This document shows, in pieces, positions 1 to 64,000 of a stretch of 64,000 nucleotides of DNA. This DNA comes from Nisaea sp. (lineage in GTDB: Bacteria; Pseudomonadota; Alphaproteobacteria; Thalassobaculales; Thalassobaculaceae): assembly GCF_017640745.1 (NCBI RefSeq), contig NZ_JAEPQA010000012.1:1-64000 (forward strand), in the 5' to 3' direction. Each line of letters begins with the position of its first letter. Positions within the stretch are counted from its first letter, which is position 1. Both the position numbers and the translations under genes were made by a program. The notes under the pieces were generated by a model. It was not told the DNA's origin. It made no database searches and saw only the letters and a list, made by a program, of their open reading frames with translations.

Positions 1-255
1 GGCGATGCGACCGCAGACCCGGCGCCGATGCCCGCTCCGCCCGAGGTCGCCGCCGAGGACCTCGACACTGCCGCTCTGGATCTTCTTGGTCCCGGAAATC
101 AGGGCCAGAAGAGTGGACTTGCCGACCCCGTCAGGGCCGATGACGGCGACCGCACTGCCCGGGGCGATGTCCAGCGTGATGTCGCGGAGCGCAGCGGTCC
201 GGCCGTAACAGTGCCCGACCCCGGCAAGACGGATCGGCGCGCCGCCGTCAGTCAT
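1..255 (-). CDS. ABC transporter ATP-binding protein, N-terminal part (cut by window edge)
   Basis: The first 85 residues of an ABC ATPase are present; the rest lies beyond base 1. A Walker A motif (GPDGVGKST, about residues 39-47) is visible after a typical lead-in of beta strands. The ATG at 255-253 overlaps the end of the upstream HlyD gene by 8 bases (ATGACTGA), so the two are translationally coupled. The Asp-containing P-loop resembles that of tandem-ATPase exporters of the RbbA/YhiH type, which are encoded next to HlyD-like adaptors; that assignment is inference because the diagnostic C-terminal half is missing. It probably powers an inner-membrane efflux pump together with the HlyD protein. 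Confidence 0.85.
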   Translation of the reverse strand, partial: MTDGGAPIRLAGVGHCYGRTAALRDITLDIAPGSAVAVIGPDGVGKSTLLALISGTKKIQSGSVEVLGGDLGRSGHRRRVCGRIA

Positions 256-1234
256 TGCGTGCCGGCAGGTTGACCGCAAACTCCTCCGGCCAGGGCTGCT
301 CCGCCGCGGTCCGGACGATGGCGATGCCGGGCAGACCCGCTTTCACGATCCGCTCGTAGCCGTCGAGGATCTCCGGCGGGATCGAGACCTTGATACGGAA
401 CATCAGCTTGTCGCGCTCGCTCTCCGTCTCGACATAGCGCGGCGTGAACTGCGCTTCCGAGGCGACGAAGGTGACCCGTGCGGGGATCACGTATTCAGGG
501 GCGGCATCGAAGATCAGCCGCGCCTCGGCACCGTAGGCGATTCGGCCCGCATCGCGTGTCGGCAGATAGATCGTCATATAAACCCGTGTCAGATCGAGCA
601 TGGTGACGATCTTGCCGCCGGCGCCGACGATCTCGCCCGGTTCGGCGAGCCGGTACTGAACGCGGCCGGAAACCGGCGCCGCGATCTCATATTCCTGCAG
701 GTCGGCGCGGATCCGTGCGACGGTTGCCTTGCGGGCCTCGATCGCCGCCCGGGCCCGCGCGATCCCCGCCTCGGCGGAGGTCAGTGCGGCCATCGCCGTG
801 GCGCGTTCGGTGCGCCGGCGGTCGAGCGTCTCGCCGCTCGCGAAACCTTTCGCGCCGAGGGCCTCGGCACGCTTCATTTCCAGATCCGCGAGGGAAAGCT
901 CGCTCTTGCGCTGGCTCTGCAGGGCGAGCGCCTCGTTCAGGGCTTCCTCCGCCTGGATGACGGCGGCTTCGGCTTCGCGCAGCTGCGCCGTGATCTCGGT
1001 CGCGTCGAGCCGGGCGACGACGGTCCCGGCCTCTATATGCGCGCCTTCGGAGACGAGAACCTCGCTGATCCGGCCGGAGAATTTGCTGGCGATATCGACC
1101 CGTTCCGCCTCGAGCCGTCCGTTGCCGCGGGCGAAGCCGTCCGGCGGTCCGTCCTCGCGGTGCGTGTACCAGTAGGCAGCACCCGCGAGGGCCGCAAGCA
1201 GGAGAGCGATGATGAGGGTGCGATAGCCGAGCAT
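248..1234 (-). CDS. HlyD-family membrane fusion (periplasmic adaptor) protein
   Basis: A 328-residue adaptor of the HlyD/YhiI class. An N-terminal signal anchor (hydrophobic stretch about residues 4-22) is followed by a lipoyl-like half-motif, a long Ala/Glu/Arg-rich coiled coil (about 75-185), the second lipoyl half and a beta-barrel region. The start at 1234 is chosen over an upstream in-frame codon because GGGGACC lies 7 bases before it and the hydrophobic anchor then begins at once. The ABC ATPase gene overlaps its stop, which indicates a tripartite ABC exporter, with the membrane subunits expected downstream outside the window. The substrate cannot be read from the sequence. Confidence 0.88.
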   Translation of the reverse strand: MLGYRTLIIALLLAALAGAAYWYTHREDGPPDGFARGNGRLEAERVDIASKFSGRISEVLVSEGAHIEAGTVVARLDATEITAQLREAEAAVIQAEEALNEALALQSQRKSELSLADLEMKRAEALGAKGFASGETLDRRRTERATAMAALTSAEAGIARARAAIEARKATVARIRADLQEYEIAAPVSGRVQYRLAEPGEIVGAGGKIVTMLDLTRVYMTIYLPTRDAGRIAYGAEARLIFDAAPEYVIPARVTFVASEAQFTPRYVETESERDKLMFRIKVSIPPEILDGYERIVKAGLPGIAIVRTAAEQPWPEEFAVNLPARND

Positions 1235-1348
1235 TCTGCGGTCCCCTGGATCCTCTTTGATCGTCCGGTGCCGGAACGGGTCCGCTTTCACCTAGCGCGA
1301 AACAGGAGCAGGCGTCACGTTAACTTTGCTGCGGCGCGGCGAAGAGCC

Positions 1349-2305
1349 TCAGGCGAGGCCCTTCTTGCCGATCTCGAGGAACTTGCGCCGGCGGTCCGCC
1401 TTCAGCTTGCCGCCGTCCGTGCCAACCAGTTTCCGGAGCGAGGCTTCGACCGCGTCGCCGAGGGAGGTGAGGGCGGTCTTGGCATCCCGGTGCGCGGCGC
1501 CGAGCGGCTCCGGCACGATCTCGTCGATCACACCGAGCTTCTTCAGATCCTGCGCCGTCAGCTTCAGGGCTTCCGCGGCATCCTTGGTGTGCTCGCCGCT
1601 GCGCCAGAGGATCGACGCGCAGCCTTCCGGCGAGATCACCGAATAGATCGCATGTTCGAACATCAGCACCCGGTTCGCCGCCGCCAGCGCGACCGCGCCG
1701 CCCGAACCACCCTCGCCGACGATCGAGGCGATGACGGGTACCTGCAGCGAGAGGCAAGCCTCGATCGATTTGGCGATGGCCTCGGCCTGGCCGCGCTCCT
1801 CGGCGCCGATGCCGGGATAGGCGCCGGCGGTGTCGACGAAGGTGAGGACCGGAAGATTGAACCGTTCGGCCATTTCCATCAGCCGGCGCGCCTTGCGGTA
1901 GCCTTCGGGCTTCGCCATGCCGAAATTGTGCCGGATCCGTTCCTCGGTGGTGCCGCCCTTCTCGTTGCCGATGATCACGGCCGAGAAACCGCGGAAGCGG
2001 CCGATGCCGCCGATGATGGCCTGATCCTCGCCAAAGGCGCGGTCGCCCGCGAGCGGCGTGAAATCCTCGACGAGGTGCGACAGGACCTGCTTGAAGTGCG
2101 GCCGGTCCGGATGCCGGGCGACCTGGACTTTCTGCCAGGGAGTCAGCTTCTGATAGGACTGTCTCAGCTGCCGTTCGACCTTGCCCTGCAGCTTGCCCAC
2201 CTCTTCGGCGATATTGATATCGCCCTCGGAGGAGAGGTGCCGCAGTTCCTCGATCTTGCCTTCTAGGTCGGCGATCGGCTTTTCGAAGTCCAGGAAGACG
2301 CGCAT
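1349..2305 (-). CDS. accA: Acetyl-CoA carboxylase carboxyltransferase subunit alpha
   Basis: AccA, 318 residues, the usual length. It pairs with AccD to transfer the carboxyl group from biotin-BCCP to acetyl-CoA, giving malonyl-CoA for fatty acid synthesis in the cytoplasm. The N-terminal helical segment starting MRVFLDFEKPI is typical of the family. Crotonase-fold sequences with glycine-rich oxyanion elements (VGEGGSGGA, about residues 190-198) and the SPEGCASILWR motif are present. It stands alone between the HlyD pair and xerD; accD and accBC are not in the window. Confidence 0.97.
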   Translation of the reverse strand: MRVFLDFEKPIADLEGKIEELRHLSSEGDINIAEEVGKLQGKVERQLRQSYQKLTPWQKVQVARHPDRPHFKQVLSHLVEDFTPLAGDRAFGEDQAIIGGIGRFRGFSAVIIGNEKGGTTEERIRHNFGMAKPEGYRKARRLMEMAERFNLPVLTFVDTAGAYPGIGAEERGQAEAIAKSIEACLSLQVPVIASIVGEGGSGGAVALAAANRVLMFEHAIYSVISPEGCASILWRSGEHTKDAAEALKLTAQDLKKLGVIDEIVPEPLGAAHRDAKTALTSLGDAVEASLRKLVGTDGGKLKADRRRKFLEIGKKGLA

Positions 2306-2374
2306 ATCGGTCGAATCACTGTGTTTGAAAGCGCCGCACCATAAACGTCCGGGCGGCCGGTTACAACGGCTGGA

Positions 2375-3307
2375 TTACCGCTCTCTGACAGCTTTGGCCA
2401 TGCCTTTCGCCAGCGGATGATGTTCGGTGACCAGTGACTTCAGGCGTTCGGCAAGAACGTGCGTGTAGATCTGCGTCGTCGAGATGTCCGCATGGCCGAG
2501 CATCTGCTGCACGCTGCGAAGATCTGCGCCGTGATCGAGCAGATGGGTGGCGAAGGCGTGGCGGAGCACGTGCGGCGAAACCGAGGCCGGACGCAGGCCG
2601 CATTCGGCCGCGAGCTCCTTCAGAAGCTGCCCCATGCGTCGCCGGGTCAGATGGCCCTCGCTGCCACGCGACGGGAACAGAAAGGGCGAAGTTGCGCCTT
2701 CCGGAAGATAGCTTGCGCGCACCTCCTTGAAGGCGGCGATCGCCTCGCGCGCAGCCTCTGTCAGGGGCACCATGCGTTCCTTGCCGCCCTTTCCGCGGAC
2801 GATCAGCACGCGCGGGTCGCGCGCCACCGCCGCGAGCGGCAGGGCGACGAGTTCGGAGACCCGGAGCCCGCTCGCATAGAGAATTTCCAGCAGGCAGGTC
2901 AGGCGGATCCCATCGGGTCCTTCACGGCCGCGTGCGGCGGCGAGCAGCAGATCGACATCGGCTTCGCTCAGGATCTTGGGCAGCGGCCGGCCCTGGCGCG
3001 GGCTGTCGATCACGGTCGAGGGATCGTCCGTCCGGTCGCCGTCGCTGAAGAGGAAGCGATAGAACTGCCGGATCGCCGAAAGACGTCTTGCCGCGGTCCG
3101 GGGCGCCATGCCCGCCGCCTCGAGATCCGCCAGATAGGCGCGGATATCCTCGCTTCCGGCGTCCGCCAGGGCGCGCTTGCGGGCTTTCAGAGTCGCGGCA
3201 AAGTCGGTCAGGTCCCGGCGATAGGCCTCGATCGTATTGGCCGAGGCACCGCGCTCGGCCAGCAGCATTTCAAGAAACCGTTCGACCGATCCGGCATCCC
3301 GGCTCAT
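2375..3307 (-). CDS. xerD: Site-specific tyrosine recombinase XerD
   Basis: A 310-residue tyrosine recombinase acting with XerC at dif to resolve chromosome dimers. It has an N-terminal SAM-like core-binding domain (residues 1-90) and a C-terminal catalytic domain. All catalytic residues are visible: Arg in ASGLRVSEL, Lys in RGKGGKER, His-x-x-Arg in HVLRHAFATH, His in LGHADI and the nucleophile Tyr in TQIYTHV. The C-terminal tail after the Tyr is of normal Xer length, and there are no adjacent attachment sites or phage genes, so a housekeeping XerD is favoured over an integrase. It starts 3 bases after the stop of the exported protein gene at 3311, suggesting co-transcription. Confidence 0.93.
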   Translation of the reverse strand: MSRDAGSVERFLEMLLAERGASANTIEAYRRDLTDFAATLKARKRALADAGSEDIRAYLADLEAAGMAPRTAARRLSAIRQFYRFLFSDGDRTDDPSTVIDSPRQGRPLPKILSEADVDLLLAAARGREGPDGIRLTCLLEILYASGLRVSELVALPLAAVARDPRVLIVRGKGGKERMVPLTEAAREAIAAFKEVRASYLPEGATSPFLFPSRGSEGHLTRRRMGQLLKELAAECGLRPASVSPHVLRHAFATHLLDHGADLRSVQQMLGHADISTTQIYTHVLAERLKSLVTEHHPLAKGMAKAVRER

Positions 3308-3310
3308 GCG

Positions 3311-5221
3311 CTACTCGCGCGCCGGTGGCGTCGCAGCCGAGGGCGCCGAGGCGAGATACACATCGAGTGCAAGGCGGTAGGCATCCTGTTCGAGGCCGAG
3401 CTGCGAGAGCGTGCGGACGCTGCTCGTCAGGTGGGCCGGATCGAATTCGGTCAGCTCGGCGCCGGAAAGAGAGAGGACGGTCAGCAAGGCACCCTCGCCG
3501 AGCTGGCCCCCGGCAGCCGCGGCCCGGCGGGCCCATTCGAGCGCCGGCGGCGGCGATTTGTAGGCGACGGGTGTGGCCCGGTCGACCAGGCCGCGCCAGA
3601 CGGTGCCGGGCGTCTCCGCGCCGGTCGCCTCGAGCAGCCCGAACAGCAGTGCCGCGCGGGCCGGGGCCTCTTCGGCAGTGGTTTCGCGCAATCCGTCCCA
3701 CCAGCTCTTCAGGAACCCGTTGTCCAGCGGCACGCGTTCTCCCGTCGCGAGACGGGCCATGATGACGGCTTCGCGCCAGGCGGCGGCCTGCTCCTCCCCA
3801 AGCCGCGCTTCCCGTTCCGCGAGTGCGAGCCAGGGATCCGCGGCCTCGGCCATGCCGGCGGCGATATAGGCAGCCGCCGCGTCTGCGGCGAACCAGGAGT
3901 GTGGCGAGGTCGTCGGGATCTCGGTGATCAGCGGCGCATAGAGCCGTGCGGTCTGCGCGTAGTGGCCATCCCGCCGGGCGAGCTTCAGTGCCTCCTGGAT
4001 CGCCTGGGCACGGGCCAGCGGCAGGGTCTGGCTCGCCGTCGCGCGGTAGAGCAGGGCACGGCCGTTGGCGCTCGGATCCGCGGCGGCGACGCTCAGCGCG
4101 TTGGCCATCTGCGAGGGCGCGATCTCCACCAGCTCATAGAGCGAGATCAGATCCTTCCGCGCGACCAGGCCCAGCCGCTCGCCGCGCTCGGCAAGACGGA
4201 GGCGATCCTCGAAGCTGATCGCCTGGAACTTGATCAGCACCGGAATCAGAGCCGCGGGGACGGCTTCCGTGTCGGGCATTGCCGGGGCGATCCCGGAGAC
4301 CCGCATCATCGCGATGTCGAGCGGACGCAACTGGGCGGCTTCCGGCATCTGCGGCAGGGTCGAGGCGGTGCCGCTGACGGCGCGCATCAGCTCAAAGAAG
4401 CGTTTGTCCTCTTCGCCCAGCTCCAGCATCAGGCGGAGATTGAATTCGACGCTCTCCCATTCGTCTGCCAGTCCGAGGCAGAAGGTGCCCGCTTTCTGCC
4501 AGTAGCGGTCCTCCGGCATCGAGAGCATCGCGTCCCGGGCAATGGCGCAGCTGGTATCGGTATCGCCGGTCAGGAAGCCGGCATCGGCCATCAGGCGCGC
4601 GCGCAGCGCGGATGGCAGGACGGTGTCGGTGCCTTCGGGGCCGGCGGCGGGCGCGACCTTCAGGAGGCGGACATAGTGATCCCAGGCGCCGATCCGCTCG
4701 AGCGCGTCGATCCTGGCCTTGACGATGGTTCCATGGTCCGCGGGATCTTCCGCTTCCGGAACCGCGGCAGGGCTCAGAAGCACGCGCTCGAGAAGGTTTC
4801 GCACTGTCGGATTCGCCGGCGGTGCGCCGACCAGGGTCAGCATGCGTTTGATCGCCGAACGCGGGGTGCCTTCCCACATGGTTGCGGGGAGCGCGTTTTC
4901 CTCCGGGCCGATGGTGCCGACAGTCTCCACGGAGACCGCGTCCAGAGTGTCGACGGCAATGCCTTGTTTCAGCGGATCTTCGTCCGCTGCGGGAGAGCTT
5001 TCGGCCGCCGGAAGCGGTTGTTCCGGCGTGCCCTCGGCCGGTGCCGCCGGCGGCGGCTGGACCAGCAGGGGTTTCGGCGCTCCGAGCGCGGGCAAGAGCG
5101 GCTTCGGCGCGCCTTGCGCCAGGCTCTCCGGGGCGTCGAAGGAAAGCCCGAGAAGCAGCGCCGCGGCGCCGAGCGCCGCCCGCGTTCCCCGCGTCAGGCG
5201 GTCAGCGGGGGAATTGATCAT
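3311..5221 (-). CDS. Large exported protein of unknown function
   Basis: No family recognised. The 636-residue product begins with a Sec-type signal peptide (positively charged start, hydrophobic core about residues 16-27, likely cleavage near SLAQG at about residue 36). A Pro/Ala/Glu-rich low-complexity segment of about 60 residues follows. The rest is Ala/Leu/Glu-rich and predicted helical, reminiscent of solenoid repeats but without a clear TPR consensus. It lies between the small membrane-protein gene (20-base overlap upstream) and xerD (3 bases downstream), so it is probably one transcript. A periplasmic scaffold or assembly role is only a guess. Confidence 0.75.
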   Translation of the reverse strand: MINSPADRLTRGTRAALGAAALLLGLSFDAPESLAQGAPKPLLPALGAPKPLLVQPPPAAPAEGTPEQPLPAAESSPAADEDPLKQGIAVDTLDAVSVETVGTIGPEENALPATMWEGTPRSAIKRMLTLVGAPPANPTVRNLLERVLLSPAAVPEAEDPADHGTIVKARIDALERIGAWDHYVRLLKVAPAAGPEGTDTVLPSALRARLMADAGFLTGDTDTSCAIARDAMLSMPEDRYWQKAGTFCLGLADEWESVEFNLRLMLELGEEDKRFFELMRAVSGTASTLPQMPEAAQLRPLDIAMMRVSGIAPAMPDTEAVPAALIPVLIKFQAISFEDRLRLAERGERLGLVARKDLISLYELVEIAPSQMANALSVAAADPSANGRALLYRATASQTLPLARAQAIQEALKLARRDGHYAQTARLYAPLITEIPTTSPHSWFAADAAAAYIAAGMAEAADPWLALAEREARLGEEQAAAWREAVIMARLATGERVPLDNGFLKSWWDGLRETTAEEAPARAALLFGLLEATGAETPGTVWRGLVDRATPVAYKSPPPALEWARRAAAAGGQLGEGALLTVLSLSGAELTEFDPAHLTSSVRTLSQLGLEQDAYRLALDVYLASAPSAATPPARE

Positions 5222-5339
5222 TCGGGAGAACCTGTTCGATCTGGCTGGTCGGTGCCGGGATATCCCAAGTGGAGAGAAACGCGAAGCCGCCGCCGAAGAA
5301 CAATGCTATGACGACCACAACCCAGAGCGTCAATTTCAT
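5202..5339 (-). CDS. Small single-pass membrane protein
   Basis: A 45-residue protein with one strong transmembrane helix directly after the start (MKLTLWVVVVIALFF) and a short polar tail. The start at 5339 gives the natural MKLTLW amino terminus; an in-frame ATG at 5390 would prepend an implausible hydrophilic stretch. No strong ribosome-binding site is visible. The last 20 bases overlap the start of the large exported protein gene in another frame, which points to translational coupling and possibly a shared function at the inner membrane. Function unknown. Confidence 0.6.
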   Translation of the reverse strand: MKLTLWVVVVIALFFGGGFAFLSTWDIPAPTSQIEQVLPNDQFPR

Positions 5340-5577
5340 GCCGTGGACCCATGGAATTACTGTTTCGCGCGCCCCCGGTCCTGCCGGCATGCACGCACCT
5401 GACCCAAGGCGTTTGCAACGCCATATATGGAAAGTTATGCTACCGGCGGATTATGACGCGTTTGCGGCAGCATACCGGCCGCATGGAGCGAGTTCAACGA
5501 GGGAGAGGTAAAGAGAGGTACCGGATGTCTCAGACAAGCGACCTTCGCTTGCCAACCGGTGCCGCGGCCTGCTTCCC

Positions 5578-6159
5578 ATGGTGATTCATTCCGAACTGGC
5601 GCATTCCCCGGAACAGAAGACGAAGAGCATCGTGCTGGTCGGCCTCATGGGCGCCGGCAAGAGCAGCGTCGGGCGCCGGCTTGCGCAGAAGCTGCAGATG
5701 CCCTTCATCGATGCGGACACGGAGATCGAGCGCGCCGCAGGCTGCACCATTCCCGAATTCTTCGAGCGATTCGGCGAGGAGGAGTTCCGGCGCGGCGAGC
5801 GGCGGGTGATCCAGCGCATTCTGGACGGACCGCCGGTGGTGCTCGCGACGGGCGGCGGGGCCTTCATGGCCGAAGATACGCGGGCCGCGATCGCGGAACA
5901 CGCGGTCTCGGTCTGGCTGAAAGCCGATCTCGACGTTCTTTTCGAGCGTGTGAGCCGGCGGCAGGGCCGGCCCCTTCTCGCGAAGAAAAATCCGCGCGAA
6001 GTGCTGAGGAAGCTGATGGAAGAACGCTACCCGGTCTATGCGCTGGCAGACCTCGAAGTGGAATCCCGCCGCGGCCCGATCGAAGCCACCGTCGACCGGG
6101 CGTGCGAGGTATTGGCGGATTATCTCGACGGCGTGACCGACACCGTTCCCGCGGAATGA
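5578..6159 (+). CDS. aroK: Shikimate kinase
   Basis: A 193-residue P-loop kinase that phosphorylates shikimate to shikimate-3-phosphate in chorismate synthesis. Walker A GAGKSSVGR (about residues 26-34), the shikimate-binding DADTEIE motif, the ATGGGAF loop and the lid Arg region (SRRQGRPLL) are all visible. The N-terminus is about 15 residues longer than in E. coli AroK, as in other alphaproteobacteria. The ATG at 5578 lacks a good ribosome-binding site, so the exact start is unsure. It is followed by aroB 39 bases downstream, the common aroKB operon. Confidence 0.95.
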   Translation: MVIHSELAHSPEQKTKSIVLVGLMGAGKSSVGRRLAQKLQMPFIDADTEIERAAGCTIPEFFERFGEEEFRRGERRVIQRILDGPPVVLATGGGAFMAEDTRAAIAEHAVSVWLKADLDVLFERVSRRQGRPLLAKKNPREVLRKLMEERYPVYALADLEVESRRGPIEATVDRACEVLADYLDGVTDTVPAE

Positions 6160-6198
6160 GACGCGCGCCCGCCGCCCTCCAAAGGACAGGACATTGAA

Positions 6199-7329
6199 AT
6201 GACAAGCATCCAGACGGTCCCCGTAGCCCTCGGAGAGCGCAGCTACGATATCCGGGTCGGTCCGGGACTGATCGAGAATGCGGGCGCCGAGATCGGTCCG
6301 GTGCTGCGCGGAAAGAAGGTCTTCATCATCACCGATTCCTCGGTTTCGGGCTTCTGGCTGGAGCCGCTGATCGAGTCGCTGAAAGCCGCGGGGATATCCT
6401 CGACCACGATCGCCGTGCCGCCGGGCGAAGCATCGAAGAGCTTCGAAAGCTACGAGCATGTGGTCACGAAGATGCTCGAGAGCGGCGTCGACCGTCGCAC
6501 CGGGGTCGTGGCCCTCGGCGGCGGGGTGGTCGGGGACCTCGCCGGATTTTGCGCCGCGTCGGTCCTGCGGGGGCTCGATTTCATCCAGATTCCGACGACC
6601 CTGCTGGCGCAGGTCGACAGTTCGGTCGGCGGCAAGACCGGGATCAACACGGCGCAGGGCAAGAACCTGGTCGGCGCGTTCCACCAGCCGCGCCTGGTGC
6701 TCGCCGATACCGGTGCGCTTGCGACACTTCCGAAGCGTGAGATCCTTGCCGGATATGCCGAAGTGGTGAAGTACGGCCTGATCCGCGACCTGGGCTTCTT
6801 CGAGTGGCTTGAGCAGCACGGCGCCGCGCTGATCGCGGGCGACGAGGCGGCGCGGATCACGGCGGTGGTCGAAAGCTGCAAGGCCAAGGCGGCGGTGGTG
6901 GCGGCCGACGAGCATGAGGCCGGGCTCCGGGAGCTGTTGAATTTCGGCCATACCTTCGGACACGCGCTGGAAGCGGCGGCGGGCTATGACGGCTCGCTGC
7001 TGCATGGCGAGGCGGTCTCCGTCGGCATGGTGCAGGCACTTGAACTGTCGCGCCGTCTTGGCCTCTGTCCGGGTCAGGACACGGAGCGCGCGCGCAATCA
7101 TCTGGCCGGCATGGGGCTCATGGCGCGGGTGCGCGACATTCCGGGAGCGGACAAATGGAAGGCCGGGGATCTGCTGGCCTCCATGCGCCGGGACAAGAAG
7201 GCGCGGGACGGGACCATTCGTTTCGTGCTGGCGCGCGGGATCGGCGACGCCTTCACCAGCGACGATGTCGCGCCGGATACGGTGCTGAACATGCTTGAAG
7301 AAGACCTGTCGGCAACGGCCGGCGCTTAG
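6199..7329 (+). CDS. aroB: 3-dehydroquinate synthase
   Basis: A 376-residue AroB that cyclises DAHP to 3-dehydroquinate, the second step of the shikimate pathway, using NAD and a divalent metal. The NAD-binding GGGVVGDLAGF motif (about residues 107-117), the VDSSVGGKTG segment and the metal-binding NFGHTFGHALE and HGEAV histidines are intact. A ribosome-binding site (AAGGACAGGA) precedes the ATG. It sits in an operon with aroK and is followed 22 bases later by a CorC/HlyC-type gene. Confidence 0.97.
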   Translation: MTSIQTVPVALGERSYDIRVGPGLIENAGAEIGPVLRGKKVFIITDSSVSGFWLEPLIESLKAAGISSTTIAVPPGEASKSFESYEHVVTKMLESGVDRRTGVVALGGGVVGDLAGFCAASVLRGLDFIQIPTTLLAQVDSSVGGKTGINTAQGKNLVGAFHQPRLVLADTGALATLPKREILAGYAEVVKYGLIRDLGFFEWLEQHGAALIAGDEAARITAVVESCKAKAAVVAADEHEAGLRELLNFGHTFGHALEAAAGYDGSLLHGEAVSVGMVQALELSRRLGLCPGQDTERARNHLAGMGLMARVRDIPGADKWKAGDLLASMRRDKKARDGTIRFVLARGIGDAFTSDDVAPDTVLNMLEEDLSATAGA

Positions 7330-7351
7330 TCTCAGGGAGAAAGTGCGGATA

Positions 7352-8686
7352 ATGGACGCCGAACTGCTGCTGACCATTGGCAGTATCCTGCTGCTGATCG
7401 TGTTCTCGGCCTTTTTCTCCGGCTCGGAGACCGCTCTGACCGGCTCATCCTATGCCCGGATGCATCAGCTCGACCGGAAGGGAGAGAAGCGGGCACATCG
7501 CGTACTCGCGCTGCGCGAACACAGCGAGACCATGATCGGGGCCATCCTGATCGGCAACAACATCACCAACATCCTGAGCTCGGTGCTCGCGACCACGGTC
7601 TTCCTGCACTTCTTCGGTGAGACCGGGGTGGCCTATGCGACTTTGGTCATGACCGTGATCGTCGTGATTTTTGCCGAGGTCCTGCCCAAGACCTACGCGC
7701 TGAACAATTCGGACCGCGTCGCGCTCGCCGTGGCGCCGCTGGTCAGCGTCATCGTCTTCATTTTCAGCCCGATCTCGAAGGCGGTCCGCGCGATCGTCCG
7801 CGGCATCCTGGCGCTGTTCGGCGTAAAGATCTCGGAGGAGTTCGGTCACTCGGAGCAGGAAGAGGAGCTGCGCGGGCTGATCGAACTGCACGGTCACCGG
7901 GTCGAGGTGGACGAGGAGGAGGTTCGCGAGGAGCGGGCCATGCTGCGTTCCATCCTCGACCTGAGCGAGGTCTGGGTCGAGGAGATCATGACCCACCGTC
8001 GCCGGGTGGAGATGCTGGATGCGGACGATACCCTGGACAATCTGATCTCGCAGGTCATGAAGAGCCCCTATACCCGCCTGCCTCTCTTCAAGGGGGACCA
8101 TGAGGAAATCGTCGGCGTGCTGCACGCCAAGGCGGTGCTGCGCGCGGTCAAGGGACTGAGCGTCGAGGAACTCGACAAGCTCGACATCAGGGACATCGCC
8201 TCGGATCCCTGGTTCATTCCCTCGACCACGACGCTGCTCGATCAGTTGCAGGCCTTCCGGGCCCGGCGCGAGCACTTTGCCCTGGTCATCGACGAATACG
8301 GCGCGTTCCAGGGGATCGTCACCCTGGAAGACATCATCGAGGAGATTGTCGGGGACATCAGCGACGAGCACGATGTGGCCGTCGCGGGCGTACGGCCGCA
8401 GCCGGACGGGTCCTATGTGATTGACGGCACGGTGACGCTCCGGGACCTGAACCGGGAGTTCGACTGGAACCTGCCGGACGAGGAAGCCTCGACCATCGCG
8501 GGGCTGGTGCTGCACGAGGCCAGGACCATCCCGAACGTCTCCCAGGAGTTCGTGTTCCACGGGTTCCGGTTCAAAATTCTGCGCCGGCACCGGAACCAGA
8601 TCACCCTGCTCAGGATATCGCCGGAAGCGCGCGTCGAGGCGGAAAAGGAAGCCACCGAAACGAGGCAGCTACCAGACGCCTCCTGA
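7352..8686 (+). CDS. CNNM/CorC-HlyC family membrane protein with CBS domains
   Basis: A 444-residue protein with an N-terminal DUF21/CNNM membrane domain (four hydrophobic stretches in residues 1-190, including the FFSGSETAL motif), a CBS pair (about 205-330) and a C-terminal CorC_HlyC domain (about 350-430). The family is linked to Mg2+/Co2+ homeostasis, though hemolysin-like names persist. The start at 7352 is preceded by CAGGGAGA and gives the expected MDAELLLTI amino terminus. It follows aroB by 22 bases, a neighbourhood seen in other alphaproteobacteria. Transport substrate not determinable here. Confidence 0.9.
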   Translation: MDAELLLTIGSILLLIVFSAFFSGSETALTGSSYARMHQLDRKGEKRAHRVLALREHSETMIGAILIGNNITNILSSVLATTVFLHFFGETGVAYATLVMTVIVVIFAEVLPKTYALNNSDRVALAVAPLVSVIVFIFSPISKAVRAIVRGILALFGVKISEEFGHSEQEEELRGLIELHGHRVEVDEEEVREERAMLRSILDLSEVWVEEIMTHRRRVEMLDADDTLDNLISQVMKSPYTRLPLFKGDHEEIVGVLHAKAVLRAVKGLSVEELDKLDIRDIASDPWFIPSTTTLLDQLQAFRARREHFALVIDEYGAFQGIVTLEDIIEEIVGDISDEHDVAVAGVRPQPDGSYVIDGTVTLRDLNREFDWNLPDEEASTIAGLVLHEARTIPNVSQEFVFHGFRFKILRRHRNQITLLRISPEARVEAEKEATETRQLPDAS

Positions 8687-8730
8687 TTTGGTATGATCCT
8701 GATAGAAAATAACCTATCGGGGAGAATGCC

Positions 8731-9180
8731 ATGGCCAGACACATCGTACCCGACGTGGTCGATAAGCAGGATCTCTCTTCGCTCAGTCCCGGCGATACGG
8801 TCCTTGCTGCCGCCAAGCTGATGACCAGCCGCAAGATCGGCGCGCTGCTTGTTCTCGACGGCGAGAAACTGGTCGGCATCCTTTCGGAACGCGACATCGC
8901 GGGACGGCTCGTCGCCCAGGAACTGCCGGCAGCGGAGACGAAAATTTCGGCGATCATGACGGCGAAACCCGAAACCATCGGCCCCAAGGCGTCTGTGATG
9001 GATGCCCTGCAGCGCATGCAGCAAGGCAAGTTCCGGCACCTTCCCGTCGAAGAGGACGGAAAAATCATCGGTATGGTGTCGATCCGGGACATCTACGCGG
9101 CTGTCCGGGAGGACCTTGAGGAAGCCGTCCTCGAGCGGGAGGCCTTCATTTCGGGATCCGGAATGGCCGGCTTGCCGTAA
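8731..9180 (+). CDS. Tandem CBS-domain protein
   Basis: A 149-residue cytoplasmic protein consisting almost only of two CBS domains (about residues 15-70 and 78-135), each with the usual G-x-L-S/V-I-x-D ending (GILSERDIAG and GMVSIRDIYA). Such stand-alone CBS pairs bind adenosine nucleotides and modulate partner proteins. The GGGGAGA ribosome-binding site lies 6 bases before the ATG. It is 44 bases downstream of the CorC-like gene, possibly in the same transcript. The partner is unknown. Confidence 0.88.
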   Translation: MARHIVPDVVDKQDLSSLSPGDTVLAAAKLMTSRKIGALLVLDGEKLVGILSERDIAGRLVAQELPAAETKISAIMTAKPETIGPKASVMDALQRMQQGKFRHLPVEEDGKIIGMVSIRDIYAAVREDLEEAVLEREAFISGSGMAGLP

Positions 9181-9260
9181 ACCGGAGGTGCCGAGGGAAT
9201 TGACTTCCGCGCGGCCCGGACTGATTTTTGCTGCAAAGCAATATCAATCCGGAGAGTTCC

Positions 9261-9827
9261 ATGCCTTTGTCAGATCCGGCGCCGCGCCGGAAAGTCCACA
9301 CGCGCCGGGTCACCTGCGAGGGGTTCCGGCGGGATGACGGCCTGCTCGATATCGAGGGTCGCATCACGGACGTAAAGACATACGAGGTTCCGAACAAGTT
9401 CCGGGGCGGGATACAGCCGGGCGAGCCCATTCACGACATGTCGATCCGCCTGACCGTCGACGACGATCTGACCATTCACGCGGTCGAGGCGGTGACGGAT
9501 AACGGACCGTTCGAGATCTGTCCGGCCATAACGGGAAATTTCCAGCGCCTCAAAGGCGTGCGCATCGGCCCGGGCTGGCGCAAGAAGGTGCTCTCGTCGC
9601 TCGGCGGCGCGGAAGGCTGCACCCATCTCGTCGAACTGCTCTGGCCGATGGCGACGACGGCCTATCAGACGCTCTACGGCGAGCGGGCACGCCTCCGGCG
9701 GGAGCGCGGCGAGAAGGAACCGGAACGGGACGGCGCCCCGCCGCTGCTCAATTCCTGTCACGCCTTCGGAGAGAGCAGTCCGGTGGTGAAGGAGATCTGG
9801 CCCGAATATTACAAGGAACCGGCGTAG
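9261..9827 (+). CDS. DUF2889 family protein
   Basis: A 188-residue protein matching the DUF2889 pattern: an N-terminal TRRVTCEGFRRDDGLLDIEG motif, a central IHDMSIRLTVD strand region, and conserved CP/GC motifs (FEICPAIT, GGAEGCTHLVELL). The GGAGAG box 4 bases before the ATG at 9261 decides the start over an upstream alternative at 9228. The family is widespread in Proteobacteria and of unknown biochemical function. Its 3' end overlaps the convergent ribbon-helix-helix gene by 19 bases. Confidence 0.82.
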   Translation: MPLSDPAPRRKVHTRRVTCEGFRRDDGLLDIEGRITDVKTYEVPNKFRGGIQPGEPIHDMSIRLTVDDDLTIHAVEAVTDNGPFEICPAITGNFQRLKGVRIGPGWRKKVLSSLGGAEGCTHLVELLWPMATTAYQTLYGERARLRRERGEKEPERDGAPPLLNSCHAFGESSPVVKEIWPEYYKEPA

Positions 9828-10141
9828 CGGCCCTGTTGCGGCGAGTTCCGGAATTCTTCCGTCTGGCGGAACACCATATGGATGATGGATTCCTCGGTAC
9901 TGGCGGCAGGCCTGCGTTCCAGGTTGTCCGCAAGGATCCGAAAGTAACCCAGTATGAAGACGCGCATCGCGGAAGTGAGCGACGTGTTCATTCTGTGCCG
10001 ATTTACCACCCCGCAGATTTGGTGAATGGTGAGGTTCTCGCGCGCGGCGACCTGGCCGAGGGCTTCCCACATCGCCGGCTCGAGCCGCATGCTGGTGCGA
10101 CGTCCGTCGACCAGAACATTCTTGCTTATGAGCGTTGACAA
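9809..10141 (-). CDS. Ribbon-helix-helix domain protein (RHH_4 type)
   Basis: A 110-residue putative DNA-binding protein. The N-terminal segment (GRRTSMRLEPAMWEALGQ) has the short beta strand and first helix of a ribbon-helix-helix fold, followed by LTIHQICGVVN and the conserved LTSAMRVFILGYFRIL block. The start is a TTG at 10141. A perfect 14-bp palindrome lies about 40 bases upstream, a possible autoregulatory site. A second gene of the same family lies at 22176-22559. The 3' end overlaps the DUF2889 gene by 19 bases. The target genes are unknown. Confidence 0.8.
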   Translation of the reverse strand: MSTLISKNVLVDGRRTSMRLEPAMWEALGQVAARENLTIHQICGVVNRHRMNTSLTSAMRVFILGYFRILADNLERRPAASTEESIIHMVFRQTEEFRNSPQQGRYAGSL

Positions 10142-10179
10142 ACCGATACCCGCATATTTTCAGACCGTACTGCCGTTCT

Positions 10180-10193
10180 GGAGCACGTGCTCC
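10180..10193. promoter_or_regulatory. 14-bp perfect palindrome upstream of the RHH gene
   Basis: GGAGCACGTGCTCC is a perfect inverted repeat located 39 bases before the TTG start of the ribbon-helix-helix gene and about 90 bases downstream of bolA. The position suits an operator for autoregulation, but nothing else in the window shares the sequence, and upstream of the RHH paralogue I do not find a copy. The functional role is inference. Confidence 0.35.
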
Positions 10194-10285
10194 GATGTAT
10201 CAGCGTATGCAAATTTTGCGCAACTAAAAAACGATTCAATTCTAAGAAATCCCCTTTTGATTGCATCGCGCCGGTCTTGCTCCGG

Positions 10286-10552
10286 TTACTCGGCCGGTGA
10301 CTTGGCCTTGATGGACAAGGCGTGGACGCGATCGGCCAGTTCGGCCGCCAGGATTTCATGGACCATCCTTTGCCGCTCGATACGCGACTTTCCCGCGAAG
10401 GCCTCGGAGACGATCTCGACATTGAAGTGGGTTTCCCCACCCTCGCGCCAACCGCCATGCCCGCGATGACGGTGCGAGTCGTCGACCACCTCAAGATGCA
10501 CCGGAGCGAGGGCGGACGTTAATTTCGCTTTGATCGTCTGGGTCACGGACAT
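10286..10552 (-). CDS. bolA: BolA family protein
   Basis: An 88-residue BolA-fold protein. The start at 10552 has an AAAGGAG ribosome-binding site 7 bases upstream and gives MSVTQTIKAKL; a longer frame upstream is not credible. The DDSHRHRGH histidine cluster (about residues 24-32), the THFNVEIVS strand and the RHRMV-like SRIERQRMVHEIL helix are typical. BolA proteins act with monothiol glutaredoxins in Fe-S cluster handling and can influence cell shape and stress responses. It is divergent from the J-domain/cobS/cobT genes. Confidence 0.92.
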   Translation of the reverse strand: MSVTQTIKAKLTSALAPVHLEVVDDSHRHRGHGGWREGGETHFNVEIVSEAFAGKSRIERQRMVHEILAAELADRVHALSIKAKSPAE

Positions 10553-10666
10553 TAATTTAACTCCTTTGGCCGCGCGTGCGGCCTCTCCGGATTTTGTGCG
10601 GGGCGATAACCCCCAGTTTCGAACGACCTGCAAATGCGGGGCCAGAGCTAATTTGGAAACCACGGT

Positions 10667-11245
10667 ATGCGGAAGGCGCAAAGCGATTCCCTGAAAATCG
10701 ACAGCTACGCTGCCGAAGCCGGACTCCGCCAGTGCGATGCCCCCGGCTGCCGCGAACCCGGGGAGCACCGGGCGCCGAAGTCGCGCGACCGACTGGAGGA
10801 CTATTATTGGTTCTGCCTCGATCACGTGCGCTCATATAATAAGCAATGGAACTATTACGAAGGCGTTTCGCCGGAAGAACTCGAACAGGCGATCCGCCGC
10901 TCAACCACCTGGGACCGGCCGACCTGGCCGCTCGGGGCCGCGGCGGCCTATCGAAAGTTTGTTGCCGGGGATTACAGAGACCCGTTCGGCGCGCTCAATG
11001 GTGACGAGGAAATGGGGGCCGCCTCCGGTGCCGGCCCGGCCCGTCCGGGAGCCGAGACGGCGGAGGGAAAAGCTTTCGCAATCATGGGGTTGGAGCCGCC
11101 GGTTTCGGAAGTGGAGCTGAAGGCCCGGTATAAGCAGCTCGTGAAAAAGCATCATCCGGACGCGAATGGCGGCGACAAGCAGGCCGAAGAACGGTTGAAA
11201 ATCATCAACGAGGCCTATACGACTTTGAAGAAGTTTCTATCTTGA
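10667..11245 (+). CDS. J-domain (DnaJ-like) protein
   Basis: A 192-residue protein with its J domain at the C-terminus (about residues 135-192), where the HHPDANGG motif carries the HPD tripeptide that stimulates DnaK ATPase. The N-terminal part has a small Cys/His motif (CDAPGC...CLDH, about residues 23-52), possibly metal-binding, and a Trp/Tyr-rich stretch. There is no G/F or zinc-finger domain, so this is a specialised type III co-chaperone. It directly precedes cobS, an order common in alphaproteobacteria next to bolA. A role in assembling the cobaltochelatase is conceivable but unproven. Confidence 0.88.
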   Translation: MRKAQSDSLKIDSYAAEAGLRQCDAPGCREPGEHRAPKSRDRLEDYYWFCLDHVRSYNKQWNYYEGVSPEELEQAIRRSTTWDRPTWPLGAAAAYRKFVAGDYRDPFGALNGDEEMGAASGAGPARPGAETAEGKAFAIMGLEPPVSEVELKARYKQLVKKHHPDANGGDKQAEERLKIINEAYTTLKKFLS

Positions 11246-11305
11246 ACGCGTGGGAACCTCGCTGACGACGTTCCGACGCCGGAGAGTCACCCACATCACT
11301 TGGGA

Positions 11306-12316
11306 ATGAAGGCCATGGCGGCAGCACATGTTTACGAGCGCAAGCCCGCGCACCATATCGAGGCGCCGGACACGGAAGTGTCGGTCCGCGAGACCTTCGG
11401 CATCGATGTCGACATGATGGTTCCGGCGTTCAGCGAGGCGAGCGATTACGTCCCGACACTGGACCCGACCTATCTCTTCGACAAGCAGACGACGCTCGCC
11501 ATTCTCGCGGGCTTCGCCCATAACCGGCGCGTCATGATCCAGGGCTATCACGGCACTGGCAAGTCGACCCACATAGAACAGGTCGCGGCCCGCCTGAACT
11601 GGCCCTGCGTGCGCGTCAACCTCGACAGCCACATCAGCCGTATCGACCTGATCGGCAAGGACGCGATCGTCCTGCGCGACGGCAAGCAGGTCACCGAGTT
11701 CCGCGAAGGCATCCTGCCCTGGGCTCTGCAGAACTGCGTCGCCCTCGTGTTCGACGAATACGATGCCGGCCGCGCGGACGTGATGTTCGTGATTCAGCGC
11801 GTGCTGGAGACGGATGGCAAGATGACCCTGCTGGACACCAACAAGGTGATCCATCCGAACAAGTATTTCCGCCTCTTCGCGACGGCCAACACGGTCGGTC
11901 TCGGCGATACGACGGGCCTCTATCACGGCACGCAGCAGATCAACCAGGGTCAGATGGACCGCTGGAGCATCGTCACCACGCTGAATTATCTGCCGCATGA
12001 CCGCGAGGTCGACATCATTCTCGCCAAGCTGCCGAGCTACGACACGCCGGAAGGCCGCGAGACGGTTGCCAACATGGTCTCGCTCGCGGATCTGACCCGG
12101 GCCGGTTTCATGTCGGGCGATATCTCGACCGTCATGTCGCCGCGTACCGTCATCACCTGGGCCGAGAACGCGAACATCTTCGGCGACGTCGCGACGGCTT
12201 TCCGCCTCACCTTCCTCAACAAGTGTGACGAGGTCGAGCGGAGCACGGTGTCCGAGTTCTACCAGCGTTGTTTCGGGGACGATCTGCCTGAAACGAGCAT
12301 CCGCGCGGCGGAATAA
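11306..12316 (+). CDS. cobS: Cobaltochelatase subunit CobS
   Basis: A MoxR-like AAA+ ATPase of about 336 residues. With CobT and CobN it forms the ATP-dependent, aerobic cobaltochelatase that inserts Co2+ into hydrogenobyrinate diamide in B12 synthesis. Walker A (GYHGTGKST, about residues 80-88), Walker B (LVFDEYDAG) and the sensor region ([11 protein letters not shown]) are intact. The start is ambiguous between ATG at 11306 and ATG at 11315, with GGGA just upstream; the difference is three residues. cobT follows 27 bases later. cobN is not in the window. Confidence 0.96.
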
Positions 12317-12343
12317 CAGGCCCGACGGCTCGGAAGACCTGAC

Positions 12344-14215
12344 ATGGCATCATCGGCGGACGACGACCGGCTTGAGGATTTCAAGCGTGCGACAGCTTCC
12401 TGCGTGCGTGCGATGTCGCACGAGAAGGAGCTGGAGGTCACCTATGGGGCAGACTCGGCAAGCGCTTCCGGCGACCGCGTGCGTTTGCCCTCGCCGCCGC
12501 GTGGCCTCAAGGCCGAGGATGTCGCCCGGGTCCGGGGCGAGGCGGACGGCCTCGCGCTGAAGCTTCGCTACCACGATGCGGCCACCCATGCCCGGCGGCA
12601 GCCGACGGGGCAGGCCGCGCTGGAGATCTTCGACGCCGCCGAGCAGGCGCGGGTCGAGGCGCTTGGCTCGATGCGGATGTCCGGTGTTGCCCGGAACCTC
12701 GAAGCCGCGATGGAGCAGCGCTACCAGAAGCAGGGCCTCGCGAACGTCACCGAGAAGGAAGACGTGGCCCTGTCGGAAGTGGTCCGGCTCATGGCGCGCG
12801 AGGCAATCACCGGCGAGGCGCCGCCTGAATGCGCGCGCGGCGCGGTCGATCTCTGGCGGCCCTGGGTCACCTCGAAGATCGGCGATACCCTGAGCGAGCT
12901 GTCACAGCATGTCGACGACCAGGAAGCCTACGCCAAGCTATCCCGTCAGCTGATCAGCGATCTCGATCTGGAGATCGGTGAAGAGGGCATGACGGAGGAA
13001 TCCGAGTCGGATTCCGAGGCCGAGGATGACGGCGGCGAAGGCGAGGAGCTGAATGACAGCGGCACCCGCGGCACCGCCGAGGACAGCACCTCCTCCGAGA
13101 TGGTGCCGTCCGACATGGAAGCCGGCGACGAGGCCGGCGAAGGCGAGGACAGCGAGGACGGCGATTTCGAGCCCGGTGAGGGCGACGATCAGCCGGCCAA
13201 CCCGGGGACGCCGCCGCCGATGCACAATGCGGACGACGCCAACCGGATGCAGAAGGCCTACCACGCCTTCACGACCGAGTATGACGAGGTCGTCCTGGCC
13301 GAAGAACTCTGCGATGCCGAGGAACTGGCGCGGCTCCGCGCCCTCCTGGACCAGCAGCTGAGCCATCTGCAGGGCATGATCGGCAAGCTCGCCAACCGCA
13401 TGCAGCGCAAGCTTCTCGCGAAGCAGAACCGGTCTTGGAACTTCGATCTCGAGGAAGGCATCCTCGACGCTGCGCGGCTGGCCCGCGTGGTGGTGATGCC
13501 GGAAAGCCCGCTCTCCTACAAAATGGAGAAGGATACCGACTTCCGCGACACCGTGGTCACGCTGCTGATCGACAATTCCGGCTCTATGCGCGGCCGGCCG
13601 ATCTCGATCGCCGCGATGAGCGCGGACATCCTCGCGCGGACGCTCGAGCGCTGCGGCGTGAAGGTCGAGGTACTCGGCTTCACCACGCGCGCCTGGAAAG
13701 GCGGCATGTCGCGGGAGAACTGGATCCAGGGCGGCAAGCCGGTCAATCCGGGACGCCTGAACGATCTCCGCCACATCATCTACAAATCCGCCGACGCCCC
13801 GTGGCGCCATGCCCGCAAGTCGCTCGGCCTGATGCTGCGCGAAGGCATCCTGAAAGAGAATATCGACGGCGAGGCCCTGCTCTGGGCGCATCAGCGCCTG
13901 CTGGCACGGCCCGAAGAGCGCCGCATCCTGATGGTGATCTCCGACGGCGCGCCGGTCGACGATTCAACCCTTTCGGTCAATCCGGGGAACTATCTCGAGC
14001 GCCATCTGCGTGAGGTCATCCAGTATATCGAGACCCGGTCCCCGGTGGAGCTGATCGCGATCGGCATCGGCCACGACGTGACCCGCTACTATCGCCGCGC
14101 GGTGACGATCGTGGATGCGGAACAGCTCGGCGGCACGATGATGGATCAGCTGACCAACCTGTTCGACGAAGACACGCCGAAGGCGCGACGTGCGGGCATG
14201 CGCCGCGCCGGATAA
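12344..14215 (+). CDS. cobT: Cobaltochelatase subunit CobT
   Basis: A 623-residue VWA-domain protein, the partner of CobS in cobalt insertion. It has an N-terminal CobT domain (residues 1-200), a highly acidic, low-complexity linker (about 205-290, rich in Glu, Asp, Ser and Gly) and a C-terminal von Willebrand A domain with a MIDAS motif DNSGSM (about residue 409) and a later [10 protein letters not shown] segment. The family is normally about 630 residues with the same acidic linker. It is co-transcribed with cobS. A weak hairpin of AGCGGC/GCCGCT at about 14263-14282 may end the transcript. Confidence 0.96.
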
Positions 14216-14302
14216 GCGGAAGAATCGTTCTTTCAGACCGGATTAGGTGAAATTTACCGAAAAAGCGGCTAGGCTTGGCCGCTATCTATTCGGAGAGATT
14301 TC

Positions 14303-15835
14303 ATGCGTGTGCCGCTCCGCACGGTTTTACCCCTACTGCTCCTTGCGACCTTCGCGTCACTCGCGGGATTTCCGGTATGTGCCGAGCCGCTCCGGCTCTC
14401 CATCGTTCATGTAAACGACTGGGACCGCCTCGATCCGAAGGACCGTGCCGGCGGGGCGGCGAAGATCGCCAGCATCGCGCGCTACGAGCGGGATCGGGTC
14501 GAGGCCGAAGGGGGGCAGGTCCTGCTGACCTTCGGCGGCGACATGATTTCGCCGTCGCTGCTCTCCGGTTTCGACAAGGGCGCGCATATGGTGGCGCTCG
14601 CCAATGCTATCGGCTTCAACGCGGCCGTCCTCGGCAACCATGAATTCGACTTTGGGCCTGAGGTCCTGATCGACCGGCTGAAGGAGGCGAAATACCCCGT
14701 CCTCGGCAGCAACATCTCCTACAAGGGTAAACCCGGGTTTCCCGGCGCGGAGCGTTCGCTTCTGATCGAAGCTGGGGAATACAAGATCGGTCTGCTCGGG
14801 CTGACCACCACGGATACGCCCAGCCTGTCGAGTTCCGGTCCGGACGTCGCTTTCGCGCCGCTTGCGGAGGCGGCGAAGGAGATGACGGAAGCGCTCCGCG
14901 GGCAGGGGGCCGATCTCGTGGTTGCGCTGACCCACGCGGTCTATCAGGAGGATCTCGAGACGCTTCGCCAGGTCGCCGGGATCGACATCGTGCTCGGTGG
15001 TCACGATCACCTCGTGCTCATCCTCTATGACGGCAAGCAGGCGATCCTGAAGTCCGGCAGCCAGGGCAATTTCGTCGGCATCATGGACATCGTGATCGAC
15101 CGGGTCGAAAGCCGCGGCGGGCCGCAGCTGGTCTGGCAGCCGAGTTTCTCCATGGTCAACACGCTCGATGTCGAGGAGGACCCGGAAATCGCGCAGCAGG
15201 TCGCCGGTTACATGGCGGACCTCGACAAGGAACTGGCCGTCGATATCGGCCCGACCGAGATCGCGCTCGATACGAGAAGGGCCTCGGTGCGGAGCGGGGA
15301 GAATGCCTTCGGCAACCTCATCGCCGATGCGATGCGGACGGCGACGAAAGCGGATGCCGCGCTCACCAACGGCGGCGGGATCCGGGGCGATACGACCTAT
15401 GTCGAGGGGCGCGTGCTGACCCGCAAGGACGTGCTCACGGAGCTGCCCTTCGGCAACAAGACGGTGACGATGAGGCTGAAGGGATCTGACCTGAAAGCAG
15501 CGCTTGAGAACGGCGTTTCGCAGGTTGAGGAGGCTGCCGGCCGGTTCCCGCATGTGTCCGGCATCAGCTTCGCCTATAGCGGGGCCAAACCGGCCGGATC
15601 ACGGGTTTCCGACATCAAGGTCGGTGGATTGCCGCTCGATCTCGGCAAGGTCTATGTCGTCGCCGTGAACGATTTCATCGCGCGTGGCGGTGACGGCTAC
15701 ACTTCCCTCAAGAACGGCGTGCCGGTCGTCGATGCCAGCTCCGCCCGGCTGATGGCGAACCAGGTGATCGATTTCATCCAGGCGAACGGCGGCGTGAAGG
15801 CCGGCGTCGAGGGGCGGGTCCGCCGCCTCGACTGA
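14303..15835 (+). CDS. Exported 5'-nucleotidase/UshA-like metallophosphatase
   Basis: A 510-residue protein with a signal peptide (hydrophobic core about residues 9-24, cleavage near VCAEP). An N-terminal calcineurin-like phosphoesterase domain is followed by a C-terminal 5'-nucleotidase substrate domain (about 320-500, with NGGGIRGD and FGNKTV motifs). Metal-binding motifs GGDMISPS, GNHEFDFG and GGHDH are clear. The first motif reads NDWD where UshA has NDHH, so one metal ligand is replaced by Asp, as in some related families. A GGAGAG ribosome-binding site precedes the ATG. It probably hydrolyses periplasmic nucleotides; exact substrate unknown. Confidence 0.9.
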   Translation: MRVPLRTVLPLLLLATFASLAGFPVCAEPLRLSIVHVNDWDRLDPKDRAGGAAKIASIARYERDRVEAEGGQVLLTFGGDMISPSLLSGFDKGAHMVALANAIGFNAAVLGNHEFDFGPEVLIDRLKEAKYPVLGSNISYKGKPGFPGAERSLLIEAGEYKIGLLGLTTTDTPSLSSSGPDVAFAPLAEAAKEMTEALRGQGADLVVALTHAVYQEDLETLRQVAGIDIVLGGHDHLVLILYDGKQAILKSGSQGNFVGIMDIVIDRVESRGGPQLVWQPSFSMVNTLDVEEDPEIAQQVAGYMADLDKELAVDIGPTEIALDTRRASVRSGENAFGNLIADAMRTATKADAALTNGGGIRGDTTYVEGRVLTRKDVLTELPFGNKTVTMRLKGSDLKAALENGVSQVEEAAGRFPHVSGISFAYSGAKPAGSRVSDIKVGGLPLDLGKVYVVAVNDFIARGGDGYTSLKNGVPVVDASSARLMANQVIDFIQANGGVKAGVEGRVRRLD

Positions 15836-15961
15836 ACCAGGCCGTACCATCGCCGGGACTGCCTCGGCTTCGGCCAGCAATCTCTTTCTTCTTCGGCGCT
15901 GGAGAGGGCTCCGGCGTCCGCCTATGCTGCTCCCATCTGTATTCCCATGGGAGGAGAAATC

Positions 15962-16285
15962 ATGCTGCTCGACGTCCGCACCTATACCTGCCGGCCCGGC
16001 ACCATCAAGAAACATCTCGAGATCTACGAGAAATACGGCAAGGCGCCGCAGACCAAGCATCTCGGCCAGCCGCTCGCCTACATGGTGACGGAAACCGGCA
16101 ACCCGAACACCTACATGCACATCTGGGTCTACGAGAGCGCGGGCGACCGCGAGGCCAAGCGTGCCGCCATGTGGGCGGATCCGGACTGGCTCGAATACAC
16201 CAAGAAAAGCGCCGAGCTCGGCGGCCTGGTCGAGCAGCAGAACTGCCTGATGAAGCCGGTCGATTTCTTCAAGATCAAGACCTGA
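15962..16285 (+). CDS. NIPSNAP family protein
   Basis: A 107-residue ferredoxin-like-fold protein. The start at 15962 is set by GGAGGAG 6 bases upstream; an ATG at 15947 overlaps that box. The amino end MLLDVRTYTCRPGTIKKHL and the central MHIWVYES block are typical of NIPSNAP proteins, dimeric alpha/beta-barrel proteins related to the EthD/antibiotic-monooxygenase superfamily. It is a single-gene unit; no pathway partner is adjacent. The biochemical role of bacterial members is not established. Confidence 0.85.
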   Translation: MLLDVRTYTCRPGTIKKHLEIYEKYGKAPQTKHLGQPLAYMVTETGNPNTYMHIWVYESAGDREAKRAAMWADPDWLEYTKKSAELGGLVEQQNCLMKPVDFFKIKT

Positions 16286-16411
16286 GCTTCCGCTCCATAA
16301 GAAGGCAACCGGCCGCCGTCGACGGCAAAATGACGCTTTTCGGATGTTCCGGGGCGGCCGGATGCGCTACCCATGGGGCTCGGACCCGCTCGAGAAGAAG
16401 GGAGAGCTCCC

Positions 16412-16852
16412 GTGGCCAGAGAACGGATCGGCGATAATGTGACGCCGCTCGACGTCGTGCGCGAGAGCGCGGCGCAACGGCAGCGCCAGCCGAGCTACAC
16501 GGTGAGGATCCGCGATCTCGTGCTCAACATGTTCATCGGCGTGCACGAGTTCGAGAAGGCGAAGCCGCAGCGGGTGAAGATCTGCGTCGATCTGACCCTG
16601 GACTATCCGGAAGAGGGGATCGGCAACCATTACAGCCGGGTGTTCTGCTACGAGACCTTCATCGGGCGCATCCGGATGATCGCCGAGGCCGGCCACGTGC
16701 TGCTGGTCGAGGGGTTCGCGGAACGGATCGCCGATCTCGCCTTCGACGACCGTCGTGTGAACGCGGTCAAGGTCGAGGTCGAGAAGCTCGATATCTTCAC
16801 CGATGCCGCGGGCGTCGGGACCCTCATCGAAAAGTTCCGCCCGAAAGACTGA
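16412..16852 (+). CDS. folB: Dihydroneopterin aldolase-family protein
   Basis: A 146-residue FolB-fold protein starting with GTG at 16412, which has AGGGAGAG 4-11 bases upstream; an earlier in-frame start gives an unlikely leader. Motifs YTVRIRDLVLNMFIGVHEFEK and the catalytic-type Tyr/Glu segments (HYSRVFCYETF) follow the dihydroneopterin aldolase/epimerase pattern. It has a roughly 25-residue N-terminal extension beyond the usual 120-residue enzyme. It lies apart from other folate genes, so an epimerase or moonlighting role cannot be excluded. Confidence 0.82.
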   Translation: MARERIGDNVTPLDVVRESAAQRQRQPSYTVRIRDLVLNMFIGVHEFEKAKPQRVKICVDLTLDYPEEGIGNHYSRVFCYETFIGRIRMIAEAGHVLLVEGFAERIADLAFDDRRVNAVKVEVEKLDIFTDAAGVGTLIEKFRPKD

Positions 16853-16861
16853 GCCGGGAAG

Positions 16862-17545
16862 CTATTTTTTCGAGTGCCCTTCGAGGTCTTCCGTCGCCGG
16901 CGCGGTCGCCGGCGAGAGGGCGCGCTCGATATAGCCGGGCATGATCGGCTCCCATTCCTTCCAGGCTTCCCTGAGATCGGCGACCGGCTCGTCCGAGCGG
17001 TCGATGCGCAGGTCCACCATGGCAAAGCCGTTGCGGCCATGCACTCCGAGCGCGGCCGAGCGGAGCGGATCAAGCTCGCCGCCGGCGGCGACCGCGTCCT
17101 CGATGGCGCGCAGCAGCCTTTCAGCGAGCGGCAGGAACGGATCCTGCTCGAACCCCGATATCATCGCTGCGACCACCGTTTCGTCCTGGACCCAGTTGCC
17201 CGCCGCCACGCAATGTTTGGCGGTGATGGCGTCGGCCGGCGCGGAAACGCGCTGCCCTGTGTGGAAGGCGCCGATGCCCTCCCTGTCCAGCACGGCCAGT
17301 TGGCGCCAGTCCCGGTCCGGACTGGAGGCGACGAGAGAGGCGACGGTTTCCCCGGCATCGTGGCCGTTCCGCAGCAGGGCAAGACCCTGTGGGCCGAGCC
17401 GGGGATCGGTCCGCGCCTGGGTCAGCACGACGCCAACGCCCCAATGGGCGAAGGCGACACGTCCGCCTGCGGCGATGCTGGAGGTCGCCAGCGCATAACC
17501 GATCTGGCCGGTCTCGGCGCAGTATCCCGCGATGGAGAAGGTCAC
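16862..17545 (-). CDS. DUF1028 family protein
   Basis: A 227-residue protein of the DUF1028 family, which has a putative Ntn-hydrolase fold. It starts with GTG at 17545 and has the hallmark MTFSIAGYCAETGQIGYALAT amino end with the AAGGRV and ALGVHGRNG motifs. Members are often encoded near peptidase or amidohydrolase genes; here it lies 12 bases downstream of a class IV aminotransferase on the same strand and is probably co-transcribed. No experimentally defined substrate is known to me. Confidence 0.87.
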   Translation of the reverse strand: MTFSIAGYCAETGQIGYALATSSIAAGGRVAFAHWGVGVVLTQARTDPRLGPQGLALLRNGHDAGETVASLVASSPDRDWRQLAVLDREGIGAFHTGQRVSAPADAITAKHCVAAGNWVQDETVVAAMISGFEQDPFLPLAERLLRAIEDAVAAGGELDPLRSAALGVHGRNGFAMVDLRIDRSDEPVADLREAWKEWEPIMPGYIERALSPATAPATEDLEGHSKK

Positions 17546-17557
17546 GGGATCGACGCC

Positions 17558-18403
17558 CTAGAAGGAGGCGCCGGTCTTGGCGTAGGCCCAGTAGAGTTCG
17601 CGGGCCTTGGTTGCCATCGGCCCCGGCTGCATCTCGCGCGCCTCGAAGCGGGTGACCGGCATCACCTTCGCATGGTTGCCGGTCGACCAGATCTCGTCCG
17701 CGGCCCTGAGGTCCGCCGGCGTCACGGTCGCCTCCTCGACGGTCACGCCTTCGGCACGGAGCAGCTTGATCACGCGCTGGCGGGTGATGCCGTTCAGGAA
17801 CGTGCCGTTCGGCGCCGGGGTTCTGACCACACCGTCCTTGGCCATGAAGATGTTTGCCGTGGCGAACTCGGCGACGTTGCCGATCGGGTCCAGCATGACC
17901 GCATTGTCGAAACCGGCCTGGTTCGCCTCGCGGAGCGCGCGGCCCGCATTCGGATAGAGGCAGGCGGCCTTGGCGTCGGTCGGCGCCTGGTCCGGCGCCG
18001 GGCGCCGGTGCGAGGAGATGTGCGCGGAGAAGCCTTTCGGCTCCGGCAGCGGCGATTCGAAGATATGCAGCATGAAGCGGGTGGTTTCCGGATTCGGATA
18101 GATCCATCCGTCCTCCGCCCACATGACCGGCTTGATATAGAGCGCGACATCGCTCGGGAATTTCTTGATCCCTTCGATCGCAAGCTTCTCGAGCTCGGCC
18201 GCGGAGATCGGGGACTTCATCCCCATCTTCTCGGCCGAGGCGCAGGCGCGCTGGCAATGCAGGTCGAGGTCCGGCGCGACGCCCTCGAACGCCCGCGCGC
18301 CGTCGAAAATGACTGCGCCGAGCCAGGTCGCAAGGGTGGCCGGGCCAAGTACGGCCGGATTGCCGTCGTGCCATTCTCCATCGAGATAGGTCAGCGATTT
18401 CAT
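17558..18403 (-). CDS. Branched-chain amino acid aminotransferase-like (class IV PLP)
   Basis: A 281-residue fold-type IV PLP aminotransferase. The PLP-lysine context (DAKAACLYPN, about residues 142-151), the DPIGNVAEFATANIF motif and the NGITRQRV phosphate-binding segment are all seen. It resembles the IlvE/4-amino-4-deoxychorismate lyase group; alphaproteobacteria often carry several paralogues, so a role in branched-chain amino acid synthesis is likely but not certain. It is followed by the DUF1028 gene after 12 bases. Confidence 0.87.
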   Translation of the reverse strand: MKSLTYLDGEWHDGNPAVLGPATLATWLGAVIFDGARAFEGVAPDLDLHCQRACASAEKMGMKSPISAAELEKLAIEGIKKFPSDVALYIKPVMWAEDGWIYPNPETTRFMLHIFESPLPEPKGFSAHISSHRRPAPDQAPTDAKAACLYPNAGRALREANQAGFDNAVMLDPIGNVAEFATANIFMAKDGVVRTPAPNGTFLNGITRQRVIKLLRAEGVTVEEATVTPADLRAADEIWSTGNHAKVMPVTRFEAREMQPGPMATKARELYWAYAKTGASF

Positions 18404-18568
18404 CGCATTGCTCCAAACTTTTGCATTAGATCTCGCGGGGGTCAGCGGACGCGCCCCGGATTTCGGCGCAGCTTAGCCCGCAGGCTCCACGGATGCCAAC
18501 GCTGCAATTGTCACACTTCGGAGCGGAACAATTTGAGATCGCGCGGGACGGCGGCTACTCTCCCGGCC

Positions 18569-18934
18569 ATGACAGACACAGCACCCTTCCGGTGGATCTA
18601 CCACCTTTCCCGGCGCGTCGACTGGGAGCGCGCCAAGGCCGACGGCAGCTACGCGGGCTCGCGCGAGGACAATGCCGACGGCTTCCTGCATTTCTCGACC
18701 GCGCTGCAGGTCGCGGCCAGCGCCGCCAAGCACCGCAAGGGCGAGACCGGCCTGGTGCTGCTCGAAGTCGACGCCGACAAGCTCGGCGACGCGCTTAAGT
18801 GGGAACCGGCACGGGGCGGCGATCTCTTTCCGCATCTCTATGGCCCGCTGCCCGTTGCCGCCGTCGTCGCCGAGTTCGATCTTCCGCTCGGCGCGGACGG
18901 TCTCCACCAGTTTCCCGACATGAAGGCGGAATAA
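18569..18934 (+). CDS. DUF952 family protein
   Basis: A 121-residue protein with the DUF952 signature: IYHLSRRVDWERAKADGSY near the start, DGFLHFSTALQV, a LLEVDADKLGDALKWEP block and FPHLYGPLP. The family is common in Alphaproteobacteria and Actinobacteria and is of unknown function. It ends 7 bases before pyrD and is therefore likely co-transcribed with it, an arrangement widely found in this class. Confidence 0.88.
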   Translation: MTDTAPFRWIYHLSRRVDWERAKADGSYAGSREDNADGFLHFSTALQVAASAAKHRKGETGLVLLEVDADKLGDALKWEPARGGDLFPHLYGPLPVAAVVAEFDLPLGADGLHQFPDMKAE

Positions 18935-18941
18935 GACGCCG

Positions 18942-20009
18942 ATGCTTGCCGATCTCGCGCTTCCCCTGCTGCGCTGTCTCGATCCCGAGACCGCGCATCG
19001 TCTCACCATCCGCGTTCTCGGGTCCGGCTTCATGCCGGTCGGTACGAGCTGGAAGCCGGATCCGCGTCTGGCGCAGGATCTCTTCGGTCTGCATTTCCCG
19101 CATCCCGTCGGGATCGCCGCCGGGTTCGACAAGGACGCGGAAGCCTATGTCGGCGCGCTCCGGCTCGGTGCCGCCTTCGTCGAGGTCGGCACCATGACGC
19201 CGAAGGCCCAGCCGGGCAATCCGCGCCCGCGCCTGTTCCGCTTGCCGGAGGACGAGGCGGTGATCAACCGCAACGGCTTCAACAACAAGGGTCTGGCATC
19301 TGGCGCCGCTCGCCTCTCCGGCCGGGTCAGGGCGGAGGGGATCGTCGGCGCCAATGTCGGCGCCAACAAAGGCGTCGAGACACCGGAAAGCGACTATGCG
19401 GCCGGTGTCGCCGCGATGGCGCCGCTCGCCGATTACATCACCATCAATGTCTCCTCGCCGAACACGCCTGGCCTGCGCGACCTGCAGGCGCCGGGGCCGC
19501 TGCGCGAGCTGCTGCGGGCGGCGAAAGCGGCGCGCGCGGAGGTGGTATCGGAACCCGGACCGGCCATTTTGCTGAAAATCGCGCCGGACCTTGGTGACGC
19601 GCAGTTGGAAGGTATCGTTGGCGTGGTTCTGGAGGAAGGGATCGACGGGATGATCGTCTCCAACACGACGATCGCCCGGCCGGAGAGCCTGAAGAATTCG
19701 AACCGTTCCGAGACAGGCGGTCTCAGCGGAGCGCCGCTGTTCGGACCCTCGACCGAGATCCTGCGCAAGACCTACCGGCTGACCGGCGGGCGCATTCCGC
19801 TGATCGGCGTCGGCGGGGTGGATTCCGGCGCGGCGGCCTATGCCAAGATCAAGGCCGGTGCCTCCCTCGTTCAGCTCTACACCGCTTTGATATATAAAGG
19901 ACCCGGTCTCGTCCGACGGATTGCCGACGAACTTGGCACGTTGCTTGAACGGGACGGATGTTCCTCCCTCGCGGAGGCTGTCGGCGTGGACTCCCGGACC
20001 GCGCCCTGA
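18942..20009 (+). CDS. pyrD: Dihydroorotate dehydrogenase (quinone), class 2
   Basis: A 355-residue class 2 enzyme that oxidises dihydroorotate to orotate in pyrimidine synthesis, passing electrons to quinone at the inner membrane. The N-terminal membrane-associating helices typical of class 2, the FMN site (GFDKDAE, NRNGFNNKG), the catalytic-Ser loop NVSSPNTPGLR and the C-terminal QLYTALIYKGPGL motif are present. It follows DUF952 by 7 bases and is followed by an EAL-like gene after 22 bases. Confidence 0.97.
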   Translation: MLADLALPLLRCLDPETAHRLTIRVLGSGFMPVGTSWKPDPRLAQDLFGLHFPHPVGIAAGFDKDAEAYVGALRLGAAFVEVGTMTPKAQPGNPRPRLFRLPEDEAVINRNGFNNKGLASGAARLSGRVRAEGIVGANVGANKGVETPESDYAAGVAAMAPLADYITINVSSPNTPGLRDLQAPGPLRELLRAAKAARAEVVSEPGPAILLKIAPDLGDAQLEGIVGVVLEEGIDGMIVSNTTIARPESLKNSNRSETGGLSGAPLFGPSTEILRKTYRLTGGRIPLIGVGGVDSGAAAYAKIKAGASLVQLYTALIYKGPGLVRRIADELGTLLERDGCSSLAEAVGVDSRTAP

Positions 20010-20031
20010 ACCTGGGAAGGGGACCGCGCCA

Positions 20032-21237
20032 TTGCGTAACGTCCTGATCGCAAGCTTCTACATTCTGCCGGCCATTGCGCTCGCCGTTCTGCTGCCCGAG
20101 GTGCCCTTTTTGGCGATCCCCGGCTGGGGCGCCGGCCTGCTGCTGCTGACGCTCGGCGGTCTGGTGCAGACGGGCCTGTCGCTTGGCGCGGTGCGGGCCT
20201 CCTCGGAGCGGCAGCTCGAGGTTCTGGCGCACGAACTCGCGGTCACGCGGCAGGACCTGGACGCCGCGCGCGAGGAGCTCTCCCGGATCCGCGAAACGAT
20301 CGACGAAATGCCGGACAGCGGCCATGTGGTGGCCGAACTGAAGGTCCTGCAGGGGCTGTTGGGGCAGCTTTCGGCGAAGACACCGGAGAAGACCAAGACC
20401 AAGGCCGCGGCGGCGAAGAAGGTGGACGATATCGGCCTGCCGGCGGTGGCGGCGGCCGAAAGCCATGGCGAACCGCTGCTGCTGATCGACGATGCGGAGG
20501 TCCTGACCATCGTCGAACAGGCGCTGCGCGAGGACCGCGTCGATCTCTACCTGCAGCCGATCGTGAAGCTGCCGTCGCGCAAACGGCAATTCTACGAATG
20601 CTTCTCGCGCATCGTCGACGACCGGGGCCGGGTCATCACGCCGGAGCAGTATATTCCGCTCGCCGAGGAAGCGGGGTTGGTCGCGGTGATCGACAACATG
20701 CTGCTGTTCCGCTGTATCCAGCTGGTGCGGCGCGCGGTCCGCGGACAGCCGGATCTCGCCTTCTTCTGCAACATCTCGAACGGCTCGCTGACCGATGTGG
20801 ATTTCTTCACCGACTTCATAGAGTTTCTTGCAGACAACCAGAAGCTGATTCCGAACCTCTATTTCGAATTCGAGCAGGAAGCGATCCTCAATCCGAGCTA
20901 CGAGACCCAGGTCAATCTGCAGCGCTTGCAGAATCTCGGTTTCCACTTCTCGCTCGATCAGGTGCGCACGCTCGATATCGATTTGCCGCATCTGGCGGAG
21001 CTCGGTTTCAAATACATCAAGATCGGCGCGCATATGCTGCACGAGCTGGCACGCGGGGACGACCCGCAGCTCGATATGCGGCGCTTCAAGGGGGCGCTCG
21101 ATCGCTGCGCGATGGACCTCATCGTCGAGAAGATCGAGACCGACGACATGCTGCTCGACCTGCTCGACCTTAAAATCGACTACGGCCAGGGCTATCTCTT
21201 CGGGGAGCCGCGGCCGACGACGCAGCCCGCCAAGTAA
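20032..21237 (+). CDS. Membrane protein with degenerate EAL domain
   Basis: A TTG at 20032, with GGGAAGGGGACC just upstream, starts a 401-residue protein; a longer frame from 19921 would overlap pyrD. It has two hydrophobic helices (about residues 5-22 and 32-52), a coiled coil (57-93), a Lys/Ala-rich linker and an EAL-fold domain (about 152-398). Key catalytic motifs are altered: EAL reads ECF (189-191) and the DDFGTG loop reads SLDQVRT (307-313), although NIS, IKIG and QGYLF regions remain. Cyclic di-GMP hydrolysis is therefore unlikely, and a binding or scaffold role is inferred. It probably belongs to the pyrD operon. Confidence 0.8.
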   Translation: MRNVLIASFYILPAIALAVLLPEVPFLAIPGWGAGLLLLTLGGLVQTGLSLGAVRASSERQLEVLAHELAVTRQDLDAAREELSRIRETIDEMPDSGHVVAELKVLQGLLGQLSAKTPEKTKTKAAAAKKVDDIGLPAVAAAESHGEPLLLIDDAEVLTIVEQALREDRVDLYLQPIVKLPSRKRQFYECFSRIVDDRGRVITPEQYIPLAEEAGLVAVIDNMLLFRCIQLVRRAVRGQPDLAFFCNISNGSLTDVDFFTDFIEFLADNQKLIPNLYFEFEQEAILNPSYETQVNLQRLQNLGFHFSLDQVRTLDIDLPHLAELGFKYIKIGAHMLHELARGDDPQLDMRRFKGALDRCAMDLIVEKIETDDMLLDLLDLKIDYGQGYLFGEPRPTTQPAK

Positions 21238-21299
21238 GGCGTCGCCGGACGCCGCCCCCATCTTAGTCTCGAACCGTTTTCCGACCGGGAGCCCCCTGA

Positions 21300-22151
21300 A
21301 TGCCCGCCACGCTGTCCGCCTTTTCCGAAATCGCCGAGCGCTACGACGGTTTCATCTTCGATGTCTGGGGCACGCTCTATGACGGCGGCAAGGCCTTCCC
21401 GGACGCGCTCACGACCGTCCGGGCGCTGGCGGAGCGGAAGAAGAAACTGCTGGTGCTCTCGAATTCGCCACGCGTCCCGTCGGTGGTCGCGGAACGGCTG
21501 ACGGGGATCGGTTTCGAGCTGTCCTGGTTCACCGATATCGTGACCTCGGGAGGCATGGTCGCCGACATCGTCGGCGGCCGGAAGGATGCAGAGGCGCGCA
21601 GCCTCGGCGAGCGTGTGCTCTGGCTCGGACGCGCGCGGTTTCCGGATGCGCTGCCGGCCGGCGCCTTCACCGAGGTCGCGGAGGTCGGCGAGGCGGACTG
21701 GATCCTCAATGCCGGTCCGGAGAACCCGGATGCGGGCATCGAGGAGTTCGAACCCTTGCTCGCCGAAGGTGCCGGACGCGGTCTGCCGATGGTTTGCGCC
21801 AATCCCGACAAATCGGTGTTCCAGCTGGGCGTCAGGCAGATCTGCGCCGGCGCGATGGCGGAGCGCTACGAAAGTCTGGGCGGCTGGGTGCGCCATTTCG
21901 GCAAGCCGTTCCCGGAGATCTTCACCCGCTGCCTGGAGCGGATCGCACTCCCTGCGGAGCGTGTGCTCGTTGTCGGGGATAATCTGGAAACGGACATTCT
22001 CGGCGCCAACCGGGCCGGCATCGACAGCCTGCTGCTCGGCGGCGGCATCCACGAGGGGGACCTCGCGGGAGATCCGATGCAAATGCTGCCGGCCCTCATT
22101 GCGGAACACGGCGCGCGTCCGGCCTATTTCGCCGGATCGCTCGCCTGGTAG
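21300..22151 (+). CDS. HAD-superfamily hydrolase, subfamily IIA (TIGR01459-like)
   Basis: A 283-residue HAD phosphatase with a type IIA cap. Motif I is DVWGTLYDGG (about residues 21-30), motif II VLSNSPR, the lysine region HFGKPFPEIF and motif III/IV VVGDNLETDILGA. The Trp after the first Asp is typical of the TIGR01459 subfamily found in Alphaproteobacteria, which resembles sugar-phosphatases (NagD-like). A GGGAG box lies about 10 bases before the ATG. The natural substrate is unknown. It is a monocistronic gene facing the convergent RHH gene. Confidence 0.88.
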   Translation: MPATLSAFSEIAERYDGFIFDVWGTLYDGGKAFPDALTTVRALAERKKKLLVLSNSPRVPSVVAERLTGIGFELSWFTDIVTSGGMVADIVGGRKDAEARSLGERVLWLGRARFPDALPAGAFTEVAEVGEADWILNAGPENPDAGIEEFEPLLAEGAGRGLPMVCANPDKSVFQLGVRQICAGAMAERYESLGGWVRHFGKPFPEIFTRCLERIALPAERVLVVGDNLETDILGANRAGIDSLLLGGGIHEGDLAGDPMQMLPALIAEHGARPAYFAGSLAW

Positions 22152-22175
22152 GAGCCGCCCCGAACCTTCGGAGAG

Positions 22176-22559
22176 CTAGTGCGCGGCCTGCGCCTGTTCG
22201 CTCGTGGCATACTGTTCCTGCTCGAGCGCAAAGCGCTGCAGGGCGGTATCGAGAAAACCGGGGATGGGCGGCTGGGCATCTTCTCCCATGCCGCCCTGCG
22301 GGGCGGCGCTCAGGCTCTGCTCGATATTATCCACGACAAGCCTGAAATAGGTCAGCAGGAAGACACGGAGGGCGGAGGACATGCTGGACTCCTTGCGGCG
22401 CTCCGCAACGCGCGTGCAGAGCGCGTCTATGCCGATCTTTTCTCTTCTGCAGATATCGGACAGTCCGTTCCAAACCTGTGCTTCCAGACTTACGCTTGTA
22501 CGCCTATTGCCGATCGTGACGTTCTTTCTGATACGGTCGCTACCGATAACGCGTGCCAC
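22176..22559 (-). CDS. Ribbon-helix-helix domain protein, second copy
   Basis: A 127-residue relative of the protein encoded at 9809-10141. The N-terminal RRTSVSLEAQVWNGLSDICRR and the LRVFLLTYFRLVVDNIE block align with the other copy. A GTG at 22559 with GGGAGC about 9 bases upstream is the preferred start; TTG codons further upstream (22574, 22589) are possible. The C-terminal 45 residues are Gln/Ala-rich and not shared. It is likely a dimeric transcriptional regulator of unknown target. Confidence 0.75.
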   Translation of the reverse strand: MARVIGSDRIRKNVTIGNRRTSVSLEAQVWNGLSDICRREKIGIDALCTRVAERRKESSMSSALRVFLLTYFRLVVDNIEQSLSAAPQGGMGEDAQPPIPGFLDTALQRFALEQEQYATSEQAQAAH

Positions 22560-22767
22560 TCTTAACGCTCCCAAAACCCCAGCACACAACTGTATGGTTA
22601 ACGTGCCGCAATTCTACTGGTAGTGCAATAATCAACGCAAACTTCGCGCGTGAGGCGTCTGAACGCCAGGTTCATACCGATATCCTCCGGCGTCTTCCAG
22701 AGGTGCTTTGCAGGAATGGGTCCGGCACATTATCATGTGCCGATGTCGCGGATATGGGGGACAGCCC

Positions 22768-23280
22768 ATGAGTGGTAACGGCGAAGGTCAACTGGACAAG
22801 GTCGGCTGGCAGCTCCTGCGGGTGCTGCAGGAAGACGCGCGCCTGTCCTTCAGCGAACTTGGCCGCCGGGTCGGCCTGTCGTCTCCCGCCGTCGCCGAAC
22901 GGGTGCGCCGGATGGAGGATCTCGGGATCATCAACGGCTACCGGACCATCGTGAATCCGGAGAAGCTGGGATACCCGACCACGGCCTTCATCCATCTGAA
23001 GACCTCCGGCGAGCACTACAACAAGATCGCGACGGTCGCGCACACGCTCAGCGAAGTCCTCGAGTGCCATCACGTCACCGGTCAGGACAGCTACATGATC
23101 AAGGTCATCGTCTCCTCGATGGTGCATCTCGAGCACGTCATCTCCCAGATGCGCAAATACGGCGAGACCACGACTTCGATCGTTCTCTCCTCGCCGGTGA
23201 AGGGCAAGATGATCGCGGCCGGGCCGAGCGTCCGGATGGGGCCGGCGACGCCGCCGATGTTCCTCGTCGAGAACGAATAG
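22768..23280 (+). CDS. Lrp/AsnC family transcriptional regulator
   Basis: A 170-residue regulator. An N-terminal winged helix-turn-helix (about residues 8-60, with RLSFSELGRRVGLSSPAVAERVRRMEDLG split over helices 2-3) is followed by a RAM/AsnC ligand-binding domain (about 70-145, with the HHVTGQDSYMIKV core). A GGGGGA box lies 7-12 bases before the ATG. Members sense amino acids and regulate their metabolism. No divergent target gene is adjacent, so the regulon is unknown. Confidence 0.92.
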   Translation: MSGNGEGQLDKVGWQLLRVLQEDARLSFSELGRRVGLSSPAVAERVRRMEDLGIINGYRTIVNPEKLGYPTTAFIHLKTSGEHYNKIATVAHTLSEVLECHHVTGQDSYMIKVIVSSMVHLEHVISQMRKYGETTTSIVLSSPVKGKMIAAGPSVRMGPATPPMFLVENE

Positions 23281-23373
23281 CTCCGCGACCGTATCGGCGC
23301 GATGCGTTGAAATCCGGCCTATCCGCCCGATATGAGAAAGGTAGTAGTCAATCCATACCGGAGGAGGAATCGC

Positions 23374-23568
23374 ATGCGTAAGCAGATGACAGAACCTCGG
23401 CCGTCGGTAGTGGAACTCGACAGCGCGCGCAGATCGATCCAGGCGAAAAGACGGACCGGCCTCGACAAGTTGAGGCTGGCGGCCCGCAAGCCTGGTGAAA
23501 CGACGGGCGGTGCGACCACGGCGGAGATCTTCGACCGCGCGGTCAGAGGCTTCGAAAAGCGGGTCTGA
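23374..23568 (+). CDS. Small basic protein of unknown function
   Basis: A 64-residue, Arg/Lys-rich hydrophilic protein. The GGAGGAGG ribosome-binding site 5-12 bases before the ATG at 23374 is one of the strongest in the window and argues for real translation. No domain is recognised; the composition is compatible with a nucleic-acid- or ribosome-associated small protein. It lies between the Lrp-type gene and the rpmB promoter. Confidence 0.5.
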   Translation: MRKQMTEPRPSVVELDSARRSIQAKRRTGLDKLRLAARKPGETTGGATTAEIFDRAVRGFEKRV

Positions 23569-23594
23569 CCGCTCGAATTATCCCCGGAATCCCC

Positions 23595-23623
23595 TTGACG
23601 GGAAAAAGGGCCTCGCGTATATG
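23595..23623 (+). promoter_or_regulatory. Sigma70-type promoter of rpmB
   Basis: TTGACG (23595-23600) and TATATG (23618-23623) are separated by 17 bases, a near-ideal housekeeping promoter, with the rpmB ATG about 70 bases downstream. Prediction from sequence only. Confidence 0.6.
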
Positions 23624-23691
23624 CCCTGCTTCCTCGTGCGGCCTCGGCTGCGCGAAAACCAATTCTATCGAGTTGACCGAGGATTAGAGAA

Positions 23692-23985
23692 ATGGCGCGT
23701 CGTTGCGAAATCACCGGTAAGGGTGTCCAGACCGGCAACAATGTGAGCCACGCGAACAACAGGTCGCGCCGCCGGTTTCTTCCGAACCTGCAGCAGACCT
23801 CGCTGATGAGCGATGCGCTCGGCAAGATGGTCCGCCTGCGTCTCACCACGCATGCGATCCGCTCCATCGAGCATAATGGCGGTCTCGACGAATTCCTGAT
23901 GAAAGCCAAGAATGCGCAGCTCGGCGTCGACGCCCGCGCGCTGAAGCGGCGCATCGAGAAGGCCGTTGCCGCGAAAGCCGCCTAA
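23692..23985 (+). CDS. rpmB: 50S ribosomal protein L28
   Basis: A 97-residue bL28 protein. The amino end [20 protein letters not shown] and the [12 protein letters not shown] motif are diagnostic. The length matches the alphaproteobacterial form, longer than the 78 residues of E. coli because of a C-terminal extension. It is transcribed as a single gene from a strong promoter at 23595 and ends at the terminator at 24012. No zinc-binding Cys pairs are present, so this is the zinc-independent form. Confidence 0.98.
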
Positions 23986-24011
23986 GGCTTTCCCGTCTTT
24001 AAAGAGTTACG

Positions 24012-24044
24012 AAAACGCCCGCTTTCAGCGGGCGTTTTTCTTTT
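24012..24044 (+). terminator. Rho-independent terminator after rpmB
   Basis: The inverted repeat AAACGCCCGC / GCGGGCGTTT with a 5-base loop (TTTCA) is followed by a T-rich run (TTTTTCTTTT). It lies 27 bases after the rpmB stop codon. Confidence 0.88.
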
Positions 24045-24071
24045 GTGCGGATGTCGAGGGTCTGGGGTTGG

Positions 24072-25352
24072 CTAGATCTTCTCCAGTCCGCACCAGTCGG
24101 CGATGAAAAGCGCCATTGCCGCGGTCACGCGCCGGACCGACGGCAGGTTCACCCGCTCGTCGAAGCCGTGCACATTCTCCGCGATTGCCCCGTACACATA
24201 GGCCGGGGTCTTGTTGTAGATCCCGTGGAACCGTGAGTCGGTCAGCGCGGTCGAGGCGCGGCGGCCCGCCTGGCTGGCGAACACCGTCTCGTGACACTGG
24301 TCGAGCAGCGTCTCGCCCGGCGTGCCTTCAGGCAATACGTAGCCCGGCGAGAGGAAGCCCTGCCACTCGATCTCGGGCGGGTTGTTCGCGAGGAAGGTAT
24401 GGGATCGCGAGGCGGTGGCGATGGTCTCGGTCAGCCGCTTCTGGATTACCGCCGGATCGACCCCGGGATAGAGCCCGACGCGCACCTCGAAGGTGCACCA
24501 GGCGGGCACGCTGGAGGTCCAGTCTCCGCCCTTGATCTGCGAGATCACCACATTGATCGGGTGCGGGTTGTCGGCGAAGGCCGGGTGCTTGTTTTCCGGC
24601 AGGTTGAACTCTTCCTCCAGCTCGTGCAGCGCGTTCCAGAGCGGCACGCAGGCCTCGATCGCGTTCTGTCCGCTGCCGGCATGGGCGACATGCACCGGGA
24701 TCCCGGCGACCTTCACCCGCATCCAGACGACGCCGACCTGCGCCGAGGTCAGGCGCTCCCCTGTCGGCTCGGGGATCAGCACCGCGTCCGCCCGGTAGCC
24801 CCGCACCAGGGTCGAGAGCGCGCCGTTGCCGGTGCATTCCTCCTCGATGACTGACTCGAAATGCACTGGCGCCGCCGGCCTGTAGCCGGCGCGCCTCAAT
24901 CCTTCGAGGGCATAGAGGGCACTCACCGTGCCGGTCTTCATGTCGCCGGCGCCGCGGCCATACATCCAGTCGCCGTCGATCTCTCCGCCGAACGGCGCGC
25001 GGGTCCACATCTTCTCGGGGCCGATCGGCACCACGTCGACATGTCCGTTCAGGATCAGCGAACGGCCATTGGGATTCTCCGGCCGCCAGGAGGCGACGAC
25101 GGTGTAGGCGTTCTCGTAGGACACATCGACCGGCGAGAAACCCGGATGTTTCGAGATCTCGTCGGGGTCGATCCGCCACATGTCGACGGCGTAGCCGAAG
25201 TCCCGGGCGGCGCGGGCCATCAGGTCCTGCGCGGTGGCTTCCTGGCCGCGGGTGGACGGACAGCGCACCAGTTCCTGGCTCAGCTGAAGCTGTTCGTCGA
25301 AACCGTCATCTACCGCCCGCAGGATAGCGGTCGCAACGCTCTGTTCTGGCAT
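24072..25352 (-). CDS. M20-family metallopeptidase (ArgE/DapE/ACY1-like deacylase)
   Basis: A 426-residue di-zinc amidohydrolase. Metal and catalytic motifs are NGHVDVVPIG (His and Asp), GRGAGDMKTG (bridging Asp), IEEECTGNGA (catalytic Glu pair) and a later Asp/His site. A dimerisation lid domain sits in the middle (about residues 200-320). The start at 25352 has AAGGATTGAG just upstream. The family removes acyl groups from amino acids or cleaves small peptides; this longer type is annotated ArgE/DapE-like but the substrate is uncertain. It is divergent from the TPR protein gene. Confidence 0.9.
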   Translation of the reverse strand: MPEQSVATAILRAVDDGFDEQLQLSQELVRCPSTRGQEATAQDLMARAARDFGYAVDMWRIDPDEISKHPGFSPVDVSYENAYTVVASWRPENPNGRSLILNGHVDVVPIGPEKMWTRAPFGGEIDGDWMYGRGAGDMKTGTVSALYALEGLRRAGYRPAAPVHFESVIEEECTGNGALSTLVRGYRADAVLIPEPTGERLTSAQVGVVWMRVKVAGIPVHVAHAGSGQNAIEACVPLWNALHELEEEFNLPENKHPAFADNPHPINVVISQIKGGDWTSSVPAWCTFEVRVGLYPGVDPAVIQKRLTETIATASRSHTFLANNPPEIEWQGFLSPGYVLPEGTPGETLLDQCHETVFASQAGRRASTALTDSRFHGIYNKTPAYVYGAIAENVHGFDERVNLPSVRRVTAAMALFIADWCGLEKI

Positions 25353-25547
25353 GCTCAATCCTTCAACTGGTCTTGCGATCCGCCTTGTCCGGTTCGGTCC
25401 GCCGTGGCAGGTCGAACAGGAAGAGGCACCGCGGGTGGGTAGTCGCTTACGTGTGGGTTGCAATCGGACGATCACCGTTCGATCCTGTCGCATCGTTTGC
25501 GCTGTGGCAAATGTCTCGATTCCAAATCAAGCTTGGCGAGCACGGAT

Positions 25548-27968
25548 TTGACGGCTGGAATTCCCCCGATTAACGGTCCGGAAAATCCCCGGAAGGAACT
25601 GCGCGAGACTTACTTCCGGGCCGTGCGCGCCTACCAGGCGAACGATCTGGCGGGGGCTTCCAGGCTTTTGCGGGATATTCTTGCGGTCGATCCACACAAT
25701 ATCGACGCCCATGAATTGACCGGTATCGTAATGCTCGCCGGAGGGAACCACGCATCGGGCTACCAGATCCTGAAGGCGGTGGCAGGCGTCAAGCCGACGG
25801 ATGAATTGGCGCAGTTCCGGCTCGCAGAAGCGGCCGAGACTATGGGGCAGGCAGATGTGGCGGATCGCGCTCTGCGCCGGGCCGCTCTGGCGCATCCGCA
25901 ATCCGGCGGTGCGCAGCTCAGGCTCCTGAAATACCTGCTGGCGCGCGGTGCGGCGTCGAACGCTCTCGTTCATGCCCGGCGGAACGTCATCCTTGGTGAT
26001 TTCTCCAGCCAGGCATTCTCCATCCGCGCGAAGATCCTGTGGGGTCAAGGCGACCTAGGGGCCGCGCGCAGCGATCTGAAGCGGTCGCTTGTCGTTTCGC
26101 CGGAATTTTCCGGAGATATGCTGCCGCTGGCTCAACTTCATCAGAATGCAAACGACGTCAACGGCGCCGAGAAGCTTTATCGGCAGTTTAGCAAGATCCT
26201 GCAGCCGCGGGATCCGCAGGGCTGGACCTCCTACCAGGACCTTCTGTGGAGCCGGCGGCGCGGCGGCGAGGCGACTCCCCTGCTGAAACGAGCCCTGATC
26301 CTGGCGCCCGCGGAGCCGATCCTGTGGCAGCGGATGGTCAACGCCGAATGGCAGCACGAAGACCCTAGTTTCGCGGCCACTGCGGCGGCGATGTGCGGCC
26401 GGGACGATCCGCGCGCCTGGATGCTGGTGATCCAGTTGCTGGCGGGCCATGTGCGGGGATCCCAATTCGCCGTACGGGCCGGCGAAGCCCTGCGCCGCGT
26501 ACGGCTCGGGGCGGAGCGCTCCCCGCAGACGCGGTTCTTCCTCGCGGAGATGTCCTTTGCCATGGGAGACCTGCAAGCGACAGAGGTCGAATTGCTGCGT
26601 TTCTTCCGGGAGGTCAGCGACGGGCTCGAGCGCCGCACCCCCTCAATAGAGCACGATATCGGGTGTCTGTTGTTTCTGTATTTCCTGCTGTTCCAGGCGG
26701 AAATCGAGGACTGCGCCCGGTTTGCGGGATTGGTCGATCCGGCGCTCGGCGGAGATTCGGAAAGTTGTTTCAACTTCAGGAAGCTGAAGCTGCTTCTCGG
26801 TATGCTGACCGCTTACAAGGAACAGCCCCACGTCTGGAAATCAAGCAAGCGGCGCATTGTCTCGCTGCCCGTCTGGGGAGCGAAATATGTCGATATGTGG
26901 TTGAAATACAGCCTGCGATCGCTGTTCGGGGCGGAGAACCGCAAGCTTTGGGAGACCGGCGAGACGGTTTTCCACTTCTTCACGACGCCGGAAGACTGGA
27001 AGCGGCTGCAGGCCGATCCGGTATTCCGGCGTTTTTGCGGCCGCCACCCGGCGGTCTTCCTCGATGTGCGCCCGATCCTGCAATCCGGGCTCCAGGCAAG
27101 TTCCTATCAGGCACTGTCCCTCAGCCACTGGGCGTCCATGTTCCTGGCACGCGACGAGGAGGCGGACTTCATCGGGCTCGTGGCCGACTATATTTTCTCG
27201 GACGGCTCGATGGCCTACCTCGCGGAACGGGCGGAGGCTGCCGGTCTTAATGCGGCTTTCACGGTCGATCTCTGGGTCGCCGGGGAGGCGGCGGAACCGG
27301 TTTTCGACGGCATGATCGCCGCCGACGGCTCTCTCAGCATATCGCCGGAGGAAATGGTTCGGGTCTTCGCGGATAACAGTTCCGCGCGGATCTATTTTAA
27401 CGCGGCCGGGCCGACGCTCGATTCCATCCCGTCCGATCCGTCGCGGCTCTTCACACGTCTTCCGAACGGGCTTCGGATCGACAATCTGCAGCCGCAGCTG
27501 TTTTTCGCGACGCCGGAAGTGCTGAAAGGCTTCTGGTTCCCGCGTCTGCCGATGACGGATAACGGTTTGGTGGATTTCGTTCTCATGTCGACCGGCAGCC
27601 TTGAGAACAGCGAGGTCCTGGTGGATCCGCAGAGGTTCGGCTGCATCGTTCTCGATTACAATGAGGAAGAGCGCGCGAAAACGGGTCATTACCCAGCCCG
27701 TCTAAAGAGCCGGAACTGCGTTCGGGATCTTGCGGAGCAGATTGTGCGCAGCAGGCTCTGGAGTCCGGGGAGGCAGTGGGCGCTGCACAACCCGCTTTAT
27801 GTCTCCTTCGACGGCGCGCCTCCCCAGACGCAGGACGCCAACCAATTCATGGAGGCTGTGCTGTCCGGCCTGCCTGAACCGCAATCCTTCGATCAGGTCG
27901 ATATGGTTGCGCAGGTCGGGCGTGACGCGTTCCGGCGTTTCCTTGCAGAATGGAAGAGCGCGGACTGA
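25548..27968 (+). CDS. Large TPR-repeat protein with unassigned C-terminal domain
   Basis: A protein of about 806 residues. The first 350 residues contain TPR-like helical pairs (for example AVRAYQANDLAGASRLLRDI and similar repeats). The C-terminal half (from about residue 435) starts with SLPVWGAKYVDMWLKYSLRS, has FHFFTTPEDWKRL and VADYIFSDGSMAYLAE, and resembles nucleotide-sugar-transferase-like domains I associate with surface-polysaccharide loci; this is inference, not a firm assignment. No ATG start exists near the 5' end: TTG at 25548 is used here, and TTG at 25458 is an alternative. No signal peptide is visible. Confidence 0.68.
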   Translation: MTAGIPPINGPENPRKELRETYFRAVRAYQANDLAGASRLLRDILAVDPHNIDAHELTGIVMLAGGNHASGYQILKAVAGVKPTDELAQFRLAEAAETMGQADVADRALRRAALAHPQSGGAQLRLLKYLLARGAASNALVHARRNVILGDFSSQAFSIRAKILWGQGDLGAARSDLKRSLVVSPEFSGDMLPLAQLHQNANDVNGAEKLYRQFSKILQPRDPQGWTSYQDLLWSRRRGGEATPLLKRALILAPAEPILWQRMVNAEWQHEDPSFAATAAAMCGRDDPRAWMLVIQLLAGHVRGSQFAVRAGEALRRVRLGAERSPQTRFFLAEMSFAMGDLQATEVELLRFFREVSDGLERRTPSIEHDIGCLLFLYFLLFQAEIEDCARFAGLVDPALGGDSESCFNFRKLKLLLGMLTAYKEQPHVWKSSKRRIVSLPVWGAKYVDMWLKYSLRSLFGAENRKLWETGETVFHFFTTPEDWKRLQADPVFRRFCGRHPAVFLDVRPILQSGLQASSYQALSLSHWASMFLARDEEADFIGLVADYIFSDGSMAYLAERAEAAGLNAAFTVDLWVAGEAAEPVFDGMIAADGSLSISPEEMVRVFADNSSARIYFNAAGPTLDSIPSDPSRLFTRLPNGLRIDNLQPQLFFATPEVLKGFWFPRLPMTDNGLVDFVLMSTGSLENSEVLVDPQRFGCIVLDYNEEERAKTGHYPARLKSRNCVRDLAEQIVRSRLWSPGRQWALHNPLYVSFDGAPPQTQDANQFMEAVLSGLPEPQSFDQVDMVAQVGRDAFRRFLAEWKSAD

Positions 27969-27990
27969 GGCCCGCCGTTGGAGATTCCGC

Positions 27991-29058
27991 TCAGCGAGCG
28001 CCGCGCGGTCCGCTTGTCTCGAACAGAACCCACACCGCCGCCGCGAAGGTCAGCGCCGCGCCGCCCTGATGCGCCGCCCCGAGGGACACCGGTACCTGGG
28101 CAAGCAGGGTTGATATGCCGAGCGCGACCTGGATCGCACTCATCCCTGCGAGCGCATGAATGGACAGCCGGGTGCGGGGCGCCAGGTCGCCGGAACGCAT
28201 CGCCCGAACAAGGAGCCAGACGATCGCGGCGAAGGTGAGGATGGCGATGACGCGGTGATTGAACTGCACCGTTGCGGGGTTCTCGAAGATGTTGATCCAG
28301 AACGGCTCGGCGAAAGCGTAGTCCGGCGGGACGACATACCCGTTCATCAGCGGGAACGTATTGTAGATCAGGCCCGCATCGAGCCCGGCGACGAAGGCGC
28401 CCGCGATCACCGTCAGGGCGATCAGATGCAGCACCGCGACGGCATGGCGCCGGAGGTGCCTGTCCCCTTCGCCGGGAAGGCGGAGCAGTCCGAGTACGGT
28501 CCAGAGCAGCGCGCCGAGAATGACGAAGGCGACGCCGAGATGGGTGGCGAGCCGGTACTGGCTCACCGCCGGATTGTCGACCAGACCGCTTTTGACCATC
28601 CACCAGCCGATCACGCCCTGCAGGGCGCCGAGCAGGAAGAGCAGGCCGAGGCGCGGGTAGAGCGCGCGGCGGATCTTGCCGGTGACGGCGAGGAACAGGA
28701 ACGGAACGGCGAAGGCGACGCCGATCAGGCGGCCCCAGACCCGGTGCAGATATTCCCAGAAGAAGATCTGCTTGAAGTCGTCGATGGTCATCCAGGAGTT
28801 GACCTTCTGGAATTCCGGCGTGTCCTGGTAGAGCGAGAAGACCCGGTACCATTCCGCCTCGCTCAGCGGCGGGATCCAGCCGATCAGCGGGCGCCATTCG
28901 ACCATCGAGAGCCCCGACTCGGTGAGGCGTGTGATGCCGCCGATCACGATCATCAGAAACACCATGACGGCAACCCCGGAGAGCCAGTAGGCGACCGGCC
29001 GGTCGGCTGCGGCATGCTCCGGATAGGCGGGGCTGTAGGACGGGCTGGACGGGGTCAC
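27991..29058 (-). CDS. ctaA: Heme A synthase (COX15/CtaA type)
   Basis: A 355-residue, eight-helix membrane enzyme that oxidises the methyl group of heme O to give heme A for cytochrome c oxidase. Conserved features are GGITRLTESGLSMVEW near the first helix and the heme-ligand histidine motifs (HRVWGR, YRLATHLG, FNHRVIA, HALAG). The start is GTG at 29058 with GGAGAG 5-10 bases upstream. The form with the COX15-type EWRP region is usual for Alphaproteobacteria. It is not next to ctaB or oxidase genes here. Confidence 0.96.
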   Translation of the reverse strand: MTPSSPSYSPAYPEHAAADRPVAYWLSGVAVMVFLMIVIGGITRLTESGLSMVEWRPLIGWIPPLSEAEWYRVFSLYQDTPEFQKVNSWMTIDDFKQIFFWEYLHRVWGRLIGVAFAVPFLFLAVTGKIRRALYPRLGLLFLLGALQGVIGWWMVKSGLVDNPAVSQYRLATHLGVAFVILGALLWTVLGLLRLPGEGDRHLRRHAVAVLHLIALTVIAGAFVAGLDAGLIYNTFPLMNGYVVPPDYAFAEPFWINIFENPATVQFNHRVIAILTFAAIVWLLVRAMRSGDLAPRTRLSIHALAGMSAIQVALGISTLLAQVPVSLGAAHQGGAALTFAAAVWVLFETSGPRGAR

Positions 29059-29151
29059 GCCACTCTCCGTTTGGACAAAACGACCGGCGGAATGTGGCGT
29101 CGGGTGCGGCGGAGGTCAAATGGATGCAATGCCGCACCCGAAGGAAAGATG

Positions 29152-29415
29152 TCAGTGGAGCCGGAATTCGATGTCCGCGGCATTGAAGTTCGCGGTTCCG
29201 GTCAACGACCCGGCGCAGATCTGGACCGAATGGATCTGCGCTTCGATATTGAGCCGCCAATGATCTAGGAAGCGCCTCAGGCGCGGGAATTTAGGAACGA
29301 CGTCGTGTGTTTGCCAGACGAAACTCTGCAGAAGATCCGGATAGTCCGGCATGCGGTAAAGAATCTCCGCGGTGGTCACGCGGCGCTCGAAAAGGACGAC
29401 AGGCTCAATCGACAT
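29152..29415 (-). CDS. Usg-family protein
   Basis: An 87-residue protein matching the usg family named from the Caulobacter trp region: VTTAEILYRMPDYPDLLQSFVWQ, then PRLRRFLDHWRLNIEAQIHSV, then a C-terminal RLH. The family is restricted to Alphaproteobacteria and its function is unknown. A GGAG box precedes the ATG at 29415. Here it is unlinked to trp genes and stands between ctaA and the groESL promoter region. Confidence 0.87.
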   Translation of the reverse strand: MSIEPVVLFERRVTTAEILYRMPDYPDLLQSFVWQTHDVVPKFPRLRRFLDHWRLNIEAQIHSVQICAGSLTGTANFNAADIEFRLH

Positions 29416-29657
29416 TCATGAACTCCATCAATTGTGACTGCGGAAATTTTGATGTAGAACAGCGGCGCCTCGCAATAAATAAATGAAATCAAATAATTAG
29501 CAGCATCTTGGCGTGATTGCTGCCAGAGGTTTCTTGCCCGTATCCCGCAAGATTCCGTTTGGAAACCGGCTGCTGCGGCCCCATCTGCCGGTCTCGTGCG
29601 GACCGCGTCCCGCTGCGTCGCGGTCCGAAAATTTTTCCAGACTCGCTTGGCATTTCC
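29416..29657. other. Intergenic region upstream of groESL
   Basis: About 240 bases without a supported gene, A+T-rich around 29440-29510 (for example a run of AATAAATAAATGAAATCAAATAA split by short gaps). It is bounded by the divergent usg gene and the groES promoter. I see no further hairpin or RNA gene. Confidence 0.4.
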
Positions 29658-29686
29658 TTGACAGCTGTTTCGCGCTTCCCTACATC
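29658..29686 (+). promoter_or_regulatory. groESL promoter
   Basis: TTGACA (29658-29663) is a perfect -35 box; TACATC (29681-29686) stands 17 bases later as the -10 element. The CIRCE operator begins 1 base after the -10 box and so covers the expected transcription start, which explains HrcA repression. Confidence 0.72.
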
Positions 29687-29687
29687 G

Positions 29688-29714
29688 TCAGCACTCGCCG
29701 TTGGTGAGTGCTAA
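29688..29714 (+). promoter_or_regulatory. CIRCE element (HrcA operator)
   Basis: TCAGCACTC, a 9-base spacer and GAGTGCTAA form the CIRCE inverted repeat; only the outermost pairs deviate from the TTAGCACTC consensus. It lies 71 bases upstream of groES over the transcription start, so HrcA repression released by heat shock is expected. Confidence 0.93.
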
Positions 29715-29784
29715 TAATTAGGTTCGCCACGGCGAGCGCTCAGTTAGAAAACGTCACAGAGACGAGTTTTTCGGAGGTTATGGC

Positions 29785-30075
29785 ATGAAGTTCAGGCCAT
29801 TGCATGACCGGGTTGTTGTCCGTCGCACTGAAGGCGAGGAAAAGACGGCCGGGGGCATCATTATTCCCGATTCCGCCAAGGAAAAGCCGATGCAGGGCGA
29901 AGTTGTCGCCGCTGGCTCCGGCGCGCGCGATGAGACCGGTAAGGTCCAGCCGCTCGACGTCAAGGCCGGCGACAAGGTTCTGTTCGGCAAATGGTCGGGC
30001 ACCGAGGTCAAGATCAACGGCGAAGAGCTGCTGATCATGAAAGAGTCCGACATCATGGGCGTTCTGGAATCCTAA
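29785..30075 (+). CDS. groES: Co-chaperonin GroES (Hsp10)
   Basis: A 96-residue heptameric lid of the GroEL chamber. The amino end [14 protein letters not shown], the mobile-loop segment ([12 protein letters not shown]) and the roof/C-terminal strand MGVL are typical. It has a strong GGAGG box upstream and is controlled by the CIRCE promoter at 29658-29714. groEL follows 17 bases after its stop. Confidence 0.98.
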
Positions 30076-30086
30076 GAAAGGACTGA

Positions 30087-31739
<1,653 letters not shown>

Positions 31740-31765
31740 GCCAGCCTTCCACATATTTCACGAAG

Positions 31766-31797
31766 AACCCTCCAGGGGTCTCCCTGGAGGGTTTTTC
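31766..31797 (+). terminator. Rho-independent terminator after groEL
   Basis: A 12-base perfect stem (AACCCTCCAGGG / CCCTGGAGGGTT) with a 4-base loop is followed by a T run, 26 bases after the groEL stop codon. Confidence 0.93.
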
Positions 31798-31924
31798 ATT
31801 TCAAGAAAGTCCTAAGCCTACTGCTCGGGGAAGTCAGCTGTCCGGATGTGCTGGAGCCCTGCCTGGGTGGGGACCATCAGCGCTAATCGCACCGAGCGAA
31901 TTTCCCGGCCCTCACATGCTGCGA

Positions 31925-33043
31925 TCAGGCGGCCCATCCTGCGGCCTCAAGGAAATTGGCAGGAATTCGCTCATGCAGAATGTCCTGAGCCCGCTTGAGC
32001 TGTTCGGTCGTAAAGCTCTCCCGCCATTCTTCCGTCTTGCCACTTCGGAAGTGATTGCGCTCGGTCTTGTATTGATCCAGGTCGATCATGTTGAGCCGCA
32101 TCGGCAAGCCGTAAAATCGAACGATTTCCGCGATGGTCAGTGTCGGGTCTTCGACAAGATTTTCGTAGGTTGAGATATGGATCTCCAATCCATCGCGTTC
32201 TTCTCGAGCGCGAATCCAATCTCCCACCCAGCTTGCGCGTAGAGGAAGATCTATTTCGAGATCTCTTTCCAGACGTTCCTGCCGGTTTTCTGGCGAGGCG
32301 CGTTCGGCAGCAGCATTAATGAACAGTATGTTTTCCGTCTCTGCGGCCTGTTTTTCAGCATGGAACGCCTTGGAGACAATTGCCTGTTCGGGCCTGCGCA
32401 CGTGAACCGCGATCTTGGTAACCCCGGCGTCTTCCAAACGATCCAGATTCTCATTGCTCGCCGGCAGGTGTTCTTGTGTGAGTGCTCCTCCCCGTGCGAA
32501 ATGCTCGGCCCATGACGGGACTACCTTGTCGATCATTGCGCCATCCAGGGAAATACGACAGGTCGGGAGATCGAACATGTCGATGAACGCGGACACCAAG
32601 GTCATGCTGCCGGATTTATGCATCGTGTTTAGGAAGATGCTGGGTAATCCTTCGGCGATTTTCTCGTCCTGCTTCTCCTCAAACCAGTCGCGCTTGCGGT
32701 CGGCCGGTGGTGTATCAGGATGGCGAGGCCATATATTCCAGTGAAAGTCCGGATTCCTTCGGTGCCAGTGTTCCAATATCTGTACTGCTAAATCGTAACC
32801 GTTTTGCGCGACTATGAGCCTGTGCCAGATGGCGTAATCAAGCTCGGTCATGACGCTCGGGTCTGTCGCCAGAACGATCGAAAACAGGGCGGCTGCTTGG
32901 CTGTAGTTCTTCTTGTGCTGAGAAATCAGTGCCAGTTGTTTCAAGTAGTTGGCGTCCGGACGGATCTCTCCATTTAGCGCTGCCGTAACAATCGAACTGA
33001 GTTCCTGAGAATCGATTTCGAATTCGAACTGCGAGGATGGCAT
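31925..33043 (-). CDS. Sulfotransferase-family protein with N-terminal TPR-like helices
   Basis: A 372-residue protein. Residues 15-95 resemble TPR-like helical hairpins. From about residue 135 a sulfotransferase fold is indicated by a 5'-phosphosulfate loop (MHKSGSMTL, 141-149), a 3'-phosphate motif with Arg and Ser (RRPEQAIVSK, 216-225) and a late FRSGKTEEWRESF segment that parallels the RKGxxGDWKNxF motif. It probably transfers sulfate from PAPS to a carbohydrate or other acceptor. The gene is clearly A+T-richer than its neighbours, and an AT-rich stretch follows upstream, suggesting acquisition. GAGGGATATCC precedes the ATG. Confidence 0.8.
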   Translation of the reverse strand: MPSSQFEFEIDSQELSSIVTAALNGEIRPDANYLKQLALISQHKKNYSQAAALFSIVLATDPSVMTELDYAIWHRLIVAQNGYDLAVQILEHWHRRNPDFHWNIWPRHPDTPPADRKRDWFEEKQDEKIAEGLPSIFLNTMHKSGSMTLVSAFIDMFDLPTCRISLDGAMIDKVVPSWAEHFARGGALTQEHLPASNENLDRLEDAGVTKIAVHVRRPEQAIVSKAFHAEKQAAETENILFINAAAERASPENRQERLERDLEIDLPLRASWVGDWIRAREERDGLEIHISTYENLVEDPTLTIAEIVRFYGLPMRLNMIDLDQYKTERNHFRSGKTEEWRESFTTEQLKRAQDILHERIPANFLEAAGWAA

Positions 33044-33373
33044 GGATATCCCTCTGTTGTTCTGGGCAGCAGTGGATTGCTGCTATGGAGAGGGCTGAAA
33101 ATGTCTTAAAAGCCCAATTATCTATAAATAGTATGGTTAATATATCGAATTATGCTTGTGGTCGATACAATTAAATCGATAATAAATATGTTTAAAGTCG
33201 ACTAATTAAATGCATTCGGCGTGGAGTGTCCCCCTGCATCTTGAGACTGCCCCGCGTATGATCAGTTGGGATTGTGGAGATGGCGGATTGGCCAACTGCT
33301 TCGGGCCGCAATTGGATCGATGGCGATTTGACCCGGTCGAGAGGATGTTGAAGAAGAATCTTCGAAAACTCGG
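33044..33373. other. AT-rich intergenic region
   Basis: 330 bases upstream of the sulfotransferase gene. Bases 33105-33210 are strongly A+T-rich, unlike the rest of the window, and probably contain the sulfotransferase promoter (reading minus). The other half has normal composition and a short open frame with no ribosome-binding site that I do not accept. No repeat or tRNA was seen at the borders. Confidence 0.45.
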
Positions 33374-34123
33374 TCAGTTGAGAACCGCCCGGGCAACGAT
33401 GTAGAGCCCGAGAGCAAGGACCCCGAGGAAGAAGACCTTCTGGAAAAGGGTTTCAGAGAGCCTGCTGCGGATCTTCTGTCCGAGCACCATGCCGAGGATC
33501 GCCGGCACCAGACCTAGAGCCGAGACCATGCCGAGTTCGGCGCTCACCAGGCCGCTCTGCCCGAGTGAGAGGGCGAGGGCCGCGGTTGATAGCAGGAAGA
33601 GCATTCCCATTCCCTGCACCAGCATGTCGCGGGTGAGACCCAGTGCCTGCAGATAGAGGACGCCCGGGACCATGAAGGATCCGGTCATTCCGGTCAGGAT
33701 CCCGTTGACTGTTCCGAACAGCGGACCGCTCCAGCGTGCTCTCTCCGGAGAGAGGGAAAGCCGGAACCCGGCGAGGCCGCTGACCGCATAGGCGACCAGC
33801 AGCAGTCCGAGAAGTGCGGAGAGATAGGAAAGGTCGACGCGGCTGAGGGCCTGTGCGCCGATCCATATCGTTACCGTTGCGGTGGCGAGGAACGGCCAAA
33901 TCCTTTTGAGGATGGCACGCGCATTTCCGCCGGCGGATGCCTGCCAGATATTGGTGGCGAGAGAGGGCGCGACCAGAAGTGCCATGGCGCTTGGCAAGTC
34001 GAGCAGCAGGGTCATCAGGCCGAGCGTCACGGTGGGCAGGCCGAGGCCGATGACGCCCTTGACGGTCCCTGCAAGCAGGAATGTTCCGGTGACGGCGGCG
34101 AGAAGGGCCGGATCGTATTGCAT
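33374..34123 (-). CDS. TauE/SafE-family permease
   Basis: A 249-residue integral membrane protein with about eight hydrophobic helices and the two repeated glycine/proline motifs of the TauE/SafE (DUF81) family (GTVKGVIGLGLPTV near the start; GTVNGILTGMTGSFMVPGVLYLQ in the second half). Members export sulfite, sulfoacetate or similar organosulfur anions. Its nearness to a sulfotransferase gene is suggestive but the two differ in base composition and are separated by 330 bases, so a functional link is not established. Confidence 0.88.
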   Translation of the reverse strand: MQYDPALLAAVTGTFLLAGTVKGVIGLGLPTVTLGLMTLLLDLPSAMALLVAPSLATNIWQASAGGNARAILKRIWPFLATATVTIWIGAQALSRVDLSYLSALLGLLLVAYAVSGLAGFRLSLSPERARWSGPLFGTVNGILTGMTGSFMVPGVLYLQALGLTRDMLVQGMGMLFLLSTAALALSLGQSGLVSAELGMVSALGLVPAILGMVLGQKIRSRLSETLFQKVFFLGVLALGLYIVARAVLN

Positions 34124-34168
34124 GGCCGGCAGTCTACCCGCTTCGGGTGCCGCGACAATCCGCAGGCG

Positions 34169-34795
34169 CTAGACGAGTGCGCATTTGCGGAAGGTTTCGA
34201 GACACGTCCTCTCGTCGACAAAGTGGTGCGTCCGGAAGCCAAGTTCATTTGCCGTCTCGATATTTCGCTCTGAATCGTCGATGAAGAGCGTGCGCCCGGG
34301 AATGAGGCCGAACCGCGAGACGCAGAGTTCGAAGATCCGCGGGGCCGGCTTGATCATGCCTTCCTCTCCGGAAACCACCACGCCGTCGAATTCCCGGAGG
34401 AAGCCGAAGCGTTCGCGCGTCTCGCGGAAGGTCTCCGCGCCGAAATTCGTCAGGCCGTAGACCGGGATGCCGGCTGTTCTCATCCTTTGCTTGGCCGCGA
34501 CGATGCCGTCGAGCGGGCCCGGAATCATTTCCTGGAAGCGGCCATAGAAGGCCTCGATTTCCGACCGGTATTCCGGATGGAGCCGGATCAGTTCGGAGGT
34601 CTGTTCTTCCGGTGACCGACCGAGATCATGCCGGATGTGCCAGGGAGTGGTGCAGATCGTGCCGAGGAACCATTCGACGCGCTCCTCGTCGGGCCTGCCG
34701 TCCGGCGTGCGGAAGATCTTCCGGTAGAGATGGCGCGGGTCCCAGTGGATCAGAACATTGCCGACATCGAAGAGAACGGCTTCGACGGCGCTCAT
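34169..34795 (-). CDS. HAD-family phosphatase/dehalogenase-like hydrolase
   Basis: A 208-residue HAD protein. Motif I is FDVGNVLIHWD (about residues 9-19), motif II LTNFG, the Lys region GMIKPAPRIF and motif IV FIDDSERNI. The helical cap between motifs I and II fits the epoxide-hydrolase/YihX subfamily of HAD-IA enzymes, which dephosphorylate sugar phosphates. Its ATG overlaps the stop of the upstream dehydrogenase-like gene (ATGA), so the two are translationally coupled. The substrate is unknown. Confidence 0.88.
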   Translation of the reverse strand: MSAVEAVLFDVGNVLIHWDPRHLYRKIFRTPDGRPDEERVEWFLGTICTTPWHIRHDLGRSPEEQTSELIRLHPEYRSEIEAFYGRFQEMIPGPLDGIVAAKQRMRTAGIPVYGLTNFGAETFRETRERFGFLREFDGVVVSGEEGMIKPAPRIFELCVSRFGLIPGRTLFIDDSERNIETANELGFRTHHFVDERTCLETFRKCALV

Positions 34796-35700
34796 TCCAG
34801 ATCCTTCGGCACTTCCGCGATCTCGAGGATCAGCGAGGAAATGTCGAGATCGCCTTGCCCTCCGTCGACCAGGGCCTCCCAATGTGCGGCATTGCTGTCG
34901 AGGCCGCCGAGCGTCAGCCCCGCGGCGCGGGCGAGCTCCTTGGCCTGCGCCGTCAGTTCCGCCTGCATCCGGACGGTGCGGCCGGCGCGGAACTCCCGGT
35001 CCGCCATCCGACGTCCGGTCTCGTTGAGCACGGCGCCGCCGACCGCGCTGTCCGCGAGGGCGGCGAGCAATGCCTCTGCTTCGACACCGGAGGCGGCGGC
35101 GAGCGCCAGACCTTCGGCGAGCGCCTGCACCATCTGGCCGTGGATTGCGGCCCCGCAAGTCCGGATCGCCTGGCCGGAGCCGACGGGGCCTGCGTGAAGA
35201 ACTTTTTTCGAAAGCACGTGAAGGACCGGCCAGATCCGGGCGAAGGCAGTGTCCTGGCCGCCGACGGAGAGCGTGCCGCCGAGCGCAGTTTCGGTAATCG
35301 GCGCGTCGATCCAGAGGCGCCCGCTCTGCCGCACCCTGTCCGCGAAGGTGCGCGTGATCCTGGGGGCGGTTTCGCCGATATCGACAATCAGCCCTTCCGG
35401 AGGCGTGCCGTGCAGGATGCCGTAGCGGTCCTCGTCCGGGTCGAAGATCACCCGTTCGAGCGCCTTGTCGCTATTGACCGCGACCAGCGTCGCCTCCGTA
35501 TAGCGGGCGACATCCCGCGGGCAGGGCTCGACCTCGATAAGCGGATGCGCCTCCGACAGCCCTACTGCTTTCGCGGTGTTCTGGCTCCAGACATGGAGGC
35601 GCGCGCCGTTTTCGGTCAGTTTGCGCGCAACCGCGAGGCCGCGCCGGCCGAGGCCGATCAAACCGATCCGTCTTCCGTCGAGTGGCTTCTGGGCCGACAT
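34792..35700 (-). CDS. 6-phosphogluconate/3-hydroxyisobutyrate dehydrogenase-like protein
   Basis: A 302-residue protein of the beta-hydroxyacid dehydrogenase superfamily. The N-terminal Rossmann motif GLIGLGRRGLAVARKL (about residues 13-28) fits NAD(P) binding, and the C-terminal all-helical domain is present. The catalytic GxGxxxKxxNN motif is changed: the sequence reads GSGQAIRTCGAA (174-185), with Arg180 in place of the catalytic Lys and no Asn pair, and the substrate loop reads DAPITETALGG. It is therefore either an altered or an imine-reductase-like enzyme. It is coupled to the HAD gene by a 4-base overlap. Confidence 0.82.
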   Translation of the reverse strand: MSAQKPLDGRRIGLIGLGRRGLAVARKLTENGARLHVWSQNTAKAVGLSEAHPLIEVEPCPRDVARYTEATLVAVNSDKALERVIFDPDEDRYGILHGTPPEGLIVDIGETAPRITRTFADRVRQSGRLWIDAPITETALGGTLSVGGQDTAFARIWPVLHVLSKKVLHAGPVGSGQAIRTCGAAIHGQMVQALAEGLALAAASGVEAEALLAALADSAVGGAVLNETGRRMADREFRAGRTVRMQAELTAQAKELARAAGLTLGGLDSNAAHWEALVDGGQGDLDISSLILEIAEVPKDLE

Positions 35701-35717
35701 GGCGCGGCCCCCTCCGA

Positions 35718-36122
35718 TTAGGGTCTTGCGTAGCGCGCGGCCGAGCCGCGTTCGATCGCGGCCGCCGTCAGACGGTCGACATTCAACTCATGGCGCAGAA
35801 TTTCGAGAAACCGCAATTCTTCCTGGGTCGCTGTACCGTCTGCCGCGACAACGTCGCACGCGAGTGCATAGGCGGTCGGTCCGAGATTCTCCGGCAGAGT
35901 GCGCTTGATCTGGTCGACCGCCGCGTCGAGCCCGTCCGGCTCGCTCAGCAGGTCGATGCAGGAGCCTGCGATCTGGCCGAAATTGCCGATCTCGAACTCC
36001 TGGAAGATCGGCAGCACATTGATGATTTCGCTGATCGTCTCCAGTTCCTCGTCATCGACGCTGCCGTCTGCAGCCGCGCTCAGAACCATGGCGTAAATCA
36101 GTGCGGAGTGAGTGGTGATCAT
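35718..36122 (-). CDS. TerB-like/tellurite-resistance-family protein
   Basis: A 134-residue all-helical acidic protein with the TerB-like pattern: two similar halves each with an acidic (A)ADGxxxxEE motif (SAAADGSVDDEELETI near residue 18 and VAADGTATQEELRFL near residue 95). These motifs bind metal ions in TerB. The start at 36122 removes an Arg-rich leader that looks non-coding. It lies 17 bases upstream of the dehydrogenase-like gene. There are no other ter genes, so tellurite resistance is not implied. Confidence 0.75.
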   Translation of the reverse strand: MITTHSALIYAMVLSAAADGSVDDEELETISEIINVLPIFQEFEIGNFGQIAGSCIDLLSEPDGLDAAVDQIKRTLPENLGPTAYALACDVVAADGTATQEELRFLEILRHELNVDRLTAAAIERGSAARYARP

Positions 36123-36327
36123 CGCTCGCCCGGGCTTTCCATTTGCGTTACCTCCCAAGGATATAGCCGCTCGGGAGCGCCAGCGATAGCCTCGAGTGGA
36201 GGCAAGCGGCGAATCCCGGACCGCGCGGACGGGTCTCTTGCCATGTCCGCGCTTTTGTCCTGGCGGCAAGGGACGCTAATCTGCAGTCCATTCACGTCAG
36301 GAATGTGGCAGGCAGGGGATCAGGGCG

Positions 36328-37722
36328 ATGGCAAGAATTCCGGAAGATCCGTTCGAAAACGGTGGGCTCGCGGGTTTTGCGCGCGACCTGCGCGCGGGGC
36401 GGACCAGCAGCGAGGCGGTGACACTGGCCTGTCTCGAACGCATCGACGCGCTCGACGGAAAACTCGGCGCTTTTCAGCATGTCGCGGCCGAAACCGCGTT
36501 GCAGACCGCGCAGGCAATGGACGGCCTGCTGCGCGCCGGAACCGACCTCGGCCCGCTCATGGGAGTACCGATCGGGGTCAAGGACATCTACGCGGTGGAC
36601 GGCATGCCGACGACCAACGGCTCGCTTATCGAGTCCGCCGACATCACCGGGCCGGAAGGCACCTACGTCCAGCGTTTGAAAAAAGCCGGCGTGGTCATTC
36701 TCGGCAAGACCAAGACGGTTGAATTCGCGCTCGGCGGGACGGGCCAGAACGAGGCCCGGGGCATGCCCTGGAATCCCTGGGATCTTGAAACGAAGCGCAT
36801 CCCGGGCGGGTCCTCCAGCGGCTCTGGCGTGGCGACGGCGGCGGGCCTTTGCGGCTTCGCGCTCGGCTCCGATACCGGCGGCTCGATCCGGATTCCCGCA
36901 TCCTTCTGCGGCCTGTCCGGTCTCAAGACGAGCATCGGCCTGATCCCGACGGACGGCGTGTTCCCGCTCTCGCCGACCCTCGATACGGTCGGCGTGCTCT
37001 GCCGCTCGGCGGAGGACTCGGCCATCGTCCATGCGGCGACCACGGGTATTCCGGTTCCGGAGGCTGTCTCGCCCGATACGCTTCGCCTCGGCCTGCTGCG
37101 CGAGTTCTTCTTCGAGGATCTCGACCCGGAGGTGGAGGCCTGCATGGACAAGGCGCTGAGGGCGCTGGTCGAGGCCGGAATCTCGATCGTTGAACTCGAC
37201 AAGAGCGACCTGCCGGACCCGACGGAGCGGGAGACGATCTTTCCGCCGATCGTGGGTACCGAGATCCTGGCGAGCCTCGGCGTTGACCGTTTCAAGGCGG
37301 GCCGCAACGGTATGGACAGCGTCACCGCGGCGCGCGCGTCGGTTGGCCTGGACGTCTCCGCGATCGACTACGCGCTGGCGCTGCGCCGGCACGAGAAGCT
37401 GAAGAAGCTGGCGGACGAAGCGGTGCGCCCGCTCGATGGGCTGATCGCGCCGACCACCGCAATGGTGGCGCTTCCGGCGGAGGCCCTTAAGGAGAAGGAA
37501 GGCGGCGCGAGAGGGCTCGCCGCCTCGCGCAATACCCAGCCGGGCAATCTCTGGGGCATGTGCGGCATCTCGATCCCGATCCAGCAGTTCGGCTCTGCCC
37601 TTCCGGTCGGCCTCCAGGTGCTGTGCAGGCGCGGCATGGACGCCCATGCGCTCTCCATCGCTCTCGCGATCGAGGGGATCGTCGGACGGCCGAGGATGCC
37701 GCTTATTTCCGGCGCGGCATGA
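36328..37722 (+). CDS. Amidase signature family hydrolase
   Basis: A 464-residue amidase. The Ser-cisSer-Lys triad is visible: Lys85 in GVPIGVKDIY, the cis-Ser in GGSSSGSG (160-167) and the nucleophile Ser186 in SDTGGSIRIP. The family covers GatA and many amide hydrolases; absence of gatB/gatC nearby and of the GatA-specific C-terminal region argues for a general amidase (indole-acetamide, malonamide or allophanate-type substrates possible). A CAGGGG-type box precedes the ATG. Confidence 0.9.
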   Translation: MARIPEDPFENGGLAGFARDLRAGRTSSEAVTLACLERIDALDGKLGAFQHVAAETALQTAQAMDGLLRAGTDLGPLMGVPIGVKDIYAVDGMPTTNGSLIESADITGPEGTYVQRLKKAGVVILGKTKTVEFALGGTGQNEARGMPWNPWDLETKRIPGGSSSGSGVATAAGLCGFALGSDTGGSIRIPASFCGLSGLKTSIGLIPTDGVFPLSPTLDTVGVLCRSAEDSAIVHAATTGIPVPEAVSPDTLRLGLLREFFFEDLDPEVEACMDKALRALVEAGISIVELDKSDLPDPTERETIFPPIVGTEILASLGVDRFKAGRNGMDSVTAARASVGLDVSAIDYALALRRHEKLKKLADEAVRPLDGLIAPTTAMVALPAEALKEKEGGARGLAASRNTQPGNLWGMCGISIPIQQFGSALPVGLQVLCRRGMDAHALSIALAIEGIVGRPRMPLISGAA

Positions 37723-37742
37723 CCGGGACTTAGGGCCGGGGC

Positions 37743-39344
37743 CTAGTGCCCCGTGCCGACCTGCCCGATGCGGAGATCGTAGTCGCTCGCGACGCCGTAG
37801 ACCGGATCCTCGTCGTCGCGTTCTTCGACGAGCTGCCCTGCGCGGCCCAGCAGGGCTTTGCAATCGCGGCTCAGATGCCGGAGCTGCAGGCGTTTGCCGA
37901 GCTCGTCATAGCGCTTGGCGAGGCTTTCGATCGCCTGCAGGCCGGAATGGTCGACCACCCGTGAATTCATGAAGTCGATGACGACGCGCTCCGGATCTTC
38001 CTTCGGCGTGAACTGGGCGAGGAAGCTCTCGGTCGAACCGAAGAAAAGCGGGCCGTCGAGGCTGTAGATCTTGGCGCCGGATACGTCGATGCCGGAGACC
38101 GCATGCATCCGCGTCGCCGCGTTCCAGGCATAGAAGAGGGCGGCCAGAATCACGCCGATCACGACCGCGATGGCTAGGTCGGTAAAGACGGTGACAATGG
38201 TGACGAGCACGATCAGCAGCGCGTCCTTGCGCGGAATGCGGCGCATGATGGTCAGGCTGCGCCAGGCGAAGGTGCCGATCACCACCATGAACATCACGCC
38301 GACCAGGGCCGCGAGCGGGATCTGCTCGATCAGGCTGGAGGCAAACAGGATGAAGCTCAGCAGGAAGAGCGCGGCGGAAATGCCGGAGAGCCGGGTGCGG
38401 CCGCCGGACTTCACGTTGATCACGCTCTGCCCGATCATGGCGCAGCCGCCCATGCCGCCGAAGAAGCCGGTAACTGTGTTGGCCATGCCCTGGGCGAGGC
38501 ACTCCCTGGAGGCGCCGCCCTTGGTCTCGGTCATGTCGGCGACGACGTTCAGGGTCAGCAGGCTCTCGATCAGGCCGATGGCGGCGAGGATCAGCGAGTA
38601 GGGCAGGATCACTTCGAAAGTCTCGAGCGTCAGCGGCACCATCGGGATGTGGAAGGCGGGCAGGCCGCCCTCGATGCTGGCGAGATCGCCGACCCGCGGC
38701 AGGTCGAGATCGAAACCGATGACGATCAGTGACACGATGCCGACGGCGGCCAGCGGCGCCGGGATGAATTTGGTGATCCGCGGCACGACATAGATCAGAG
38801 CCATGGTGACCGCGGTGAAGCCGAGCATCAGATAGAGCGGCTCGCCGCTCATCCAGGCGGTTCCGCCTTCCGGAGTCTTCACCTTGAACTGGCCCAGCTG
38901 GGCCAGGAAGATGACGATCGCGAGGCCATTGACGAAGCCGAGCATGACCGGGTGCGGCACCATGCGGATGAACTTCCCCCAACGCATCACGCCCGCGAAA
39001 AGCTGCAAGAGTCCCATCAGGACCACGGTGGCGAAGAGATATTCGACGCCGTGACGCGTGACGAGATCGACCATGACGACCGCCAGCGCACCGGTCGCGC
39101 CCGAGATCATGCCCGGCCGGCCGCCGAACACGGCGGTGATCAGGCCGACGATGAAAGCGGCATAGAGGCCGACCAGCGGATGCACATGGGCGACGAAGGC
39201 GAAGGCGACCGCTTCCGGAACAAGCGCGAGGGCGACGGTGAGGCCGGAGAGGATGTCCGTCTTGATCTGGCCCGCGGACAGTTTCGTGTCCTTGCCGTTA
39301 TTCTGGCTCGCGGATGACAAACGCGTCTTTATCGCCTGCAGCAT
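37743..39344 (-). CDS. SulP-family anion transporter with STAS domain
   Basis: A 533-residue transporter. About ten to twelve membrane helices (residues 25-410), including the SulP signature region with GMISGATGALAVV and GGMGGCAMIGQSVINVKSGG, are followed by a cytoplasmic STAS domain (about 425-520, with VVIDFMNSRVVDHSGLQAI). The family transports sulfate, bicarbonate or other anions with H+ or Na+. The start at 39344 is preceded by GAGAGA about 9 bases upstream; an in-frame start at 39431 would add a hydrophilic leader. The substrate cannot be assigned. Confidence 0.92.
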   Translation of the reverse strand: MLQAIKTRLSSASQNNGKDTKLSAGQIKTDILSGLTVALALVPEAVAFAFVAHVHPLVGLYAAFIVGLITAVFGGRPGMISGATGALAVVMVDLVTRHGVEYLFATVVLMGLLQLFAGVMRWGKFIRMVPHPVMLGFVNGLAIVIFLAQLGQFKVKTPEGGTAWMSGEPLYLMLGFTAVTMALIYVVPRITKFIPAPLAAVGIVSLIVIGFDLDLPRVGDLASIEGGLPAFHIPMVPLTLETFEVILPYSLILAAIGLIESLLTLNVVADMTETKGGASRECLAQGMANTVTGFFGGMGGCAMIGQSVINVKSGGRTRLSGISAALFLLSFILFASSLIEQIPLAALVGVMFMVVIGTFAWRSLTIMRRIPRKDALLIVLVTIVTVFTDLAIAVVIGVILAALFYAWNAATRMHAVSGIDVSGAKIYSLDGPLFFGSTESFLAQFTPKEDPERVVIDFMNSRVVDHSGLQAIESLAKRYDELGKRLQLRHLSRDCKALLGRAGQLVEERDDEDPVYGVASDYDLRIGQVGTGH

Positions 39345-39692
39345 GGGTGCGCATCTCTCTCGAAGTCGATGGATGTCCGGGATTTTCCCGCCCACTCTTC
39401 CGTCCCTCGAAGCTTCGGCCCGGGGACGCATGAGAAGGCGTCCGTTCTTGCCTCATAATACAGCAATGCTGACCTATCTCAATATTATTGTGCAGCGCAA
39501 CATTGCATGGGAGGCTTGCGTGAGGAACGCAACATCCCGGTAATTCATTGATTAAACGTTAAATTTTACCTGGAGTTGGAAAGTCGTCGCCGGGCTATGC
39601 TTCTCTCTTGCCTCGAAGGCATCGCCGTTCCCGGACAATTGATCCGCGCGAGCAGGCTCTGCGTATCCGGTTCTCAACAAGGAGAAGAACAC
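39345..39692. other. Divergent intergenic region sulP-like / EAL
   Basis: 348 bases holding the promoter for the SulP gene on the minus strand (39455-39482) and the leader of the EAL gene on the plus strand with AAGGAG at 39680-39685. A TGCA-rich stretch at about 39489-39510 (TTGTGCAGCGCAACATTGCA) may be a regulator site, but no match is certain. Confidence 0.45.
39455..39482 (-). promoter_or_regulatory. Putative promoter of the SulP-family gene
   Basis: Reading minus: TTGAGA (39482-39477), a 16-base spacer and TATTAT (39460-39455), about 110 bases before the start codon. Sequence-based prediction only. Confidence 0.42.
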
Positions 39693-40760
39693 ATGCGCTG
39701 CCAGGAATGCGAACACGTCGACGATATCATCTTCGATCGGACCCGGTTCTGGTTCTACATGCCGACGGCGGAAGCTTTTGCGCGGGTCGCCTCGGTCTTG
39801 GGGCGGCGCGAGATCGAGTCTCGGGGGATCGGCGGGAACTGTCTGGAAGCATCCGTGGCGCGCGACGACGTCGACAGCGTGATGACCGCGCTGTTCGGCG
39901 AGCTCAACAAGAAAGAGCTGAAAGAGACGAAGGTCCTCACGACAGCGGGCGAGGATCCGACGCCGCTGGACATGACGCGGGTGATCAGCGCGGATGTGTT
40001 CGTCAACCGGTACAAGGGCCAGTGGCTGGTCGAGGCCATAGAGGCAGAACTCTACGACACCTGGTATCAGCCGATCGTGGAAGCCAAAGCCTCCTCTGCC
40101 GACAATCCGTTCGCGCTCGAAGGGCTGTTCCGGATGCGGGACCGCGACGGCAACAATATTTCACCCGGCTATGTGTTCAATCTGGCAGAGCATGCGGGAC
40201 TGCTGTTCTCGCTCGACATCGTCGCCCGCACCTCGGCTGTCCGCCGCGCCGCGCAAGCCGGTTACAGAGGACGGATCTTCATCAATTTCAATCCCTCGAG
40301 CATCTACGATCCGGCCTACTGCCTGCGCACGACCGCGTCGGCCGTCGCGGAACTCGGACTGAAGCCGGCGGACATCACCTTCGAGCTGACCGAGACCCAC
40401 CGGATCCAGGACAAGGACCACCTGAAGGGTATCCTCGCCTTCTACAGGCAGGCGGGTTTCAAGGTGGCGCTCGACGATATCGGCTCCGGCTGGTCGGGGC
40501 TCAATCTGCTGCACGAGATGCGCCCCGACTTCGTGAAGATCGACATGGACTTGGTACGGAATATCGACCGCGACCCCCTGAAACAGTCGATCGTCGGCCA
40601 TCTGATCTCGATTTCGCGCGAGCATAATATCGAGGTCATCGCCGAGGGCGTCGAAACCGAAGAGGAAGCGATTCTGCTGCGCGAGGCGGGGGCAAACTAT
40701 CTGCAGGGTTACCTGTTCGCCAAGCCGGCGCCGATCGACACCATCCTGGGCAAGACGTAA
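39693..40760 (+). CDS. EAL-domain protein (probable c-di-GMP phosphodiesterase)
   Basis: A 355-residue cytoplasmic protein. The amino end has a CxxC pair (MRCQECEH), then a unique region of about 110 residues and an EAL domain (about 115-350). The catalytic set looks intact: EGL in place of EAL (acceptable), NFNPSS, ELTET, ALDDIGSG, VKIDMDL, AEGVET and QGYLF. It should hydrolyse cyclic di-GMP. AAGGAG lies 8 bases before the ATG at 39693. It ends 5 bases from the convergent P-type ATPase gene. It is unlike the degenerate EAL protein at 20032. Confidence 0.88.
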   Translation: MRCQECEHVDDIIFDRTRFWFYMPTAEAFARVASVLGRREIESRGIGGNCLEASVARDDVDSVMTALFGELNKKELKETKVLTTAGEDPTPLDMTRVISADVFVNRYKGQWLVEAIEAELYDTWYQPIVEAKASSADNPFALEGLFRMRDRDGNNISPGYVFNLAEHAGLLFSLDIVARTSAVRRAAQAGYRGRIFINFNPSSIYDPAYCLRTTASAVAELGLKPADITFELTETHRIQDKDHLKGILAFYRQAGFKVALDDIGSGWSGLNLLHEMRPDFVKIDMDLVRNIDRDPLKQSIVGHLISISREHNIEVIAEGVETEEEAILLREAGANYLQGYLFAKPAPIDTILGKT

Positions 40761-40765
40761 GCCGG

Positions 40766-43063
40766 TCAGCCCGCCGCGTAGTCGAAGATGTCCTCTTCCT
40801 GGGCATTGTGGATCCGCACCAGTGCATCGACGGACTCGATGATGCGCTGGGCATCGCGGATCAGGTAGCGGTCGGCCTCGTCCTCGCCGACGCCGCTGAC
40901 CAGCCTGTCGAGCAGGCGGCCGAGATGCTGGATCTCGCGATGCGCCCGGCTCATCGCCGCCAGCCCGTGCGCATTGCCGAGATGCGGCACGAGTTTCGGA
41001 TAGACATTGACCTCGTCCTCCCGCTCGTGCGGGACGATATCCTCGTTGATGATCCGGTTCGCCTCGGCGATATGCGCCAGCGCCTCCGCGCCTTCGGCAT
41101 CGTCGAGCGCGTCCGCATGGGCGCGGAGCTGGTCGAGCCAGGCCTCCACCTCCTCATGCTCGTCGCGCAGCCGCTGGGCGGCCTCTTCCGGCAGGCTCGG
41201 TTTCATGCCGAGGCCCGGCGGCACCAGGGCGCGGAGCGCGTTCAGGATCACCGCGACATCAATCCCTTCCTGCAGGATGGCGCCGGCGACCGGGGTCAGG
41301 TGGCCGGCAGCCGCGAAGCCCATCGCGACGAGCGACATGACCATACCGGCGACGATGCTCTCCATCGCGATCCGGCGCGAGCGCTTGGCGATGGCGAGCG
41401 CATCCGCCACCCGGTCGAGACGGTCGATCAGCACGACGGCGTCGGCGGCCTCGGAGCTGGCGCTGGCGCCGCGCGCGCCCATGGCGATTCCCATGTCGGC
41501 GGCGGCGAGCGCGGGGGCGTCATTGATGCCGTCACCGACCATCAGGGTCGGATAACGCTTCTTCTCGAATTCGACCGCATCCACCTTGTCCGCCGGAACC
41601 CGGTTGGCGAGCACGGCATCCAGATCGAGCGCGGCCCCGATGGTTTCCGCGGCATCCGCATGGTCTCCGGTGACCATCACGATGCGGCCGATCCCGGCTT
41701 CGCGCAGCGCGCGGATGGCGCGGGGCGCTTCCCGCCGGAGAGAGTCGCCGAGCAGGAGCGCACCGACAAGCGTGCCGTCGATGGTCACGAAGACCGACAG
41801 TGCGGAGCGCCAGGACGCCCGCCGCTGGGCACGGTCGACCCAGGCGGCGCGCTGGTTGCCGCCGGTGGTCATCGTCAGGCTGCCTGCTGAAACGCGTTTG
41901 CCCTCGACCATGCCGGTCAGACCCGCTCCAAGCTCCTCGCGGATGTCGGTCGGGGGCACCAGCGTCATGCCGCGCGATTCCGCGGCATTGACGATGGCCT
42001 GGGCGATCACATGATGGGAGGCCTGCTCCAGACAGGCAGCAAGGCGCAGCACTTCGGTCGGATCCTGGCCGGGCGCGGTTTCCACCGCAACGAGACGCGC
42101 GCCGCCGACGGTCAGCGTCCCCGTCTTGTCGAAGAGGATCGTGTGGGCACGGGCGAGGGCTTCGAGCGCCATCCCGCCTTTCACAAGCACCCCGCGACGG
42201 GCCGCGAGCGAGACTCCGGAAATGAAGGCGACGGGCGCCGCGAGAATCAGCGGGCAAGGCGTGGCGACGACCAGTACCGCAAGGCCCCGGACCGGGTCTC
42301 CGGAGATGAACCATGCACCGCCGGCGACCACCACCGCGAGCGGCAGCAGCAGCAGGGCGAAGCGGTCGGCCATGCGGATGAATGGCGCCTGCGCGGTTTG
42401 CGCCGCCGCGACCATCGCGACTATGCCGGCATAGGTACTTTCGCTTGCCGTCGCGGTTGCCTGCAGGGTGAAGGGGACGCCGGAATTGACCGCGCCGCTC
42501 CTGACCGGCTCGCCCGCATGGCGTTCGACCGGGATCGGCTCGCCGGTCAGCGCCGATTCGTCGATCGTCGCCGTCGCGTCGGCGCCGGTTTCCAGAATCA
42601 CGCCGTCCACCGGGATCACCTCGCCGGTGCGCACCAGCAGGCGGTCCCGTTCCGCGACCAGCTCGACTTCGATATCCTCGAGCGTGCCATCGACGTACCG
42701 GTGCGCGACGCGCGGCGCGCGGTCCGTCAGGCTCTTCAGGTTGCGCTCGGCGCGGGAGACCGCGAAATCCTCGAGAACGTTCCCGCCCGCATACATCACC
42801 GCCACGACGACGCCGGCAAGCGTTTCCCCGAGGGCCAGCGCGGCCGACATGGAAAGCAGCGCGACGGCGTCCACGCCCATGCGGCCGGCGAGCAGCGCGC
42901 GGGTCATGGAGACGGCAAGGGAGATCACGACCGGAAGTGTCGCCAGACCCCAGATCCAGGTGGAGGCGGCGTCATGTCCGGTCTGCCAGGCAATCAGCCC
43001 GGCGGCGAGCCCTGAGGTCGCGACCGCAATAAGCAAGCGGCCGAGAAGGCGTTCCGATATCAT
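40766..43063 (-). CDS. P1B-type heavy-metal ATPase with C-terminal hemerythrin-like domain
   Basis: A 765-residue metal-exporting ATPase. It shows the phosphatase loop TGE (173-175), the membrane metal-site motif TPCP (268-271), the phosphorylated Asp312 in DKTGTLT, the MVTGDHADAA and GDGINDAPAL motifs. No N-terminal metal-binding domain precedes the first helix. Residues 623-765 form a hemerythrin-like domain with His636, an HEREDE segment from His679, His708/His713 and HNAQEED from His752. P1B-5 ATPases such as Sinorhizobium Nia are known to carry such a domain, so Fe/Ni/Co transport is plausible. The metal is not determinable here. Confidence 0.9.
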   Translation of the reverse strand: MISERLLGRLLIAVATSGLAAGLIAWQTGHDAASTWIWGLATLPVVISLAVSMTRALLAGRMGVDAVALLSMSAALALGETLAGVVVAVMYAGGNVLEDFAVSRAERNLKSLTDRAPRVAHRYVDGTLEDIEVELVAERDRLLVRTGEVIPVDGVILETGADATATIDESALTGEPIPVERHAGEPVRSGAVNSGVPFTLQATATASESTYAGIVAMVAAAQTAQAPFIRMADRFALLLLPLAVVVAGGAWFISGDPVRGLAVLVVATPCPLILAAPVAFISGVSLAARRGVLVKGGMALEALARAHTILFDKTGTLTVGGARLVAVETAPGQDPTEVLRLAACLEQASHHVIAQAIVNAAESRGMTLVPPTDIREELGAGLTGMVEGKRVSAGSLTMTTGGNQRAAWVDRAQRRASWRSALSVFVTIDGTLVGALLLGDSLRREAPRAIRALREAGIGRIVMVTGDHADAAETIGAALDLDAVLANRVPADKVDAVEFEKKRYPTLMVGDGINDAPALAAADMGIAMGARGASASSEAADAVVLIDRLDRVADALAIAKRSRRIAMESIVAGMVMSLVAMGFAAAGHLTPVAGAILQEGIDVAVILNALRALVPPGLGMKPSLPEEAAQRLRDEHEEVEAWLDQLRAHADALDDAEGAEALAHIAEANRIINEDIVPHEREDEVNVYPKLVPHLGNAHGLAAMSRAHREIQHLGRLLDRLVSGVGEDEADRYLIRDAQRIIESVDALVRIHNAQEEDIFDYAAG

Positions 43064-43149
43064 GATTGTCCCCGGCCACCCGTTGCGCTTACGCCGAGCT
43101 TATCGCAAAAAAGACAAGTGGCGGGAAGCGCTCTGGAGGTGCCTGCGAC

Positions 43150-43584
43150 ATGCAGTACAAGGAAGCCAAAACCCGGCGCTACAAAAAGGGGCAGCTGGTC
43201 TTCGCCGAGGGCGACGAGGCTTTCGAGGCCTTTATCGTGCTTCTCGGCTCGGTCGAGATCTCGATCGGTATCGGCAAGGGCCGCAAGGTGCTCGACGTCA
43301 TCACCGAGAACCAGATGTTCGGCGAGATGGGCGTGATCGCCGATATTCCCCGCACCGCCACGGGCCGATGCCTGGAAGATACCGAACTCGTCGTCGTCGA
43401 CCGCTCCCTGATCGAGCCGAAGATCCGGGAGATGGATCCCTACATCCGCTATCTGATGGATTCGCTGATCTCCCGTCTCGTCCGGACGTCGCACGGCATT
43501 CGCCCGGAGCGCAAGGGCGTGCCGGGCGATCTGCCGGAAGACGACACAGTTCTGGAACCCCGGGAGGAAGGAGAAAGCAAATGA
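43150..43584 (+). CDS. Cyclic-nucleotide-binding-domain protein
   Basis: A 144-residue protein made of a single cNMP-binding (CAP-like) beta-barrel (residues 8-115: KGQLVFAEGDEAFEAFIVLLGS, then FGEMGVIADIPRTATGRC containing the phosphate-binding cassette) and a short charged tail. There is no helix-turn-helix, so it is not a CRP-type regulator. GGAGGT lies 10 bases before the ATG at 43150. Its stop overlaps the ATG of the DUF849 gene (ATGA), so the two are coupled. Confidence 0.87.
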   Translation: MQYKEAKTRRYKKGQLVFAEGDEAFEAFIVLLGSVEISIGIGKGRKVLDVITENQMFGEMGVIADIPRTATGRCLEDTELVVVDRSLIEPKIREMDPYIRYLMDSLISRLVRTSHGIRPERKGVPGDLPEDDTVLEPREEGESK

Positions 43585-44456
43585 ACAAGATCTGGCTTGA
43601 AGCCGCCGTGAACGGTCCCTGGACTCGGTCGCGGCAACCGTCGATCCCGGTCTCCCCGGAGGATATCGCCGCCGACTGCATCGCCTGCGCGAAGGCGGGC
43701 GCGGCGATCCTGCATTTCCATCCCTACGATGTCGCGACCGGCCTGCAGGTCGACACCACCGAGGCCTATGCCGAGGTGATCGAGCGCGTGCGCGAGGTGA
43801 ACGAGGACGTCATCATCTACGGCACCCTGCCGATGGCGGGCCTGCCGAACGTCTCCGACGCGATGAGCCCGGCCCAGCGTTTCGCCCATGTGAAGGGCCT
43901 CGCCGAGCGCGGGTTGATCGAGTGGAGCGTGGTCGACCCCGGCAGCACCAACATCACCCACGATGCCTGGATCGCCGAGGGCCGCGAGGGCTTCACCTAT
44001 TTCAATCCGGAGAGCCATGTCCGCTACGGTCTCGAACTCTGCCGCAAAAAGGGCCTCAATCCGAGCTACGCGATCTACGAGCCCGGTTTCATCCGCCAGG
44101 GCGCGGCCCTGCACCGGGCTTTCCCGGGCTGCCCGACGCCGCTCTACCGCTATATGTTCTCCGACCGCCTGACCTTCAGCTTCCCACCTGAACTCTACGC
44201 GCTCGAAGCCTACAACACGCTGCGTGAGGAGGAGGCCCCCGGCACCCCCTGGATGGTCGCCGGCCTCGCCGTCGATATCCGCCCGCTGATCGCGCCGGCG
44301 GTGGAGCGCGGCGGCCATGTCCGCGTCGGACTGGAGGACCAGCCGTTCGGGGTGGATGTCACGAACGTCGCGCTGGTCGAGGAGGCGGCGAAGCTGATCG
44401 AGGCGGCCGGCGGCACGCTCGCGACGCCGGACGAGGTGCGGGCGGGGCTGCGTTAA
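43581..44456 (+). CDS. DUF849/beta-keto acid cleavage enzyme (BKACE)-like protein
   Basis: A 291-residue TIM-barrel protein of the family that includes 3-keto-5-aminohexanoate cleavage enzyme. The Zn-binding LHFHPYD motif (about residues 45-51), the GAAILH strand and later Glu (EDQPFGV) fit the family, which condenses a beta-keto acid with acetyl-CoA. The substrate is unknown. It is translationally coupled to the cyclic-nucleotide-binding gene, an unusual pairing. A 28-bp palindrome follows the gene. Confidence 0.86.
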   Translation: MNKIWLEAAVNGPWTRSRQPSIPVSPEDIAADCIACAKAGAAILHFHPYDVATGLQVDTTEAYAEVIERVREVNEDVIIYGTLPMAGLPNVSDAMSPAQRFAHVKGLAERGLIEWSVVDPGSTNITHDAWIAEGREGFTYFNPESHVRYGLELCRKKGLNPSYAIYEPGFIRQGAALHRAFPGCPTPLYRYMFSDRLTFSFPPELYALEAYNTLREEEAPGTPWMVAGLAVDIRPLIAPAVERGGHVRVGLEDQPFGVDVTNVALVEEAAKLIEAAGGTLATPDEVRAGLR

Positions 44457-44475
44457 TCCGCACTCCCCTTACGTC

Positions 44476-44503
44476 GTCATCCCGGCTCTCCGGCCGGGAT
44501 GAC
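44476..44503 (+). repeat. 28-bp palindrome between DUF849 and lepA genes (REP-like, possible terminator)
   Basis: GTCATCCCGG-CTCTCCGG-CCGGGATGAC is an inverted repeat with 10-base arms. The arms resemble the ends of the two larger elements at 48363 and 48761 (GTCATTCCGG / CCGGGATGAC). It lies between convergent genes and is followed by AAAAGCTTTTTTT, so it may also act as a terminator. Confidence 0.7.
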
Positions 44504-44514
44504 AAAAGCTTTTT

Positions 44515-46317
<1,803 letters not shown>

Positions 46318-46409
46318 TTGGGCCGATAAGCTGTCATAAGGGTGCTGGCGGGGGAAAATAGGGCCCGAGAGGTCAACTGGCAATCGTGAAACGCCAGCGT
46401 CTCCTCCGC

Positions 46410-47411
46410 TCAGAACGCATAGGTCACGCCGAGCGAGCCGAAGGTCGAGAAGTCGTCGTCGCCGCTGAATTCCGGCGTGCGCACGACCTGGGTCAGCGAG
46501 ATCCGGGCGCGGCCGACATTGAAGACGATCCCGTAGGTGAAATCGCCGACCATGACCCTCTTGTCGACCGAGGGGCTATCCGTGAAGGTATTGCCGTCGA
46601 GGAAGATGTTGCGCCCGACCAGCCGTCCCTCGATCCCGGCGAAGAGATACCAGCCGAAATCGTCCGCCGGCTCGAAATATCCGGAGCCGGGCGTGCTCGG
46701 CTGGATCCGCGGCGGACCGTAGTCGCCGGTCGGCAGATCCTTGCCGAACCGCAGCATCATGCCGCCGTTGATATGGGTGAAGACGTTGCCGAGCGCGCCG
46801 CCGACATAGGGCGCCGCGTCGATCTGGTAACCGTAGGGCGCGCCCAGCAGCTTCTCGTTCCATTTCCGCTCGAAGGTCAGCAGCAGCGCCGGTTCGTTCT
46901 TGATCTGGCTGTCCCAGCCGCGCGGCTCGCGGGTGTCGATCGCGCTGTGCACGAAGCTCTGCACCGGCTCGCCGAGCGCCGCCGGACCGACGACACCGAG
47001 GCTGAGCTGCAGCGAGGTGACGGTGTCTTCCGTATCCGCCAATACGCCGACCGCTCCGTAGAGCCAGGCGCCGTAGGGCCGGTCGTTCGGATCCGGGATC
47101 TTCCGCTCGATATCCTGAGGGGTATAGAGGTTCTGGCCGAGCTGATAGGTCACGCGGATATCGGCGTCCGGATCGACGAAGGGCGCGGCAGCCGCACGCA
47201 CGCTCCATGGGACACGGTTCAGCGTGTCGGTGTATTGCAGCGCCGCCCCGTTCGTGTAGTTCCGGTCGGTCCCGTTCACCATGTCGTTTTCGATGGTGAA
47301 GTTGAAGGCGCCGGTGACGCGCTCCTTCTTCTCCTCGGCAAGAACCGGGAGGGCGAATGCCGCCGTCGCGGCAAGGGCGGCAGCCATGGCCGCGGGGCGG
47401 AGAGTCTTCAT
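46410..47411 (-). CDS. Outer-membrane lipid A deacylase LpxR-like (DUF2219)
   Basis: A 333-residue outer-membrane beta-barrel. It begins with a signal peptide (cleavage near VLAEE at about residue 26). LpxR-family motifs are [18 protein letters not shown] near the start (the Asn/Asp and Tyr/Thr metal and catalytic residues), [11 protein letters not shown] and the [15 protein letters not shown] His-bearing block. It ends with an aromatic residue (TYAF), as barrel proteins do. The family removes the 3'-acyloxyacyl chain of lipid A. It precedes lepA on the same strand. Confidence 0.88.
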
Positions 47412-47568
47412 CTGATGCCGGCTACTCTTTGCAAAGAGCGGGACACTCGCGCCCGCGCGTTATTCATAACGCTCGAGATTGCCATGGGTTCCCTCTCCCG
47501 CGCAAACTGCGTGCTTCGAACGGCCGGCGCTCTCCGGCCGCAAAGCAAGAAGATCAGGGGAGGCATCC

Positions 47569-48354
47569 ATGCCGCATATCGACGCCAACGGGATCAGGCT
47601 GCATTACCGCATCGACGGGCCGGACGGTGGCCGTCCGCTGCTGCTCTCCAACTCGCTCGCCTCCAATCTCTTCATGTGGGACCCGCAGATCGACGCGCTG
47701 ACCGGTGCCGGATTCCGCGTGATCCGCTACGACAGCCGGGGCCACGGCCAGTCCGACGCGCCGGAAGGGCCCTACTCGATCGAGATGCTGGCGCAGGATG
47801 CGGTCGCCCTGCTCGACGGGCTCGGCGTGGCGAAGGCCGATTTCTGCGGCCTGTCGAAGGGCGGCATGGTCGGCCAGATGCTCGGCGTCCGGCATGCGGA
47901 CCGTGTCGGCAAGCTGATCCTCGCCGATACCGGGGCCTACATGCCGACGAAGGAAATGTGGGACGGCCGGATCAAGACGGTGGAGAAGGGCGGCATGGAG
48001 GCGGTGGCCGACGCCACGCTGGAGCGCTGGTTCACCCCGGAGAGCCGGCAGACCCGTCCCGGCGATATCGAGAAGGTGCGCGCCATGATCCTCGGCACGC
48101 CGCCGCAAGGGTTCATCGGGTGCAGCCGCGCCATCCAGGCGATGGACCAGCGCGGCACGATCGGCGCGATCACCAATCCGACGCTGGTGCTCGTCGGTGC
48201 CGAGGATCCGGCCACCACGCCGGCCCATGCGCAGGAGATTCATGGGCTGATCAAGGGCTCGTCCTATGTCGAGATCCCGGAGGCGGCGCATTTCGCGAAC
48301 TTTGAGCAGCCGGAGCTGTTCACGAAGGCGATGCTTGAGTTTCTGGGGAGCTGA
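47569..48354 (+). CDS. pcaD: 3-oxoadipate enol-lactonase-like alpha/beta hydrolase
   Basis: A 261-residue alpha/beta hydrolase with the PcaD pattern. The nucleophile Ser lies in CGLSKGGMVGQ (about residues 88-98), the acid Asp in GAEDPATTP and the His in PEAAHFANFEQP. The amino end MPHIDANGIRLHYRIDGP and the RGHGQSDAP block fit 3-oxoadipate enol-lactonases of the beta-ketoadipate pathway, but no other pca genes are near, so a related esterase is possible. GGGGAGG lies 6 bases before the ATG at 47569. Confidence 0.83.
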   Translation: MPHIDANGIRLHYRIDGPDGGRPLLLSNSLASNLFMWDPQIDALTGAGFRVIRYDSRGHGQSDAPEGPYSIEMLAQDAVALLDGLGVAKADFCGLSKGGMVGQMLGVRHADRVGKLILADTGAYMPTKEMWDGRIKTVEKGGMEAVADATLERWFTPESRQTRPGDIEKVRAMILGTPPQGFIGCSRAIQAMDQRGTIGAITNPTLVLVGAEDPATTPAHAQEIHGLIKGSSYVEIPEAAHFANFEQPELFTKAMLEFLGS

Positions 48355-48362
48355 TCTTTGTC

Positions 48363-48446
48363 CGTCATTCCGGCGCAGGCCGGAACCCAGGGGGGCGAAG
48401 GGCGGGTTCTATGATCCCCTGGGCCCCGGCCTTCGCCGGGGTGACG
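48363..48446. repeat. ~84-bp palindromic element, copy 1
   Basis: An imperfect inverted repeat: the left arm CGTCATTCCGGCGCAGGCCGG and onward to CCCAGGGG pairs with the right arm CCCCTGGG and onward to GGGGTGACG, 26 of 31 positions matching. It aligns along its full length, in the same orientation, with the element at 48761-48843. It starts 8 bases after the pcaD stop codon and ends 2 bases before the GIY-YIG stop codon. Confidence 0.85.
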
Positions 48447-48448
48447 AT

Positions 48449-48724
48449 TTAAATCAGCTCATCGAACAGGTCGCGCCATTGCGGATTGCGTTCCTCGATC
48501 AGGCGGAGCTTCCAACTGCGGCGCCAGTCCTTCATCTGCTTCTCGCGGCGGATGGCGCGATCCATAGAAGCATGGGGTTCGAAATAGACCAGAAGCCTAA
48601 CGCCGTAGCGTCCGGGTACCACGCCCGATCTGTGCTCCGAAACGCGCTTCAGAAGATCGCTGGTCACGCCGATGTAGAGCGTCCCGTTGCGCTTGCTGGC
48701 GAGGATGTAGACGTGGGGTTGCAT
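48449..48724 (-). CDS. GIY-YIG nuclease-superfamily protein
   Basis: A 91-residue single-domain protein of the UPF0213/URI type. The amino half has HVYILASKRNGTLYIGVTSD (GIY-YIG motif as VYI...YIG), followed by LLKRVSEH with the catalytic-type Arg and AIRREKQMK with the metal-binding Glu. The start used is ATG 48724; an in-frame ATG at 48766 lies inside repeat copy 2. The gene is embedded between two direct copies of a palindromic element (48363 and 48761), 2 bases from the first. The function of these small proteins is not established; DNA nicking at or near repeats is an inference. Confidence 0.85.
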   Translation of the reverse strand: MQPHVYILASKRNGTLYIGVTSDLLKRVSEHRSGVVPGRYGVRLLVYFEPHASMDRAIRREKQMKDWRRSWKLRLIEERNPQWRDLFDELI

Positions 48725-48760
48725 GTCGTGGACATGCGAGGAATACGGACGGTTTTTCAC

Positions 48761-48843
48761 CGTCATTCCGGCGTAGGCCGGAACCCAGGGATCGAGGATC
48801 GAGTTTTATGTTCCTCTGGGTCCCGGCCTGCGCCGGGATGACG
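48761..48843. repeat. ~83-bp palindromic element, copy 2
   Basis: Left arm CGTCATTCCGGCGTAGGCCGG with CCCAGGGA, right arm CTCTGGG with CCCGGCCTGCGCCGGGATGACG. The middle differs from copy 1 but shares the pattern GTT-T-TATG. It lies directly upstream of the GIY-YIG gene (and covers an alternative upstream start) and next to the terminator of the aspartate aminotransferase gene. Confidence 0.85.
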
Positions 48844-48854
48844 GATTTGTTCGA

Positions 48855-48889
48855 AAAGAAAAAGCGCCGCCCGGATGGCCGGGCGGCGC
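48855..48889 (-). terminator. Rho-independent terminator of the aspartate aminotransferase gene
   Basis: Reading minus: the 11-base stem GCGCCGCCCGG / CCGGGCGGCGC (48889-48864) with a 4-base loop, followed by TTTTTCTTTT to 48855. It lies 26 bases after the stop codon at 48916. Confidence 0.9.
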
Positions 48890-48915
48890 CTCTCATTCAA
48901 TAGCTCGCAGATGCG

Positions 48916-50142
<1,227 letters not shown>

Positions 50143-50314
50143 TCAGATGTGGGGCAGAGCCTACGCCCGTGTTCCGCGGGGTTCAAGAACAGGAAGACGC
50201 TGCGTGGAGTATTTCACGGCGCTGCATATTGTGTGCTGGCGATTGTTTGAAATTCGCGTTAAATCCGTCGGGTCATTCATGACTGGTTAAAATTAAGGCT
50301 GTAAGAACAACGCC

Positions 50315-50794
50315 ATGGATCCGCTGCGCCGCACCGAACACAAGATTCCCCGCATCGGCACGCTCGACCGTGACGTGTGGGTGCGCGAGATTGTGCGCTC
50401 TATGTGCGATGCGGTGATCGATATCGACGAGGTGGAGATGCGCCGCCTCGAGCAGTTCCTCTGCGGCCTGATGCATTATCTCCTCGGCAAGGTGCATGAC
50501 CGGATCGAATACCGGCGCGACGAGGCGGTCTGGCGCGGCAGGCACGGATTGCTGCCCCTGATGGGCGGTATGATGGACCGCTGCCGGGCGCAGGCGCGCG
50601 GGGCCGGGCAGGAGCCGATGCGCGACTGGCTGAAGGAAATGTACCGCGAGGCCGAAGACTCGAAATACAACCCGGTCTGCGTCAAGGCTTTCCGGCTGCT
50701 GATCCGGCTGGAGAACGCGGAACTGGAAAACATCCTGCACAACGCCTCCTGCGTCGTGCTGATCGCCCTCGGGCACAAAATCTCCGCCAGCTGA
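50315..50794 (+). CDS. Conserved hypothetical cytoplasmic protein
   Basis: No family recognised. A 159-residue soluble protein, rich in Arg, Met and Leu, mainly helical, with Cys residues at about 31, 50, 91, 122 and 146 but no clear metal motif. There is no signal peptide or membrane helix. The ribosome-binding site is weak (TTAAGGCTGTAAGAACAACGCC), so the start is tentative. It stands 46 bases before the MFS gene on the same strand. Confidence 0.55.
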   Translation: MDPLRRTEHKIPRIGTLDRDVWVREIVRSMCDAVIDIDEVEMRRLEQFLCGLMHYLLGKVHDRIEYRRDEAVWRGRHGLLPLMGGMMDRCRAQARGAGQEPMRDWLKEMYREAEDSKYNPVCVKAFRLLIRLENAELENILHNASCVVLIALGHKISAS

Positions 50795-50839
50795 CGCTCC
50801 GGGATTCCCAATCCCTCGGCTTTGGCCTAGATATCAGTC

Positions 50840-52093
50840 ATGTCCCTCGCCACCTCGGCGGCGCGCTTCTGTCAGGCGTTCCGCAACCGCGATTACTCGA
50901 TCTATTGCATCGGCAGCTCCCTGACCGTCATAGGTCTCTGGATGCAGCGGATCGCGATCGGCTGGGTAACCTGGAAACTGACCGAGAGCCCGACCTGGCT
51001 CGGCATCATCTCCTTTGCCGAGCTTTTTCCCGTGGTGCTGCTGAGCCCCTTCGCCGGCGCGCTCGCAGACCGGCTCGATCGCATCCAGATCGCCCGCGTC
51101 GCGCAGTGCCTCAACATGGTCCAGGCGACGATCCTGACGGCGCTGACCCTGAGCGGGACGCTGACCATCTGGTCGCTCTTCGCTCTGGCCCTCTGGACCG
51201 GGATCGTCGTCTCCTTCTGGCAGCCGGCCCGGATGGCGCTGATCCCCAACCTCGTGCGGCGCGAGGATCTCGCTTCTGCCGTGGCGATCAATTCGGTGAT
51301 CTTCAACGCGGCCCGTTTCGTCGGCCCGGCCATCGCCGGACTGGTCATTGTCGGCTACGGCGCGGGCTATGCGTTCCTCGCCAATGCGATCAGCTATCTG
51401 CCCTTCATTGCCGCTCTGTTCATGATCCGGCCCCGTCCGGACCTCACGCCGCGCAAGAGCCATGGCGGGCTCTTCGCGCAGATGGTCGAGGGCTACAGCT
51501 ATTCTCTCAGGCATCCCGGCATCGGGCCGACCCTGGTGCTGATGCTGGTCTCCTGCATCTGCATGCGTCCCGTCTTCGAACTGCTGCCGGGCTATGCCGT
51601 GGAGATCTTCGCCCGCGGCGCCGAGGGACTTTCCATGATGGCGACGGTCACCGGGATCGGCGCCGTCGTCGGCGGCATCTATCTCGGGCAGAGGGCCGGG
51701 CTCGAAGGACTGGTGCAGCTCTCGCTGGTCAGCGTCGCGGCGATGATCGCCTCGCTGCTGGTGTTCAGCCTGACCTCCAATTTCTGGATCGGTCTTTTCT
51801 CGCTCGCCGTCGCCGGCGGCGCAATGGTGACGCACGGAGCAGGCTCGCAGACCCTGATCCAGTCCGCGGTCGACGAAGGCATGCGCGGCCGGGTCATCGC
51901 GCTTTACGGCATGATGTTCCGGGGCGGGCCCGCGGTCGGCGCGCTCGCCATGGGGTGGGTCTCCGACTGGGCGGGTCTGCGCGCGCCGCTGATTGTCGGA
52001 TGTGCTCTGACCGCGCTGGCGCTGTTCTGGATGATCTCTCGCCGGGCCGCAATCCGCGAGGCGCTGGAGGCGCGCGGGGGCATCGGGCCGTGA
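50840..52093 (+). CDS. MFS transporter (enterobactin/drug exporter-like)
   Basis: A 417-residue major facilitator with about twelve hydrophobic helices. The first-loop motif SFAELFPVVLLSPFAGALADRLDRIQI (GxLADRxDR type) and the related second-half loop are visible, and the MWL-type N-terminal RNRDYSIYCIG resembles EntS-like exporters. Its stop overlaps the GTG of the next gene (GTGA), so the two are coupled. The substrate is unknown. Confidence 0.88.
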   Translation: MSLATSAARFCQAFRNRDYSIYCIGSSLTVIGLWMQRIAIGWVTWKLTESPTWLGIISFAELFPVVLLSPFAGALADRLDRIQIARVAQCLNMVQATILTALTLSGTLTIWSLFALALWTGIVVSFWQPARMALIPNLVRREDLASAVAINSVIFNAARFVGPAIAGLVIVGYGAGYAFLANAISYLPFIAALFMIRPRPDLTPRKSHGGLFAQMVEGYSYSLRHPGIGPTLVLMLVSCICMRPVFELLPGYAVEIFARGAEGLSMMATVTGIGAVVGGIYLGQRAGLEGLVQLSLVSVAAMIASLLVFSLTSNFWIGLFSLAVAGGAMVTHGAGSQTLIQSAVDEGMRGRVIALYGMMFRGGPAVGALAMGWVSDWAGLRAPLIVGCALTALALFWMISRRAAIREALEARGGIGP

Positions 52094-52938
52094 CGGCCGG
52101 CGGTTCCGGCTTGCGTCTCTGGGCGATTTCGGATCTGCATCTTGCCTCCGAGGTCAACCGGTCCGCGCTCCGGGATCTGCCGGACCGTGGTGACGACTGG
52201 CTGATCCTCGCCGGCGACATCGCGGAGCGCGAGGAGCTTTTCGTAGAGGCTCTGGAGCTGCTTTCGGGTCGTTTCGGTACCGTCATCTGGGTCCCCGGAA
52301 ATCACGATCTCTGGACCGACCGGCGGCCCGGCGCGGTTTCCCGTCGCGGAGAGGCGCGCTATCGCCACCTTGTCGAGCTCGCGCGGACCGTGGGCGCGGT
52401 CACGCCAGAAGATCCCTATCCGCGCTGGCCTGAAGATATGGATGGGGCGCCGGTCTTCATCGCGCCGCTATTCCTGCTCTACGATTACAGCTTCCGCCCG
52501 GAAGGTGTTGCGCTCGAGAACCTGAAGGACTGGGTGCGGCAAAAGCACGCGGTGCCGGCGGACGAGTTGCTGCTGGATCCGGCGCCTTACGACAACCGTG
52601 CCGACTGGTGTGCCGCACGCTGCGAGGAGACCGAAACCCGGCTCGCGGCACTGCCGACGGATGCGCGGACCGTGCTGGTCAATCACTGGCCGCTCCGCGA
52701 GGATCTGATCCGGATCCCCCGCGTTCCGCGGTTTTCGCCCTGGTGCGGGACCCGCCGCACGCATGACTGGCACCGCCGGTTCCGCTCGGTCGAGGTCGTG
52801 ACCGGACATCTTCACACGCGCCGGACCGACGTCATTGACGGCACGCGCTTCCATGAAGTCTCGCTCGGATATCCCCGGCAATGGGAACAAAGCCGCGGCA
52901 TGGCGAGTTACCTGAAGGATGTGACGCCCGGGCGGTAG
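52090..52938 (+). CDS. Calcineurin-like metallophosphoesterase
   Basis: A 282-residue metallophosphoesterase starting with GTG at 52090, coupled to the MFS gene by a 4-base overlap. All blocks of the fold are visible: LWAISDLHL (D-x-H), LILAGDIAE, VPGNHDLW, VNHWPLRED and TGHLHTRR. The central part (WCGTRRTHDWH) may form the substrate site. A role with the exporter, for instance in polyphosphate or phosphoester metabolism, cannot be deduced. Confidence 0.88.
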   Translation: MTAGGSGLRLWAISDLHLASEVNRSALRDLPDRGDDWLILAGDIAEREELFVEALELLSGRFGTVIWVPGNHDLWTDRRPGAVSRRGEARYRHLVELARTVGAVTPEDPYPRWPEDMDGAPVFIAPLFLLYDYSFRPEGVALENLKDWVRQKHAVPADELLLDPAPYDNRADWCAARCEETETRLAALPTDARTVLVNHWPLREDLIRIPRVPRFSPWCGTRRTHDWHRRFRSVEVVTGHLHTRRTDVIDGTRFHEVSLGYPRQWEQSRGMASYLKDVTPGR

Positions 52939-53002
52939 TTGGTTGAAAACCGGCTAAGCCGCTAGGATATCCGGGAAGTACAACCATGAAAGGAGCGGGG
53001 CC

Positions 53003-53221
53003 ATGAGCGACGTCACTCTCAAGATCAAGATGGAGGAGGCGGAAAGCCTGCTGCAATTCCTGCGCGGTACCGATATTCCCGAAGGCACCAAGAGCGCGGT
53101 TGCGCGGCTGGTCGAGGGCGCGATCCGCGAAGCTTCCGCGCCGGGATCGGAGACAGAGCCACGCTATGTCGGCGAACATGGGGAGTATAATCCCAATACC
53201 CTCGGGAAATCCGGGAAATAG
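53003..53221 (+). CDS. Small acidic protein of unknown function
   Basis: A 72-residue protein; AAAGGAGCGGGG lies directly upstream of the ATG at 53003, a strong ribosome-binding site. The N-terminal part (VTLKIKMEEAESLLQFLRG) is helical and the C-terminal third is Gly/Asn-rich. No domain recognised. It lies alone between the phosphoesterase gene and ppa. Confidence 0.5.
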   Translation: MSDVTLKIKMEEAESLLQFLRGTDIPEGTKSAVARLVEGAIREASAPGSETEPRYVGEHGEYNPNTLGKSGK

Positions 53222-53404
53222 CAAAATCCTCAGGCTCTGATTTCGGCCGGTCTGTCCGGGACTTCTCCATTCGGGACTTGACGTTCGCTTCGCATTGCCG
53301 CAAATGCTGCGCTGCAAAACCGAATGCAATCGCCAATCCGATAAAGAGCGGGAATACTGTCTGCCGGGTGACCGGCCAGAATCCCGTCCGAATGGAGCCA
53401 GACT

Positions 53405-53938
53405 TTGGACGTAAGCAAGATCACGACCGGCCCGAACCCGCCCTACGAGGTGCATGCCGTCATCGAGATCCCCCAGGGCGGGGTGCCGGTCAAATACGAA
53501 CTGGACAAGGATTCCGGCGCCATGATGGTCGACCGGTTCCTGCACACGGCCATGTTCTACCCGGCGAATTACGGTTTCGTTCCCAACACGCTGTCCGACG
53601 ACGGTGACCCGGCCGATATCCTGGTCGTCACCGGCTCCGGCGTGGTTCCGGGCGCCGTGATCCCGTGCCGGCCGATCGGCGTCGTCCATCTCGAGGACGA
53701 GGCGGGCATGGACGAGAAGATCCTCGCCGTGCCGGTCGAGAAGCTGCATCCGTACTATGCAAACGTGAAGAGCTACCGCGACCTTCCGGAGATCCTGATC
53801 CAGCAGATCGTCCACTTCTTCGAGCACTACAAGGATCTCGAGCAGGACAAGTGGGTGAAGTTCATCGAGATGGGTGACGAGGAATCGGCGCGCAAGACCA
53901 TTCTCGAAGCGATCGAGCGGGCCAAGACGGCGAAGTAA
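53405..53938 (+). CDS. ppa: Inorganic pyrophosphatase
   Basis: A 177-residue soluble, Mg2+-dependent family I pyrophosphatase. Active-site motifs [22 protein letters not shown] and the [10 protein letters not shown] region are intact. The start is a TTG at 53405 with GGAGCC 8 bases upstream; an ATG at 53392 is out of frame. It hydrolyses PPi and drives biosynthetic reactions. A GC-rich hairpin ends the gene at 53968-53994. Confidence 0.95.
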
Positions 53939-53967
53939 GCCTCCGCTCACTCCCGACGCGTTTCCGG

Positions 53968-53998
53968 CCGCGCCGCCCCTTTCGGGCGGCGCGGTTTG
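53968..53998 (+). terminator. Probable rho-independent terminator after ppa
   Basis: An 11-base stem CCGCGCCGCCC / GGGCGGCGCGG with the loop CTTTC, followed by TTTGCGTTT; it begins 30 bases after the ppa stop codon. Confidence 0.75.
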
Positions 53999-54075
53999 CG
54001 TTTGTGCTGGAACCCCTCCCTGCCGGCACGGTATTCAACGCAGGCGAAGCGGAACGACGCTCGAGGGAGGAAAGA

Positions 54076-55587
54076 ATGAACGCAGCCGCAAAGGCCGCAG
54101 ACAACCGGCTCATTCTCGCGCTGGACCAGGGCACAACCTCCAGCCGTGCCATCATCTTCGACGCCAATACGCGCGTTGCGGCCGTCGCGCAGCAGGAGTT
54201 CCCGCAGCACTTCCCGCAATCCGGCTGGGTCGAGCACGATCCGGAGGATCTCTGGCGCAGCACGGTGGAAACCGCGCGCGACGCGATTGCGAAGGTCGGC
54301 GGCGCGGAACGGATCGCGGCCATCGGTATCACCAACCAGCGCGAAACCACGGTGGTCTGGGACCGGCGCACCGGCGAGGCGGTCTCGAACGCCATCGTCT
54401 GGCAGGACCGGCGGACCGCCGCCTTCTGCTCCAGACTGAAGGACGCCGGGCATGAGGAACTCTTCACCAGCCGGACGGGCCTTCTGCTCGATCCCTATTT
54501 CAGCGGGACCAAGATCGCGTGGATCCTCGATAATGTGGAGGGCGCGCGCGCCAAGGCCGAAGCGGGCGATCTCGCCTTCGGCACCGTGGACAGCTGGCTG
54601 ATCTGGCGGCTGACCGGCGGCAAGGTCCATGCGACCGACGCGACCAACGCCTCGCGCACGCTGGTCTACGACATTCACAATGGCAACTGGGACGACGAAC
54701 TGCTCGGCCTTCTCGGCATTCCGCGGTCCATGCTCCCGGATGTGAAGGACTCCGCAGACGATTTCGGCATCACCGACGCCGATATCCTCGGCGCCGCGAT
54801 ACCGATTTCCGGCGTTGCGGGCGACCAGCAGGCGGCCACGGTCGGGCAGGCCTGTTTCGGGGCGGGGATGCTGAAATCGACCTACGGGACCGGCTGCTTC
54901 GCTCTGCTCAATACCGGCGCCGCGCCGGTACGGTCCCGCAACCGGCTGCTCACCACGATCGCCTACCGCCTTGCCGGCAAGCCTGCCTATGCCCTGGAGG
55001 GCTCGATCTTCGTCGCCGGGGCGGCCGTGCAGTGGCTGCGCGACGGGCTCGGCATGATCGGGCAGGCTTCCGAGAGCAGCACGCTTGCGGCGCAGGCCGA
55101 TACCGCCCACCGGGTCTATCTCGTGCCGGCTTTCACCGGGCTCGGCGCACCATACTGGGACGCCGAGGCGCGCGGCGCGATGTTCGGTCTCACCCGGGCA
55201 TCGGGTCCAGCCGATTTTGCCCGGGCGGCACTGGAGAGCGTCGGATACCAGACCCGCGATCTGCTGGAGGCGATGCACAGCGACTGGAGCGCGGGCGGAG
55301 ACGACACCGTGCTCCGTGTCGATGGCGGTATGGTCGCCTCCGACTGGGCCATGCAGTTCCTTGCCGACATTCTCGGTGCGCCGGTCGATCGCCCTGTGGT
55401 GGCGGAGACCACGGCGCTCGGCGCGGCCTACCTCGCAGGCCTCCGGCACGACTATTACCCGGACCCCGAAGCGATGGCGGCGCAATGGGCGCTCGAACGC
55501 CGTTTCAATCCACGCATGGAGCCGGGCGTGAGAGACGAACTCTATCGCGGCTGGCGGGATGCGGTCCGGCGCACGGTTTCCTCGTGA
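54076..55587 (+). CDS. glpK: Glycerol kinase
   Basis: A 503-residue FGGY-family kinase phosphorylating glycerol to glycerol-3-phosphate. The amino end [16 protein letters not shown], the TNQRETT segment, and [15 protein letters not shown] and GTGCFAL motifs are diagnostic. GGGAGG lies 6-11 bases before the ATG at 54076. No glpF or glpD is adjacent; it is coupled to the downstream DUF2238 gene by a GTGA overlap. Confidence 0.97.
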
Positions 55588-56228
55588 GCGCGATCGTCTC
55601 CAGTGACGGTCGTCTGCTCGCGGTATCGACGATCGCCGTGGCGCTGGTCTGCCTCTGGTCCTATGTCGATGCGGCCGACCGGCTGACCTGGTGGATGGAG
55701 GCCCTTCCGGTTCTGATCGTCTATCCGCTGGTCTGGGCGGTCCGCCGGCGGTTTCCGCTGACGCCGCTTCTCACGCTGCTGATCGCGTTGCATTCCGTGA
55801 TCCTTCTGGTCGGCGCGCATTACACCTATGCCGAGGTTCCGCTCTTCCACTGGATCCGTGACGCCTTCGATCTCTCGCGCAACCACTATGACCGCGTCGG
55901 CCATCTGGCGCAGGGCTTCATTCCGGCGATCGCGATCCGCGAACTGCTGCTTCGTACCTCGCCGCTGCGGCCCGGGCGGTGGCTTTTCGCGATCATCGTC
56001 TTTTCGGTGCTCGGCGTGAGTGCGAGCTATGAGCTGCTCGAGTGGCTGGCCGCGGTGCTGGTCGGAGGAGACGCCGATGCCTTCCTGGCCACCCAGGGTG
56101 ACATCTGGGATACCCAGAAGGACATGGCGCTTGCCGGAAGCGGGGCGATCCTCGCCCAGCTTCTTCTCGCCGGTTTCCACGATCGCCAGCTCGCCGCGCT
56201 GCCGAAGTTCCAGGCACCGAAGTACTAG
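55584..56228 (+). CDS. DUF2238/YjdF-family membrane protein
   Basis: A 214-residue membrane protein with a GTG start at 55584 that overlaps the glpK stop. About six hydrophobic segments and the family motif [17 protein letters not shown] (about residues 88-104), followed by [11 protein letters not shown] and [14 protein letters not shown], fit the DUF2238 (inner-membrane YjdF) family. The acidic residues and histidines of the motif may bind metal. Function unknown; coupling to glpK could be accidental. Confidence 0.88.
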
Positions 56229-56387
56229 GCGATGACAGGCGTAGCGAGAGACTGGACCCCGCCGTCGCACGCGTCGTAGGGTCAGCCCGGTTCCGGAGGG
56301 TCCTTGCCGGAGCTTTCATTGTAATCCTGGGGTTTAGGGACCGACTATCGGTCGTGAGCATGGCTTTTCTTCTCCGGAAGTGCGCAG

Positions 56388-57506
56388 ATGGATGAAACCG
56401 CAGGTTCGGGCGAAGAAGACCGTGCCAGAATCGGCCGCGAATATTTCTCCTATGTGCGGGGGCTTTGCGCCGCCGCCTCGATATCCACACTCACCGAACT
56501 GATCGTCAATTTCGACTGGTTCCTCTCGGTTCCCTGGTGGATGAAGGCGGTCCGGATCTCTATCACGCTGCTTGCGGTCGGATACTGGTGGGCGCTGCCG
56601 CGGTATGATTCAGAGCTCCGCCATGCCTTCACCGTGGGCATTTCGTTCTTCATCCTGAGGTCGGTCACGCTGGCCCAGGTGGTCGAGCCGCACAACGCCG
56701 CGTTCTTTTATTCCATCGCGCTCGTCGCCGTGACGACCATGGCGCAGACCCGGCGCGACATTCTGATCACGCTCGTCGTCGGCGCGATCGCCTTCCTCGT
56801 CGCACGGGACGGGCAGATCCCGCCCAAAGCCTATCTGGGGTTCGTTATCGCGACGGTGTTTGCCGGCTATTTCGGGATGTCTTTCCTCAGCTTCCGCGGT
56901 CGCCTCTTCGAGCTCCTGTCGCGCCTGAAGGGGCAGACGCGGACGGACCAGATGACCGGCCTGAAGAACCGACGCGCCCTGCATGACGACCTCGAGGAGG
57001 ACTTCCGCAGGCTGCAGCGGAACGGCACGCTTTTCAGCCTGCTGCTGATTGATGTCGACCATTTCAAGAAGGTGAACGACCGCTACGGACACGCCGCGGG
57101 CGACGCGCTTCTGAAGGCGCTGGCGGGAGATCTCCGGGCGGGTATCAGGAATCTTGACCGGTTCGGCGCCGGTGAGGACAGGGTTTACCGGTTCGGGGGA
57201 GAGGAGTTCGCGATCATCCTCCCGAATGCGGACATGGACGCGGCGGCCCGGGTCGCGGAGCGCTTGCGCCGCCGGATCGAGGTGACGCGCTTCGACGCGG
57301 ATCCGGAGGAGGGGCCGCTTCCCGACGGAGGGATGACGATATCCGCCGGCGTTGCCACAGCGGCGCGCGGAATGCATTGGAGCGAGCTCTATAACGCCGC
57401 CGACCTTGCACTCTACCGGGCGAAAAATCTCGGGCGGAACCGGGTCGAGCGCGCCGATCGCGCGGCGCCCGATGTAGCGGCGACGGACGCGGTCAATTCG
57501 GCTTAG
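56388..57506 (+). CDS. Membrane-bound diguanylate cyclase (GGDEF domain)
   Basis: A 372-residue protein. About six hydrophobic segments (residues 25-170) form an unassigned N-terminal sensor region, followed by a GGDEF domain (about 185-355) with DQMTGLKNRR, the metal Asp in LLIDVDHFKKVN and the active-site motif GGEEF (270-274). It should synthesise cyclic di-GMP. The RxxD inhibitory I-site expected about five residues before the motif is absent (the loop reads FGAGEDRVYR). CGGAAG precedes the ATG. It is convergent with the histidine kinase gene. Confidence 0.88.
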   Translation: MDETAGSGEEDRARIGREYFSYVRGLCAAASISTLTELIVNFDWFLSVPWWMKAVRISITLLAVGYWWALPRYDSELRHAFTVGISFFILRSVTLAQVVEPHNAAFFYSIALVAVTTMAQTRRDILITLVVGAIAFLVARDGQIPPKAYLGFVIATVFAGYFGMSFLSFRGRLFELLSRLKGQTRTDQMTGLKNRRALHDDLEEDFRRLQRNGTLFSLLLIDVDHFKKVNDRYGHAAGDALLKALAGDLRAGIRNLDRFGAGEDRVYRFGGEEFAIILPNADMDAAARVAERLRRRIEVTRFDADPEEGPLPDGGMTISAGVATAARGMHWSELYNAADLALYRAKNLGRNRVERADRAAPDVAATDAVNSA

Positions 57507-57529
57507 TGCTTCCGGGGGGCCGGTCGGCC

Positions 57530-59983
57530 CTAATCCAGGGTGATCTCGAATACGCTTCCCTCGCCCGGAATGCTTTCGCATCGGATCTGTCCTCCCAGGC
57601 GCTGGGTCACGAGATTGTAGACGATGTGCAGGCCGAGGCCGGTTCCGCCGTTGGCGCGTTTGGTGGTGAAGAAGGGATCGAAGATCTGCGAGAGGACGGT
57701 CTGGTCCATGCCCTTTCCGTAGTCGCGGACAGATATGCGGTCCGACCCGTCGGCAAGTCGCCCGACCTCGATCCGGATATCGCCGCCGTTCCCCTCATAG
57801 GCGTGGAGTCCGGCATTGATCACGAGGTTGGTGACGATCTGGACCAGCGCCCCGGGATAGGTATGGCGTATGAGTTTCGTCTCCGGCCGCACCAGTTCGA
57901 CGTTGAGTCTGCTCCGCTTCGTTTCCGCTGTCAGGCTCTGAAGCATGTCCCGGAGATACTCGCCAAGGTCGATCTCCCGGGAGTCGTCGGCCGCCTGATC
58001 GACCGAGACCATCTTGAAGCTTTTAATAAGGTCGGCGGCTCTGTTCAGATTTTGCTCGACGATGGTCAGTCCTTCGCTGGTCTTGTCCAGCGTCTCGATC
58101 GCAAGCTTGCGGGAAAGGCCGCCGTCCGGGCTCAGGACCTGCTGACGGAAATTCCGGATGATTGAAGAGACATGCGTGGCCGCGGTCACGCAGATCCCGA
58201 GCGGTGTATTCACCTCGTGCGCGACGCCCGCGACGAGGCCGCCGAGCGCGGCCATCTTCTCCTGGCGTACAAGATCGTTCTGCGCGTTCTTGAGGTCGGT
58301 GATGTCGGTGTTGGTGACGATGCACCCGACGCCGTCCACGAACCGGCGCTCGACCTTGTGGTAGGACCCGTCGGGTAACAGATCCTCGAACACGTTGCTT
58401 TCGCGGCGCTCAAGCAGCGCGATCCGCTTTGCGAGGATCGCCTCCAGAACCTCCGGGCTGCGTTGGCTGTTGCGTCTGCTGTTGTGAATGAAGCGCAGGA
58501 TCTCGACATAATCCGTTCCCGGTCGGCAGAGATTCTCGGGCAATCCGTGAGCAGCCCGGATCCAGCTGTTCACGAGCCGGATGCGGTGTTCGGCATCGAG
58601 CAGGATCATGCCGATCGGGGCATGGTCCACGACGGCGTCAAGTGTCCGGCGTTCCGTTTCGAGCGCTTCCTCTGTCTCGCACCGCGCTGCGATCTCTCTC
58701 TGCAGCTCGGCAGTCCGCTCAAAGACCATCCGCTCAAGCTCCAGCGTCATGTCCCGACGCAACCGATCGGCTTCTTTTCGCGAGCTGATGTCCCGAATGA
58801 TCATCTGCACGATATTCTTGCCGTCAGGGCTGGTAAACGCGGCAACCGTGCATTCGGTCGGAAAGGTCGTCCCGTCGAAGCGGGAGTTGCTCCATTCGAA
58901 CGTTTGCGGCGCGCCGTCGAGCGCTGCGTCTATCTTCTCCGCGAAAATCGCGGCGAGCTCGTCCTGGCTGTAGCTGGAGGGGTCGGCGAAGGCGCCGAGC
59001 TTGTAGTCCCGGATCCTGGCCGCGTCGACGCCGAACATCCTTTCCGCCTGCTTGTTCGCGGCGACATATTTTCCGTCCTCCATGACGAGGATCGCGTCAC
59101 CGGCACTGTCGAACAGGTGCCGGAGCTGGGCTTCGTTCTTTTCCCGTACCGAGATCTCCTCTTTAAGAAGGCCGAGCACGCCTTCGAAGAAGTCGATGGA
59201 GCGGGCCAAGGCGCCGACTTCATCCTTGCGGGACTTGTCCAGTCCGATGTCCGAGGGTTTGCCGCTGGCCAGGTTCGTGAGCGCCTGGATGGCGCTCCCG
59301 AGGGAATGTGTATAGCGGACGGAGAGCAGCCATGAGGCGGCAAGGGACAATGCTGCGCAAAGCACAAGGCCGATCACGAGAGTGCGGACGATCTGCCGGT
59401 CATGCGCGGAAACGGCTTCCGAGGCAGCCGCATTGTCCTCAAGCACGATCTGGGTCAGCCGCCCAAGCAAGGTCAATGCGGAAAGATAGGACGCGTTCGT
59501 CGCGCGCATCTCCTGATCGAACCGGCCGATGTCGAACGACGTCCTGACGACGGAGGAAACATATTGACGCCGAAGCATTTCGAACGCGTCCGAGAGCGAA
59601 GCCAGCACCTCATCTGTCTCGGATCCTGTCGCAAGCAGAGCCCGCGACCGTTCGAGCTCTCGTTTGACGCTGAAAGCTTTTCTTAGGGAGGGTCTGATCA
59701 GGTTGTAGAGCTCAGCCTTGTCGAGATTGTGAGCCTTGCCCAGGTGCCCCGTGATCGCGAGATGAACTTCGGTAACGCTTCTGTTGATGGCGGATATCGC
59801 TTCGAACTTCGCCCGGGCGTTGGACTGTCCCGCCGAAAGTTCGATCTGATGCGTGCGCGAGTGTTCCAGAACCGCGAAGAACAGTCCCGAGAAAACGAGA
59901 ATGGTCAAAATTGGGGTCATGAAGAACCATGCCCGGAGCCCTGGTTGCAGGCTGAATTTCGGCCCGTCCGTCTTATCGGCCAT
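57530..59983 (-). CDS. PAS-domain sensor histidine kinase
   Basis: An 817-residue membrane sensor. Helix 1 (about 19-40), a periplasmic region (41-198), helix 2 (200-222) and a HAMP-like segment are followed by two PAS domains (about 283-400 and 445-565), and the kinase core: phosphoacceptor His589 in GVAHEVNTPLG, and an HATPase domain with NLVINAGLHAYE, DYGKGMD and GGTGLGLHIVYN. The HEVNTPLG motif marks the HisKA subtype of two-component kinases found in large PAS sensors. The start at 59983 has GGGGCGC upstream. No response regulator gene is adjacent. Confidence 0.93.
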   Translation of the reverse strand: MADKTDGPKFSLQPGLRAWFFMTPILTILVFSGLFFAVLEHSRTHQIELSAGQSNARAKFEAISAINRSVTEVHLAITGHLGKAHNLDKAELYNLIRPSLRKAFSVKRELERSRALLATGSETDEVLASLSDAFEMLRRQYVSSVVRTSFDIGRFDQEMRATNASYLSALTLLGRLTQIVLEDNAAASEAVSAHDRQIVRTLVIGLVLCAALSLAASWLLSVRYTHSLGSAIQALTNLASGKPSDIGLDKSRKDEVGALARSIDFFEGVLGLLKEEISVREKNEAQLRHLFDSAGDAILVMEDGKYVAANKQAERMFGVDAARIRDYKLGAFADPSSYSQDELAAIFAEKIDAALDGAPQTFEWSNSRFDGTTFPTECTVAAFTSPDGKNIVQMIIRDISSRKEADRLRRDMTLELERMVFERTAELQREIAARCETEEALETERRTLDAVVDHAPIGMILLDAEHRIRLVNSWIRAAHGLPENLCRPGTDYVEILRFIHNSRRNSQRSPEVLEAILAKRIALLERRESNVFEDLLPDGSYHKVERRFVDGVGCIVTNTDITDLKNAQNDLVRQEKMAALGGLVAGVAHEVNTPLGICVTAATHVSSIIRNFRQQVLSPDGGLSRKLAIETLDKTSEGLTIVEQNLNRAADLIKSFKMVSVDQAADDSREIDLGEYLRDMLQSLTAETKRSRLNVELVRPETKLIRHTYPGALVQIVTNLVINAGLHAYEGNGGDIRIEVGRLADGSDRISVRDYGKGMDQTVLSQIFDPFFTTKRANGGTGLGLHIVYNLVTQRLGGQIRCESIPGEGSVFEITLD

Positions 59984-60200
59984 TCTAAGCGCCCCGATAT
60001 GCAGCACGTCGACCCGCGATCTGGCGGTTGATCGTGGTTCGAGCGGCGCAAGCAGCGGGTTTGCGGTGATATCGCTATAGAAATCCCGGCAGTATGCGGT
60101 TCACGTAACCCGTCGCCGACCTTCCGGGAGCCTGCAAACGCAACTCGATCTGCTGGAAAATCGCTTCAATTGGTCACGAAATCGTTAATTCGATAAAATT

Positions 60201-62933
60201 TTATTCAACGGCTTGGTTTTGGCGTTGTGCCACCGATCTGAGTGCTTTGGCGTTCAGCGCAATCCTGAATCTGGTGCCGGGGCCGTCATCCTCGACGAGG
60301 GCGAGGGTGCCGCCGAGCCGCTTCATGATCTCTTTGCTGATCGCGAGCCCGAGGCCGATTCCGCCGGTCGAGGATTGGGCGGCCCCGCGCTGGAACTTCT
60401 CGAAGATGAAGGGGCGAAGGTGGCTCGGGATTCCCGGACCGTTATCCGAGATCTCGATCACGTATTCCCCGCCGACAAGGCGGCCTTCGACATGGACTTC
60501 CGGCTCCGCGGTGGTGTTGTGCTTGATCGCGTTTGTCAGGATGTTGATGACGACTTGCTGCAGGCGGTCCGGGTCGGCCATGACGATCGCGCTGGCCGGC
60601 TCGCCGAAGTGAATTTCGGCGCCTGCGGACCGGGCGAGTCCTCGGCAGGTCTCGACCGCCCGGGACAGCGGGACCGAGGCGTCCAGCTCGTGCAGGTTCC
60701 AGGAGGCCTCGCCCCTGTCCATCAGATTCATGTCGAGAATTTCGTCGAGCAGCCGTGTGAGGCGCAGGCTTTCCTCGTGGATGATGGAGAGGAAGCGCTG
60801 GGCCTGCGGGCTGGTCAGATCCCTGGTCTCGAGCAGAATTTCCGAGAAGGAGCGGATTGAGGTCATGGGTGTGCGGACTTCGTGACTCACCTGGCTGAGG
60901 AAATCGTCCTTCTGCGCATCGAGCAGGGTCAGCCTCTGGTTCGCCCGCCGGAGCTCCCGGGCGGTCGCCTCGAGCTGGATCGACTTCTTCTCGACCTCCT
61001 GGCTGTATTCCATCAGCTGCGCGGTCTCGTCGGCGATCTTCATCAGCTCGTCGAGGCTGATGGTCTCGCCGCTGGCGATCTGTGAGACCATGGCGCGGGC
61101 CGAGGCGGCGCCGATCGAGCCGGCGAGCCGGCGTTCGAGATGGGCGATGAAGGCGTCGGTCGGCTGCGGAAAGTCGCTGTCGCTCCCCTGGCCCGCGGCG
61201 AATTCGCGGAACAGCCGCTGGGCCTCGGCGGCGCCGAGGATCCGCTGTGCCAGGATGAAAAGGTCTTCGGCCGAGGCGGAGCGCCGGATGAAGCGGTGCT
61301 CATCGCCCGCCGGCGTGCGGAAGACGTCGACGAAGAGGGTCCCCTGCAGCCGTTCGAGCGGCTTTGGTTCGACCAGCAGCGAGCAGAGAACGAACAGCAC
61401 CACATTGGCGCTGAGACTCCAGAACAGGGCATGCACCAGCGGATCCAGGCCGGTCAGCCCGAACAACGCCTGCGGGCGCAGCAATCCGATGCCGAGCGGG
61501 CCGTGTTCGATCGTGCTGGCCGAGAGCAGCAGGTCGCCCTCGAAACTCGGCAGGAAGAGCGTGTATCCCCAGAGGATGAAGCCGGTGGCGAGGCCGATCT
61601 TGGCCCCGGTCGCAGTCGCCCGTTTCCAGTAAATGCCGCCGAGCAGGGGCGGCAGGAACTGGGCGACCCCGGCAAAGGCGATCAGGCCGATCGCGGCCAG
61701 CGCGTCGGACTTTCCGCTGAGCCGGAAATAGACATAGCCGAGCAGCAGGATGACGCCGATGCTGATCCGCCGGCTGACCAGCAAGAGACGCCGCACGTCG
61801 CCGCTGCGCTCGATCGAGGTCCAGGGCGTGCGCAGCATCACCGGCATGACGATGTGGTTCGAGATCATCGTCGAGAGCGCGATCGAGGCGACGATGACCA
61901 TCGAGGTGGCCGAGGAGAAGCCGCCGAGGAAGGCCAGCAGGACGAGAAGGTCCTGACCGACCGACATCGGCACGGTCAGCACGAACATGTCCGGGTCGGC
62001 GCCTTCCGGCAGGACGCTGAGCCCGCCGATGGCGATCGGCAGCACGAAGAGGCTCATCAGCATCAGATACAGAGGGAACAGCCAGGAGGCCATGCGCAGC
62101 TGATCCTCGCCGGTATTCTCGACCACGGTCACCTGGAACTGTCGCGGCAGGCAGATGATGGCCACGCCGGAGAGAAAGGTGAGGGCGACCCAGCGGGCAT
62201 CGAACATGTCCTCGGTCTGCAGCACCTTCGCGGCTTCGCGGCTGAAGATGTCCGCGGGCCCGTCTGCCAGCGCGAAGATCACGAACAGGCCGACGGCGAT
62301 CAGGGCCAGCAGCTTGACCAGCGCTTCGAGCGCGATGGCGGCGACGACGCCATGGTGGCGCTCGTTCGCGTCGATCGTGCGGGTGCCGAAGATGATGGTG
62401 AAGAGCGCCATGCCGGCGGCGATCCAGAAGGCGATCTCTGAGGCCGGCTGGTCGCTCGGCGGATTGGCGAGGTTGCCCGGATCGGAGGACACGATGACCT
62501 GGATGCTCGTCGTCACCGCTTTCAGCTGAAGCGCGATATAGGGCGTCGTGCCGATCACCGCGATCAGCGTTACCAGCACGGCGAGGCTCGTGCTCTTGCC
62601 GTAGCGCGAGGAGATCAGGTCGGCGATCGAGGTGATGCGGTGGACATGTCCGATCCGGACCAGCTTGCGCAGCAGGAACCACCAGCCGATGAAGACCAGG
62701 GTCGGCCCGAGATAGATGGTGGCGAACTCCAGCCCGCTGCGCGCCGCCGATCCGACCGCACCGTAGAATGTCCAAGAGGTGCAGTAGACCGAGATCGACA
62801 GCGTGTAGACGACCGGGGACTGGATCCAGGAGGATTGCCCTGTGCGTGCCTGCCGGTCGCCCACGAACGCGACCATGAAAAGCAGCGCCACATAGGCGAG
62901 CGAGATGGTGAAGATCAGATTGGCGGACAGCAT
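60201..62933 (-). CDS. Sodium/solute symporter-histidine kinase (CbrA/CrbS type)
   Basis: A 910-residue hybrid protein. The N-terminal two thirds (1-530) form a sodium:solute-symporter fold of about 13 helices; a linker is followed by HisKA with His684 in SQVSHEVRTPM and an HATPase domain with NILTNAIKHN, SDNGPGIP and GIGLGLAISK. Such SSS-kinases sense extracellular solutes; known relatives (CbrA, CrbS) regulate acetate, histidine or proline use. The ATG overlaps the stop of the small membrane gene by one base. It is co-transcribed with the receiver protein and the small subunit. Confidence 0.93.
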   Translation of the reverse strand: MLSANLIFTISLAYVALLFMVAFVGDRQARTGQSSWIQSPVVYTLSISVYCTSWTFYGAVGSAARSGLEFATIYLGPTLVFIGWWFLLRKLVRIGHVHRITSIADLISSRYGKSTSLAVLVTLIAVIGTTPYIALQLKAVTTSIQVIVSSDPGNLANPPSDQPASEIAFWIAAGMALFTIIFGTRTIDANERHHGVVAAIALEALVKLLALIAVGLFVIFALADGPADIFSREAAKVLQTEDMFDARWVALTFLSGVAIICLPRQFQVTVVENTGEDQLRMASWLFPLYLMLMSLFVLPIAIGGLSVLPEGADPDMFVLTVPMSVGQDLLVLLAFLGGFSSATSMVIVASIALSTMISNHIVMPVMLRTPWTSIERSGDVRRLLLVSRRISIGVILLLGYVYFRLSGKSDALAAIGLIAFAGVAQFLPPLLGGIYWKRATATGAKIGLATGFILWGYTLFLPSFEGDLLLSASTIEHGPLGIGLLRPQALFGLTGLDPLVHALFWSLSANVVLFVLCSLLVEPKPLERLQGTLFVDVFRTPAGDEHRFIRRSASAEDLFILAQRILGAAEAQRLFREFAAGQGSDSDFPQPTDAFIAHLERRLAGSIGAASARAMVSQIASGETISLDELMKIADETAQLMEYSQEVEKKSIQLEATARELRRANQRLTLLDAQKDDFLSQVSHEVRTPMTSIRSFSEILLETRDLTSPQAQRFLSIIHEESLRLTRLLDEILDMNLMDRGEASWNLHELDASVPLSRAVETCRGLARSAGAEIHFGEPASAIVMADPDRLQQVVINILTNAIKHNTTAEPEVHVEGRLVGGEYVIEISDNGPGIPSHLRPFIFEKFQRGAAQSSTGGIGLGLAISKEIMKRLGGTLALVEDDGPGTRFRIALNAKALRSVAQRQNQAVE

Positions 62934-63196
62934 CAGCGGCCCGGCGAGCTGGTGTCCGGCGGCGACGGCGCGTGATGTTCCGGATCGCTCAGCCGGTGGG
63001 AGAACCAGAAGGCAACGAGGATCATCGCGGTCCAGAGCCCGAAGACGTATGCGACGATCAGCGGGATGCCGAACAGCGTCTCATGCACGGCGAACAGGTC
63101 GATGAAGGGCGGCATCAGCAGGAACAGCCCCGCCAGCGGGAGCAAAAAGGCCGCGTCACGGTATTTTGCGGCCACGCTGGGGGAAGAGGGGCGCAT
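62933..63196 (-). CDS. Small two-helix membrane protein (SSS-associated subunit-like)
   Basis: An 87-residue protein with two strong hydrophobic helices (about residues 15-35 and 44-65), a charged amino terminus and a Pro-rich tail. It sits between the receiver gene and the symporter-kinase gene, with a one-base overlap downstream. Small two-helix subunits commonly accompany SSS-type transporters (for example proteins paired with ActP or PanF), so an accessory role for the kinase's transporter domain is inferred. No precise family assigned. Confidence 0.78.
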   Translation of the reverse strand: MRPSSPSVAAKYRDAAFLLPLAGLFLLMPPFIDLFAVHETLFGIPLIVAYVFGLWTAMILVAFWFSHRLSDPEHHAPSPPDTSSPGR

Positions 63197-63199
63197 CGT

Positions 63200-63571
63200 C
63201 TAAAGCCCGGCCAGCTTCTTGACCTGCTCGATCACGTCGCGGTTGGAGAACGGCTTGGTGACGAAGGCGTCCGCGCCGATCTCCTGCGCGGTCTTGCGAT
63301 CCTTTTCCTGGCCTTTTGCGGTCAGCACGATGACCGGCAGCTTGCTGGTCCGCGGCGAGGCGCGAAGCTGGCGCAGGATCTCGAAGCCGTTGCGGTGCGG
63401 CAGCATGATGTCGAGGATCACGACATCGGGCAGGGCCTGGTTATTGAGCTGTTCGAGGGCGGCGTTGCCGTCGAGGGCGCTTGTGACCTCCCATCCCTCA
63501 CGGCCGAGCAGAAAGCTCAGCGACTCAAGGATGTTCGGTTCGTCCTCCGCGATAAAGACGCGTGTTGTCAC
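63200..63571 (-). CDS. Receiver-domain-only response regulator
   Basis: A 123-residue CheY-like protein with a GTG start at 63571 and GGGGGAAACAGC directly upstream. The acidic pocket EDE (9-11), the phosphorylated Asp54 in VILDIMLP, and the TAK and TKPFSN motifs (Thr and Lys) are intact. No output domain is attached. It is 3 bases from the small membrane protein gene, in one operon with the symporter-kinase, whose cognate receiver it probably is. Confidence 0.93.
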   Translation of the reverse strand: MTTRVFIAEDEPNILESLSFLLGREGWEVTSALDGNAALEQLNNQALPDVVILDIMLPHRNGFEILRQLRASPRTSKLPVIVLTAKGQEKDRKTAQEIGADAFVTKPFSNRDVIEQVKKLAGL

Positions 63572-63672
63572 GCTGTTTCCCCCAATGCCTCCTTGTTTTC
63601 CCGGTCATTAACTGTTTGCCGGTTTTCCGGAGTTTAACCGAGGTTGAGGGTGACGCAAGCGCCACGCGCGGC

Positions 63673-64000
63673 CTAGCTCCCGGTGATCGGATGTTCCTGA
63701 CGATGCCGGCAGTCCTCGCGCGGGCAGACGCGGCAGGCAGAGCCGACGGGTTCGGCCGCAGACTTCGAGGAGAGGTCCAGCCCGTCGCCATAGACCAGGT
63801 CCGGCGCATAGAGCGCATCGCATCCGAGCATGATCGAGACCAGGTGCTGCGGGCGGTCGAACCCGGTGGCCTGTTTGGCGACGGTCCTGGCGATGAACAG
63901 GAACCGGCTGCGGTCGGCGAATTCGACCAGATGACGGAATACCCGGTCCGGAGTCTGGAAGGCCCGGTAGATCGCCCAGAGCGGGCAGGCGCCGCCATAG
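63673..64000 (-). CDS. ScfR-type short-chain fatty acyl transcriptional regulator, C-terminal part
   Basis: The carboxyl-terminal 108 residues of a gene that begins beyond base 64000. The visible segment contains YGGACPLWAIYRAFQTP at the window edge, SRFLFIARTVAKQATGF, LGCDALYAPDLVYGDG and the Cys-rich CRVCPREDCRHRQ end, which fit the DUF2083 domain of XRE/ImmA-type short-chain acyl regulators (RamB/ScfR relatives). The helix-turn-helix is outside the window. These regulate acetate/propionate metabolism, agreeing with the adjacent symporter-kinase operon. It ends at TAG, 102 bases before the receiver gene. Confidence 0.82.
   Translation of the reverse strand, partial: YGGACPLWAIYRAFQTPDRVFRHLVEFADRSRFLFIARTVAKQATGFDRPQHLVSIMLGCDALYAPDLVYGDGLDLSSKSAAEPVGSACRVCPREDCRHRQEHPITGS

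Follow-up and report, generated by a model that had tools for sequence, protein, structure and literature searches.

The small GIY-YIG gene in the window (the whole stretch of 64,000 nucleotides of Nisaea sp. DNA analysed here) is bracketed by two head-to-head dimers of CGTC REPs, and its product, likely kin of the Ssn nucleases, is a strong candidate for the enzyme that these repeats have been missing. Since the bracketing is gene-specific, a cognate enzyme-repeat pair is very likely. In addition, the swapping of types at shared sites, the mixed dimers and the cassettes at sites that elsewhere hold a solo element suggest that the repeats spread by the replacement of other CGTC elements after a cut. 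With a little more belief than doubt, we propose a two-part element, made up of a GIY-YIG endonuclease and CGTC REP dimers, that undergoes homing-like replacement at fixed sites.

The locus is laid out as follows; a monomer from elsewhere in the window is listed with it.

44475..44502, plus strand: 28-bp monomer palindrome, type B (sequence comparison with congener G004)
48363..48446, plus strand: copy 1, 84-bp head-to-head CGTC REP dimer, type A (sequence comparison, folding)
48449..48724, minus strand: predicted GIY-YIG nuclease gene, 91 residues, start MQPHVYILAS (Pfam, alignment of relatives)
48761..48843, plus strand: copy 2, 83-bp head-to-head CGTC REP dimer, type A (sequence comparison, folding)
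48854..48889, minus strand: G+C hairpin with a T run after it, probably the intrinsic terminator of the aminotransferase gene (by eye)

On the outside, the unit is flanked by what we take to be an aminotransferase-like gene and by an ORF that was labelled pcaD-like in the preliminary description of this DNA, both assignments being putative. That description had seen two imperfect palindromes around a small GIY-YIG gene, and both palindromes were confirmed: identity between the copies is 83% in same-strand and 74% in opposite-strand alignment, and when folded as single-stranded DNA they gave z scores of -5.3 (copy 1) and -9.3 (copy 2), with none of 200 shuffles folding as well. The right-hand unit of copy 1 opens with CGTCACC rather than CGTCAT, and its sixth base thereby departs from the CGTC REP definition. 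As had been described, the stop codon of the gene (TAA, 48449-48451) lies 2 bases from copy 1. An upstream ATG at 48766 had also been pointed out, and it is indeed in frame and within copy 2, but the conserved start of the relatives is 48724 and we therefore rejected 48766 as the start codon; with the shared start, the protein has 91 residues and the gene begins 36 bp from copy 2. The "direct" orientation of the two copies did not hold as a set feature, since the copy adjoining the aminotransferase gene is inverted in place in congener G001 (94% identity when reversed, 76% as is). The hairpin at 48854..48889 is probably the aminotransferase gene's own terminator and is distinct from copy 2.

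According to the available text of Di Nocera 2013 (PMC3733652), CGTC REPs carry a CGTC tag, an 8-9 bp stem starting with AT, a 4-5 nt loop and a CCA-like tail, occur mostly as head-to-head dimers, are commonest in Alphaproteobacteria and are represented in Neisseria by the dRS3 repeats. The window repeats share the CGTC tag, the AT-initial stem of 8-9 bp, a short loop and the head-to-head dimer layout, but they are regularly accompanied by a GIY-YIG gene. Genome-wide, the dimer occurs at 22 near-full-length places, the two window copies included (counted from 42 match rows), a 12-base core occurs 78 times and a looser unit pattern 123 times, with no occurrence of the reversed core or the reversed pattern. 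The same genome (G000) contains three GIY-YIG matches, one of which falls within a 664-residue frame and was taken as UvrC. Both remaining small genes are bracketed by CGTC dimers, of type A at the window gene and of type B at the second gene (C15). Short monomer palindromes of 28-30 bp with a terminal CGTC (once TGTC) tag were also observed, four in the G000 stretches and three in those of congener G004, and these look like collapsed dimers. At the site of the 44475-44502 monomer, the G004 sequence instead contains a complete B dimer, and after it come about 1.6 kb of additional sequence that include an A dimer.

The window protein matches the PF01541 GIY-YIG domain with 48.4 bits against a curated cut-off of 22.6 (E 1.2e-12), and at E 0.001 Pfam returned no other family for it and no HUH tyrosine transposase. 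Residues Y6, Y17, G19, R27, E61 and N80 are invariant in all 27 aligned sequences, and Y6 and Y17 are only nearly invariant among 31; by comparison with I-TevI, the two motif tyrosines and the glycine, arginine, glutamate and asparagine have active-site roles. A structure model with a mean pLDDT of 90.8 supports the GIY-YIG fold, and its best matches to solved structures were UPF0213 at E about 1e-4, Slx1 at E 0.03 and, more weakly, I-TevI at E 0.3, with only UPF0213 (BH0048, PDB 1zg2; E 1.1e-4) falling below E 0.001. Judged from sequence and model, the catalytic residues and the GIY-YIG fold are retained and the protein is a predicted nuclease. It lacks three residues (the GFT loop) that are present in nearly all aligned relatives, the loop phenylalanine being nearly invariant, and the window copy of the nuclease may for this reason be impaired. 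Searches against defence and phage families gave one marginal match each (E 0.009 and 0.008). The homologue from N. gonorrhoeae is 58.5% identical over 87% of the query (E 3e-29), and its gene has flanking CGTC units.

Matches to the window protein were found in 43 of 116 relatives, 40 of them at E < 1e-16. At 85 loci (90 less five without a tblastn match), strict CGTC units were present on both sides of the gene in 23, on one side in 18 and on neither in 44, against 9 units in 147 kb of far sequence. When the flanks were instead compared with each other irrespective of motif, a test that lost one further locus as too short, they matched in 53 of the 75 close-family genes whose flanks were readable, leaving 22 without matching flanks, compared with no match in 420 shuffles and 15 matches in 672 mismatched pairs; three of nine remote homologues also have matching flanks. 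The association extends over many phyla, where a strict CGTC unit was found within 400 bp of the gene at 68 of 76 loci, on both sides at 46, as opposed to 34 units over 320 kb of distant sequence, and where 32 of the 76 loci passed the motif-free test compared with 2 of 262 offset controls (the 76 are 80 named-record loci less four with short flanks, the 80 having been retained from at least 589 relatives). The pairing of gene and repeat is not due to chance. Two contrary outcomes were looked for and neither was found: the gene is not mostly free of the repeats, and the element is unlike a plain terminator.

Several loci in this survey drew attention for other reasons. The remote homologues at L136 (E about 1e-8) and L138 (E about 1e-7) lie between repeats of quite another kind, and the bracketing habit may thus be wider than CGTC REPs. 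At L151, in an S. meliloti pSymB record, the GIY-YIG gene lies between repeats of type CCTCATCCCTGTGCTCGTCACAGGGAT, which we take to resemble the RIME elements of rhizobia. Two records, NZ_CP119140.1 (2.17 Mb) and NZ_AP026896.1 (4.94 Mb), are chromosome-sized, yet recorded as plasmids.

Genomes that carry two or more such genes reveal that a gene mostly has a repeat of its own. Across 20 genomes of this kind, with 55 genes, own flanks matched in 41 of 55 cases and cross pairs in 16 of 120, and a gene's own flanks beat those of the other gene in 40 of 43 informative comparisons, with three losses. Genes of the same type are 86% (A), 96% (C) and 71% (D) identical across congeners, and two types within one genome are 59-64% identical. 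One type-x gene of G003 is 71-74% identical to the type-C and type-A genes, no further from them than one D gene is from the other (71%). The tree of the nine genus proteins is weakly supported.

Gene presence also tracks repeat number. The median number of units was 21.5 in the 40 genomes with the gene and 3 in the 76 without it, and 30 or more units were present in 18 of 40 and 2 of 76 genomes, respectively; in this count G060, G063 and G069, which have weak matches only, were scored as gene-less, and the unit pattern misses some repeat types. Because copies and genomes are related, the p-values are descriptive. Two repeat-rich genomes, G002 with 97 units and G077 with 102, contain GIY-YIG genes of UvrC length only, which indicates that the repeats can outlive the small gene or do without it. 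Bracketing in most relatives, gene-specific repeats and the association of repeat number with gene presence together bear out the analogy, drawn in the preliminary description, with REPs that are paired with a RAYT enzyme.

Repeat types were then compared between congeners, using types A-E as defined by hand-made patterns that left 35 of 129 units from the G000 stretches and 27 of 127 from those of G004 unclassified. The counts were A18 B63 C5 D6 in G000, which has genes A and B; A6 B22 C69 D3 in G001, which has genes A and C; and A12 B39 C25 D23 in G004, which has genes C and D. Most resident types are thus in excess, with B, C and D each peaking, among these three congeners, where their own gene is resident. 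Type A breaks the pattern, with six units in G001, which has an A gene, and 12 in G004, which has none, and the commonest type in G004 is B despite the lack of a B gene.

The sites themselves are largely shared between species. Of 22-32 mapped element sites, 20-26 were occupied at the orthologous gap in another species, compared with 1-4 of 107-156 element-free gaps in the same stretches; because the stretches were chosen for holding an element, occupancy is inflated and empty sites are under-sampled. The stretches were taken around the first 100 of 123 units, the first 100 of 110 and elsewhere fewer, and the elements covered are a subset. In each species comparison, 10-15 of the occupied orthologous sites shared no type; between G000 and G001, for instance, 20 of 22 sites were occupied and 15 of these 20 differed in type, mostly B against C. 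Dimers of mixed type made up 3 of 24 typed dimers in G000 and 10 of 32 in G004. Under a strict rule, 7 of 28 sites counted as "empty", and when five such sites were aligned, three held degenerate or other elements, one held a CGTCATCC stub and one was apparently empty. No fresh insertion within the genus was found among the sites compared, and no target duplication was readable because the spacers diverge.

At four of the five cassette sites seen in the genus, a cassette in one species faces a solo element in another. Comparison of the orthologous aminotransferase intervals, as had been suggested for the window locus, showed that the A-gene-A cassette is shared with G001, that a single B dimer takes its place in G004, where the aminotransferase is 99% identical, and that G002 has other sequence there, by eye without such an element. 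The B-gene-B cassette of G000 (C15) faces a 29-bp B monomer in G004, which could have been left by deletion of the gene from between its flanking copies. In G000, a solo B dimer (the C33 site) lies opposite the C-gene-C cassette of G004, and G001 has a C cassette at this same site in the opposite orientation. In G003, a cassette of a further type stands where G000 has a monomer and G004 a degenerate element. At the fifth site, both G003 and G004 carry a type D cassette, without any swap. As a general explanation, simple deletion of the gene was considered and does not fit where the solo element differs in type, that is, at the window site and the C33 site of G000. Outside the genus, a dimer-gene-dimer cassette on A. 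lipoferum plasmid AZO_p3 (L157, 2851-3469) interrupts the suf operon, where it lies between sufB and sufC; this cassette is absent in all six Azospirillum congeners compared.

We infer a mechanism that runs from recognition and cutting, including the strand that is cut and its single-strandedness, to a copying step. A small GIY-YIG endonuclease would be paired with cognate CGTC-tagged REP dimers, of which one pair brackets the gene and the others stand solo. The enzyme would recognise the hairpin of its own repeat type in single-stranded DNA and cut it, and through repair of the cut an element of the same type, or the dimer-gene-dimer cassette as a whole, would be copied into sites already occupied by a CGTC element, perhaps by way of the CGTC tag that the elements have in common. 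In this manner the type of the resident enzyme would slowly displace older types at fixed intergenic sites, much like the allele of a homing endonuclease.

Homing-like replacement at fixed sites is favoured over RAYT-like jumping, in which the enzyme would excise single-stranded dimers or cassettes and paste them at new sites, the shared sites being hot spots. We regard such transposition as unlikely, while noting that the bracketing layout is that of RAYT genes, that cleavage of REPs on single strands is reported for TnpA-REP in the available text of PMC8266576, that the A. lipoferum cassette is missing from its six congeners and that the C cassette is oppositely oriented at one site in G001 and G004. 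Against it, co-occupied orthologous sites far exceed occupied element-free gaps, and since element ends lie near the same points in aligned pairs, replacement fits better than scattered insertion. To our knowledge, GIY-YIG enzymes moreover have no strand-transfer chemistry. Of the earlier idea of the GIY-YIG protein as a mobiliser, the enzyme-repeat pairing is well supported, while mobilisation by the protein stays putative: the comparative data favour replacement at occupied sites over free hopping, G002 and G077 have the repeats without the gene, and the direct orientation is not a set feature. It is rather improbable that the repeats serve as a genome mark, such that the nuclease, as is said of Ssn in Neisseria, cuts repeat-bearing single-stranded DNA and shapes uptake or recombination while the repeats spread passively. 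In agreement with such a role, the window protein is 58.5% identical to its N. gonorrhoeae homologue, which is likewise encoded by a CGTC-flanked gene, but by itself the role leaves unexplained the gene-specific bracketing by two copies and the cassettes at solo-element sites.

The two further alternatives dispense with the enzyme. Concerted evolution, with recombination among dispersed copies homogenising the repeats and the gene as a passenger, accords with the mixed-type dimers (3 of 24 in G000, 10 of 32 in G004) and with the persistence of repeats without the gene in G002 and G077, but it is very unlikely, given that types are specific to their genes within a single genome, that most resident types are in excess and that repeat number goes with gene presence. 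It is scarcely credible that the repeats act as plain terminators or stabilise mRNA, with the gene present by accident. Elements in the G000 stretches are mostly intergenic, with four inside long ORFs, and convergent gaps are used slightly above average (14 of 55 against 73 of 354), as such a role would have it. TTTT, however, lies near only 11 of 112 element ends in these stretches, so that the elements are unlike intrinsic terminators, and a terminator scan of 48300-49000 flagged none, the scan being insensitive, as it also missed the likely aminotransferase terminator; on these two grounds we rejected the plain terminator reading. The recurrence of the bracketing across phyla contradicts an accidental placement of the gene. 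A structured RNA was likewise rejected, as none of the 18 Rfam matches reached the gathering score and most were to microRNA models that fit any long hairpin.

Several known systems come close to the proposed element. Like the RAYT/TnpA-REP systems, or REPtrons, as outlined in the available text of PMC8266576 and PMC3733652, it combines an enzyme gene bracketed by its own REPs, solo repeats elsewhere and one repeat per enzyme. RAYTs, however, are HUH tyrosine enzymes with GTAG REPs, whereas here the flanks belong to a GIY-YIG enzyme with CGTC repeats, and neither an HUH tyrosine transposase nor a GTAG tag was found. According to PMC3733652, CGTC REPs apparently have no transposase of their own, and 'giy' never appears in the main text of that paper; in the available text of the RepRanger paper (PMC12306157), the sole mention of CGTC is a citation. 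Our literature search, which did not extend to the Ssn work, found no paper with both GIY-YIG and 'extragenic palindromic'. The pairing of GIY-YIG genes with CGTC REPs may nevertheless be partly in print already.

The window protein resembles Ssn in its GIY-YIG domain, its length of about 91-94 residues, its identity of 58.5% to the N. gonorrhoeae protein, which presumably belongs to the Ssn family, and the CGTC-flanked gene in Neisseria. Ssn proteins (2025) are reportedly site-specific single-stranded GIY-YIG nucleases of Neisseria and others, described with a focus on single-stranded DNA cleavage and transformation; described here, and perhaps to some extent there too, are the dimer-gene-dimer cassette, the gene-specific types and the replacement of types at fixed sites. 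I-TevI and other GIY-YIG homing endonucleases, which spread their own allele by replacement at a single site, share the catalytic fold (a weak match, E 0.3) and, under the proposed scheme, would share the logic of allele replacement. Unlike I-TevI, the present system has no intron, no added DNA-binding domain within its 91 residues and many dispersed sites instead of one. By sequence or fold, UPF0213 (BH0048) and Slx1 are the nearest solved structures, and we know of no repeat partner for either.

CGTC REPs, the dRS3 repeats of Neisseria included, have been on record as a class since 2013 with no enzyme assigned to them, and a cognate nuclease present in many phyla makes both their origin and their upkeep testable. 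We tentatively extend the homing-like scheme to CGTC REPs as a class, with rather less confidence than for the element itself: each nuclease would drive its own type through fixed sites and displace the types of rival nucleases, so that genomes would record successive takeovers. If the pairs behave as proposed, they would amount to a ready set of sequence-specific hairpin nucleases. In addition, if the nuclease drives the type swaps, it would provide a second route, unlike RAYT transposition, for the spread of tiny repeats in bacteria.
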